DNA of 41,923 bases from Cryomorphaceae bacterium. Its GTDB lineage: Bacteria > Bacteroidota > Bacteroidia > Flavobacteriales_D > Crocinitomicaceae. The notes beneath the pieces are model-generated. The model did no database searches, had not been told where the DNA came from, and saw only the letters and a list, made by a program, of their open reading frames with translations. The position numbers and the translations under genes were made by a program. Each line of letters opens with the position of its first letter. Position 1 is the stretch's first letter. The stretch spans positions 1 to 41,923 of the forward strand of contig JAJTDQ010000001.1 of assembly GCA_021300505.1 (NCBI GenBank). Direction: 5' to 3'. Below are positions 1-41,923 of the stretch, piece after piece.

Positions 1-639
1 TGCTACGTGAGTTCAACAGCCGCCATCGGTGGTCAACCCGATAGCATAACAACAGAACAAACACCTTGGAAGCAGTCCAACCGAACAAGCAGCTATTCGA
101 TTTCCAAGTATTCCGCTGAAAAAGAAGTTTGGCGAGGAGTTGAGGAAGGTTTGAACTGTGTGATTGTCAATCCCTGCGTTATTTTCGGCCCTGGCTCCTG
201 GAATGAAAGTTCACTCACAATCTTTCGCACCGTTGAAAAAGGCTTACGTTTCTACACGGAAGGCACCAATGCCATTGTTGACGTGCGCGACGTAGCAGAA
301 ATCATGGTTCGTTTAACGCAAAGTGACATTAAAAATGAACGATTCCTGTGCATTGGCGAGAATTTACCTTTCCGGAAAATGACCGATGAGATTGCGGACC
401 AGATGGGTAAAAAACGAGCAAGCATTGCGACACCACGTTGGCTTATTGGTTTGGCTTGGAGAATTTCTGCGCTAACAGGATTGATCCGGGGAAAAGCACC
501 CGCGGTGACAAAGGACAGCGCTTATAGTGCATTTAGTAAAATGGAATATGATGCATCAAAGGTTAGGCAACGGTTGAATTTCACCTTCAGAACATATAAA
601 GACACCGTAGAAAATGTATTGAAAGCATCTAAATCGTGA
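1..639 (+). CDS. NAD-dependent epimerase/dehydratase, 5' partial
   Basis: C-terminal part of an extended short-chain dehydrogenase (dihydroflavonol reductase / 3-beta-HSD-like). The frame is open through the first base (Cys-Tyr-Val before SSTAAIGG), so the GTG at 7 is an internal Val codon and the N-terminal Rossmann GxxGxxG motif lies outside the window. Visible hallmarks are the YVSSTAAIGG strand, the active-site pattern YSISKYSAEKEV (Tyr at 94-96, Lys four residues on) and NPCVIFGPGSW, which forms the substrate pocket in this family. It would use NAD(P)(H) on a keto or hydroxyl substrate that cannot be named from the sequence. It ends 35 nt before the carotenoid operon and has the same direction, so co-transcription is possible but not shown. 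Confidence 0.85.
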   Translation, partial: CYVSSTAAIGGQPDSITTEQTPWKQSNRTSSYSISKYSAEKEVWRGVEEGLNCVIVNPCVIFGPGSWNESSLTIFRTVEKGLRFYTEGTNAIVDVRDVAEIMVRLTQSDIKNERFLCIGENLPFRKMTDEIADQMGKKRASIATPRWLIGLAWRISALTGLIRGKAPAVTKDSAYSAFSKMEYDASKVRQRLNFTFRTYKDTVENVLKASKS

Positions 640-674
640 ACATGCAAGCACTTTAATTGTTTTCTTTCTAACAC

Positions 675-1319
675 ATGACACGACTCCAAAAAATAGCAAG
701 TAAAGAGTATATCCTCATCCTTTTGCTTCTGATCTTCTATACAGTAGGAACAGTAGGTATTCTTTTGCCCGAATACCGTGAATTCATGCTTCGCTTTTCC
801 GCATTGAATCTATTGGTTTCCATGATTATCTTGATCTTGTCACGGAAGAAGAATGTGCGGCCGTTTTGGCTCATGCTAGCCATTTGTTTCGTTGTCGGCA
901 TCGTGGTTGAATTGATTGGAACTAAGACAGGCTTGCTCTTTGGAGACTATTCCTATGGCTCGACCTTAGGCCCTAAGGTTTTTGGGGTTCCATGGATCAT
1001 CGGCGTTAACTGGGGACTTCTTGTTGTTTGCACTGCATCCCTGGTAAACCGAATAAAAGGACATCTCATTGTCAAGGCACTATTCGCTGCATTGATCATG
1101 ACGGCCATTGACATACTCATTGAACCTGTTGCTATTGAAAATGATTTTTGGACGTGGAAGGCAGGCGAAATTCCGATTTACAATTATATCTGCTGGTTTG
1201 CCATTGCTTTTCCGCTGCAATGGATTAATTTTAGGCTGAAAGCCGTAGAATCGAACAAAGTAGCAAATGGCTTGTTGGTAATAATGACGTTATTCTTTTT
1301 AATTCTGAATATTTTCTAA
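675..1319 (+). CDS. cruF: CruF-type carotenoid 1,2-hydratase (DUF422 membrane protein)
   Basis: A 214-residue integral membrane protein with about six or seven hydrophobic segments. It matches the carotenoid biosynthesis protein (DUF422/CruF) family: the block VVELIGTKTGLLFGDYSYG followed by LGPKVFGVPWIIGVNWG and AIDILIEPVAIENDFWTW is typical. Characterised CruF enzymes add water across the C1',C2' double bond of the acyclic (psi) end of gamma-carotene or lycopene, giving a 1'-hydroxyl. One base separates its stop from the crtZ ATG, so the two are surely co-transcribed. The family call is strong. The exact substrate is inferred from the hydroxylase and cyclase that follow. Confidence 0.85.
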   Translation: MTRLQKIASKEYILILLLLIFYTVGTVGILLPEYREFMLRFSALNLLVSMIILILSRKKNVRPFWLMLAICFVVGIVVELIGTKTGLLFGDYSYGSTLGPKVFGVPWIIGVNWGLLVVCTASLVNRIKGHLIVKALFAALIMTAIDILIEPVAIENDFWTWKAGEIPIYNYICWFAIAFPLQWINFRLKAVESNKVANGLLVIMTLFFLILNIF

Positions 1320-1320
1320 T

Positions 1321-1800
1321 ATGTATTGGTGGGGACCTTTAGTTTTAATCGCAGCGTTTTTGGGAATGGAATTTATGGCTTGGGCAACGCACAAATTTGT
1401 GATGCATGGTTTCATGTGGCATTTTCACTCAGACCATCATGTTGAAGAACCAGGATTTTTTGAGCGCAACGACGTTTTCTTTTTGATTTATGCTATTCCT
1501 TCTTGGCTTTGCATCATGCTCGGAATGATTTATAACCAATACGTACCTGTGTGGATTGGATATGGTATTGCTGCCTACGGTTTAGCCTATTTCATGGTGC
1601 ACGATGTGTATATTCACCGCCGTTTTAAGTGGTTGCGTGACATTGATAATGCTTATTTCATGGCCATTCGTAAAGCGCACAAGGTACATCATAAATACCG
1701 CGGAAAAGAAGACGGAGAATGCTTTGGTATGCTCTTAGTCCCAAAAAAGTATTTTATCGAGGCTAAACGTTATTACCGCAACAAAGCAGCTAGTCAATGA
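1321..1800 (+). CDS. crtZ: Beta-carotene 3-hydroxylase CrtZ
   Basis: A 159-residue member of the membrane di-iron fatty-acid hydroxylase superfamily, of normal CrtZ length. All four histidine clusters that bind the di-iron centre are present: HKFVMH, HSDHH, HDVYIH and HKVHH, set between hydrophobic helices. CrtZ adds hydroxyl groups at C3 of beta-ionone rings, converting gamma-carotene-type rings or beta-carotene to 3-hydroxy derivatives such as zeaxanthin. Its stop overlaps the start of the lycopene cyclase gene (ATGA at 1797-1800), which points to translational coupling. All expected ligands are present, so it is very likely active. Confidence 0.95.
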   Translation: MYWWGPLVLIAAFLGMEFMAWATHKFVMHGFMWHFHSDHHVEEPGFFERNDVFFLIYAIPSWLCIMLGMIYNQYVPVWIGYGIAAYGLAYFMVHDVYIHRRFKWLRDIDNAYFMAIRKAHKVHHKYRGKEDGECFGMLLVPKKYFIEAKRYYRNKAASQ

Positions 1801-2495
1801 GTCTATACGCGTGGGTAATCGTTTGTACCATTCTTGGTCCATTCGCCTTGAGCTTTGACAAAAAGGTTCATTTTTATACTCATTTTCGCGCACTTTTCCC
1901 AGCCATCCTTATCGTTGCTATCGCCTTTCTGGTCTGGGATGAATACTTCACTATTCAAAAGATTTGGGGCTTTAATGATCAATATATTTTTGGTAACAAA
2001 CTAGGTCATTTGCCTTACGAGGAAGTGAGTTTCTTTCTCGTCGTTCCCTTTGCTTGTGTCTTCGTACATGAAGTATTGAAAGCCTACTTCCCTAAAGTGA
2101 AATTAAAGAAGTTTACCCATTATTTTGCATTTGCATTTACCCTCGCAGGATTTTCATTTGGTCTCATGCACATGGAACAATGGTACACGGCAAGTGCTTG
2201 TATCATCAGCGCATTGCTCACGATTGGTATTTATTTCGTGAATAGACCCGCATGGTATACGCAGTTTATCTTTACTTTTTTGGTGGCAATGATTCCGTTC
2301 ATCATCGTCAATGGAATACTAACGGGTGCGGTCACAGACGAACCAATTGTGTGGTATTCCGAAGATCACATCATGGGACCGCGAATCATTACCATCCCGA
2401 TCGAAGACATCTTTTACAATTATTGCATGTTGTTGCCGATTGTGGGTCTTTTTGAGTTGTTCTCGAAACGTTGGAATAAGCAGATGCCTCAATAG
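1797..2495 (+). CDS. crtYcd: Lycopene beta-cyclase, fused CrtYc/CrtYd type
   Basis: A 232-residue membrane protein carrying two copies of the lycopene cyclase domain, the fused form of the heterodimeric actinobacterial CrtYc/CrtYd cyclase. The first copy has the conserved acidic motif LPYEEVSFFLVVP and the second has PIEDIFYNYCMLLP. These paired acidic residues are thought to protonate lycopene and start ring closure. The protein is unrelated to flavin-type CrtY/CrtL. Fused CrtYcd proteins make beta rings on lycopene, giving gamma- or beta-carotene. It overlaps crtZ by 4 bp and its end overlaps the convergent gene at 2489 by 7 bp. The phytoene synthase and desaturase genes that must feed it are not in the window. 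Confidence 0.9.
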   Translation: MSLYAWVIVCTILGPFALSFDKKVHFYTHFRALFPAILIVAIAFLVWDEYFTIQKIWGFNDQYIFGNKLGHLPYEEVSFFLVVPFACVFVHEVLKAYFPKVKLKKFTHYFAFAFTLAGFSFGLMHMEQWYTASACIISALLTIGIYFVNRPAWYTQFIFTFLVAMIPFIIVNGILTGAVTDEPIVWYSEDHIMGPRIITIPIEDIFYNYCMLLPIVGLFELFSKRWNKQMPQ

Positions 2496-3424
2496 AAAAA
2501 ATACTCCTTAAAGCCAAGGATCATTAGAAAATCAGTTTTCACATCGCGTGTAATGACATACTTGAGTAATCGACTTTTCTCGTTATAAATAATCTCAAAT
2601 TCAGTGATGTACTTTCCTTCACGGTAAACACGGCGTTCCTCGAGATTGCCATTTTGATCGTAAGCAAACTGAATTTCCTCTATCGGAGTATCTATACCAT
2701 ACTGAGTCGTAATGAGCGATGACAAAAGCCCTTTTTCATTGTATGCATACGAAATCGTCATTAACTCACCCGTCATGAGTAAACGCTGTTCCTTCTTCAC
2801 CAAATAACCGAGCTCATTGTAATAGGTAAACTCCTCCATGTAGGGCAAACCATAACTATTATAGACGGTTCGCTTGAGCTGTTTTTCGGATTCAGCATAG
2901 CGCATTGTTTCACTATTCAGCTCGGTGCGGCGCCATTTCCCTAAAGTGTCGCGGTATTCTCGGCTGTATGTTTCGCGTACAATTCGTCCTTTTTCGTCGA
3001 ATTCGTAGTGTGTGACTGAATATCCTTTGCCATCTCCAATTTTATGCTCCGACAGTCGACCTTCGGAATCATAGACATAACGATTCCCCGTGGTATCTTT
3101 CGTTCCATCATCTTTGCGTGTCTCGAAGGTTGAGATTAATCGCCCACTTACATCAAACGAATACACATACTCGTAGGTTGTTGCCCGCATCACCTCACCT
3201 GGTTTTTTATACGTAAATGTCCCCCTCAGCTCCTTGATTTTATTTGAACGGATAAAGTCTGAACTAAAAAAAGGGCTATCTGTGAAAGCTTCACCTTTGG
3301 TATTGTCGAGCATCTGACCGAAAGAAGTCCAGGCAAAAAAGAACAGAAGAATAAATGGCCATTTCACCGAACAAAGCACGGGTTTTAGACCTTTACTTTT
3401 CTGCTCATCACAAATTCTTATCAA
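2489..3424 (-). CDS. Exported YD-repeat-like protein of unknown role
   Basis: A 311-residue protein. After a hydrophobic stretch ([16 protein letters not shown]) it consists of beta-rich repeats of the YD/RHS type, such as [45 protein letters not shown] and [13 protein letters not shown]. It is far too short for a full RHS toxin, and it has no RHS core-end motif and no toxin tail. The first codon at 3424 is TTG, overlapping the stop of the upstream DUF255 gene (TTGA). A GTG at 3365-3367 would give a cleaner signal peptide beginning [13 protein letters not shown] and is my preferred alternative start. It is probably periplasmic or outer surface. Function unknown. Confidence 0.7.
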
Positions 3425-5439
3425 TAGCCTGTGTTGGATAACTGTTTTCGCACCTCATCCAACTTGGAAGTTGGCATCAAACAAGCGCCATCTGTGCAGA
3501 CGTAAACCATGGTTTTATCCATAATTGATTTGTCTTGAAGTACTGGAATCGAAAGATCTAATCCTCCACAAAAAATCGCATGAGGTAAATAATCCTTAAG
3601 TAGGGCTTGATGCATTTCTTGTACATCACTCCCAACGATGGCCAATTGAAACGACGGACAAGTAAACTGCATCAGCAATGAACCCCAGCCTGAATATCCA
3701 GATCCATATTGTTCCATACCATCATGAATATTCATGAGCATTTGCTTGGCATCTTGTGTGTACTCCTCCTTGTGAAACAGTTCTCCTAATCGATAAAAAT
3801 TTGTTGCCATCAATGAATTACCCGAAGGAAGAACATTGTCGTTCAGGTCCATTTTGCGCGCAATTAAAGTAGAGTTCGCTGCCGTGAAATAGCACATTTT
3901 GCTGTGTGCATCTTGAAATTCGGAACGAACAGTTTCTGACAAATCCATCGCTAGATCTAACCACGAACGATCGAAGGTAATGCTGTACAAATGAATAAAT
4001 GCCTCAATGACATGTGCATAGTCTTCCAAAAATCCTTCTATGTGTTTCTCTTCCGAGCCTGCGCTGCGCAGCAATTTTCCGTTATGAATTCGCGCGCTTA
4101 CAATCCAACGTGCGTTTTTCAAGGCCAGGTGCAAAAACTCCTCATCGCCGAAGGCACCATAGGCATCGCAAAGCCCTGTGATGACCATCGCATTCCATGA
4201 GGTCAATCGCTTTGTGTCTAGCCCTGGTCGAATGCGATGTGACCGTTCATCCAACAAAATCCCATTGATCCGCTTGATTTGCTTCTCTAGTTCTTCTTCA
4301 TCCCAACCTTTTTTGCGCATCACCTCCACGTCAGAACTCGTTCTTAAAGGGATATACTTTTCATCCTCCCAATAGCCACGCTGGTTGATGTTGTAAAATT
4401 CCAATACCCACTGATCTTCCTTCGAAAGTACTGTAGACATTTCACTTGGATTCCAACAATAGAATTTACCTTCTTCACCCTCGCTATCGGCATCCAAAGC
4501 AGAATAAAATGCCCCATCCTTCGATAACATTTCCCGTTGTAACCATTCCACTATTTGATAGACGGTGCGCTTGTATAGAGGCTTCTTGAAATGACGAAAC
4601 GCATTCGCATACAAAGAGATAAGTTGACCATTGTCGTAGAGCATTTTCTCAAAGTGAGGCACTTTCCATAGCATGTCTACCGAGTAGCGTGTAAATCCGC
4701 CACCAATCTGATCGTAAATACCTCCCATTGCCATTTTATCTAAAGTCAGTTCAACATGACGTAGCGTTTTTTCATGATCGAAGCGCACACCATAGTGCAG
4801 TAAAAACTGATAATTAGACGGCAGGGGAAACTTTGGTGCACGTGCATCTCCGCCTTCCGAGATATCAAAACTTCGCGACCACCTCAGGACCAATTCGTGT
4901 AATTTTTCCTGGGTGAGATCTTCATTTTTTACTGGTTCATCAATAAGCTCATGCAGAACAATGCCTTCGTGCAATTTTTCCGCATACGACACTGCCTTGT
5001 CAAGGTCAGTGCGAAAGGTATGGTCCAAAGAACGAAGAATGTGCATCCATTGGTCCTTCGGGAAATAAGTCCCACCATAAATTGGGCGTCCATCCGGCAA
5101 TGTAAAACAATTCAAAGGCCATCCACCCCGTTGCGTCATGAGTTGGACTGCTGTCATATACACCTGATCAACATCAGGCCTTTCCTCACGATCCACTTTT
5201 ACATTGATGAAATGTTTATTCATCAACGCAGCAACTTCCTCATCTTCAAAACACTCATGTTCCATCACATGACACCAATGACACGCTGAGTACCCCACAC
5301 TAATGAGTACAGGTTTATTTTCTCGTTTCGCACGCTCAAAAAGATCATCACTCCAGGGAATCCATTGAACTGGATTATGGGCATGTTGACGTAGGTAAGG
5401 GGATGATTCTTTGATCAATTCATTGGTGTACTTCTCCAT
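3421..5439 (-). CDS. DUF255 thioredoxin-fold protein (YyaL/SPATA20-like)
   Basis: Member of the DUF255/YyaL family (672 residues from the preferred start). It has an N-terminal thioredoxin-like domain with the motif [10 protein letters not shown] (Cys53, Cys56), preceded by [19 protein letters not shown] and followed by [10 protein letters not shown] and [15 protein letters not shown]. The rest is an (alpha/alpha)6-barrel similar to N-acylglucosamine 2-epimerase or glycoside hydrolase folds (for example [22 protein letters not shown]). The biochemical role is not established; a redox or sugar-related function is usually suggested. I chose the ATG at 5437-5439 ([13 protein letters not shown], the family N-terminus). 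An upstream in-frame ATG at 5463 would add eight residues but lies inside a terminator hairpin. Length is typical. Confidence 0.9.
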
Positions 5440-5488
5440 GGTGCAAAAAAACAAAAGCTCCACACGATATACAAATCTTGTGGAGCTT
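5440..5488 (-). terminator. Rho-independent terminator after the AsmA-family gene
   Basis: The 10-bp perfect inverted repeat AAGCTCCACA (5455-5464) and TGTGGAGCTT (5479-5488) encloses a 14-nt loop. On the minus strand it is followed by the T-rich tract TTTTGTTTTTTTG, which runs to 5445. This is the expected layout for the end of the AsmA transcript (stop at 5508). The T-tract finishes only a few bases before the DUF255 ATG, so that gene needs either read-through or a promoter overlapping the terminator. Confidence 0.75.
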
Positions 5489-5507
5489 CATTTGAACTAA
5501 ATATATA

Positions 5508-8216
5508 TCAATTGAATTCGATCACTTCCTCTTTGGACTCTTCCGACTCCTTTTTCCAGCCATTGACCGTCTTATTCTGCTTTGCTGAGGACTTTTGTTT
5601 TTTCTTTTCAACCGGTTTTTCTGTGTCCGTTTGTTTCGAATTCGATGGGGTCATTTCGATACGCAACTCTTCTTTTGGTAAGACCTTTTGTTGGTAGGTC
5701 TTTACTGTTGAATCGGACTTAAAGAACCCAAATTCGGTCTTCAACATTGATTTCACTGTTTCTTTTTCTGCCGCTCTATTCTCTGCTGCTTGCTGCTTGC
5801 GCGCTGTTTCATCCCATTCAATTGTTGGGTTGTCTAAGTCTCCATACATGCGCATGTACACCTTCATCCCTGTGCCATCGTCCACTTCTTCCCCAAACTC
5901 AGACTCTGTCGTTTTTTCCTTTAAATCGCGGAAACGGAAGGCAAAGCGGTAATCAATTTTATTCAAAAACGTGTGAGTTCCTGAAACATCCATGTCCAAG
6001 GCCGAACTGCGAATGGTCATGGATGGAATTTCGAGTCGGCTATTGCGAATGATGAAGGTATTCTCCAAGGTCTCAAACTGAAGGTCTTGTAACTTACGAT
6101 CCAATAAGCTGATATTCTTCTTGCCGATGGACAAACGCGTCGAAGCACTTGACTTCAAACTTTCGGTAATCGATTTGAAGGCACCCACATTGCGCAAGCG
6201 ACCGTTGGAAAGTTTCAAATGCACTTCCGAATGAATTTCATCTGAAACAATACCTGTTTTAAGGAGGAAGGGTGCTTCGAAATATCCTTCAGCTTGAGCT
6301 ATTCCTGAGATGTTATCTTCACCTATCACTTCTTGGTTGAAATTGTTCCATTCTTTAAACAACGACTTAAAATTAAGGTTGCTTGTTGAAAAATGTGTCG
6401 CAATCTGAAAACGTTCTGGAGAGTTTTCTTTGATTGTTAAGTTCCCTCGAACATCTGCATCAGCGTTTCTTAGCGAAAGTGACGGGAAATTAATTGAACG
6501 ATTATTCACTTCCATTTGACCGTTCACCGCTCGGAAGGTATGACCTTCGTAATCAATTCTTCCAACTGACAGGTCGATGTTTGCTCCGATGTCGCTTGGC
6601 AGTACATAAACATTTCCATCCTGAATTTTATCTTCCTTCGATGTTGTTCCTAAATCGGCCACATTGATGTAATTGCTTTGGATGTCGACCTGTGCTTTGA
6701 GCTCACCCGATTGACCAATGTAATTCATGATATTCCCAAAAACCCCATTGATACGTAGATCTGTAGTGCCGATATTCAAGGAAACATGATCAATTCCCGC
6801 CTCGTCGTCATTAAGGAAAAGTGTTCCGTTCATGTGAGCAAATGTGCGCTTGTCATCCTCCAACTTCAGATTGACGTCATTCATTTTCAGATCTCCAGTA
6901 CAATGATCTACGCTGTAATACGATTTTCCATCACCTACTTTACGCGTGTGAATACCGAAGTCTGTGGACATGCGTACTTGACCAGAAACTGTTTCCACAT
7001 AAGGAATATTGAATAAGGCATGAACCATTTTCAAGCTCAATATGCCATTTGCCTTTCCTCTATATTCTGGTGCATCGAAATGCGTGATTCTCATTTTTGC
7101 TTTAAAAGGTCCCGCAGGTGTTGTGAAATCAAGCTCATTCAATTGAAGAAACTCCTTGTCCTTGCCTCCTTTGTTGCTGTATTTTCCAGCGACATGCACT
7201 TTGTTGATGCGCAAATTCTTCGTTGGCTCTCTTAGTGATCCATTCGTAACACCAAAGTCACACTCAATCTCTGTTGGATCTGTGGTTGTTAGATTTCCAT
7301 GAATAAACAAGTTGAAAAACACGTTTCCTGTTCCCTCGAATTGTTTGATATCCTTCGTTTCGCGTTCAATCATGTTGTTGGCAATATCCTCCAATTGCAC
7401 ATTGTCCGCGTGCACTTCAAAATCCATCGCCTCTTGTGTTACTGCTCCTTTCACACGGAAAGGCAAATTCGCCACATAAATGCGTGCATCAGGAATTTCA
7501 ACAGTACCTTTCTTGCGGTCCACATTCACATCGATATCGAAGGATGCTTTTTTGTTCGAAATCAAGGTTACATCGCCACTCTTCGCTTGACGTACTTTCA
7601 ATGAGCTTGCCGCATGAACCGTATAACGTGTATCTGTAAACTTACCATTCATCGCTAATTGATGAATATGTGTGCGGTAACGTTGTCCAGTAGCTTCGTT
7701 GACATATTTGAAACGCAACCCTGAAACAAGAACTTCATTGAGTTTGATTTCTGCACCCGAAGAGGTTTCTTCTTTTGATGGCTTAAAAATGGTATAGTTA
7801 TCAGCACCCGTAGAATCAATCTTCAGCTGCAAAGTACCTTTGCCAATTTCGATAGATTCAACCGTGTAATTTTCACGCCAGATATCCATCGCATTGAACT
7901 TCAAGCGAATTTGTTCGGTGTACAAAAGCGTGTCGCGATCCGTAGCATTGGCCACAGCATCGCGAATAAACACTTGATTTAAATCGACGGAAAGATGAGG
8001 GAAGGTTCCCCAAAAAGTCAAGTCTACATCCGCCACTGTCACTTTGGTATTAAGGTACTTGTTTGCCTCTTGCACCACCTTTCCGCAGATTTCATCTTTG
8101 AAGACATACAATCCACCGGAAATTAGGAGCATAACCCCAGCGATGATTCCGAAAAACCAAAGTGAAAACCGCCCTATTTTACGTCCTATTTGTCTCATTT
8201 TTATTGACTCTGACAT
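5508..8216 (-). CDS. AsmA-family envelope protein
   Basis: A 902-residue protein with one N-terminal membrane segment (about residues 18-40, FFGIIAGVMLLISGGLYVF), then a long periplasmic beta-rich region. It starts with the AsmA signature (KYLNTKVTVADVDLTFWGTFPHLSVDLNQVFI) and ends in the AsmA-like C-terminal domain (about 600-780, including LRNADADVRGNLTI and SGIAQAEGYFEAP). The last 70 residues are Lys/Glu/Ser-rich and likely disordered. AsmA-like proteins belong to the VPS13-like bridge group, proposed to move phospholipid between membranes in diderms; that role is family knowledge and not shown here. A second Met (MRQIGRKIGRF) at residue 7 is an alternative start. Single-gene transcript ending at the hairpin downstream. 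Confidence 0.85.
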   Translation of the reverse strand: MSESIKMRQIGRKIGRFSLWFFGIIAGVMLLISGGLYVFKDEICGKVVQEANKYLNTKVTVADVDLTFWGTFPHLSVDLNQVFIRDAVANATDRDTLLYTEQIRLKFNAMDIWRENYTVESIEIGKGTLQLKIDSTGADNYTIFKPSKEETSSGAEIKLNEVLVSGLRFKYVNEATGQRYRTHIHQLAMNGKFTDTRYTVHAASSLKVRQAKSGDVTLISNKKASFDIDVNVDRKKGTVEIPDARIYVANLPFRVKGAVTQEAMDFEVHADNVQLEDIANNMIERETKDIKQFEGTGNVFFNLFIHGNLTTTDPTEIECDFGVTNGSLREPTKNLRINKVHVAGKYSNKGGKDKEFLQLNELDFTTPAGPFKAKMRITHFDAPEYRGKANGILSLKMVHALFNIPYVETVSGQVRMSTDFGIHTRKVGDGKSYYSVDHCTGDLKMNDVNLKLEDDKRTFAHMNGTLFLNDDEAGIDHVSLNIGTTDLRINGVFGNIMNYIGQSGELKAQVDIQSNYINVADLGTTSKEDKIQDGNVYVLPSDIGANIDLSVGRIDYEGHTFRAVNGQMEVNNRSINFPSLSLRNADADVRGNLTIKENSPERFQIATHFSTSNLNFKSLFKEWNNFNQEVIGEDNISGIAQAEGYFEAPFLLKTGIVSDEIHSEVHLKLSNGRLRNVGAFKSITESLKSSASTRLSIGKKNISLLDRKLQDLQFETLENTFIIRNSRLEIPSMTIRSSALDMDVSGTHTFLNKIDYRFAFRFRDLKEKTTESEFGEEVDDGTGMKVYMRMYGDLDNPTIEWDETARKQQAAENRAAEKETVKSMLKTEFGFFKSDSTVKTYQQKVLPKEELRIEMTPSNSKQTDTEKPVEKKKQKSSAKQNKTVNGWKKESEESKEEVIEFN

Positions 8217-8343
8217 GTGTTAGATGTCACCTTCAACGGAAGCTCAGCTGAAATTGTTACAAAATGATTGATTTAATTTCCATATAACTGAAAACCCTGA
8301 AATGTTTCACGTTCTTGACCTCCTACTCTTTTACACATTGTGT

Positions 8344-8351
8344 TATCTTTG
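8344..8351 (+). promoter_or_regulatory. Bacteroidota -7 element for the sugar kinase gene
   Basis: TATCTTTG matches the TAnnTTTG -7 consensus of the Bacteroidota primary sigma factor exactly. It ends 14 nt before the kinase ATG at 8366 and so supports that start over the upstream in-frame codon at 8315, which would precede the transcript. No good TTG -33 element lies at the usual spacing of about 20 bp. Confidence 0.6.
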
Positions 8352-8365
8352 CCTTAAAAAAAATC

Positions 8366-9298
8366 ATGCGTTTACTTACTGTCGGCAGCGTTGCCTTTGA
8401 TGCGATTGAAACACCCTTTGGAAAAACAGATAAAATCATTGGTGGTGCAGGAACTTACATTGCATTGTCATCCTCTTTTTTTAACCGAGATCAGCGTATC
8501 GTAGCGGTTGTTGGGGATGATTTTCCAGCGGAGATGATCGAAACCTTAAAATCTAAAGGTGTAGATACCGAAGGACTACAAATCCGTCAAGGTGAAAAGA
8601 CATTTTTCTGGTCTGGTCGCTACCACAACGATATGAATTCGCGTGACACGCTTGTTACTGAATTGAACGTATTGGGTGATTTTGACCCTATTATCCCTGA
8701 ATCATACCAAGGCACACCTTTCTTGATGTTGGGTAACTTGAGTCCTCAAGTGCAAAGCACAGTAATTGAGCGCTTGAAGGAGCGTCCGAAACTCATCGCA
8801 ATGGATACCATGAACTTTTGGATGGACATTGCCATGGATGACCTAGCGAAAACAATGTCTATGGTTGATCTTTTGATCATCAATGACGAGGAGGCAAGAC
8901 AGTTGTCTAAAGAATATTCTCTGGTGAAAGCGGCAAAAGTGATTCGTGCGATGGGTCCAAAATACCTGATCATTAAAAAGGGTGAACATGGTGCCTTGCT
9001 CTTCCATGGTGAAAAAGTGTTTTTTGCTCCGGCACTTCCGTTGGAAGATGTCTTCGATCCCACAGGTGCAGGAGATACCTTTGCTGGAGGATTCATGGGA
9101 TTTATTGCTGCAACAGGCGATACCTCATTCGAGAACATGAAGCGCGCTATAATTGCTGGATCTGCCTTGGCTTCTTTCTGTGTGGAGAAATTTGGCACAG
9201 AACGTCTGCTTGAAATTACACGCGAAGATGTAGATGCACGCATTGAAAAATTTGTAGCACTTACTGACTTCAACATGGGTCACCACGACTCCATCTAA
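8366..9298 (+). CDS. PfkB-family carbohydrate/nucleoside kinase
   Basis: A 310-residue kinase of the PfkB/ribokinase family. The N-terminus MRLLTVGSVAFDAIETPFGK is followed by the di-glycine region IGGAGTYIALSSSFF. The C-terminal signature DPTGAGDTFAGGFMGF (from about residue 231) holds the catalytic Asp and anion hole. Such enzymes transfer phosphate from ATP to the hydroxymethyl group of a sugar, nucleoside or related compound, but the substrate cannot be read from the sequence. The ATG at 8366 was chosen because family homology begins there and a perfect -7 element sits just upstream. It is followed by the DUF349 gene after 34 nt, probably on the same transcript. Confidence 0.9.
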   Translation: MRLLTVGSVAFDAIETPFGKTDKIIGGAGTYIALSSSFFNRDQRIVAVVGDDFPAEMIETLKSKGVDTEGLQIRQGEKTFFWSGRYHNDMNSRDTLVTELNVLGDFDPIIPESYQGTPFLMLGNLSPQVQSTVIERLKERPKLIAMDTMNFWMDIAMDDLAKTMSMVDLLIINDEEARQLSKEYSLVKAAKVIRAMGPKYLIIKKGEHGALLFHGEKVFFAPALPLEDVFDPTGAGDTFAGGFMGFIAATGDTSFENMKRAIIAGSALASFCVEKFGTERLLEITREDVDARIEKFVALTDFNMGHHDSI

Positions 9299-9332
9299 CT
9301 TAATTATACCATTTCAATATTTACACCTCACC

Positions 9333-11039
9333 ATGGAAATTCAGCAACTCATAGATGATTTAAAGCGACTTGCTTTGCAAGAAGATGTATTGGCCGTAAG
9401 CCGAGAAATCAATGAGATTAAATCAAAATTTGATGACCAACTGCTCGAAATTGAGCGCAAGGATCAAGTAGCGAGTATGGAGGCTGAAGTGAATGGTGAA
9501 GTATACGAACCTGTAGATGTAAAGCCCATCAAAGAAGAATTTTATGCGCTTTACAATGCCTACCGGGAAAGTAAAACCGCAGTACTTAAGGCTAAAGAAG
9601 CTGAGGAAACCGCAAATTTAAATCAGAAAAAGGCACTTATTGAGCGTTTGAAGCTCATTATCCAAAATGAAGAAAACATTGGTGCTGCATTTAAGGCTTT
9701 CAAAGAAATTCATGAAACGTGGAAAAATGTTGGGGATATCGCACGTGATAAACGAAATGACATACAACAGGAATATTCCAAGTTATTAGAGCAATTCAAC
9801 TATCAGATTTCCATCTACCGTGAATTGAAAGAACATGACTTGAAGCGCAACCTTCAACTCAAGGAGGCAATCATTACGCAATTAGAGGCCCTGACCAAGA
9901 ATGAATCTGTTCGCGATCTAGAGTCGATGATTAAGACTTTGCAGAATGAATGGGAAGAAGTTGGTCCTGTGCCCAATGAAGAATGGGAAAAACTGAAGGA
10001 ACTGTACTGGGCACATGTGCGCACTATTTATGACCGAATCAATGTTTTCTATGAGGGACGACGTAATGCACTGGCAGCCAACATTCAACAAAAGCGTGAG
10101 TTGTTGGAGAATGCGAAAGCGCTAATAGCACAAAGCGAAGGCAATTCATCCAGTAAAATGTGGGATGACGCCACAGAAAAATTGCTCGAATTTCAAGAGC
10201 AATGGAAGAACATCGGCTTCGGTTCGCGCAAAGAAAATGAGGAGGTATGGCAAGAATTCCGTGGGGCATGTGATGTTTTCTTCGCTAGGAAAAAAGAATT
10301 CTTTGGGAAGATCCAAGAAAAGTACTCAGTTATTGCTGATGCAAAGCGCGCATTAATTGACCAGGCAAACGCCTTGAGAGAATCAACCGATTGGAAGGCT
10401 ACAGCAGACCAGCTCGTTGTGTTGCAAAAGAAATGGAAAGAATCGGGTCATGCTGGTCAGAAAATCGAGCAAAAGCTTTGGTCCGAATTCAGAGGTGCAT
10501 GCGATGCTTTTTTCAACGCACGACAAAAGCACTACGGTGAACAAGATCAACAGTTCGAAACAAATCTCGCTGCAAAACAAGCGATCATTCAACAGATAGA
10601 AAATTACGTCGTTCCAGAATCTAAGAAACAGGCCTTGGACGATTTACGTGATTTCACGACAGCATTCAATGCCGTTGGACGTGTGCCCATGAAAGTGAAG
10701 GACAGCATATACAATGCCTACAAAACTGCTATCGATGCACATTATTCGAAAATAAAACTTGAGGGTGCTGAAAAGGAAAAAGTATTGTTCCAAGCACGCA
10801 TCGATACATTGGCAGGAAGTCAAGATTCATCGCGTGCATTTTCTCGTGAAAAATCTGAAATCCGTCAGCAAATCGAAGGACTGAAGAATGAAATTCGTCA
10901 GTACGAAAATAACTTAGGTTTCTTTGCGAACTCAAAGGGGGCAGATGCATTGAAAAAAGAGGTTGAAGCAAAAATCAATGCCTCCAAAAATAAGATTGAA
11001 GCACTGAAACGCAAATTATCCATGATCCCAAATGAATAA
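9333..11039 (+). CDS. DUF349 multi-repeat coiled-coil protein
   Basis: A 568-residue charged, mostly helical protein made of about five DUF349 repeats. Each carries a W-K/E-x-[IVS]-G core: ETWKNVGDIARDKRNDI, NEWEEVGPVPNEEWEKL, EQWKNIGFGSRKENEEV, KKWKESGHAGQKIEQKL, and a diverged TAFNAVGRVPMKVKDSI. Repeats two to four are followed by W/F-rich helices such as WQEFRGACDVFFARKKEFF. A coiled coil closes the C-terminus (about 490-565). There is no signal peptide, so it should be cytoplasmic. Multi-DUF349 proteins are widespread in Bacteroidota and their function is not established. It overlaps the next gene by 8 bp. Confidence 0.88.
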   Translation: MEIQQLIDDLKRLALQEDVLAVSREINEIKSKFDDQLLEIERKDQVASMEAEVNGEVYEPVDVKPIKEEFYALYNAYRESKTAVLKAKEAEETANLNQKKALIERLKLIIQNEENIGAAFKAFKEIHETWKNVGDIARDKRNDIQQEYSKLLEQFNYQISIYRELKEHDLKRNLQLKEAIITQLEALTKNESVRDLESMIKTLQNEWEEVGPVPNEEWEKLKELYWAHVRTIYDRINVFYEGRRNALAANIQQKRELLENAKALIAQSEGNSSSKMWDDATEKLLEFQEQWKNIGFGSRKENEEVWQEFRGACDVFFARKKEFFGKIQEKYSVIADAKRALIDQANALRESTDWKATADQLVVLQKKWKESGHAGQKIEQKLWSEFRGACDAFFNARQKHYGEQDQQFETNLAAKQAIIQQIENYVVPESKKQALDDLRDFTTAFNAVGRVPMKVKDSIYNAYKTAIDAHYSKIKLEGAEKEKVLFQARIDTLAGSQDSSRAFSREKSEIRQQIEGLKNEIRQYENNLGFFANSKGADALKKEVEAKINASKNKIEALKRKLSMIPNE

Positions 11040-11700
11040 ATTCATCAACGCACTCTTGCTGTTTTTGCTGTTTCCCACAATGGCAATGACCATCTATGTA
11101 GGATTCGACCTTCCTGTGGATTTTTTGAAGACTACGGGTGCAAACATTCCCTATAAAACGGAAATATTCCTTGGTCTTGGCTTACTTATCCTCATCATCA
11201 ATCTTCGCCGAAGTATTCGCCGTTGGATGGGAATGCGCATCATCAATCAAACGGACCGTTTCCAATGGAATGTTCCAGTGAGCAGTAGCCGCATGAAACG
11301 CATTGTTGTATATACCTTGCTTGAGGCCTTTGTTTTAGGATTCATTGGATACGCACTTTATACCATCACACCACTTGCCGTCGTTCCTGCGGCCGGATAT
11401 CTATTCTGCACAGTGGATAACATTATCTTTTTACTCGTTGGTGGTCTTGGTAAGAAATTTAGAGCTGGGGTAACATCAAAAGCAGTTATAGTTGCCGATC
11501 GGGATGTTGTACTTGCCTACTTCACAGGCTTGCGAAGAGTAACGATTCACCAGGACTCGGTTTACTTCCACTACATCAAAGATTTGCAATTGGACTTCCC
11601 TTTGGATTGTATCGAAATGAGTGAAAGAGATAATTTTTTCGTGGAATTGAACAAGCAGATTGATCGCGACAGGGTTTTTGTCACTACGGAACGTTCCTAA
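11032..11700 (+). CDS. Hypothetical membrane protein coupled to the DUF349 gene
   Basis: A 222-residue protein of no family I recognise. It has four hydrophobic segments (about residues 5-25, 43-60, 88-112 and 115-138), with a basic stretch RRSIRRWMGMR after the second. The C-terminal third (about 145-215) is soluble and beta-rich. The ATG lies inside the DUF349 coding end (8-bp overlap), so the two are probably translated together and may act together. No catalytic motif is visible. Confidence 0.7.
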   Translation: MNKFINALLLFLLFPTMAMTIYVGFDLPVDFLKTTGANIPYKTEIFLGLGLLILIINLRRSIRRWMGMRIINQTDRFQWNVPVSSSRMKRIVVYTLLEAFVLGFIGYALYTITPLAVVPAAGYLFCTVDNIIFLLVGGLGKKFRAGVTSKAVIVADRDVVLAYFTGLRRVTIHQDSVYFHYIKDLQLDFPLDCIEMSERDNFFVELNKQIDRDRVFVTTERS

Positions 11701-12120
11701 TCTACCGCCAACGATCTGCGGATTTTAAACCTTTATTTGACTAAATCAGGAAAGATTCCTCGTTATTTTTGCACCATTAACAAATAAATAATCCGTTTTT
11801 CTGGACGAAAAATGTGATTTCGAGGGGATTAATGAGCAATAAAATTTGATGACAAAAAGACCTGAAATCAACAGCATTCCTATTTAGTATTTTTGACCAT
11901 AACTATCTGTAATGCTGTACATTAATTTGCACTATTTTTCTTTACATTAATTTTAACGACATATTTGATCTAAGAGATTTTTATTTCATTCAATTACCAA
12001 AATTCAAATATCACCTATCTTTTTAACCATACGATGTGTTTAAGTTTACTAATTCAGAAAAAACTTCAAACAAAAAATAATCTTTCTTTGCTTGGGATAT
12101 AGTATCTTATTACAACGTAA
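11701..12120. other. 420-bp AT-rich intergenic region
   Basis: No coding frame of useful length in either direction, no tRNA and no clear hairpin terminator. It holds two perfect TAnnTTTG elements on the plus strand, at 11764-11771 and 11888-11895 (both TATTTTTG), about 350 and 225 bp upstream of the histidine kinase ATG. Either the kinase mRNA has a long leader or a small RNA is made here. A weaker TATCTTAT just before 12121 could be a proximal promoter. Confidence 0.5.
11764..11771 (+). promoter_or_regulatory. Candidate Bacteroidota -7 element
   Basis: TATTTTTG is a perfect TAnnTTTG match, followed by GCACC, as also seen after the -7 element of the sulfatase gene at 22167. A TTTG at 11736-11739 lies slightly further upstream than the usual -33 spacing. 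There is no gene within 340 bp downstream. Confidence 0.35.
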
Positions 12121-13536
12121 ATGAGAAAATACCAAGCGCTAAATGTGGCAATTGACTCCTCGGAGGATATTGTTCAGCTTCAACGATTGATTCGAACTTC
12201 AGTATTGACTGGTTCGGACCAAGAGCTTGATGCGTTTTTTGGCGACCTAAAAACAGCGCTCATTACTGTAGACAACGAATTCAAGATTCTTTACATCAAC
12301 AACACTGCTTCGAATCTTGTAGGCGATAAAGATTACGAAGCAGAAAAGGGAAGCATGGTGATTGACTTTATCAAACGCATCCTCAACCCATCATCACTGA
12401 TTTCATTTTATGAGCACCTCATTCACAAGAAGGAATTAAACCTTTCCGAAGGATTTACACTCGCACGCATTGAGCGCATTAGTATGACGCCAATTTCTTC
12501 GGATGGTTATGTCATCAAGGTATGGTTGAATGAGCGCTATACGGACTCTGCTGCAAACCTTTTCCGTTACTTCCCCGGCTTACCTATCGCCTACTTTGGA
12601 TTTGATTTGGTGGCTGGGAAACGATTGTCTATTCGCTTTTTAAGTGACAACTTCCATATCCTTTTCCCTTTTCTGGATGTCGATCAAGTCATTGCAGACG
12701 AAAACTACTTTTTATCCATCTTTCATCCGGATGACTTGCCTGAATTTTTAAGTAAAATTCAACACTTAAAGAAGGGCCGTGACTCCTTCAATACGGAGTT
12801 CAGATTGATGAAGCCCGACGGAAGTGAGCATTGGTACCGGTTGATTTCCGGGAAGTTCTCTGAACGCAAAGACAAGAACTTCTGGTTGGCATACATCGAA
12901 GACATTGAAGAGAAGAAGAGGCCCATTTTAGAGAAGGCACGCTTGGTGCATGAAACGCTCGACGACGAACGGAATCGCATGGCTATGGAGCTGCACGATG
13001 GCTTGGGGCAAAACCTAGTTGCCTTGAATCTGTACCTTTCTACGGTGATGTCAGAGACAGAAAACCGAATGCTCACCATTTGTCGTGACTTAGCGAAAGA
13101 CAGCATCATGTTGATGAAGTCGATGTGTTACAACCTTGCGCCGCCAGAACTCGATCGTGGATTGCTATATGCCTTGGATGTATATTTTGGTAAGATGAAT
13201 GAACTTTCGGGCAACATCGAATATATCTACAATGCGAAGAAGGTTCCGCTTTCTCACATGACACAAGAAAATGCCTACAACATCTTTAGAATCATTCAGG
13301 AGTTTGTTACCAATTCCCGCAAATATTCAGAATGCACGAAAATTGAATGTACAATTGGAAAACGAAATCAAAAGATGATTTTGGAAATACATGATGATGG
13401 CATTGGTTTCGACATGCGAAAAATGGAAACAGGCTTTGGTCTAAAGAACATGGTCAAACGTGCACAGGTAGCAAATGCTACGATAGAATTAATCAGCGCT
13501 CCTGGAGAAGGAACAGCGCTCATCATTGAATTCTAG
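12121..13536 (+). CDS. PAS sensor histidine kinase, HisKA_3 (NarL/DegS) type
   Basis: A 471-residue kinase with no membrane segment, so probably cytosolic. Two PAS-like regions (about 35-140 and 150-265) precede the phospho-acceptor helix MAMELHDGLGQNLVALN, with His292 in the H-box typical of kinases paired with LuxR-type regulators. The ATPase domain has an N-box (FRIIQEFVTNSRKYS), a G1 box (HDDGIGFD) and a G2 box (GFGLKNM), and ends with PGEGTALIIEF. The kinase would autophosphorylate His292 and pass phosphate to an Asp. The adjacent NarL-type regulator (13980-14618) is the natural partner, and the single-domain receiver gene (13545) converges on it with 8 nt between stops. The signal sensed is unknown. 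Confidence 0.92.
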   Translation: MRKYQALNVAIDSSEDIVQLQRLIRTSVLTGSDQELDAFFGDLKTALITVDNEFKILYINNTASNLVGDKDYEAEKGSMVIDFIKRILNPSSLISFYEHLIHKKELNLSEGFTLARIERISMTPISSDGYVIKVWLNERYTDSAANLFRYFPGLPIAYFGFDLVAGKRLSIRFLSDNFHILFPFLDVDQVIADENYFLSIFHPDDLPEFLSKIQHLKKGRDSFNTEFRLMKPDGSEHWYRLISGKFSERKDKNFWLAYIEDIEEKKRPILEKARLVHETLDDERNRMAMELHDGLGQNLVALNLYLSTVMSETENRMLTICRDLAKDSIMLMKSMCYNLAPPELDRGLLYALDVYFGKMNELSGNIEYIYNAKKVPLSHMTQENAYNIFRIIQEFVTNSRKYSECTKIECTIGKRNQKMILEIHDDGIGFDMRKMETGFGLKNMVKRAQVANATIELISAPGEGTALIIEF

Positions 13537-13544
13537 ATCAGCGA

Positions 13545-13940
13545 TTAAATCGCAGGCATTTCAGAGAAATGCTCTCCGCCATCGACCACTGCCTTAATGG
13601 CTTCTTTAATCGTCGCAATTGACGCATTTTTTAGCACATAACCTTTCAAGCCTATTTCTTTTGCTTTCACCAGATAATGTGGCTGATCTTGCATGGTGAT
13701 GGCCATGATACGAATGCTTGAATTGGATTGTATCAACTCTCTGGATATCTCTAATCCGTTTTTATCGCGTGGCAAATTGATGTCCATCAACACCACTTCT
13801 GGTTCCAATTGAAGAATTGGCTCAACGATATTCTCACCATTATTAAACACGGTAACTGTATACCCCATGGCAATAAGAATTTCTTCCCATACCGCAGCAA
13901 TTAGTTTAAAATCTTCAACAACAACAGCGTTTTTACTCAT
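13545..13940 (-). CDS. Stand-alone response regulator receiver protein
   Basis: A 131-residue CheY-like receiver with no output domain. The acidic pair is in VVVED (Glu9, Asp10), the phospho-acceptor is Asp53 in VVLMDINLP, the Thr position is in AITMQD and the conserved Lys is in GYVLKN. Single-domain receivers act as phosphate sinks, as phosphorelay intermediates or by binding a target protein. It sits 39 nt downstream of the LuxR-type regulator on the same strand and is probably co-transcribed, so both may serve the kinase at 12121. Confidence 0.9.
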   Translation of the reverse strand: MSKNAVVVEDFKLIAAVWEEILIAMGYTVTVFNNGENIVEPILQLEPEVVLMDINLPRDKNGLEISRELIQSNSSIRIMAITMQDQPHYLVKAKEIGLKGYVLKNASIATIKEAIKAVVDGGEHFSEMPAI

Positions 13941-13979
13941 ACTCGACTATATTGAATGGAGGACGACTAGATGTATTAA

Positions 13980-14618
13980 TTAAAGGTATCCTTTTTCATT
14001 TGCCCACCCTGTCAATTGTGCAGCATTCGAAAAGCCTAATTTCTTCAAGATGTTGTGGCGATGTGTTTCTACTGTGCGCGGGGATAAAAACAGTTGGTCA
14101 GCAATTTCTTTGGAGGTCAATCCTTTGGCAATCATTTTAACGACCTCTATTTCCTTTAATGTCAGTTCTTTTTTGTTCTCCTCATTATCCAGGTGCAACA
14201 ATGACGCAAAGTAGCGGTCTTTGATTTCATTTGCAATGTAAGTCTCTCCGTTGAATACCGCATGTACAGCAGCAATAAGTTCTTCCCGATTCGTGTTTTT
14301 CGTTAGATAGCCTTTACCTCCAATCGATAAAAACTTCTTTACGTAATTGATCTCATCGTGCAAGGTCAAACCAATAATCCTTGTTTTTGGTAAGCTATTG
14401 TAGATGCGCTCTGCTGCGTCAAACCCATTACTTCCTTTCAGATTGATATCCATTAACACCACATCCGGGCGGTATTGAATAGATAAATTGTAAGCGTCAT
14501 CTGCGTTGTCCGTTTTTCCAACAACCTGAATACCAGGAGCTGTTGACAGCAAAGAAACCCATGCTTCACGTATCAATGCATGGTCATCGACAACAAGTAC
14601 TTTAATTAGTTCTGACAT
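13980..14618 (-). CDS. LuxR/NarL-family response regulator
   Basis: A 212-residue transcription factor. The receiver domain starts MSELIKVLVVDDH (Asp11, Asp12), with acceptor Asp57 in VVLMDINLKG and Lys in GYLTKN. The C-terminal LuxR helix-turn-helix (about 148-205) contains LTLKEIEVVKMIAKGLTSKE and LSPRTVETHRHNILKKLG. I chose the Met at 14618, where homology begins; the longer frame to 14675 adds a non-homologous leader. It is the likely DNA-binding partner of the HisKA_3 kinase at 12121. Targets are unknown. Confidence 0.92.
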   Translation of the reverse strand: MSELIKVLVVDDHALIREAWVSLLSTAPGIQVVGKTDNADDAYNLSIQYRPDVVLMDINLKGSNGFDAAERIYNSLPKTRIIGLTLHDEINYVKKFLSIGGKGYLTKNTNREELIAAVHAVFNGETYIANEIKDRYFASLLHLDNEENKKELTLKEIEVVKMIAKGLTSKEIADQLFLSPRTVETHRHNILKKLGFSNAAQLTGWANEKGYL

Positions 14619-14718
14619 AGGCAGTGAATAGAATTCTAAAATAATTGAACGTGAATGTAGTAAAATATTTCTCAAATAACTGAAAATCGAAGAATGACTT
14701 CTTTGATTAAATTGCCAA

Positions 14719-14726
14719 TATTTTTG
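14719..14726 (+). promoter_or_regulatory. Candidate -7 element upstream of the second histidine kinase
   Basis: TATTTTTG fits TAnnTTTG exactly and faces the kinase gene about 170-200 bp downstream, within the 276-bp gap between the divergent LuxR regulator and this kinase. A second, imperfect element (TTACTTTG) ends at 14897 and overlaps the TTG start codon. Confidence 0.3.
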
Positions 14727-14894
14727 ATTGTATACGCTATATCTTACTCAAAAAAGAGGTTCACTACGAATTGTCCTTGTTTACCGCTTTGACAATAGTT
14801 ATCTTTCGGTGCGATTGGAAGTCATGTATTCAGCACATTAAGTCTGTAGTAGTGGCACACAATCCTGAGAATTCGCGCACTAAAAATTTTTACT

Positions 14895-17090
14895 TTGGGT
14901 AACACAACCGACTCGCTTCATGCCGTGTATAGCCTCCTCGATGCTGTGCATCAATATGACATCATTGTAGATGATCAGGGGAAGATCCTACATTTCGGCC
15001 CTCTAATGCGCAAAGATGTGCCCTTGATTGAAAAAGGAAGCGCACTTTTTGATGTGTTTCAATCTGTTCAACACAAAAGTTTCAGCACGCTAATCCAATC
15101 CATTACTTCGGAAAAACACAATGATGTTTTTAGCGTCGTACATTATAACAATCTTCGTTTCGATATTCGTATATCTCGTTTCGGTGAAAACATGGTTTAC
15201 CTGCATTGTACGCCTATGCGGACCAGTGATGACGCGATTGTAAGTCATGTCATCAACGCTATTGATCCTGCCTTAACCCCAGATCAATTTATCCTTGATG
15301 TATTGCACCACTTACCTTTTGATGTTGGTATTTTTGATCGAAACGGCACCTATCTGTATATCAACCCCGCGGGAATAAAGAATGATAGCACATGCAATTT
15401 CATTATTGGAAAAACGGATTACGACTATTGTGATTTAAAAGGTATTGATCGTTCAACAGTAGAACCGCGAATGATTAATTTCAGACGCGTCATTGAAACG
15501 AAGCGGCCATCCGAATGGGTCGATGAGCATCCAAAACCGGAAGCTGAAAGTGTTTTTGTTCTTCGCCGCTATCACCCTGTTGTGAATAGCACTGGGGAGG
15601 TATCCTATGTCATTGGGTATGGTATAGATATTTCAGCAGAACGCAACTCAGAGCTTAAATTGCAACAAAAACAAAAAGATCTCGAACGACTTTCCTTTTT
15701 CTTGGACAACACTGTGGATGGAATTCAAGTAGCAAATGAAAAAGGTCATTTTGTATATCTCAACAAAACATCTCGAAATCGCTTAGGGATTGACGAAAAT
15801 GAAATCCATGAACGGACAATTTATGATATTCAATCCTACTTTAAGTCGGAGGAAGACTGGATTAACCATATTGAAGATTTGAAGAAAATAGGGCGTTTCT
15901 CTATTGAAACAAGTCATCGAAACATTAAAACAAACGATTTGACTCCGGTCCATCTTGAGGTCATTCCGACCAATTTCGAAGGAGAGAACTTTGCACTTTC
16001 TATGGCGACAGATATCAGCGAGCGAAAGAAATTCATTAAAGAAATTGAAGAGGCGAATGAGCGCTTTATCGTTGTAAATAAAAAACTTGAAATCTCGATT
16101 GCTGAAAAAACCTCGCGAAACGACGAATTAACTGAGCGCCTTGCAAATCAGGATAAATTAGCGATGATTGGGGAAATTACTGCTGGCATCACCCACGACT
16201 TAAACACACCAATTGGCGCGGTCAAGATCGGTGCAGAGAGCATTCGCTATTCGCTGGAGAATCTTTTCAAAAGTGTCATTGAAAAATGCTCATTTGAGCA
16301 ATTACATTATTCCTGCAGTAGAGCGGTTGAAAGCAATGTGAAAATGTTCATTGGTGGACTGCAAGTAATGCGCGAAACAAAAGCCTTTAATGAGGTATTG
16401 CAACAGCGGTATCCGGAGAGAACAGATTTAGATGCGCTTGCATCAGCTTTTGTGAAAGCCCGAATTTTAGCGGACGAAGACACAGTGATTGACTATGTGA
16501 TGTCTGGGAAGAATCCGATGGAATTGCTTGACCTCATGTACCACATCCAGAGCATCCGTACCTTTGTAGATACCGTGATGGAGGCGGGAGAAAAAGCTGC
16601 ATCAGTCATACGGAACCTCCGTTTTTACTTGAAAGAGGGAGCGAATTTGAGTAAAGAACAGGTCAATCTTCATGAAAACATTAGTACGGTCTTGAATGTT
16701 TTCAATCACCAATTGAAACAAGGTATAGATCTCAACTTTGACGTGCCGGAAAGCCTGGAAATTGTTGGCTACGAATCTAAACTCTTTCAACTTTGGTCCA
16801 ACCTCATAAAAAACGCCATTGATGCTATAGGTAGTAAAGGTGAGTTAACCATCACCGGATGGAAAGAAAATGGGCGCTTAATGGTGGAAATTAAGAACAG
16901 TGGACAAATGATTCCTTATGAAATTCGCGATAAAATCTTTGAGAAGTTCTTTACAACCAAAGCTGAAAATAATGGGACAGGATTGGGATTAAGTATCGTA
17001 AGTAAAGTTATTGAAGATCACGGTGCACAAATAAAGTTGAATTCCGATGAGCACTACACCTCTTTTCTTGTTACTTTTACTACCACCTAA
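14895..17090 (+). CDS. Multi-PAS sensor histidine kinase, HisKA type
   Basis: A 731-residue soluble kinase with three PAS-like segments (about 10-110, 140-250 and 265-385), the last two ending in the typical VIGYGIDISAERN and ALSMATDISERKK linkers. A coiled coil leads to the H-box MIGEITAGITHDLNTPIGAV (His434). About 100 residues are inserted between the H-box helix and its second half. The ATPase domain has N-box LWSNLIKNAIDAIG and G-boxes FEKFFTTKAENNGTGLGLSI. The start is uncertain: TTG at 14895 overlaps a possible -7 element, and GTG at 14925 is an alternative. It is followed after 14 nt by a receiver gene, its probable partner. Confidence 0.9.
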   Translation: MGNTTDSLHAVYSLLDAVHQYDIIVDDQGKILHFGPLMRKDVPLIEKGSALFDVFQSVQHKSFSTLIQSITSEKHNDVFSVVHYNNLRFDIRISRFGENMVYLHCTPMRTSDDAIVSHVINAIDPALTPDQFILDVLHHLPFDVGIFDRNGTYLYINPAGIKNDSTCNFIIGKTDYDYCDLKGIDRSTVEPRMINFRRVIETKRPSEWVDEHPKPEAESVFVLRRYHPVVNSTGEVSYVIGYGIDISAERNSELKLQQKQKDLERLSFFLDNTVDGIQVANEKGHFVYLNKTSRNRLGIDENEIHERTIYDIQSYFKSEEDWINHIEDLKKIGRFSIETSHRNIKTNDLTPVHLEVIPTNFEGENFALSMATDISERKKFIKEIEEANERFIVVNKKLEISIAEKTSRNDELTERLANQDKLAMIGEITAGITHDLNTPIGAVKIGAESIRYSLENLFKSVIEKCSFEQLHYSCSRAVESNVKMFIGGLQVMRETKAFNEVLQQRYPERTDLDALASAFVKARILADEDTVIDYVMSGKNPMELLDLMYHIQSIRTFVDTVMEAGEKAASVIRNLRFYLKEGANLSKEQVNLHENISTVLNVFNHQLKQGIDLNFDVPESLEIVGYESKLFQLWSNLIKNAIDAIGSKGELTITGWKENGRLMVEIKNSGQMIPYEIRDKIFEKFFTTKAENNGTGLGLSIVSKVIEDHGAQIKLNSDEHYTSFLVTFTTT

Positions 17091-17104
17091 ATTCTAAATT
17101 CTCA

Positions 17105-17518
17105 TTGATGACCAACCACAAGTTCGCAATTGTGTGTGTAGATGATGATCCAATGATCACATCACTCCTCAGTTTTCAACTGCGGAAAATCATCAACAAT
17201 AAAAACACATTTATTGAAACCTATTCTCAACCAACTGAGGTAGAAGAGAAAATTGAAGAGTTAATTCGTTTTGGTGTGAGCATCATTTTCATTATTGTCG
17301 ACTACCAAATGCCAGAGATGACGGGTGCACAATTGATACGGAAGGTAAAAGAGACCTATCCAGACGTGGCTTGTATTATGCTTTCTGGACAGGCCAATGA
17401 ACTGATTGTCAGTGAACTTCAAAAGGAAAATCTCCTCGAGACTTTTCTATCCAAGCCTTGGAGCGAAAAAGCGTTGTTCGACGCTGTTCAGCCCCTGATT
17501 GCCGATACTTTAGCGTAA
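17105..17518 (+). CDS. Response regulator receiver protein
   Basis: A 137-residue receiver domain: CVDDDPMI (acidic triad at residues 13-15), phospho-acceptor Asp66 in IIVDYQMPEMTG, Ser in MLSGQA and Lys in FLSKPW. The YQMPEMTG and SKPW patterns resemble receivers of the RpfG/HD-GYP kind, but no output domain follows. It is read directly after the kinase at 14895 (14-nt gap) and is probably its phosphate acceptor. A second Met at 17108 is an equally good start. Its end faces the VWA gene with 9 nt between stops. Confidence 0.88.
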   Translation: MMTNHKFAIVCVDDDPMITSLLSFQLRKIINNKNTFIETYSQPTEVEEKIEELIRFGVSIIFIIVDYQMPEMTGAQLIRKVKETYPDVACIMLSGQANELIVSELQKENLLETFLSKPWSEKALFDAVQPLIADTLA

Positions 17519-17527
17519 ATTCTTTAA

Positions 17528-18907
17528 TTACCTTTTAAATGAAATCGAACGTATCTCTTGTTTGAGGTTGTTTTGCGCATCTACCAATTTATAGATTGGC
17601 ACATAGTTCCCGCCACCTAGACGCGCTGACTCCATCATTTCATCTGCATCATTTTCGCTATTTCGAATACCTACAACGGACATGTTGACGCCTTTACGTC
17701 GGTATTTACGTATGTACTTCTTGTAATCGTCAGAATTTCGGTTAAAAGCGCCATCCGTAATCACTATAATTTGATTAACACCATCCTTTTTGAAGTACTT
17801 TAACGCTTCTTTGTAGCCAAGTTTAATACCTGCGCCACCTGCAGTCATTCCACTTGCTTTAAGTTCAGAAACTTGTGCTTTGATTGCCTCTTTGTCTATT
17901 CCCGATGTTGAGGACAAAAGCACACGGGTATCTGTTGCATAGGTCACGATTCCAATATTGTCCTCTGCGCGAAGCATATCCACAAGCTGAAAGAGTGAAT
18001 ACTTCATTAGCTCCATCTTATCGCTCTGACGCATTGACGAAGAAATATCTAGTATAAATACAACATTCACTGGTTTAAAATGGACTGAAGAGAAATCTTC
18101 CTTATCCAAAGTACTCAATTCAACAGAAGAAATTGTCGCAGATGAAAGCGTATCATTCTCAAGTTGTTCCTCCAATACGAGTTCGATAGTTGAGGATATC
18201 AGTGTATCATGGACAATAACCGGTATGTTGTAATTTGGATCTTTCATCAATGGAATCAGCACCTCATGACGATTAAAATTGATATACGCACCAAGCTCTT
18301 CTGGAAGGTACCCGTCATGAACGGCATAGAAATAACTAAATCCAATCGATGCATTTTCTACTATTGTTCCGTTCTTATCTGTTCGTTTCATCCAAACTGG
18401 AACACCATTTTGAATGAGCGATACCGATGAAAGAGACAATGGCTTTTTGGTTTCCTTATCAATGGTGATCACCGTCAAATCAAATTTCTGGCTGTTTCCT
18501 GCTGGACGAGAATTAAAATCTGGGCAAGCAGTAAAGGCAGAAAGATTGTCTGATGGCAACTCATTCATGGTTCCAGAAACACGAATACGCGTTGCTGTGG
18601 CCCGGTCGCTTGTAAACACATCAATATCGTATGAAAATCTTCCCTTCGAACTCGGATTGACTTGAAAACGGATATACATCGAACTGTCGGGGCCAATACG
18701 ATCACTTGCCGCGATATACGATACCTCCGAAGGATTTTTTACACTAAGAATATATTCTTTTTTTGGGCCAGCATTTATGACCTTGATGTCAACAAAACGA
18801 TCGTCAAACGATTCCAACACACCGAAGTCATGGTTTACCGTCTCAAAGCGCAATTGTGCCTGAGTTTGAAACGCAATAAGTAAAAGAAGAGAGAGAGATA
18901 AACGCAT
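17528..18907 (-). CDS. Exported DUF1573-like / VWA domain protein
   Basis: A 459-residue protein with a signal peptide (MRLSLSLLLLIAFQTQAQ). Domains in order: a DUF1573/HYDIN-like immunoglobulin fold (about 20-115, FETVNHDFGVLES), a carboxypeptidase-regulatory/CnaB-like beta sandwich (about 143-222, FDLTVITIDKETKKPLSLSS), and a von Willebrand A domain (about 280-450). The VWA metal site is complete: DISSS at 287-291, a Thr in SGMTAGG and an Asp in VITDGAFNR. VWA domains bind protein ligands through Mg2+, so a periplasmic or surface adhesion or scaffold role is likely. It lies beyond the hppA terminator and so should have its own promoter. Confidence 0.85.
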   Translation of the reverse strand: MRLSLSLLLLIAFQTQAQLRFETVNHDFGVLESFDDRFVDIKVINAGPKKEYILSVKNPSEVSYIAASDRIGPDSSMYIRFQVNPSSKGRFSYDIDVFTSDRATATRIRVSGTMNELPSDNLSAFTACPDFNSRPAGNSQKFDLTVITIDKETKKPLSLSSVSLIQNGVPVWMKRTDKNGTIVENASIGFSYFYAVHDGYLPEELGAYINFNRHEVLIPLMKDPNYNIPVIVHDTLISSTIELVLEEQLENDTLSSATISSVELSTLDKEDFSSVHFKPVNVVFILDISSSMRQSDKMELMKYSLFQLVDMLRAEDNIGIVTYATDTRVLLSSTSGIDKEAIKAQVSELKASGMTAGGAGIKLGYKEALKYFKKDGVNQIIVITDGAFNRNSDDYKKYIRKYRRKGVNMSVVGIRNSENDADEMMESARLGGGNYVPIYKLVDAQNNLKQEIRSISFKR

Positions 18908-18951
18908 AACTTACGAAACGAAGAACGGCACTAAATGTTACCATGACCAAC

Positions 18952-18982
18952 AAAAAAGGGCCTGCCGAAGCAGACCCTTTTT
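18952..18982 (-). terminator. Terminator of hppA with UUCG tetraloop
   Basis: On the minus strand the stem GGGTCTGC-TTCG-GCAGGCCC has one mismatch and is capped by the very stable C(UUCG)G tetraloop. An A-run precedes it and TTTTTT follows, so the stem can extend through A-T pairs. It begins 22 nt after the hppA stop at 19004. The symmetric A/T runs mean it could also work from the plus strand, but no gene there needs it. Confidence 0.9.
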
Positions 18983-19003
18983 ATTTTTATTCCTTCTAAA
19001 AGA

Positions 19004-21529
19004 TCAATGACCTTTTTTGCATGATTTGTTCGCTCCTTTGCACGATGATTTATCCTTGCATTCAGCGTTGTTTGAGCAGCAATTAGATTTCTTTGTGCAC
19101 TCATTTCCGCCCATGAATTTTCCATTTTCATCGTAATGTGCCATGCACATTGCTTTTTCTTCTGGAGTACATTTCAATGAATCACACATTGCAGCGCACT
19201 CATCTTTCGTCATTTTAGCACACTTACGAATGTCACATTTTCCGATCATGTATTCACCATTTTTGTGTGGATTACATGTACCCATGTTACCGTGGCAATC
19301 TTTCATGTCTTTCGAACATTCCATTTTGCCGTGGCACTTGTCCATTCCACAAGCTGCATCTTTAGACCCATCACCGTGACCATTTCCAAGAAGTGGAGCG
19401 ATTACCAATCCTACAAGACAAGTCAATTTAATCAAGATGTTCATTGATGGACCAGAAGTGTCTTTGAATGGATCTCCAACTGTATCTCCAGTTACTGCTG
19501 CCTTGTGCGCCTCAGAACCTTTGAATGTCATTTCACCGTTGATCATGACACCCGCTTCGAAAGACTTCTTCGCGTTATCCCAAGCACCACCAGCATTGTT
19601 TTGGAAGATTGCCCAAAGCACACCAGAAACTGCAACACCTGCCATGTAAGAACCTAGTGCTTCAGCACCCATCAAGAATCCAATGATGATTGGAGAGATG
19701 ATTGTAATTGCTCCTGGCAACATCATTTCACGCAATGCCGCTTTTGTAGAAATCTCTACACATTTTCCATACTCAGGAGTTCCTGTACCTTCCATAATTC
19801 CTGGAATTTCACGGAACTGACGACGTACTTCCATTACCATGTCCATCGCTGCTTTACCTACTGATTTCATCGCCAAGGCTGAGAAAACTACCGGAATCAT
19901 TCCACCAATAAACAAGGCTGCCAATACATTTGCTTTAAAGATGTTGATTCCATCAATACCAGTAAATGTTACATAAGCGGCAAATAAGGCCAATGCTGTA
20001 AGTGCTGCAGATGCAATCGCAAATCCTTTACCTACTGCTGCTGTTGTGTTACCCACTGAATCCAAGACGTCAGTGCGTTGACGAACTTCTTTAGGCAATT
20101 CTGACATCTCTGCTACACCACCTGCGTTATCTGCAATCGGTCCGAAAGCATCAATCGCCAACTGCATTGCTGTTGTTGCCATCATTGCTGAAGCGGCAAT
20201 TGCCACACCATAGAATCCAGCTAATGTGTAAGACCCCCAAATCGCAGCAGCGAAGACAATCACTGATGAGAATGTAGAAATCATACCTGTAGAAAGTCCT
20301 GCGATGATGTTTGTTGCAGCACCTGTTGAAGAGTTTTTCACGATATCCAATACCGGTTTTTTACCCAATGCTGTGTAGTATTCTGTAAACATTGAAATCA
20401 AATATCCAACACCAAGTCCTACCAATGTCGCATAGAATACATTCATTGAAGAGATGTTTTTCGGTTCTTCACCAAAGAATTTCATTCCTTGAATAGTATC
20501 CGGCAACATCCATTTAATCAAGAAATAACCAGCAATCGCTGAAAGCACCATAGCAACGATATTACCAAGATTTAGTGCGCGTTGTACTTGTGCTTCTTTC
20601 GCGTCATTGTCTTTGATACGTACCAAGAATGTTCCGATGATTGATGCGATGATTCCAACACCTGCGATCATGATTGGCAATAGGATTGCTCCCATTCCAT
20701 TGAATTTATCAATCGTTTGACCGGCCTCAGCCATGTCTTTGATGATGTAGTTACCAAGCACCATTGACGCCAATACTGTTGCTACATAAGAACCGAACAA
20801 GTCAGCACCCATACCTGCAACGTCACCTACATTGTCACCTACGTTGTCCGCAATTGTTGCAGGATTACGTGGATCATCTTCAGGAATTCCAGCTTCAACC
20901 TTTCCAACTAAGTCAGCACCTACATCTGCTGCTTTCGTGTAGATTCCTCCACCAACACGTGCAAATAAAGCAATCGACTCAGCACCCAAAGAGAAACCAG
21001 CCAATGCCTCAAGCACCATCGTCATTTCATCGTAGAAGCTTCCTCCTTTTCCAACAAACATGGAAACGAACACCATGAAGAACAAGCTCAAACCAAGAAC
21101 AGCCAAACCAGCAACTCCTAGTCCCATTACAGTACCACCACCGAAAGATACTTTCAATGCTTGTGGTAAGCTTGTACGTGCAGCTTCTGTTGTTCTTGAG
21201 TTGGCATCCGTAGCGACACGCATACCGATATTTCCCGCCACTGCTGAGAAAACTGCTCCGATAACAAAAGCAGGAACAATCATCCAACTTGTAGTTTCCA
21301 CAACCGTTGAAATTCCGAATAATGCCGCTGAAGCAATCACAACGAAGACGGCCAAAAGGCGATACTCCGCACTCAAGAAAGCCATCGCCCCCTCTTTGAT
21401 GCTTTTAGAAATGCTTTGCATTTTCTCATTTCCTGGGTTTTGCTTTTTCACCCAAGCCATTTTGATTAGCATGAAGATCAATCCAATGATCGCTAATACA
21501 ATTGGTACAATAATTAAGTTTTTTTCCAT
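19004..21529 (-). CDS. hppA: Membrane-bound K+-dependent pyrophosphatase with Cys-rich tail
   Basis: An 841-residue ion-pumping pyrophosphatase: PPi hydrolysis drives H+ or Na+ export through about 16 helices. Catalytic motifs are intact: DVGADLVGKVE (202-212), DDPRNPATIADNVGDNVGDVAGMGADLFGS (218-247) and AFGPIADNAGGVAEM (461-475). At 493-501, GNTTAAVGK has Ala where potassium-independent enzymes have Lys, so K+ dependence is predicted. The ion pumped cannot be settled by eye. The usual protein ends near GLVIAPLLG. Here 127 further residues (715-841) follow, with 17 Cys, 6 His and many Met and Lys, resembling a metal-binding or disulfide-linked domain. In solved pyrophosphatases both termini face outward, which would place the tail in the periplasm. 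It has a strong predicted promoter and terminator. Confidence 0.95.
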   Translation of the reverse strand: MEKNLIIVPIVLAIIGLIFMLIKMAWVKKQNPGNEKMQSISKSIKEGAMAFLSAEYRLLAVFVVIASAALFGISTVVETTSWMIVPAFVIGAVFSAVAGNIGMRVATDANSRTTEAARTSLPQALKVSFGGGTVMGLGVAGLAVLGLSLFFMVFVSMFVGKGGSFYDEMTMVLEALAGFSLGAESIALFARVGGGIYTKAADVGADLVGKVEAGIPEDDPRNPATIADNVGDNVGDVAGMGADLFGSYVATVLASMVLGNYIIKDMAEAGQTIDKFNGMGAILLPIMIAGVGIIASIIGTFLVRIKDNDAKEAQVQRALNLGNIVAMVLSAIAGYFLIKWMLPDTIQGMKFFGEEPKNISSMNVFYATLVGLGVGYLISMFTEYYTALGKKPVLDIVKNSSTGAATNIIAGLSTGMISTFSSVIVFAAAIWGSYTLAGFYGVAIAASAMMATTAMQLAIDAFGPIADNAGGVAEMSELPKEVRQRTDVLDSVGNTTAAVGKGFAIASAALTALALFAAYVTFTGIDGINIFKANVLAALFIGGMIPVVFSALAMKSVGKAAMDMVMEVRRQFREIPGIMEGTGTPEYGKCVEISTKAALREMMLPGAITIISPIIIGFLMGAEALGSYMAGVAVSGVLWAIFQNNAGGAWDNAKKSFEAGVMINGEMTFKGSEAHKAAVTGDTVGDPFKDTSGPSMNILIKLTCLVGLVIAPLLGNGHGDGSKDAACGMDKCHGKMECSKDMKDCHGNMGTCNPHKNGEYMIGKCDIRKCAKMTKDECAAMCDSLKCTPEEKAMCMAHYDENGKFMGGNECTKKSNCCSNNAECKDKSSCKGANKSCKKGH

Positions 21530-21556
21530 TGTTTAGTGTTTGTTAAAAACAGGGCG

Positions 21557-21587
21557 CAAAATTAGATGATTGAAGATACATCTGCAA
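21557..21587 (-). promoter_or_regulatory. hppA promoter
   Basis: On the minus strand, TTG (21587-21585), a 20-bp spacer and TAATTTTG (21564-21557) match the Bacteroidota -33/-7 consensus with normal spacing. The -7 element ends 27 nt before the hppA ATG, giving a leader of roughly 20 nt. Confidence 0.7.
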
Positions 21588-21739
21588 GTTTGCCCGGCAT
21601 TATTATCAGGTCGCTCTTACGAATAGATGCACACAGGGTTACATTTCAACCTGTTATTGACACTAAATAGGAAAATTTAGATCAGAATATAGAAGATTTT
21701 AGATCGTTTGAATGGCTATAAAAGATTGAAAACAAGCAC

Positions 21740-22045
21740 TTATTTGCCATTTGCTGCAGCGCGGATCTTCGATTTCAACGTTGATACGTCCATGACGCCA
21801 CTTGTTCGCCACTGAATTTCACCCGATTTGAACAAAATAAAGGTTGGGACACCTCGAATTTTAAACTTATCGGCAATGTCGACGTTCTTGTCCACATCAA
21901 TTTTTAAAATACGTACTTCGCTGCCCATCTGCTGCTTCAATTGCTCTAATACCGGTTCCATCGAACGACATGGACCACACCATGTGGCATAAAAATCGAC
22001 CAATGTTGGTGTTTTGTCTTTTATGATGTCTTGAAACTTTCCCAT
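21740..22045 (-). CDS. trxA: Thioredoxin
   Basis: A 101-residue thioredoxin of normal length. The active site is ATWCGPCRSMEPVLEQL, with the redox pair Cys-Gly-Pro-Cys, preceded by PTLVDFYA and followed by ILKIDVDKNVDIADKFKIRGVPTFILFKSGE, which contains the conserved cis-proline (VPTF). There is no signal peptide, so it is a cytosolic disulfide reductase. The usual Trp before the strand end is retained as FYATWCGPC. A near-consensus -7 element (TATCTTTA, 22075-22068) lies upstream on the minus strand. It is divergent from the sulfatase gene. Confidence 0.95.
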   Translation of the reverse strand: MGKFQDIIKDKTPTLVDFYATWCGPCRSMEPVLEQLKQQMGSEVRILKIDVDKNVDIADKFKIRGVPTFILFKSGEIQWRTSGVMDVSTLKSKIRAAANGK

Positions 22046-22166
22046 ACAACTAGAAATTAACTGCTTTTAAAGATAGTGAATACCACCGTTCCTTTTTCTT
22101 GAATGCGAAATTAGGTCAAGAATTTCCTACGCTATGTAACATAAGTTATATTCAAGCACTTTCGCC

Positions 22167-22174
22167 TATCTTTG
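22167..22174 (+). promoter_or_regulatory. -7 element of the sulfatase gene
   Basis: TATCTTTG matches TAnnTTTG exactly and ends four bases before the ATG at 22179. A start of transcription about seven bases past the element would fall on or next to the ATG, so this transcript may be leaderless or nearly so. Confidence 0.55.
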
Positions 22175-22178
22175 CACC

Positions 22179-24053
22179 ATGCAAGACGTGAAGCGCACCG
22201 TTATTGATGGGTTCAAACTCCTCCTTTTTTGGATTCTGGTGTTTGATGTTCAACGTATCTTATTTTCCATTCACAACTACGATAAATTCAGCGAAATTCC
22301 TTGGGGAGAGTGGTTTCAAGCATTTTTCTATTCGCTGCGTTTAGACCTAGCCACCGCTGGACTTTTGAGTTTACTTCCCATGTTGGTCATCATCACTGGG
22401 ATTTTCGTCAAAAAATCATGGCACCGCAAACTGTTTTTTGGCGTGATGCTCATTGAAATTATTTTGTGCGCCATGATACATGGTGGAGAAATCAATGCCT
22501 ACCCTGAATGGAACCACAAACTGAATACACGTGTTTTCACCCATCTGCTCAATCCGGATGAAGTGGTGCGCACCGCTGACTATGGCATGACCATTTGGTT
22601 TGTCGTTTATACTTTGATCGAAACAGCAATTGGCTATGTTCTTTTGAAAAAATTGTATCCACCCAAATCGCCAATTTCTAAGCAAGAGTGGTATGTAGCA
22701 GTACCTATCTCCCTTCTACTTTTAAGTTGTTTTACAGGTTTATTTCTCGTTCTTGGCCGCGGAGGGGTGCAACAGATTCCGATTAACATAGATGCAGCCT
22801 ATTATTCCAAGAATTACGTTTCCAACGACTTATCTGTAAACTCCGTGTACTACTTCACGAAGAGCTTTATGCTGTATAACCGAAGTGAGATTGGCAAACT
22901 TTTTCCACGCATTCCCGAAGCAAAAAGCAAGCGACTGTTAAAAGACCTTTACACCTATCCTCGCAATCATTCGGTAGAAATTTTGGACAATGACCGACCT
23001 AATGTGGTCTTCATCGTACTGGAAAGCTGGACTGCAGATGCCGTGGGATGCCTCAACAATGGCAGAGGTGCGACCCCACATTTTGATCAATTGGCGAAAC
23101 AGGGAGTACTATTCACGAATATCTATGCCACAGGAAGCACCTCCGAAATAGGCAACGCGAGTATCTTTGCGGGTTACCCAGCTTTGCCCGAGATTTCCAT
23201 TTCCATGCAGCCCGACAAGCACCGAAAACTTCCTTCAATCAATCAAGACCTTAAGAAGTGGGGCTACTCGTCACATTACCTATTTTCTGGTGATTTGAAG
23301 TATGGAAACATCGGTGGATTTTTCATCGACCACGGATTTGATGTTGTCGAAGATGAAAACGAATTCCCCTCGAATCTTCCGCACGGGAAGCTGAATTATT
23401 ACGACGAAGCCCTTTATTCATTGTTGCTGAAAAAAATCAATCGTACGAAAGGACCATTTATGCACTGTGCATTTACTGGAAGTACACACTCACCGTATGA
23501 TTTTCCAAAAGGAAAAGCACCCGTTTGGAAAGGTAATGAAGCAAGATTCATGTCTTCAGTGTATTATGCCGACCACTGTTTAAACAACTTTATTAAAGCC
23601 TGTAAGAAAGAGAATTGGTACAAGAATACGATTTTCGTCCTCGTTGCGGATCACGGACATGCCTCACCCTTCAATACCAACCCTAGTGTAGCTCAATTCT
23701 TCCGCATCCCTCTTTTGATATTTGGCGAACCCATTAAAAAGGAATTCCGTGGAACGCGTATCGATGCCATTGGATCTCAATCGGATATCGCGACAACATT
23801 ACTCCGTCAAATGCATGGAGATGTGAAACACTACACTTGGAGTAAGGATTTACTTAACCCTAAGGTTCCACAATTTGCTTTACACACGGTCATCCGAGGG
23901 TATGGTTGGGTAACACCTAAAGGACATTTCACATGGCACATGGATGGTAAAATGTTTCAGGAGAATACCTTTGATGCAAAACACATTGGCTTAGAGAAGT
24001 TGCGTTGTCATGCACTCATGTCCTTGTTATACAAACAATACAAGTCACTTTGA
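22179..24053 (+). CDS. LTA synthase-like membrane sulfatase
   Basis: A 624-residue protein with about five N-terminal membrane segments (residues 10-205) and an extracytoplasmic alkaline-phosphatase/sulfatase domain (about 265-560). The domain opens with RPNVVFIVLESWTAD (metal-binding Glu). A nucleophile region YATGSTSEIGNASIFAGYP follows, and FVLVADHGH later supplies metal-binding Asp and His. This is the layout of LTA synthases and phosphoethanolamine/phosphoglycerol transferases such as OpgB. In a diderm it most likely moves phosphoglycerol or phosphoethanolamine onto a glycan or lipid. A sugar transferase of the heptosyltransferase type follows 28 nt later, which fits a role in decorating envelope glycans. 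Confidence 0.88.
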   Translation: MQDVKRTVIDGFKLLLFWILVFDVQRILFSIHNYDKFSEIPWGEWFQAFFYSLRLDLATAGLLSLLPMLVIITGIFVKKSWHRKLFFGVMLIEIILCAMIHGGEINAYPEWNHKLNTRVFTHLLNPDEVVRTADYGMTIWFVVYTLIETAIGYVLLKKLYPPKSPISKQEWYVAVPISLLLLSCFTGLFLVLGRGGVQQIPINIDAAYYSKNYVSNDLSVNSVYYFTKSFMLYNRSEIGKLFPRIPEAKSKRLLKDLYTYPRNHSVEILDNDRPNVVFIVLESWTADAVGCLNNGRGATPHFDQLAKQGVLFTNIYATGSTSEIGNASIFAGYPALPEISISMQPDKHRKLPSINQDLKKWGYSSHYLFSGDLKYGNIGGFFIDHGFDVVEDENEFPSNLPHGKLNYYDEALYSLLLKKINRTKGPFMHCAFTGSTHSPYDFPKGKAPVWKGNEARFMSSVYYADHCLNNFIKACKKENWYKNTIFVLVADHGHASPFNTNPSVAQFFRIPLLIFGEPIKKEFRGTRIDAIGSQSDIATTLLRQMHGDVKHYTWSKDLLNPKVPQFALHTVIRGYGWVTPKGHFTWHMDGKMFQENTFDAKHIGLEKLRCHALMSLLYKQYKSL

Positions 24054-24081
24054 TTGTTACTGAAATGAATATCTTTAACAC

Positions 24082-25080
24082 GTGAAAATTCTCATCGTTC
24101 GTTTCAGTTCCATTGGTGATATCGTACTCACAACGCCGATAATTCGGGCCATTAAAACGCAGCGTCCCGATGTGAAGATTCATTATTTGACGCGTAAATC
24201 GTACACCCCACTTCTTGAGCACAATCCACACATTGAGAAGCTGGTTTCATTTAATGAGCGCATCAACGAAATAATCCCAGAACTTAAAAAGGAACAGTAC
24301 GACCTCATCGTTGATTTGCATAAGAATATTCGCACGCTCCGATTGAAATTTGCGTTAAAACGTCCGACTAGCAGTTTTGACAAGGAAAACTTCAAGAAGT
24401 GGATCTTGGTTAATTTCAAAAAAGATACGCTTCCCAAGGTTCACGTGGTTGACCGCTATTTTTCTGCAGTGAAACCGTTGAATGTCTTTTCCGATCAGAA
24501 ACCTGGAGAACTATTTATTGCACCCGAAGAGACAGTCGATACACTCGTTCAATTCGAACTTAAACCGAAAAAATACGTCACTATCGCCATTGGAGCACAG
24601 TTTGGGACAAAGCGAATGCCTGAGCATCTTGTCGCTCAAATCATTGAAAAGTGTTCGCGTCCAATGCTTATTGTAGGAGGTCCAGAAGACCGAGAACGAG
24701 GTACACGCATTGTTGAACTGTGCCCGGAGAAAAACATAATCAATACCTGTGGAGAATTTACCATCATGCAGTCGGCATCGGTCGTTTCACAAAGTGCAAC
24801 TTTGCTGACAGGAGATACAGGCATGATGCATATTGCGGCGTGTTTTGATGTGCCGATTGTGAGTGTGTGGGGAAATACCGTTCCTGCACTTGGTATGTAT
24901 CCGTATTGTCCACATCAAACTGAAAACTACAGCATCCACGAGGTGACTGGCCTAAAATGTCGCCCGTGTTCAAAAATAGGGTTTCAAGATTGTCCGAAGA
25001 AGCATTTCAACTGCATGAACTTACACGATGTAGATGCTATTGTGAATGACCTTGAAGCGCGTTCAAGTAAGACGACGTAA
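24082..25080 (+). CDS. Glycosyltransferase family 9 (heptosyltransferase-like)
   Basis: A 332-residue GT-B enzyme of the LPS heptosyltransferase family. It begins MKILIVRFSSIGDIVLTTPIIRAIK (GTG start at 24082). The C-terminal donor-binding half has VTIAIGAQFGTKRMP and LLTGDTGMMHIAACFDVPIVSVWG, the family signature. It acts at the inner face of the inner membrane, adding heptose or another activated sugar to a lipooligosaccharide core. It ends with a Cys-containing segment, CRPCSKIGFQDCPKKHFNCM, often seen in family 9 enzymes. Likely an operon with the preceding sulfatase gene. It converges with the thioesterase gene (2 nt between stops). Confidence 0.92.
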   Translation: MKILIVRFSSIGDIVLTTPIIRAIKTQRPDVKIHYLTRKSYTPLLEHNPHIEKLVSFNERINEIIPELKKEQYDLIVDLHKNIRTLRLKFALKRPTSSFDKENFKKWILVNFKKDTLPKVHVVDRYFSAVKPLNVFSDQKPGELFIAPEETVDTLVQFELKPKKYVTIAIGAQFGTKRMPEHLVAQIIEKCSRPMLIVGGPEDRERGTRIVELCPEKNIINTCGEFTIMQSASVVSQSATLLTGDTGMMHIAACFDVPIVSVWGNTVPALGMYPYCPHQTENYSIHEVTGLKCRPCSKIGFQDCPKKHFNCMNLHDVDAIVNDLEARSSKTT

Positions 25081-25082
25081 AC

Positions 25083-25607
25083 TTATTCTTCGCCCAAGAA
25101 CAATTTCTTGAGTTCGGTCGCTTCAGAAGGCTTCATTTTACCCGCGAGAATCAAACTCAGCTGTTTTCTGCGCAAAGCGCCTTCATAGCGTTCTTTTTCT
25201 TCCTCTGTTTCAGGGATCAACTCAGGTACCTGAATTGGAGCACCATACTGATCTACAGCTACAAAGGTATAAATTGCTTCATTGCACTTCTCACGTTTTC
25301 CAGTAATCGCATCTTCCACAAAAACATCCACAAAAATTTCCATTGAAGAGGTGAAAGCACGTGATACTTTCGCTTCTAAGGTTACAATCGACGCATGGTT
25401 AATGGGCTTTTGAAAGGACACGTTGTTTACGGAGGCTGTCACCACTACCCTTTTGCTATGGCGGTGTGCAGAAACGCTCGCGATGACATCCATCCATGCC
25501 AATAGTTGTCCCCCGAATAAATTACCAAGGGTGTTGGTATCATTGGGCAAGACAACTTTCGTCGTGATGGAAAGGGTTTCGGATGCGCGTTTCGATTTCA
25601 TGAGCAT
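25083..25607 (-). CDS. Acyl-CoA thioesterase (YciA/ACOT hotdog family)
   Basis: A hotdog-fold thioesterase of about 174 residues. The core GNLFGGQLLAWMDVIASVSAHRHSK matches the acyl-CoA hydrolase signature (G-x-L-F-G-G...W-M-D), with the catalytic Asp in the WMD segment. KREKCNEAIYTFVAVDQYG is the C-terminal strand region. It hydrolyses acyl-CoA to free acid and CoA in the cytosol; chain length preference is unknown. The preferred start is the Met at 25607 (MLMKSKRAS) or 25601, because a perfect -7 element ends 9 nt upstream of 25607. The longer frame to 25706 would run through that promoter. Confidence 0.9.
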   Translation of the reverse strand: MLMKSKRASETLSITTKVVLPNDTNTLGNLFGGQLLAWMDVIASVSAHRHSKRVVVTASVNNVSFQKPINHASIVTLEAKVSRAFTSSMEIFVDVFVEDAITGKREKCNEAIYTFVAVDQYGAPIQVPELIPETEEEKERYEGALRRKQLSLILAGKMKPSEATELKKLFLGEE

Positions 25608-25615
25608 AATTTTGA

Positions 25616-25623
25616 CAAAAGTA
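25616..25623 (-). promoter_or_regulatory. -7 element of the thioesterase gene
   Basis: On the minus strand TACTTTTG fits TAnnTTTG exactly, the same octamer as in the sodA promoter. It ends nine bases before the ATG at 25607, so the leader is very short. No clear -33 TTG at normal spacing. Confidence 0.55.
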
Positions 25624-25754
25624 CAACTTTTCCAAGGGTAAGCGTATCGAAATGGTAAGGGATTTAGTTCAGAAAAAGAGATCCAATCATTCCTTACTTT
25701 CCTCAATCACTCCGAAATTATGATCTCCAGTATTTCTCATCGGCAAGCTTTCTT

Positions 25755-25762
25755 TATCTTTG
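25755..25762 (+). promoter_or_regulatory. -7 element of the lipB operon
   Basis: TATCTTTG, an exact TAnnTTTG match, 11 nt before an in-frame ATG at 25774 and 62 nt before the ATG at 25825. It rules out translation starts further upstream in this frame. Confidence 0.55.
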
Positions 25763-25773
25763 CAAACAAACTG

Positions 25774-26523
25774 ATGTATTCATCAGAATTTGACACCCTT
25801 TTGTCCCACATTACTTTCAACGCGATGTTGCCTCTTGTTCATTACGTACCGCTCGGATTAATCGACTACAAGGAAGCTTGGGATCTTCAGGAACAGTTAT
25901 TCAACACCACAATTTCTGAAAAAATTCAAATCCGGAATGGTGCAACTGAGATCAAAACAAAAAATCACTTGCTTTTTTGCGAACATCCTCATGTATTTAC
26001 ACTTGGAAAAAGTGGTGATGAAGGAAATCTCCTATTGAATGAAGAAGGCTTAGAGTCCAACAATGCCTCCTTCTACAAAATCAACCGCGGAGGTGACATC
26101 ACCTATCATGGTCCAGGTCAGTTGGTGGTTTACCCTATTTTCGATCTTGATCATTTCTTCACAGACATTCACAAATACATGCGATTTTTGGAGGAATCTG
26201 TCATTTTAACGCTTCGAGAATTCGGCATTGACGGAGGAAGAATCGATGGGTTGACAGGAGTTTGGATTGGAGGGGATACGCCACGACCGCGAAAAATCTG
26301 CGCGATGGGTGTTAAAAGTTCACGTTGGGTCACGATGCATGGTATTGGTTTTAACGTCAATTCTGACCTTAGCTATTTCTCGCACATCATCCCATGTGGC
26401 ATCGACGATAAAGCAGTGACATCCATGCAGCAAGAACTAGGTAGACCGTTGGACATGGCAGAAGTGACCAGTATACTCAAGCAAAAATTGTCCGAACAGT
26501 TCAACTTCACCTACATCGAATAA
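25774..26523 (+). CDS. lipB: Octanoyl-[acyl-carrier-protein]:protein octanoyltransferase
   Basis: LipB transfers octanoyl groups from ACP to lipoyl domains of E2 and GcvH proteins, the first step of lipoate synthesis. Signature motifs are complete: RGGDITYHGPGQLVVYPIFDL, KICAMGVKSSRWVTMHGIGFNV (catalytic Lys in the AMGVK loop) and FSHIIPCGIDDKAVTSM (catalytic Cys). Translation may start at 25774 (249 residues) or, more in line with family length, at 25825 (MLPLVHYVPLGLIDYKEAW, 232 residues). The promoter fits both. It is followed after 2 nt by the serine hydrolase gene. LipA is not in the window. Confidence 0.95.
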   Translation: MYSSEFDTLLSHITFNAMLPLVHYVPLGLIDYKEAWDLQEQLFNTTISEKIQIRNGATEIKTKNHLLFCEHPHVFTLGKSGDEGNLLLNEEGLESNNASFYKINRGGDITYHGPGQLVVYPIFDLDHFFTDIHKYMRFLEESVILTLREFGIDGGRIDGLTGVWIGGDTPRPRKICAMGVKSSRWVTMHGIGFNVNSDLSYFSHIIPCGIDDKAVTSMQQELGRPLDMAEVTSILKQKLSEQFNFTYIE

Positions 26524-26525
26524 GC

Positions 26526-27764
26526 ATGGCAAAGTCAATTAAGCGTTTATTGCGCATTCTGCTCTTCACGTTCATCGCAGTGATTCTACTATTTAATGTG
26601 TTCATCGTTCTTTCGGGAAGATATTACCTGTACACAGGCATTTATCAGACCTATCTTCAAGGTCGCACGGGGCCTGGCATATACGACCTCCACAACTTCC
26701 CATACCGTACCCTTAAACATTCCTCGCATCCGATATCATGGAAAAAAAGTAAAAGATACAATACAATTGAGCCGAAAAGACACGACATGGACTATATCAA
26801 TGCCATGGGAACGAGTGCTTTTTTGGTCATCAAAGGAGATGAGATTGTCTATGAATATTACAACGAAAACCACTCAAAATCAGCAGTCAGCAATGCATTT
26901 TCCGCGACAAAAACAGTGGTCGCCTTTCTCATTGGAATCGCCATTGACGAAGGGAAGATTAAAAGTCTTGATGAAAAGGTAGGCAACTACATACCAGAAT
27001 TCAAGGAAAAGGGGAGAGAAAAAATCACTATTCGCCACCTGCTCGTGATGGCCTCAGGATTGGATTGGGAAGAAAGTGGTAAGAATCCATTGTCTGAAAA
27101 TGCTGAGTCGTATTACGGAACTGATTTGTATGGACTCGTTACCCGCCAACATGTTGTTGCTGAACCTGGAAAAGTATTCAATTACCAAAGTGGAAATACA
27201 CAACTGCTTGGTTTCGTGATCAAGAAAGCCACAGGTAAATCTGTTTCTGACTATTGCAGAGAAAAAATCTTAGAACCAATTGGGGCTGAAAGTGATGCCT
27301 ATTGGAGTTTGGACAAAGAAAACGGCGACGAAAAGTCGTTCTGTTGTTTGTACGCCACTGCACGGGACTTCGCAAAGATTGGAAAAATTCTCATGTACAA
27401 CGGCTTGGTGGATGGCAAACGCATCGTTTCTGAAAAGTTCATGCGTGAAGCCAAGGAGCCTGCAAAGATTCGTACTGAGGAAGGTTGGAAGAACTTACGC
27501 TATGCACTTCATTTGTGGGTGTATTACGACAAGAAATCCACTGTTCATTATTTCCGAGGGCTGAAAGGACAGTACATCATCACAGTGCCCGACGAAGATT
27601 TAATGGTTATTCGTTTGGGTAATCAGCGCGACGACAATTACATCATCCCTGAGGATAAGATGAACGACCGACGCTACATCAAGCGGCATTTGTATCAAGT
27701 TGAACATTCAGTGGATGTATTTCGTTATTTAAAAATTGGAAGAGACATCGTTTCAAAAAAATAG
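26526..27764 (+). CDS. Membrane-anchored beta-lactamase-family serine hydrolase
   Basis: A 412-residue protein with an N-terminal membrane anchor (about residues 7-30, basic then hydrophobic) and a class C beta-lactamase/penicillin-binding-like domain facing the periplasm. The nucleophile motif is SATK (Ser126, Lys129), followed by LDEKVGNYIPEF and IRHLLVMASGLDWEE, which are typical of this family. The second motif is in FNYQSGNTQLLGFVI (Tyr). A usual HxG third motif is replaced by FRGLKGQY. Members include esterases, D-amino peptidases and carboxypeptidases, so antibiotic resistance should not be assumed. It sits in a lipB operon with tight spacing both sides (2 nt and 4 nt). Confidence 0.88.
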   Translation: MAKSIKRLLRILLFTFIAVILLFNVFIVLSGRYYLYTGIYQTYLQGRTGPGIYDLHNFPYRTLKHSSHPISWKKSKRYNTIEPKRHDMDYINAMGTSAFLVIKGDEIVYEYYNENHSKSAVSNAFSATKTVVAFLIGIAIDEGKIKSLDEKVGNYIPEFKEKGREKITIRHLLVMASGLDWEESGKNPLSENAESYYGTDLYGLVTRQHVVAEPGKVFNYQSGNTQLLGFVIKKATGKSVSDYCREKILEPIGAESDAYWSLDKENGDEKSFCCLYATARDFAKIGKILMYNGLVDGKRIVSEKFMREAKEPAKIRTEEGWKNLRYALHLWVYYDKKSTVHYFRGLKGQYIITVPDEDLMVIRLGNQRDDNYIIPEDKMNDRRYIKRHLYQVEHSVDVFRYLKIGRDIVSKK

Positions 27765-27768
27765 AGTT

Positions 27769-28179
27769 ATGCGAGAAGAATTGCTGGGACCAAAAGTAGA
27801 AAAAGTTGGAGTAGCCATCATCGAACAACAGGACGAGGAGGGAAACACGATGTACTACGCTTACCTATTGAATCTCAGAGACGATATCATGGAAGGAATC
27901 ATCATTACCAGCACAGGTTACGGTGAGAATGTCAACACGGGCGAAAAGATCCGCACTTCTACTTTGCGACATTCACTGGAAGTACTATTGCCTCAAGAAG
28001 CAGCAAAGATCGAACCCATAATGGAAGATGTTTTTGCACTTTCCAATGAGTACTGGGTGAGCTTTTGGGTAGATGATGTGATGTACGACAAGAAGTTTAT
28101 CTTCCTACCAGAAACCGTTACGAAAGACAAGATGAAGCCCATTCCACTGTTGGGTGAAAAAGGAATACTAATTAGCTGA
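27769..28179 (+). CDS. Conserved small protein of unknown function
   Basis: A 136-residue soluble, acidic protein starting MREELLGPKVEKVGVAIIEQ. It contains YYAYLLNLRDDIMEGIIITSTGYG and a C-terminal FIFLPETVTKDKMKPIPLLGEKGILIS. There is no signal peptide, membrane segment or catalytic motif. I know no named domain for it, though the layout resembles small conserved Bacteroidota proteins. The ATG at 27769 follows the serine hydrolase stop by 4 nt, so it is the third gene of the lipB operon. Its end overlaps the convergent MerR gene by 8 bp. Confidence 0.75.
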   Translation: MREELLGPKVEKVGVAIIEQQDEEGNTMYYAYLLNLRDDIMEGIIITSTGYGENVNTGEKIRTSTLRHSLEVLLPQEAAKIEPIMEDVFALSNEYWVSFWVDDVMYDKKFIFLPETVTKDKMKPIPLLGEKGILIS

Positions 28180-29044
28180 TTAAAGCGCCAACTTGAGTTG
28201 GTAAATCACTGATTTCGTGAATGCAATCTTTGACAAGGTCCTTACGAGAATTAATTTGAATTCCCCCTGCCAGCACTGGAATTGACTTAAATTCGTAATT
28301 CAATCGCTTGAAATAACTCTGCATGAAATTGTCATCTACAGCAGTAAGCCATGAGGTAACCATGGTTTGAGGTTTCAATCTTTCAATGCATGAACTTAAA
28401 GCATCATAAGGTACGCTTTGACCGAGATACACAGTAGAAAGACCTTTGTCGCGCAGCATGAAATTGTAAAACAACAAGCTGATCTCGTGCTGCTCATGTT
28501 CGGGAAGGAACAACAAGGCGTCAACGGTATTTTTTTCAGGAATAGGTAATCGATCCGTTTCCGAGATGACCTTTTGACGAATCAAATTCGACATGAAATG
28601 CTCCTGTGCCGGATCGATTGTTCCCACCAACCACATGATTCCTATGCGATCCAGAAAGGGAATCAATTTATCGGTAAATGTCTTGGTTAAGCCAACGGTT
28701 TCAATGAGGTCACTCAACGTATCGCGAAAAAGTCGCTCATCCATTTCAATCAATGCCACAATAAGCCGTTCGATAGCGACATCTTCCGATTTTTTTCCGT
28801 TGCACTCCAATACGTGGTGATGGATTTCCTCATTCGACATTGTGGCAATCTTGGAAATCTTAAATCCACAGCGGTTTAGAATGGCGATGTTGATCATTCT
28901 CGTGAGATCATCGTCAGTGTAGGTGCGAATCTGTGTATCTGTGCGTTCAGGGGAAAACAATTCGTACCGTTTTTCCCAAATACGAATGGTGTGCGCCTTG
29001 ATACCGCTCAAAATTTCTAAATCCCGAATCTTATATTCTGCCAT
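28172..29044 (-). CDS. MerR-family regulator with cobalamin-binding domain (CarH-like)
   Basis: A 290-residue regulator. The N-terminal MerR helix-turn-helix (1-75) reads YKIRDLEILSGIKAHTIRIWEKRY. A helical bundle (about 90-165) contains Trp138, nine residues, then Glu148-His149: exactly the Wx9EH motif by which CarH/LitR photoreceptors hold adenosylcobalamin. The B12-binding fold (about 172-285) has LFLPEHEQHEISLLF, where His186 fits the lower cobalt ligand, then YLGQSVPYDAL. In characterised CarH proteins, dark B12-bound tetramers repress carotenoid genes and light breaks the complex. The same use here is inference. It is divergent from a lipoprotein gene. The crt genes at 675-2495 are about 26 kb away. 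Confidence 0.88.
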   Translation of the reverse strand: MAEYKIRDLEILSGIKAHTIRIWEKRYELFSPERTDTQIRTYTDDDLTRMINIAILNRCGFKISKIATMSNEEIHHHVLECNGKKSEDVAIERLIVALIEMDERLFRDTLSDLIETVGLTKTFTDKLIPFLDRIGIMWLVGTIDPAQEHFMSNLIRQKVISETDRLPIPEKNTVDALLFLPEHEQHEISLLFYNFMLRDKGLSTVYLGQSVPYDALSSCIERLKPQTMVTSWLTAVDDNFMQSYFKRLNYEFKSIPVLAGGIQINSRKDLVKDCIHEISDLPTQVGALIS

Positions 29045-29137
29045 CTGCCTACATCAGCGAACGTGAGTAAAAATTGGTTCGCTAAAGCGTTAAACAACGA
29101 TGCGCTTATTTTGTTTAGGATGCAAATGAAAGTTGTG

Positions 29138-29145
29138 TATATTTG
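29138..29145 (+). promoter_or_regulatory. -7 element of the lipoprotein gene
   Basis: TATATTTG is an exact TAnnTTTG match, 28 nt upstream of the ATG at 29174. It sits in the 129-bp region shared with the divergent CarH-like regulator, so binding of that regulator could affect this gene. It rules out the longer in-frame start at 29063. Confidence 0.55.
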
Positions 29146-29173
29146 TTTTAATTCGAATGAATTTCACGCTAAA

Positions 29174-29797
29174 ATGCCTTTATCCATGGGTTATAGTAAT
29201 TCACATATTGTGCGTTTTTCTTGTCTTGGAATCCTGCTTCTCTTTTCTATTGTTGGATTGAACTCCTGTGGAAACGAAGATGAGACCAAGGAACAGTCAA
29301 CCATTAAATTGGATGAAGACTATTACGAATTTCGGGGTATTTCACTTCAACAATACGACATTCCAGCGATGATCATGTTACCCGATGAAACGGCAAACAT
29401 TGGCGCTTCCACTCGTCCGGAGATCGATCATCCCGATAGTTTTTTATGGAGCATCACCCTCGGCGCTAAGTTTAAACTGTACATTGAAGATTTTGGTGAT
29501 TACCGCAACCGTGTGAGCAATAAAAAGAAAGAACTGAAAGAACAAACCTTATTTAAGATCAACTATCTCTTCCAGTCCAACGACTTGATTGTATACGAAC
29601 GCACCTTAATTGTTCGCGGGTCGAAGCAGGCATCGCCAAGTGTTGGTATTGAGCACAAATCGTTTCATGTATACGGGCAAAAAATCATCGATGGGATCAC
29701 GTACGAGTTGCGCAGCAAAGACGAGGGTTGCAGTAAAAATATCGCTGTACTCATGGCGAAATCCATCAAATCATTCAAGGCCCTCGAAATCCGCTAA
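29174..29797 (+). CDS. Hypothetical lipoprotein
   Basis: A 207-residue protein with a lipoprotein signal peptide: HIVRFSCLGILLLFSIVGLNSC, where the Cys in the GLNSC lipobox would be lipidated, followed by acidic GNEDETKE. The mature part is a mixed alpha/beta domain of no family I recognise, with KKKELKEQTLFKINYLFQSNDLIVYERTLI and a late Cys in KDEGCSKNIAVLMAKSIKSF. I chose the start at 29174 (MPLSMGYS) because the frame upstream crosses the predicted promoter; 29186 is an alternative. It is divergent from the CarH-like regulator and 56 nt upstream of mrp. Confidence 0.75.
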   Translation: MPLSMGYSNSHIVRFSCLGILLLFSIVGLNSCGNEDETKEQSTIKLDEDYYEFRGISLQQYDIPAMIMLPDETANIGASTRPEIDHPDSFLWSITLGAKFKLYIEDFGDYRNRVSNKKKELKEQTLFKINYLFQSNDLIVYERTLIVRGSKQASPSVGIEHKSFHVYGQKIIDGITYELRSKDEGCSKNIAVLMAKSIKSFKALEIR

Positions 29798-29853
29798 ACA
29801 TTTCATCGCGGTCACTCGTTCTCTCTTCTGAACAACTTTACTAATTTTATATC

Positions 29854-30936
29854 ATGGAACTAAACCGTGAAAATGTGCTTGAGGTGCTGGGTGGAATCAC
29901 CGAGCCAGAGTTGAAGAAAGATATCATCACCCTAAACCTTGTCGAAGGACTTGAAGTAGGCGACCAATCCATTACACTGACTGTTTATGTGTCGAATCCT
30001 GCATTGCATGCAAGAAAACGAATGCAAGAAGCCATAGATTTCAATTTGAAACGTGTCTTTGGAAACAACGTAGCAATCACTTGTCAAGTAGCAACGATTC
30101 CGGCAGAAGCCAAGCAAGCACATCGAAAAATCTTACCTGATGTGAAATTTATCGTAGCGGTAGCCTCAGGAAAAGGAGGTGTTGGAAAATCAACGGTGAC
30201 GGCAAACTTAGCGGGAGGACTTACAAAGGCAGGTTATAAAGTCGGAATTGTCGACGCGGATATTTATGGTCCAAGTATGCCGACGATGTTTGATGTTGTT
30301 GGTGAACGTCCTACCATGTCGGATGTTGACGGTAAGCCATTGATCAACCCTGTTGAAAGTCACGGAATAAAATTGCTTTCCATTGGATTCTTTACCGAGC
30401 AAGACAATGCGGTGGTATGGCGCGGACCGATGGCATCGAAAGCCTTGAATCAGCTATTCACGGATGCCAATTGGGGTGCACTCGATTACTTACTGATCGA
30501 CTTACCTCCTGGAACAGGTGATATTCACTTGTCATTGCTACAATTGCTGCCTTTGGATGGCGTAGTAATCGTGAGTACCCCACAAGAAGTGGCCTTGGCC
30601 GATGCACGTCGTGGAATCAATATGTTCCGCATGGACGGTGCAAAAGTGCCGATTGTAGGAATCATAGAAAACATGGCATGGTTCACTCCAGCTGAACTGC
30701 CTGAAAATAAATACTATATCTTTGGACGCGACGGCGCGAAAAATCTCGCTGAAGGCATGAATGTGCCATTTTTAGGTCAGATTCCATTGGTGCAAAGCGT
30801 ACGTGAAGCAGGAGATGCGGGTAGACCTGCTGTTTTTCAAGAAAATAGTCCGACAGCACAGGCCTTTGACGAATTAGTTCTTACTTTTGTCAACGAACTG
30901 AATGAAATCAATCAGAAAAAACAGTCAAAGCACTAA
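29854..30936 (+). CDS. mrp: Mrp/NBP35-family Fe-S cluster carrier ATPase
   Basis: A 360-residue ApbC/Mrp protein. The N-terminal MIP18/DUF59 domain (about 1-85) begins MELNRENVLEVLGGITEPELKKDI. A deviant Walker A P-loop follows, GKGGVGKSTVTANLAGG (about residues 107-120), then DADIYGPSMP and YLLIDLPPGTGDIHL. It carries and delivers Fe-S clusters to apoproteins in the cytosol. The CxxC that bridges a cluster in many Mrp proteins is absent: the region reads ENMAWFTPAELPENKYYIFG with no Cys. From memory this variant is common in Bacteroidota. It is followed 3 nt later by a NifU-domain gene, which supports the Fe-S role. Confidence 0.95.
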   Translation: MELNRENVLEVLGGITEPELKKDIITLNLVEGLEVGDQSITLTVYVSNPALHARKRMQEAIDFNLKRVFGNNVAITCQVATIPAEAKQAHRKILPDVKFIVAVASGKGGVGKSTVTANLAGGLTKAGYKVGIVDADIYGPSMPTMFDVVGERPTMSDVDGKPLINPVESHGIKLLSIGFFTEQDNAVVWRGPMASKALNQLFTDANWGALDYLLIDLPPGTGDIHLSLLQLLPLDGVVIVSTPQEVALADARRGINMFRMDGAKVPIVGIIENMAWFTPAELPENKYYIFGRDGAKNLAEGMNVPFLGQIPLVQSVREAGDAGRPAVFQENSPTAQAFDELVLTFVNELNEINQKKQSKH

Positions 30937-30939
30937 GGC

Positions 30940-31197
30940 ATGTTGAACAAGCAAGAATTGACCGAAAAAGTATTGGGCGCTCTCGAGCAATTGCGACCGT
31001 TTTTGAAAGACGACGGTGGCGACATGGAATTGGTTGAAATCACCGATGATGCGATTGTTCGTGTGAGATTGCTTGGTGCATGTAGTGATTGTTCGATGAG
31101 CATGATGACACTTAAAGCTGGATTGGAAGAAGCAGTGAAAAAAGTAGCTCCAGAAGTTCAAGCCGTTGAGGCAATAAACATCCCTACATTCGCTTAA
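30940..31197 (+). CDS. NifU C-terminal domain Fe-S scaffold protein
   Basis: An 85-residue protein consisting only of the NifU C-terminal (Nfu) domain. It has FLKDDGGDMELVEI followed by VRVRLLGACSDCSMSMMTLKAG, in which Cys48 and Cys51 form the CxxC that bridges a [4Fe-4S] cluster between two subunits. Nfu proteins store or hand on clusters to target enzymes such as lipoyl synthase and aconitase. It is read 3 nt after mrp, so the two form an Fe-S carrier module. The downstream glycosyltransferase start is 7 nt away. Confidence 0.93.
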   Translation: MLNKQELTEKVLGALEQLRPFLKDDGGDMELVEITDDAIVRVRLLGACSDCSMSMMTLKAGLEEAVKKVAPEVQAVEAINIPTFA

Positions 31198-31204
31198 CTC
31201 AAGC

Positions 31205-32495
31205 ATGAGCACTCGAACGAAACTTGGCATCCTTGTCCTTTTCGCTCTAGTCGCTACCATTGTCCTTAACGAAATCAACCTTTCTTTTCTCGGAAATGAA
31301 TATCCTTACAAACAAGGGTTAATTACCACGGCCGACGAATACAGTTATTTTTCACCTGCCGAGCAATTGCTGAAAACCGGAGAATGGAACGTCAACAGCA
31401 CGGGTGAAAAGGCCTACATCCGCACGCCAGGTTATGGAATCATATATTTTCTAGCACTTGCCCTCGGTGGATCACACGCCTTTTTTGTACTCAAATGTAT
31501 TCAATTGCTGCTCTTCGCAGGAAGTATCGTCCTTTTCTTTCGGCTTATACGCTTGTTTACCGATGAAAAATTAAGTCTGATTGCTACAGCCATCTATGCA
31601 CTTCTTCCCTGCTTTTCTGGATTCACCTATTACACCTTGTCCGAATCCGTCTTGCCCTTTTTTGTGCTCGGTTGGCTTTATTCGGTGTTTGTCCGATCGG
31701 AGAAAAATCAATGGCTGATGTTGCTCTTTTCGACTGCTGCGCTCGTCATGATTCGTCCACAACTGATTGTTTTTCCGCTTGTATTGTTGTTGTATTTTAC
31801 CATCAAAAGAGACAAATTGGTGTTTGCACTACTTGTAGGACTTCTTCCTTTTGTTTTTTGGCAAGTGCGCACCATGAGTATTCTCGGACATTGGCCTGAT
31901 TTACATCCCATTTATTCCTCCACAAACAATACCCTCTACCGTCCACCACATCGGGAAATGACCGATTTGTTTCGTGTCTGGGAATACCGTGGAGAGGTGT
32001 TTCATGGGACTATGGGCGTGCTTTCAAGCGACACCACAAAAGATGCTCGAAATCATTCATGGTTTTCTGCCTGGCGAGAAAGAACTGGTGCAAAAGATTC
32101 AAAAAGCACGCAAACACCTTCAAGCTGAACATCCATTCGACTACTACCTCAAAACACCATGCTTGAGCGCCAAACGATTGATTGGAACATCCATGATGAA
32201 TTTGTATGTCTTCCAAGCTCCGTGGCGCAATGCGTGGGTTGTACGATTTCTCAAAATCGTGTGTTTTGTTTTGATTCTTGGTGGACTTTGTGCGACGGTT
32301 GTGGTGCTCATTTGGGGTAAACAAAACCTACTAAAAGTGTGTGCGCTTGCTCTTTTGCACTCCTTGTTTTACTTGGTGTTTTTTCAGCGGATGAATGAAG
32401 AACGCTATCTCTATCCATACTTGCCATTACTTTTTTTATTTTTGGTGGTGGCGGTGAAAAGGTGGAAAGGGAGTGCAATAGAAGCGCCAAAGTAA
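31205..32495 (+). pseudogene. Membrane glycosyltransferase (GT39/PMT-like) split by a frameshift
   Basis: Two overlapping frames (31205-32128 and 31974-32495) together make one membrane protein of about 430 residues. The first has eight or so hydrophobic segments and an early acidic motif TTADEYSYFSPAEQLLKTGEW followed by GYGIIYFLALALGG, as in GT39/ArnT-type polyprenyl-phosphate sugar transferases. The second supplies the missing C-terminal helices and MNEERYLYPYLPLLFLFLVV. Moving from frame to frame needs one base skipped, probably between about 32005 and 32040, near FHGTMG in the first frame and CFQATPQKMLE in the second. Either a genuine one-base insertion or a sequencing error. It is read 7 nt after the NifU-domain gene. 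Confidence 0.7.
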
Positions 32496-32595
32496 CATTG
32501 CTGGTTACTACTCTATTTTACTTTCACAGGGTAATCTATCGCTAAGAAGTGAAAAAGAATCATTCATGCAGCGAAGAAAAAAGATCCAAATCACT

Positions 32596-33615
32596 TTACT
32601 TTTTGCCAAATAACACAGAGACGAATAAATTATTCTCGTTGTATACTTTCGACTGTTTTAACCAGGATATACCTAGAGTAATACAAAGGAAAATAAGGAT
32701 ACAAATTAAAAATGCCAGGTAGAAATTACCGTTCAACTCGTTCAATAAGTCATCGAAAAAAAGATGGTAAAACTCAAGATGAAAGCAATACATGAAAAAA
32801 CTTATCCTGCCCAATTTTGATAATATGTTTGAATTATTCGGGTTGAACAATGAAACTACATAAAACATAAGTGCAATAAAGGCCATGGAACCAAGCAAGT
32901 AAATAAGGTCAACTGGATAAAAAACCTCTACAGCGAATTCTCTCAAGTAAGACGTGTTGGAATTGTATTGCCATAAAAAGAATAGGAATTCAGTGAGCGC
33001 AATGATTTGTAGGTATCCATGATTAAACTTGACATTTTTCATCTTGGCAATGAACCCTAACAATGGGAAGACTAGCCATGGGAAGAGCGGAAACCACCCA
33101 TCAAAAAACATGTTTCTCAAGGGTTGTAATACAGAAATGTTTTCATTCCACTCAAGAAATTTTGGTTCGTTTATGTCAAAAATATAAGAGCCGTTCCATA
33201 GATAGATTATTTGGATAAGCACGATAGTGATGCAGCACAACACCAAAAGTTGAAATTTTAATTTTCCAATAAGTACCATAAAAAGTATAGAAAAACCTAT
33301 TGTGTACAATACATCGAAGGAAAAGAAAGGGGTAATATTCCAAGTAAAAATATCAATAAAGGCTGCCATTGCCAAAACGATACAAGCACGTAAAGCGTTT
33401 TTTATTCGTCTTTCTTTCGTATTGATTGGAAACAAATTATGGCCCACTAAGAAAAGAAAGATAGGTGCTGCGAGTGAACTAATTATTCTGTCAAAAGCAC
33501 TGTAAGAATTAAACCCTAAATGAGGAAGCGCATGCGCATAAAACATGATAACTATTGCTATCGCACGCAGCAAGTCAATTCTACCATTCCTTTTGTTTTC
33601 AATCGCTTTATCCAT
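32596..33615 (-). CDS. HGSNAT/DUF1624-like membrane acyltransferase
   Basis: A 339-residue integral membrane protein with about ten hydrophobic segments. The start RIDLLRAIAIVIMFYAHALPHLG (Asp, Arg and His conserved), then APIFLFLVGHNLF, FFSFDVLYTIGFSILFM and FPLFPWLVFPLLGFIAK, matches the heparan-alpha-glucosaminide N-acetyltransferase catalytic-domain family (DUF1624), a relative of acyltransferase 3. Such proteins move acyl groups across the inner membrane onto glycans. The acceptor here is unknown. Its ATG directly abuts the TAA of the ion-channel gene (TAAATG), so they share a transcript. The region seems more AT-rich than its neighbours, a hint of transfer. Confidence 0.75.
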   Translation of the reverse strand: MDKAIENKRNGRIDLLRAIAIVIMFYAHALPHLGFNSYSAFDRIISSLAAPIFLFLVGHNLFPINTKERRIKNALRACIVLAMAAFIDIFTWNITPFFSFDVLYTIGFSILFMVLIGKLKFQLLVLCCITIVLIQIIYLWNGSYIFDINEPKFLEWNENISVLQPLRNMFFDGWFPLFPWLVFPLLGFIAKMKNVKFNHGYLQIIALTEFLFFLWQYNSNTSYLREFAVEVFYPVDLIYLLGSMAFIALMFYVVSLFNPNNSNILSKLGRISFFMYCFHLEFYHLFFDDLLNELNGNFYLAFLICILIFLCITLGISWLKQSKVYNENNLFVSVLFGKK

Positions 33616-34596
33616 TTAAAATGATTCCATTACAAAATAGTACACACCGAAACAAAAAATAATTGGGAAGGACCAACGACCGATCATTTCCAAGTTTTTA
33701 GATAACCTGTGTTTATCTCGTTTTTCAAGATTGAATGTCCAAATAGTTTGAACCATGGCGAACATAATTAAGAAGTAGGACAAATAATAAATTCTATCCA
33801 CCGTAGTTAAATAACCGATTTCTGGTAAATCATCCGATATTGTCCACTGAAACGCAATTGCCGCAATCAATGATGTTACAGTCAAACTGCTCGCCAACTC
33901 CAACTTATCCGCTTCAATATAAAAAACCAAATAGGCAAGGGTAAGCACAATGATCAGTGGAATGATAAACTTGATTGCATAAGGAACATAATTCCGCTTA
34001 ACAAATAAGGTGTACTGCATTGTGGAATAAGTGCTGGAATTTGAAGTAATTTCAGGATCTCCGAAATCAGTGTTGTATTTTTTGCCATAACTGCGAAATG
34101 AGGTTTTTTCAATAATCAAATCATAGCTATTCAAGTATTCCGATACTCCCCGCAACTTTTCATCCACTCTTGATTTCTTGTAGGAATTCATATCAGGAAG
34201 AATGACTAAATCAGATTTCTCAAAATTCACATGCTCCATGATGATATTTATCTTTTGTCGGTCAAATGGATAGTATTTATATTCAGCATTGAATTTAAAA
34301 TCTCCATCCACTTCACCAGACAAATAGTAATTTCCATCATGAAAACGCTCCTCATGAATCACAATTTCATTGATGTCCGCATTCAAAAACTCAACGTTTT
34401 TTAACTCATGGTAATTCGTGTCTCCGACAGGCAATTTTGCCCTTAACCAAAAATAAAACACGAGTTTTGCGCTTTGACTTTCTTGATTAAGATTCAACGA
34501 TTTGATATAATACCCTGAATACATTTTTATTGGTCCGTTAGCTTTAACAGAGCAAAGACAAACAAGAAAAAAGAGTATTAAACTTAACTTCTTCAT
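33616..34596 (-). CDS. Prokaryotic pentameric ligand-gated ion channel (GLIC-like)
   Basis: A 326-residue protein. It has a signal peptide (MKKLSLILFFLVCLCSVKANG), a beta-rich extracellular domain (about 25-200) with the Pro-loop motif YYPFDRQKINI (109-114 core), then four membrane helices. TM1 is around 203-226 (RNYVPYAIKFIIPLIIV). TM2 is around 233-252 (LTVTSLIAAIAFQWTI) and TM3 around 266-289, with the TM2-TM3 linker SDDLPEIGYLTT. TM4 is around 306-323. TM2 and the linker closely parallel the proton-gated channel GLIC (STLIAHIAFNILVETNLP, recalled from memory). Cys-loop cysteines are absent, as expected in bacteria. Gating ligand and ion selectivity are unknown. Upstream gene of a two-gene operon with the acyltransferase. 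Confidence 0.88.
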   Translation of the reverse strand: MKKLSLILFFLVCLCSVKANGPIKMYSGYYIKSLNLNQESQSAKLVFYFWLRAKLPVGDTNYHELKNVEFLNADINEIVIHEERFHDGNYYLSGEVDGDFKFNAEYKYYPFDRQKINIIMEHVNFEKSDLVILPDMNSYKKSRVDEKLRGVSEYLNSYDLIIEKTSFRSYGKKYNTDFGDPEITSNSSTYSTMQYTLFVKRNYVPYAIKFIIPLIIVLTLAYLVFYIEADKLELASSLTVTSLIAAIAFQWTISDDLPEIGYLTTVDRIYYLSYFLIMFAMVQTIWTFNLEKRDKHRLSKNLEMIGRWSFPIIFCFGVYYFVMESF

Positions 34597-34660
34597 GAAA
34601 TGAGAACTATTGCGTACGATTCGTTGGACACAAGTTCAAGACTGGGTGCTAACTGTTCAT

Positions 34661-35260
34661 TTACAAAGCCGCTGCATACCTGCGAGCTACCTCATCCCAA
34701 TTGATCACATTGAAAAATGCGTTCACATAATCAGGACGACGGTTTTGGTACTTGAGGTAATATGCGTGCTCCCAAACATCAATCGCTAGGATCGGTGTTC
34801 CCTGGCAACCTTCGCCCATCAACGGGTTATCTTGGTTTGGAGTTGAACATACTTCAAGTTTTCCACCAACCACGCACAACCAAGCCCAGCCTGATCCAAA
34901 ACGCGTTGCTGCTGCTTTGCTGAATTCTTCTTTAAATGCATCAAAAGATCCAAATGTAGAATCAATCGCTGCTGCCAAATCTCCTGCTGGATGTCCACCT
35001 GCATTTGGTGCCATCACTTCCCAGAAAAGGTTGTGGTTCCAGAATCCGCCACCATTGTTGCGCACTGCTGGTTTATCTTTACATGCCATTAAAATTTCTT
35101 CAATGGACTTGCCCTCCAACTCCGTTCCTGCAATTGCAGCATTCAAGTTAGTTGTATAGGCATTGTGGTGTTTAGAGTGATGAATTTCCATCGTCATTGC
35201 ATCGATATGCGGTTCCAAGGCATCGTACGCATAAGGCAATTTTGGTAGTTCGAAAGCCAT
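34661..35260 (-). CDS. sodA: Superoxide dismutase, Fe/Mn type
   Basis: A 199-residue Fe/Mn superoxide dismutase converting superoxide to oxygen and hydrogen peroxide. It starts [20 protein letters not shown]. Metal ligands are in [13 protein letters not shown] (first His), [11 protein letters not shown] (second His) and [13 protein letters not shown] (Asp and third His), with the active-site Tyr in NAYT. There is no signal peptide, so it is cytosolic. The Met at 35260 is the family start; the longer frame to 35338 crosses the promoter. Whether Fe or Mn is used cannot be decided here. A consensus promoter and a 30-bp palindrome lie upstream, suggesting regulated expression. Confidence 0.96.
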
Positions 35261-35307
35261 AATTTGTTGTTTTAAATGATAAAAATAGAGTGTTTCTTTA
35301 CTGAACT

Positions 35308-35338
35308 CAAAAGTACTAAAAACTGACATGCAGAACAA
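35308..35338 (-). promoter_or_regulatory. sodA promoter
   Basis: On the minus strand, TTG (35338-35336), 20 bp and TACTTTTG (35315-35308) match the Bacteroidota -33/-7 consensus. The -7 element ends 47 nt before the sodA ATG. The -33 TTG lies inside the proximal arm of the palindrome at 35331-35360. Confidence 0.7.
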
Positions 35339-35360
35339 TTTATCGCACCCAATTGTTCTG
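35331..35360. promoter_or_regulatory. Operator-like palindrome overlapping the sodA promoter
   Basis: A perfect 10-bp inverted repeat, CAGAACAATT (35331-35340) and AATTGTTCTG (35351-35360), separated by 10 bp. Arm centres are 20 bp apart, about two helical turns, as expected for a dimer bound to one DNA face. It covers the -33 region of sodA and lies upstream of its transcription start, so it is not a terminator for that gene. The cognate regulator is unknown. Confidence 0.65.
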
Positions 35361-35424
35361 GGACATTTGTAGAAAATGAATACCGAATAAAATTTCCTTG
35401 TATCTTCGTCTAAACTTACACACT

Positions 35425-37176
35425 ATGAGAATAATTACTAGTTTGATTATCATTGCGTTAACACATTTTTCGTTTGGGCAATGTACCATCGATTACACAC
35501 CAACATCCACAGGAATCTACCCAGATACGCTACCTACAGGGTATGTTGGTCAGTCCTACGACACTGACATTACCTTCTTCATGCCGTTGGATACTTTGGG
35601 TTACGATTTCACCAACTTCAAAATTCTTTCGGTTTCCTTGCCTGTAGGTTTAAACTGGGAATGTAACAATTCAGCAAACGGCTGTAACTACAACCCGCAA
35701 CAAAGCCAATACGGATGCGTAAATATCGCTGGAACCCCTTTACTTGCAGGACAATACAGTGTAGATGTGACGGTAATCGCTGACCTTACGATTGTACAAG
35801 GGTATCCGTTTACCTTCCAAATTTACCTTGAAATTTTACCCAGCAACGTGACGACATCCAACGATGGATTTACCATGGTAGGTGCGGCTGGATGTTCACC
35901 GATTACTGTGGACTTCACCAACAACAACCCTGGACTCTTGGCCTACAACTGGAACTTCGGAAACGGAAACATCTCTAACTCAGAAAATCCTGCGCCACAA
36001 GTGTACAATGCACCTGGTGATTATGTCGTGAACTATACGGCATACGGAAACTTAGATACCGTTTATGTCTACACCTTAACGAATGTCACCGTGAATTCCA
36101 TGTCAAACTATGGAAATGGATTCCCTTCATTTGATGTGGCTGACACGTACATTAGGGTAAGAGAGAATGGAAATATCATTTACCAATCAAGTGTAATTGG
36201 CAATACCAACCCAGCGGTATCATTCACGACAAATGTACTGTTGAATCCAGCGAACACCTATGTCCTTCAGGTCTATGAGGCTGACGAAACCTTTGGAGAT
36301 CTTTTGTTCGGTGCAGATGACTTCATGGGGAACCACACCATCATGCTTACAGGATGTAATGGATGTGCAGTAACTGGAGGTGATTCGGGTTCAGGTGCCA
36401 CTGTAAATTATACGGTGAATCTTCAAACTATTCTACCCTCTCCTTCTGTCATTTCGGTAGATACCATTCATGTCTATGGGTATCCAGCTGTTCCAACAGT
36501 GTCTTACGATGAGTTTTCTCATACCTTGACAACACCAGATAACGGATACAGTTACCAATGGTACTTTAATGACAGTCCAATTGGAGGCGCTACGAGCAGT
36601 ACCTATGAGGTTTTGCAGTCTGGAATTTACACGGTAGTTGCCATCAACAGCAGCGGATGTGTCGCTTTCTCGGATACGATTACAGCCGTATATTGCAGCC
36701 CATTCTTGATGCCGACAATCAACTATGCCAACAATACAAATACCCTAGTAGCTGCTGGTGTGCCTGTGGGATACAGCATTCAATGGTCGGTGAATGGCGT
36801 TCCAATTTCTGGTGCGACAAACGATACCTTGAGCATCTTGACATCAGGAAGTTATACTGTAACCATGACCGATACTTTTGCTTGTGTGCACACTTCCCCA
36901 ATTTACTCAGCTAGTTTAGGATTCGCAGAATTGACAAACATGGAATGGAACATTCAACCGAATCCAGCCAGCGATCAGTTCACGATTGCCCTCAACAGCA
37001 ACCTTTCGATTGACAGCTACGCCATCTTAGATGCATCGGGCCGCGTGTTGAAAGAAGCACGTTGGGAAGAAGGACAAGCACAAGTGGTTTCAGCGCGTGA
37101 ATTGACTGCAGGATACTACTTCGTTCAAATCCGCTCTGGTGCACGCAACTGGAGCAAGGTGCTGATCAAAGAATAA
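35425..37176 (+). CDS. Secreted PKD-domain protein with type IX sorting domain
   Basis: A 583-residue exported protein. A signal peptide (MRIITSLIIIALTHFSFGQC) is followed by a Cys-containing beta domain (about 25-150) and a PKD-like domain (about 150-225, including AYNWNFGNGNISNSENPAPQVY). Ig-like repeats follow, two with the patterns YSYQWYFNDSPIGGATSSTY and YSIQWSVNGVPISGATNDTL, each closing with a SGIYTVVA or SGSYTVTM strand. The last 75 residues form the type A C-terminal sorting domain: WNIQPNPASDQFTIAL through GYYFVQIRSG and KVLIKE. It is exported by the type IX system to the cell surface or medium. I chose the Met at 35425. A near-consensus -7 element (TATCTTCG, 35401-35408) lies upstream. 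Confidence 0.88.
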   Translation: MRIITSLIIIALTHFSFGQCTIDYTPTSTGIYPDTLPTGYVGQSYDTDITFFMPLDTLGYDFTNFKILSVSLPVGLNWECNNSANGCNYNPQQSQYGCVNIAGTPLLAGQYSVDVTVIADLTIVQGYPFTFQIYLEILPSNVTTSNDGFTMVGAAGCSPITVDFTNNNPGLLAYNWNFGNGNISNSENPAPQVYNAPGDYVVNYTAYGNLDTVYVYTLTNVTVNSMSNYGNGFPSFDVADTYIRVRENGNIIYQSSVIGNTNPAVSFTTNVLLNPANTYVLQVYEADETFGDLLFGADDFMGNHTIMLTGCNGCAVTGGDSGSGATVNYTVNLQTILPSPSVISVDTIHVYGYPAVPTVSYDEFSHTLTTPDNGYSYQWYFNDSPIGGATSSTYEVLQSGIYTVVAINSSGCVAFSDTITAVYCSPFLMPTINYANNTNTLVAAGVPVGYSIQWSVNGVPISGATNDTLSILTSGSYTVTMTDTFACVHTSPIYSASLGFAELTNMEWNIQPNPASDQFTIALNSNLSIDSYAILDASGRVLKEARWEEGQAQVVSARELTAGYYFVQIRSGARNWSKVLIKE

Positions 37177-37195
37177 TTGAGCTTTACAGATAATG

Positions 37196-37223
37196 AAAGG
37201 GATTCGAAAGGGTCCCTTTTTTT
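37196..37223 (+). terminator. Rho-independent terminator after the T9SS protein gene
   Basis: AAAGGGA (37196-37202) pairs with TCCCTTT (37213-37219) around a 10-nt loop and runs into seven T residues (37217-37223). It lies 20 nt after the stop at 37176 and separates this gene from the Crp/Fnr regulator. Confidence 0.8.
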
Positions 37224-37246
37224 CTTTAGAAATTTAAAAACTCAAC

Positions 37247-37813
37247 ATGATTGAAATAAAAAGATACTTCGAGAAAATGGTTGATATTTCTGAAAAAGAC
37301 TGGGAATTCTTTTCGTCTAAACTTACAAGACGAGAGTTTTCGAAAAAATCAGTCCTATTAAAAGCTGGGGAAAAAGAAAACTATTTATCGTTTATTGAGG
37401 AGGGGATTATTCGGAAATGTATTCCAAATGAATTTGAAGACTCAACTTTTGAATTTGCATTCGCTAATAATTTTGTTTCCGCTTATGACTTTTTTTTAAC
37501 ACAGAAACCATCGAACTACCAATTAGAAACCATTTCAGACACAATATTATGGAGTGTCACTTTTGATGACTTACAATTAATCTATGCAAAAACACAAATT
37601 GGCAATACCATTGGTCGATTGGCAAGCGAAGAATTGTTTTTGAAAAAATCAAAACGAGAATTATCATTACTAACCCTATCTGCTGAAGAACGTTATCTAA
37701 ATTTATGCAAAGAACAGCCGCAACTATTACAACTTATTCCACTCAAATTCATTGCTTCATATATTGGAATAACACCTCAAGCTCTTAGTAGAATACGCAA
37801 ACGCATTTCTTAA
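37247..37813 (+). CDS. Crp/Fnr-family transcriptional regulator
   Basis: A 188-residue regulator with a cyclic-nucleotide-binding-like beta barrel (about 20-120, including VLLKAGEKENYLSFIEEGIIRK) and a C-terminal helix-turn-helix (about 150-188, IPLKFIASYIGITPQALSRIRKRI). There are no Cys residues for an Fe-S cluster in the N-terminus, so it is not a classical Fnr. The cAMP-contact segment of Crp is not evident either. In Bacteroidota such small Crp-like regulators often sit beside the gene they control; here that would be the SnoaL-like gene 66 nt downstream. It lies just after the terminator of the preceding gene. The effector is unknown. Confidence 0.88.
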   Translation: MIEIKRYFEKMVDISEKDWEFFSSKLTRREFSKKSVLLKAGEKENYLSFIEEGIIRKCIPNEFEDSTFEFAFANNFVSAYDFFLTQKPSNYQLETISDTILWSVTFDDLQLIYAKTQIGNTIGRLASEELFLKKSKRELSLLTLSAEERYLNLCKEQPQLLQLIPLKFIASYIGITPQALSRIRKRIS

Positions 37814-37823
37814 CTCAGGTTCA

Positions 37824-37854
37824 TTGTTTAAACTTTAGCTTAATTATAATTTTG
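37824..37854 (+). promoter_or_regulatory. Promoter of the SnoaL-like gene
   Basis: TTG (37824-37826), a 20-bp spacer and TAATTTTG (37847-37854) fit the -33/-7 consensus and end 25 nt before the ATG at 37880. The spacer holds a perfect GTTTAAAC palindrome (37826-37833), and AATTATAATT (37842-37851) overlaps the -7 element. Either could be an operator, for instance for the adjacent Crp/Fnr regulator. Confidence 0.55.
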
Positions 37855-37879
37855 CCGTGTATCAATTAAAAAAACAACG

Positions 37880-38406
37880 ATGAATGAAATGTTACTAGTG
37901 CTCATGTTGATTATCATACTCGCCAATTTTGTAATTGCCCAAGATCTAAACCCGTATCATTATATTATTAAAGGGGTTGTAAAACAGAATTTTAAAATGG
38001 TCCAAGAACATCGTTATGATGCAGTTTTAAAAGGTATTTCTAATGTAAAACTGGAGCATACATTTGCAGGTGATAATAGTCTGGGGGCACACGTCGTGAT
38101 AAAGAAAGCTTGAGAAGGTGGTTCGAACGAGTAGGAACTGTGCTTCCAGACCTTATATTTGAAGTTACAGACATTCAAGTAAAAGGTACGCCAGCTAAAA
38201 CGCTCATAATGGCTAGATGGACTGCTTCATGTGTTTTGTTAAATGGGCAACCCTACATAAACAGAGGTGTTCATTTTATCACATTGAAATGGGGAAAGGC
38301 AGTTAAATTTGATGTTTATGAGGATACTCAAACCGTGACGCTTGGCTTAGACATTCAATTTCACGAAGGTATAAAAGAGGCAAAAGCACAAAAAATTGAA
38401 AGTTGA
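37880..38406 (+). pseudogene. SnoaL/NTF2-like protein broken by a one-base deletion
   Basis: Frames 37880-38113 and 38110-38406 are two halves of one SnoaL-like (NTF2 fold) protein of about 175 residues. The first half has KGVVKQNFKMVQEHRYDAVLKGI and HTFAGDNSLG. The second has LRRWFERVGTVLPDLIFEVTDIQVKG, MARWTASCVLLNGQPYINRGVHFI and KFDVYEDTQTV. Adding one G to the G5 run at 38083-38087 restores a continuous reading, LGGTRRDKESLRRWFERVG, as in intact family members. A hydrophobic N-terminus (MLLVLMLIIILANFVIAQ) looks like a signal peptide, unusual for the family. SnoaL-like proteins bind small hydrophobic ligands or act as isomerases. A homopolymer sequencing error is as likely as true loss. 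Confidence 0.8.
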
Positions 38407-38434
38407 GTTTATAAGGAGTACTTTCATTCACGAA

Positions 38435-39706
38435 CTACCTATACTTATCCTCGTACTTTTCATACAGCGCCTTCTGCGCATTGTCCAAAGACATGAACAC
38501 CCCGTTGATTATCGCCATGGTGACGTTGTTGGTGCGCATGTCGATGGCTGAACCAACCGAAACAAAGAAGGTGGCTGATTTGCCTTCTTCCACACTGCCG
38601 TAATCTTTGTCGATGCCTAAGATTTTACATGCATTCAACGAAACGGCTGCAACGGCTTGTTCTTCAGTGAGTCCATACGCTTTCGCTGTGCCGGCCAAAA
38701 AGGGAATGTTCCGCGCATTCATGGCTTCCATGTCGCCTTCGTTCTGTAAGCAGAATGGAACACCCGCCGCTTGCAATAAATACGGCAACTTGAAGGGTTG
38801 ATCCACGGCGTCTTCTTCGCGCTCTGGCAAGGAATGTAATCGGGTAATCATCACGGAAAAACCAGCATCTATAAGCTGCTTTGGAACCAAATAGGAATCA
38901 TTTCCACCGATAATCACTGGATATTTGAAATCGTAGGTATTGGAAAAACTGATGATGTCGAGCAATTGCTGGATGTCGTTGGCGTGGAAATACACGCGTT
39001 TCTTTCCGTCGAAACACCCTTTCATAGCATCGAGACGTCCATCCGTTTGTTGATCGGCAGGAAGTTTCGTGTAGGCCTCTGCCATGTCGAAAAAGGTGGT
39101 CATCTCGCGCTTCTGTGCATCATACTGCTCGTTGCGTTTTACACCTTCACCCCAGTTGCCTTGGGTGCTGGATGGCCAATTGACATGAATTCCATCGTCT
39201 TTGAGTACGGTCGCGTCTTCCCAATTCCATCCGTCCATGGCCATCACGGACGAGGTGCCAGAAATGCTGCCTCCACGTGGTGTGGCTTGGGTCAACAAAA
39301 CGCCATTGGTACGCACGGTGCTGATGACTTTGGATTCGACATTAAATGCAATTTGTGAGCGAACATGAGGGTTGTAGATGCCCACCTCGTTATAATCTCT
39401 TGTGGCACGCACCGCATCAATCTCGGTGAGTCCCAGGGTGGAGTTCGGCGCGACAAATCCCGGATAGATATGCTGTCCCTGCAAGTCTATGATGGTGTCC
39501 CATTCTTCTGTTTTGTAGGTGTAGGCCAAGGAATTTTTAACCAAGGTGATTTTTCCGTTCTTGACACCAACAAGCGCACTTTCGAGGACTTCACCCGTTC
39601 CGATGTGGAGGTATCCATTCAAGAGGAGCACTGACTTTCCATCGGCTTGTGCACGTAGGTTCACAGCCGTGAAGAGCAAACTAAAAACAACTATAAATTT
39701 CATCAT
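38435..39706 (-). CDS. Exported amidohydrolase-family protein lacking HxH
   Basis: A 423-residue protein with a signal peptide (MMKFIVVFSLLFTAVNLRAQA) and an amidohydrolase-like fold. The N-terminal composite beta domain is VLLLNGYLHIGTGEVLESALVGVKNGKITLV. IDLQGQHIYPGFVAPNSTLGLTE marks the start of the barrel, and LNACKILGIDKDYGSVEEGKSATFFVSVG is the C-terminal return strand. The metal-binding HxH that should follow PGF is replaced by APNS, and other ligand positions are not evident, so it may be inactive as a hydrolase. It starts 9 nt after the upstream amidohydrolase gene and probably forms a complex or paralogous pair with it. Confidence 0.85.
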   Translation of the reverse strand: MMKFIVVFSLLFTAVNLRAQADGKSVLLLNGYLHIGTGEVLESALVGVKNGKITLVKNSLAYTYKTEEWDTIIDLQGQHIYPGFVAPNSTLGLTEIDAVRATRDYNEVGIYNPHVRSQIAFNVESKVISTVRTNGVLLTQATPRGGSISGTSSVMAMDGWNWEDATVLKDDGIHVNWPSSTQGNWGEGVKRNEQYDAQKREMTTFFDMAEAYTKLPADQQTDGRLDAMKGCFDGKKRVYFHANDIQQLLDIISFSNTYDFKYPVIIGGNDSYLVPKQLIDAGFSVMITRLHSLPEREEDAVDQPFKLPYLLQAAGVPFCLQNEGDMEAMNARNIPFLAGTAKAYGLTEEQAVAAVSLNACKILGIDKDYGSVEEGKSATFFVSVGSAIDMRTNNVTMAIINGVFMSLDNAQKALYEKYEDKYR

Positions 39707-39715
39707 TCGATCTGC

Positions 39716-41923
39716 TTAATGGGAATTTTCTTCTTCGCTACCTTCTTCACCAATGGTATCGCAATGGTAATGGCGGCGGCGTTTTTTAATGAATGGCTTG
39801 GCTGACTCTCCGCGCTTGTTGGCATCGAGCATCTTTGAAATGATCCGCGCTTTTTCGGCTTGATTTCGGGCATTGCGTTCGGTTTCTTTGCTCGCATCAT
39901 ACAACACTACCCCATCTACCAAGGTCATCTGCACAACTGCATTCACACTCAATGGGTTGTCTGACCACAGCACGATATCCGCATCTTTACCGACAGTCAC
40001 AGAACCCATGTGTTGGTCCAAGTGCAACAATTTCGCTGGATTCAAGGTAACCAACTTCCACGCCTCCTCTTCGCTCATTCCACCATACTTCACTGCCTTG
40101 GCAGCTTCTTGATTTAAACGGCGCCCCATCTCGGCATCGTCCGAATTAATCGAGACAACCACACCTTGATCGGCCATCATTTTGGCGTTGTAAGGAATGG
40201 CGTCGTTCACCTCAAACTTATAGGCCCACCAGTCGGAAAAGGTAGAACCTCCCGCTCCATGTGCCGCCATTTTATCAGCGACTTTGTAGCCCTCAAGGAT
40301 ATGTGTGAAGGTGTTGATTTTGAAGCCCATCGAATCAGCCACATGCATAAACATATTAACTTCCGACTGCACGTACGAATGACAGGTGATGAAACGCTCA
40401 GAGCGCAAGATCTCTCCAAGTACTTCAAGTTCTATGTCGATCCCAGGCTTGGGGTTCTTCACTGAGTCCTTTTTGTATACATCCCAAGAATTCATGTACT
40501 CGCGTGCACGAGTGAAGGCATCGAAGTACACTTGTTCAACCCCCATGCGCGTCTGTGGAAAGCGCACAGTGCTGCGATCACCCCAGTTGGCCTGCTTGAC
40601 ATTTTCTCCCAAGGCGAACTTGATGAATTTTGGTGCGTTATCGATGAGCATGTTGTCAGGCGATGATCCCCACTTTAGTTTAATCAAGGCCGACTGACCA
40701 CCGATGGGATTGGCCGAACCATGGAGCAATTGTGCGGCCGTGACACCTCCTGCCAATTGGCGGTAAATATTGATGTCGTCCGGATTCACTACATCGGCAA
40801 TGCTCACCTCTGAAGTAATCGCTTGACCGCCTTCGTTCACACCTTTCGAAATGGCAATGTGTGAATGTTCATCGATAATCCCTGAAGTCAAATGTAAACC
40901 TTTGGCATCGATGATCTTTGCTCCGGTTGGAATCACAAAATTTCCGGTGCCTACAAAGGTGATTTTCCCATCCTTGACAAAGACCGTTGCTCCTTTGATG
41001 ATCCCTTGTTTGTCATTGGTCCAGACTGTCGCATCTCGGAAAACAATGGTTTCTCCTTCGGGAACTTTCTCATTTCCAAAAGCCATATTCGGATACCAAA
41101 GCGTCCCATCCAAACTCGACTTTTTCTTCTCTTCAGCAGACTTTTCATCCCCAACACGACCATTTCGAATGGCAGACCAGCGAATCCATCGTCCGTCAGG
41201 CAGCATACCATCTCCTTCAAAAATCCCTAATCGAGAATTCACCTTTCCATGTAAGATGACACTTCCCGCCATGCGCTCATCCGACAAATTGAATTGCAAG
41301 GTAATGTCATCGCCGATCAATACGACAGAGACTTTTGGAGTTAGGGTATCGTAAGAAATATTGTTCTTGCGGTCAAACACCTTCTTCACCTCTTTGATGA
41401 TGGCTTCGGGCTTTTCCTTGTCTCCTTTGATTTCCAAAGGGAACTTCATGTCCTCGATATGTATGTTATAGGTCCCACGGACATCGTGTGCTTGAAGCAT
41501 TTTCAATTCATTGCGTTTGCCGAGCATCCAACTTTCGGTAAGCACAGCTTCTTCAGTGAACGGATCACCCGACCATATTGTAAAGCTGGCACGTTTGCCA
41601 TTTTCAAGGCTCCCCACCTGATCAGCTACATTCAATATTTTGGCTGGTTCCATCGTCAAGGCATTCAATGCATCTTCGGCAGTCAAGCCACGGTCGATCG
41701 CCAAGCGTAGATTTTTCCAAAACGTTTCTGGATTCTTCACACCTGCCGAAGTCAACACCATGGAAATTCCTTTCTCGTTCACAAAAAACGGATTCGAAGG
41801 CGCCAATTCCCAATGCTTCAAGTCCGACAAGGGTATTTGACGAACGATGTATGGGTCATTCACTTGGTAGGCATCTGGGAAATTCAGCGGAACAATCACA
41901 GGGCGCTTCAAGGCGGCAATGTC
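39716..41923 (-). CDS. Tandem-domain amidohydrolase, 5' partial
   Basis: The C-terminal 735 or so residues of a long amidohydrolase. The frame stays open to the window edge; the apparent start at 41911 is a TTG Leu codon inside it. The visible part begins with the end of one amidohydrolase domain (LTAEDALNALTMEPAKILNV through LENGKRASFTIWSGDPF) and a beta-rich linker. A second, complete domain follows (about 300 onward) with the metal motif GIIDEHSHIAISKG, a later CHSYVQSEV, THILEGYKVADKM and INSDDAEMGRRL, and a closing VGKDADIVLWSDNPL. It ends HYHCDTIGEEG. Substrates of this imidazolonepropionase-like group include cyclic amides and peptides, and this one is unknown. Same operon as the 38435 gene. 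Confidence 0.88.
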   Translation of the reverse strand, partial: DIAALKRPVIVPLNFPDAYQVNDPYIVRQIPLSDLKHWELAPSNPFFVNEKGISMVLTSAGVKNPETFWKNLRLAIDRGLTAEDALNALTMEPAKILNVADQVGSLENGKRASFTIWSGDPFTEEAVLTESWMLGKRNELKMLQAHDVRGTYNIHIEDMKFPLEIKGDKEKPEAIIKEVKKVFDRKNNISYDTLTPKVSVVLIGDDITLQFNLSDERMAGSVILHGKVNSRLGIFEGDGMLPDGRWIRWSAIRNGRVGDEKSAEEKKKSSLDGTLWYPNMAFGNEKVPEGETIVFRDATVWTNDKQGIIKGATVFVKDGKITFVGTGNFVIPTGAKIIDAKGLHLTSGIIDEHSHIAISKGVNEGGQAITSEVSIADVVNPDDINIYRQLAGGVTAAQLLHGSANPIGGQSALIKLKWGSSPDNMLIDNAPKFIKFALGENVKQANWGDRSTVRFPQTRMGVEQVYFDAFTRAREYMNSWDVYKKDSVKNPKPGIDIELEVLGEILRSERFITCHSYVQSEVNMFMHVADSMGFKINTFTHILEGYKVADKMAAHGAGGSTFSDWWAYKFEVNDAIPYNAKMMADQGVVVSINSDDAEMGRRLNQEAAKAVKYGGMSEEEAWKLVTLNPAKLLHLDQHMGSVTVGKDADIVLWSDNPLSVNAVVQMTLVDGVVLYDASKETERNARNQAEKARIISKMLDANKRGESAKPFIKKRRRHYHCDTIGEEGSEEENSH

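Follow-up and report, generated by a model that had tools for sequence, protein, structure and literature searches.

Background

CarH of Thermus thermophilus, a regulator of carotenoid genes, combines a MerR-type DNA-binding domain with a four-helix/Rossmann cobalamin domain that carries a W-x9-EH motif for the adenosyl group, a lower cobalt ligand (His177) and the upper ligand of a bis-His light state (His132), and the published CarH operator layout consists of tandem 11-bp repeats (nnnnTnnACAn). For the Myxococcales, passages of PMC9304148 give the cobalamin motif as D/ExHx2G/P-x41-SxT/V-x22-27-GG and TnnACA as the contact motif of CarH, whose sites are 11-bp TnnACA direct repeats; they also describe operator design as plastic, propose a site with two inverted repeats for CarA, and report that carH can be unlinked from the crt genes, as in some Sorangiineae. 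Separation of carH from the crt genes is therefore not new in itself. CtMerR of Chloracidobacterium thermophilum is a MerR-type B12 photoreceptor that lacks His132 (PMC11796333). Within the Bacteroidota, a MerR gene stands first in the crt cluster of Nonlabens spongiae, and the passages of PMC11855829 assign it no regulatory function. A possible relative already known from the Bacteroidetes, MliR (PMC9478572), was set aside, as its abstract states that it has no effector domain. No link of CarH or LitR to the control of crt or proteorhodopsin genes in Bacteroidetes was found among the listed titles and abstract beginnings of open-licence papers, and none between CarH and proteorhodopsin is present in the CarH and proteorhodopsin passages of two reviews (PMC12627116, PMC9614035).

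The window analysed here comprises 41,923 nucleotides of a Cryomorphaceae bacterium (GenBank assembly GCA_021300505.1, contig JAJTDQ010000001.1), in which a first-pass annotation had placed a CarH-type regulator away from the crt genes. To our knowledge, light sensing and the switching of carotenoid and proteorhodopsin genes in heterotrophic Bacteroidota are not settled. The regulator resembles Thermus CarH in domain order, W-x9-EH motif, lower-ligand histidine, predicted fold and TnnACA half-site, and differs from it in having leucine for His132, in being unlinked from its putative target, and in an operator built of inverted half-site pairs, not tandem 11-bp repeats. Control of carotenoid genes, known for the Thermus protein, is proposed here from operator and synteny. 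We consider it likely that the protein is a CarH-type AdoCbl-dependent repressor acting in trans on a sigECF-crtI-crtB-idi-PTPS-photolyase operon, and on itself, and released by light. In the dark, a B12-bound oligomer would sit on inverted TTAAACA half-sites over the promoter of that unlinked operon and on a related site in the carH promoter; in the light, the Co-C bond would be split, the oligomer would loosen, and the carotenoid and photorepair genes would be turned on.

Regulator gene and cobalamin pocket

The features of the window are collected in Table 1. The proposed reading of the regulator as a MerR protein with a cobalamin domain was borne out by Pfam, phmmer and the fold match. MerR_1 (46.7 bits, cut-off 21.6) and B12-binding_2 (36.8 bits, cut-off 23) scored above their Pfam cut-offs, the Rossmann B12-binding model alone fell below its own (20.7 bits, cut-off 32.1), and the domain architecture of CarH is present. 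The top NCBIfam match was CarH (NF052513) at 83.6 bits, far from the equivalog cut-off of 400 bits; the protein is thus not the curated NCBIfam CarH equivalog. Thermus CarH was the best solved structure by sequence (phmmer E 3e-14 to 4e-14; about 27% identity) and ranked first in a Foldseek search (E 2.5e-14) with the AlphaFold model of the regulator (pLDDT 90.6). CtMerR, which we take from the entry titles to be PDB 8jbs/8jbt, ranked 13 in Foldseek and is more distant in sequence (phmmer E 4e-4). Homologues were present in 56 of the 60 genomes searched (own included), and the pocket residues are conserved in the 95 homologues compared below, so the reading frame and its motif are not a chance occurrence. 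The genome also encodes an adenosyltransferase (PF01923), and a second MerR gene is located on its contig C47.

Table 1. Features of the window, with positions counted from its first nucleotide
Feature	Position	Strand	Basis
carH-like MerR regulator gene	28172..29044	-	290 aa, ATG start
MerR winged helix-turn-helix DNA-binding domain, residues 4-71	28832..29035	-	PF13411
Four-helix-bundle half of cobalamin domain, residues 91-159	28568..28774	-	PF02607
Rossmann half of cobalamin domain, residues 175-290	28175..28522	-	AlphaFold secondary structure; PF02310 below cut-off
Trp138 (Trp131 of Thermus CarH)	28631..28633	-	alignment
Leu139, in place of light-state ligand His132 of Thermus CarH	28628..28630	-	alignment
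Glu148-His149 (Glu141-His142 of Thermus CarH), remainder of W-x9-EH motif	28598..28603	-	alignment
His186, predicted lower axial cobalt ligand (His177 of Thermus CarH)	28487..28489	-	alignment
Operator-like inverted pair TTAAACA-n15-TGTTTAG (TTAAACAACGATGCGCTTATTTTGTTTAG), between carH and lipoprotein gene	29090..29118	.	1 mismatch to TTAAACA/TGTTTAA
TATATTTG, Bacteroidota-type -7 box of divergent lipoprotein gene	29138..29145	+	read from sequence
Divergent lipoprotein gene, syntenic neighbour of carH in the family; unit membership by position only	29174..29797	+	synteny
Late carotenoid genes (CruF-like, 159-aa frame, lycopene cyclase), no operator found	675..2495	+	family matches

The W-x9-EH motif (W138, E148, H149) and His186 were found exactly where the first-pass annotation had put them; its ligand motif E-x-x-H was in error and reads ExH (E184-x-H186-x-x-S189). 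The full cobalamin signature, E184xH186xxS189-x41-S231xL-x26-G260G261, keeps the published spacing with two substitutions, Ser for G/P and Leu for T/V. The fetched loci yielded 95 distinct homologues, which come from Bacteroidota wherever a name is given. Among them, E148, H149 and H186 were each invariant (95/95); W138 was conserved in 89 and replaced by Phe or Tyr in three each. A more distant, plasmid-borne homologue from Persicobacter (L274:1352-2400) has kept the Trp and lost both the EH pair and the ligand His, and its gene is preceded by a perfect copy of the operator described below. This homologue is possibly a CarA-like member independent of B12; since it keeps the operator with a degenerate pocket, a B12-independent relative probably exists, and for the same reason the operator by itself is no proof of B12 or light sensing.

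Light-state ligand position

Histidine was found at the position of Thermus His132 in 0 of the same 95 homologues, the residues there being Gln (41), Leu (28), Met (8), Val (8), Ile (5) and others (5). Five proteobacterial homologues carried Ala, Arg, Gln, Glu and Glu, and Thermus brockianus carried His. According to passages of PMC11796333, CtMerR (Arg), SasPcob (Gln) and AbDPcob (Tyr) also lack this histidine and have been studied as B12 photoreceptors. Because described B12 photoreceptors and proteobacterial homologues vary here, His132 was not counted as CarH-defining, and the idea that its loss is a speciality of the Bacteroidota was dropped on the same grounds. A Photobacterium locus (L273) was also dropped, as it has no W-x9-EH motif.

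The missing ligand bears on an unlikely alternative, in which the same operators are bound by a protein that has lost light sensing and either reports B12 status or works independently of B12, like CarA of Myxococcus. The absence of His132 throughout the 95 homologues would fit such a protein, as would the replacement of the G of the ExHxxG motif by Ser189, the operator kept by the pocket-degenerate Persicobacter homologue, and the behaviour of the Thermus H132A variant, which mostly stays tetrameric in the light according to passages of PMC10442372, where an earlier report of disassembly is also mentioned. Against it stand the three photoreceptors that lack the histidine, the retention of W138, E148, H149 and H186, and the many operator targets that are light-related (photolyase, carotenoids, rhodopsin). 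The light-released repressor is the preferred reading; light sensing by the window protein, through a route other than bis-His ligation, is plausible by analogy.

Gene order in Bacteroidota

Genes were called and clustered in 125 partially overlapping sources (the window, 64 named loci and 60 fetched loci). In many loci carH is situated directly before sigECF, crtI and crtB, or beside cruF and the lycopene cyclase gene; in this respect they resemble Nonlabens spongiae, where the MerR gene is within the cluster that the window carH has left. In other genera than that of the window, carH stands at the head or border of sigECF/crtI/crtB (L046, L141, L142, L160 and others). In the Fluviicola MAG locus L046, a lipoprotein gene is divergent from carH, which is followed by sigECF-crtI-crtB-idi-PTPS, one further gene and photolyase; L141 has the same arrangement minus sigECF and idi, and in L142 one extra frame separates the lipoprotein gene from carH. 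In the genus of the window, carH is found beside the lipoprotein gene and away from the crt genes in 20 of 23 carH loci (exceptions L172, L174 and L175), and the sigECF-crt operon usually follows purK, with no carH. In the own genome, purK, sigECF and most of crtI are on contig C140, and crtB-idi-PTPS-photolyase is at the end of contig C111. The conserved order means that the regulator is not an orphan by origin; most likely, carH became separated from its crt operon in this genus. The earlier placement of a CarH-type regulator away from the crt genes is thus supported by gene order. Three MAG records labelled Chitinophaga pinensis or Chryseobacterium gleum (L033, L035, L043) contain close relatives of carH within the same gene order and are perhaps mislabelled.

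The divergent neighbour of carH is, as first annotated, an uncharacterised lipoprotein gene: its product has a lipobox-like signal by eye, and Pfam and NCBIfam searches returned no family match for it. Its presence raises the very improbable case that the regulator now serves its syntenic neighbours (lipoprotein, Mrp, NifU and LipB genes) and has lost control of carotenoids. Most loci of the genus do have carH in this neighbourhood, and an operator-like pair is located between carH and the lipoprotein gene. Since the lipoprotein gene already adjoins carH where carH heads the crt operon (L046, L141), it is no evidence for a new target, and perfect operators were found in the own genome only before the crt operon.

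Carotenoid genes inside the window

The first-pass annotation had also listed carotenoid genes at 675-2495. Family searches upheld this for the outer two, a Caroten_synth/CruF-like gene and a lycopene cyclase gene; the middle gene (1321-1800), encoding 159 aa, had no Pfam or NCBIfam match and belongs to a cluster of 26 sequences among the compared loci. The three genes come directly after an epimerase-like gene in the window and after a 336-aa frame in the genome G024. No operator was found before them in the window or in the close relatives G024 and G011. Among 19 loci with the order cruF-159-aa gene-lycopene cyclase, 18 show the region before cruF; an operator was found at or just before the cruF start in four of these (L283, L285, L288, L297), all inexact, and none was found close to cruF in the remaining 14, which include the closest relatives L279 and L290. 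An exact operator precedes cruF in L172. The genes at 675-2495 were accordingly rejected as direct targets, on the grounds of the 14 of 18 loci and of the window itself. Beside them, at 2489-5463, are two large minus-strand frames that have no relatives among the compared loci, the first of them with RHS/YD repeats.

Operator sequence and position

The crt promoters of the genus carry TGTTTAA-n16/17-TTAAACA, usually doubled and lying over the promoter. This candidate operator was present in all 16 of the sigECF-crt promoters of the genus examined, and 15 of the 16 carry four half-sites free of mismatches, arranged as <23>(11 or 12)<(23 or 24)>. When half-site pairs in the <> orientation were counted over all loci, some of which overlap, 84 were spaced at 23 and 17 at 24, with 0 to 9 at every other spacing from 7 to 45. 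Alignment of 86 distinct sites gave extended halves, TTTTGTTTAA and TTAAACAAAA. The half-site TTAAACA contains the CarH contact motif TnnACA; the published tandem layout is not matched by the 86 sites, since a repeat on the same strand at 11 or 22 bp occurs in at most 2 of them. Neither TTAAACA nor a spacing of 23 bp is mentioned in the passages of PMC9304148, where myxobacterial CarH sites are direct repeats.

Half-site placement was compared with that of the promoter. The Bacteroidota -7 consensus is TAnnTTTG. In 15 of 19 crt promoters the start of this box falls in the third half-site (position 38 or 39), and half-sites continue in the direction of the start codon. Half-sites that lie over and beyond the promoter box suit a repressor, and the direction of control is most likely repression, both of the crt-photolyase genes and of carH.

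Apart from the pair at 29090-29118, a predicted autoregulatory site of carH, no element of the scanned forms was found elsewhere in the window. The first-pass annotation had suggested looking for inverted repeats shared between 29045-29173 and the promoter of the carotenoid genes. The pair, with its one mismatch, resembles the crt operator on C140; no counterpart was found before 675-2495. Of 21 regions upstream of carH, 20 from the genus and one from another genus, 13 contain a 22-spaced pair with at most two mismatches, as compared with a mean of 0.2 and a maximum of 2 in 200 resampled sets; the other eight regions fell under the threshold (L182, L184, L185, L187, L189, L191, L193, L200). 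The orientation in the window carH promoter is >22<, and that of the crt form is <23>. The carH gene of L142 and the cruF gene of L172 are each preceded by a single array that combines both forms, <23>22<, the second with two mismatches; for this reason the two forms are read as parts of one alternating array.

Two groups of loci differ at carH. In Larkinella and Runella (L064, L071, L075-L077, L080-L083, L085-L088), carH is situated behind cruF and the TTAAACA pair was not found near carH at the thresholds used; these genera may use a different operator. In the lineage with the order engB-carH-leuS (L037, L038, L039, L041, L093), no operator was found before carH at the thresholds used.

Genome-wide distribution of the operator

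Genome-wide work consisted of pattern searches and family searches. The perfect pattern gave 129 sites in 60 genomes, the own genome included, and the reversed control pattern gave 9. The own genome (2.4 Mb, 85% complete) has exactly two perfect sites, both at C140:6504-6569 ahead of sigECF-crtI, and no control match. As these are the only perfect sites, and a one-mismatch pair is present at 29090-29118, action in trans on crtI-crtB-idi-photolyase and on carH itself is most likely. The first-pass annotation had offered two options, action at a distance on crt promoters or control of a different light-responsive set. The former is supported for the crt operon headed by the C140 site and not for the genes at 675-2495, before which no operator was found. 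The latter looks true in relatives, where rhodopsin and fasciclin genes have sites, and gains nothing from the lipoprotein gene.

Across the 60 genomes, 67 of the 129 sites are within 4 kb of crtB (0.3 expected), including two directly before fasciclin genes (G001, G039) and three before carH (G026, G030, G055), and 8 are within 1 kb of a rhodopsin gene (0.02 expected). The remaining 54 were sorted by hand: 9 are before sigECF on contigs with no crtB nearby, 1 before cruF, 15 before fasciclin genes, 8 before single targets, 6 inside reading frames, and 15 in none of these groups. The six in-frame sites, in frames of 236 to 1115 residues (L264, L299, L300, L301, L303, L316), are probably chance matches, which agrees with the 9 matches to the reversed control pattern. 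In G049 (L155, L156), two CarH homologues occur together with seven perfect operators.

In 150 genomes of the order, with CarH called at a profile E <= 1e-20, a perfect site was present in 109 of 130 genomes with CarH and in 2 of 20 without (Fisher p 1e-10, a guide only, as the compared genomes are related); in 21 of the 130 it was not found. Of the two CarH-less genomes with a site, G040 has it inside a reading frame, and in G091 the control matches equal its sites. Among 21 CarH-less genomes searched, 13 lack phytoene/squalene synthase as well; because loss of CarH often accompanies loss of the crt genes, the correlation in part reflects shared loss. The eight genomes with phytoene/squalene synthase and no CarH had no perfect site. 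Taken on sequence evidence, the regulator-operator system appears real and well supported; we infer that this protein binds the site, that binding would need B12 and that light would release it.

These counts also bear on whether the TTAAACA pair might instead be bound by a different protein, for instance the ECF sigma factor encoded in the crt operon, with CarH a bystander, which we regard as quite improbable. sigECF does follow the site directly in most crt operons of the genus, and the promoter box often overlaps the site. Against this reading, the site is palindromic and multiple, it also precedes carH (e.g. L056, L059, L142) and crtI in operons with no sigECF (exact in L079, L090 and L141, one mismatch in L069), and it is missing from the eight CarH-less genomes with a phytoene/squalene synthase. 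Binding by the CarH-type protein is the reading followed below.

Candidate targets in related genomes

Sixteen genomes had a rhodopsin gene over the cut-off, of which 15 show the upstream region (that of G024 is cut by a contig end). A perfect site was located 46 to 108 bp before the gene in eight of the 15 (G008, G011, G012, G017, G023, G027, G050, G057); these operators (L232, L234, L236, L238, L241, L258, L259, L260) come from the genus of the window, its family and another family of the order. Inexact sites were present in G049 (two, with one mismatch) and G052 (one, with two mismatches), and none was found in G006, G014, G043, G055 or G059 at thresholds of 2 mismatches at spacing 23 and 1 at spacing 24. 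Neither a rhodopsin nor a fasciclin gene was found in the window genome, at 85% completeness.

Outside the carotenoid genes, the operator most often precedes genes for fasciclin-domain proteins, the majority of which have a secretion tail (L235, L237, L239, L243, L244, L245, L246, L261, L298, L306, L308): 17 perfect sites in 16 genomes are 3 to 73 bp before such genes, 15 assigned by Pfam and two (G007, G017) by similarity. G056, which has CarH and no phytoene synthase match, has a single site, before a fasciclin gene. Passages of PMC10147662 concern the fasciclin protein AstaP as a carotenoid binder, and report one cyanobacterial homologue that bound none; carotenoid binding by the fasciclin targets is only a lead. 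The single targets, some labelled by similarity only, were GTP cyclohydrolase I (G051), PTPS (G022), PTPS-GTP cyclohydrolase (G058), a short-chain dehydrogenase (G052), photolyase (G026), a 95-aa frame before photolyase (G049), glutathione peroxidase before photolyase (G058) and a DUF4397 protein (G046). A BshC-like gene, a sigma-70 gene, and genes for secreted PKD/GEVED and outer-membrane proteins also follow a site. Most target functions that recur look like a response to light and photo-oxidation.

Whether a CarH-type photoreceptor serves the Bacteroidota as a general light switch, controlling carotenoid, photolyase, pterin, secreted fasciclin and, in genomes that have them, proteorhodopsin genes through inverted TTAAACA operators with no bis-His light state of the Thermus kind, seems to us evenly balanced. 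Neither the site sequence and layout nor the rhodopsin and fasciclin targets appear in the listed open-licence titles or abstract beginnings, or in the passages of PMC12627116 and PMC9614035. The operator gives a testable map, with target promoters named in many genomes; it predicts that B12 supply would gate the light response, and suggests that a single regulator could serve a light-driven proton pump and its sunscreen. A CarH-like family lacking His132 would also be material for the study of B12-photoreceptor signalling that does not use the Thermus ligand switch.

Independently of the operator, two betaproteobacterial loci were observed in which a CarH-like gene is near a gene of these families: in Eleftheria terrae (L277:1-1379) it is divergent from a fasciclin gene, and in Caballeronia (L275:471-1762) it is followed by a DUF4397 gene. 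Both families also carry the operator in Bacteroidota.
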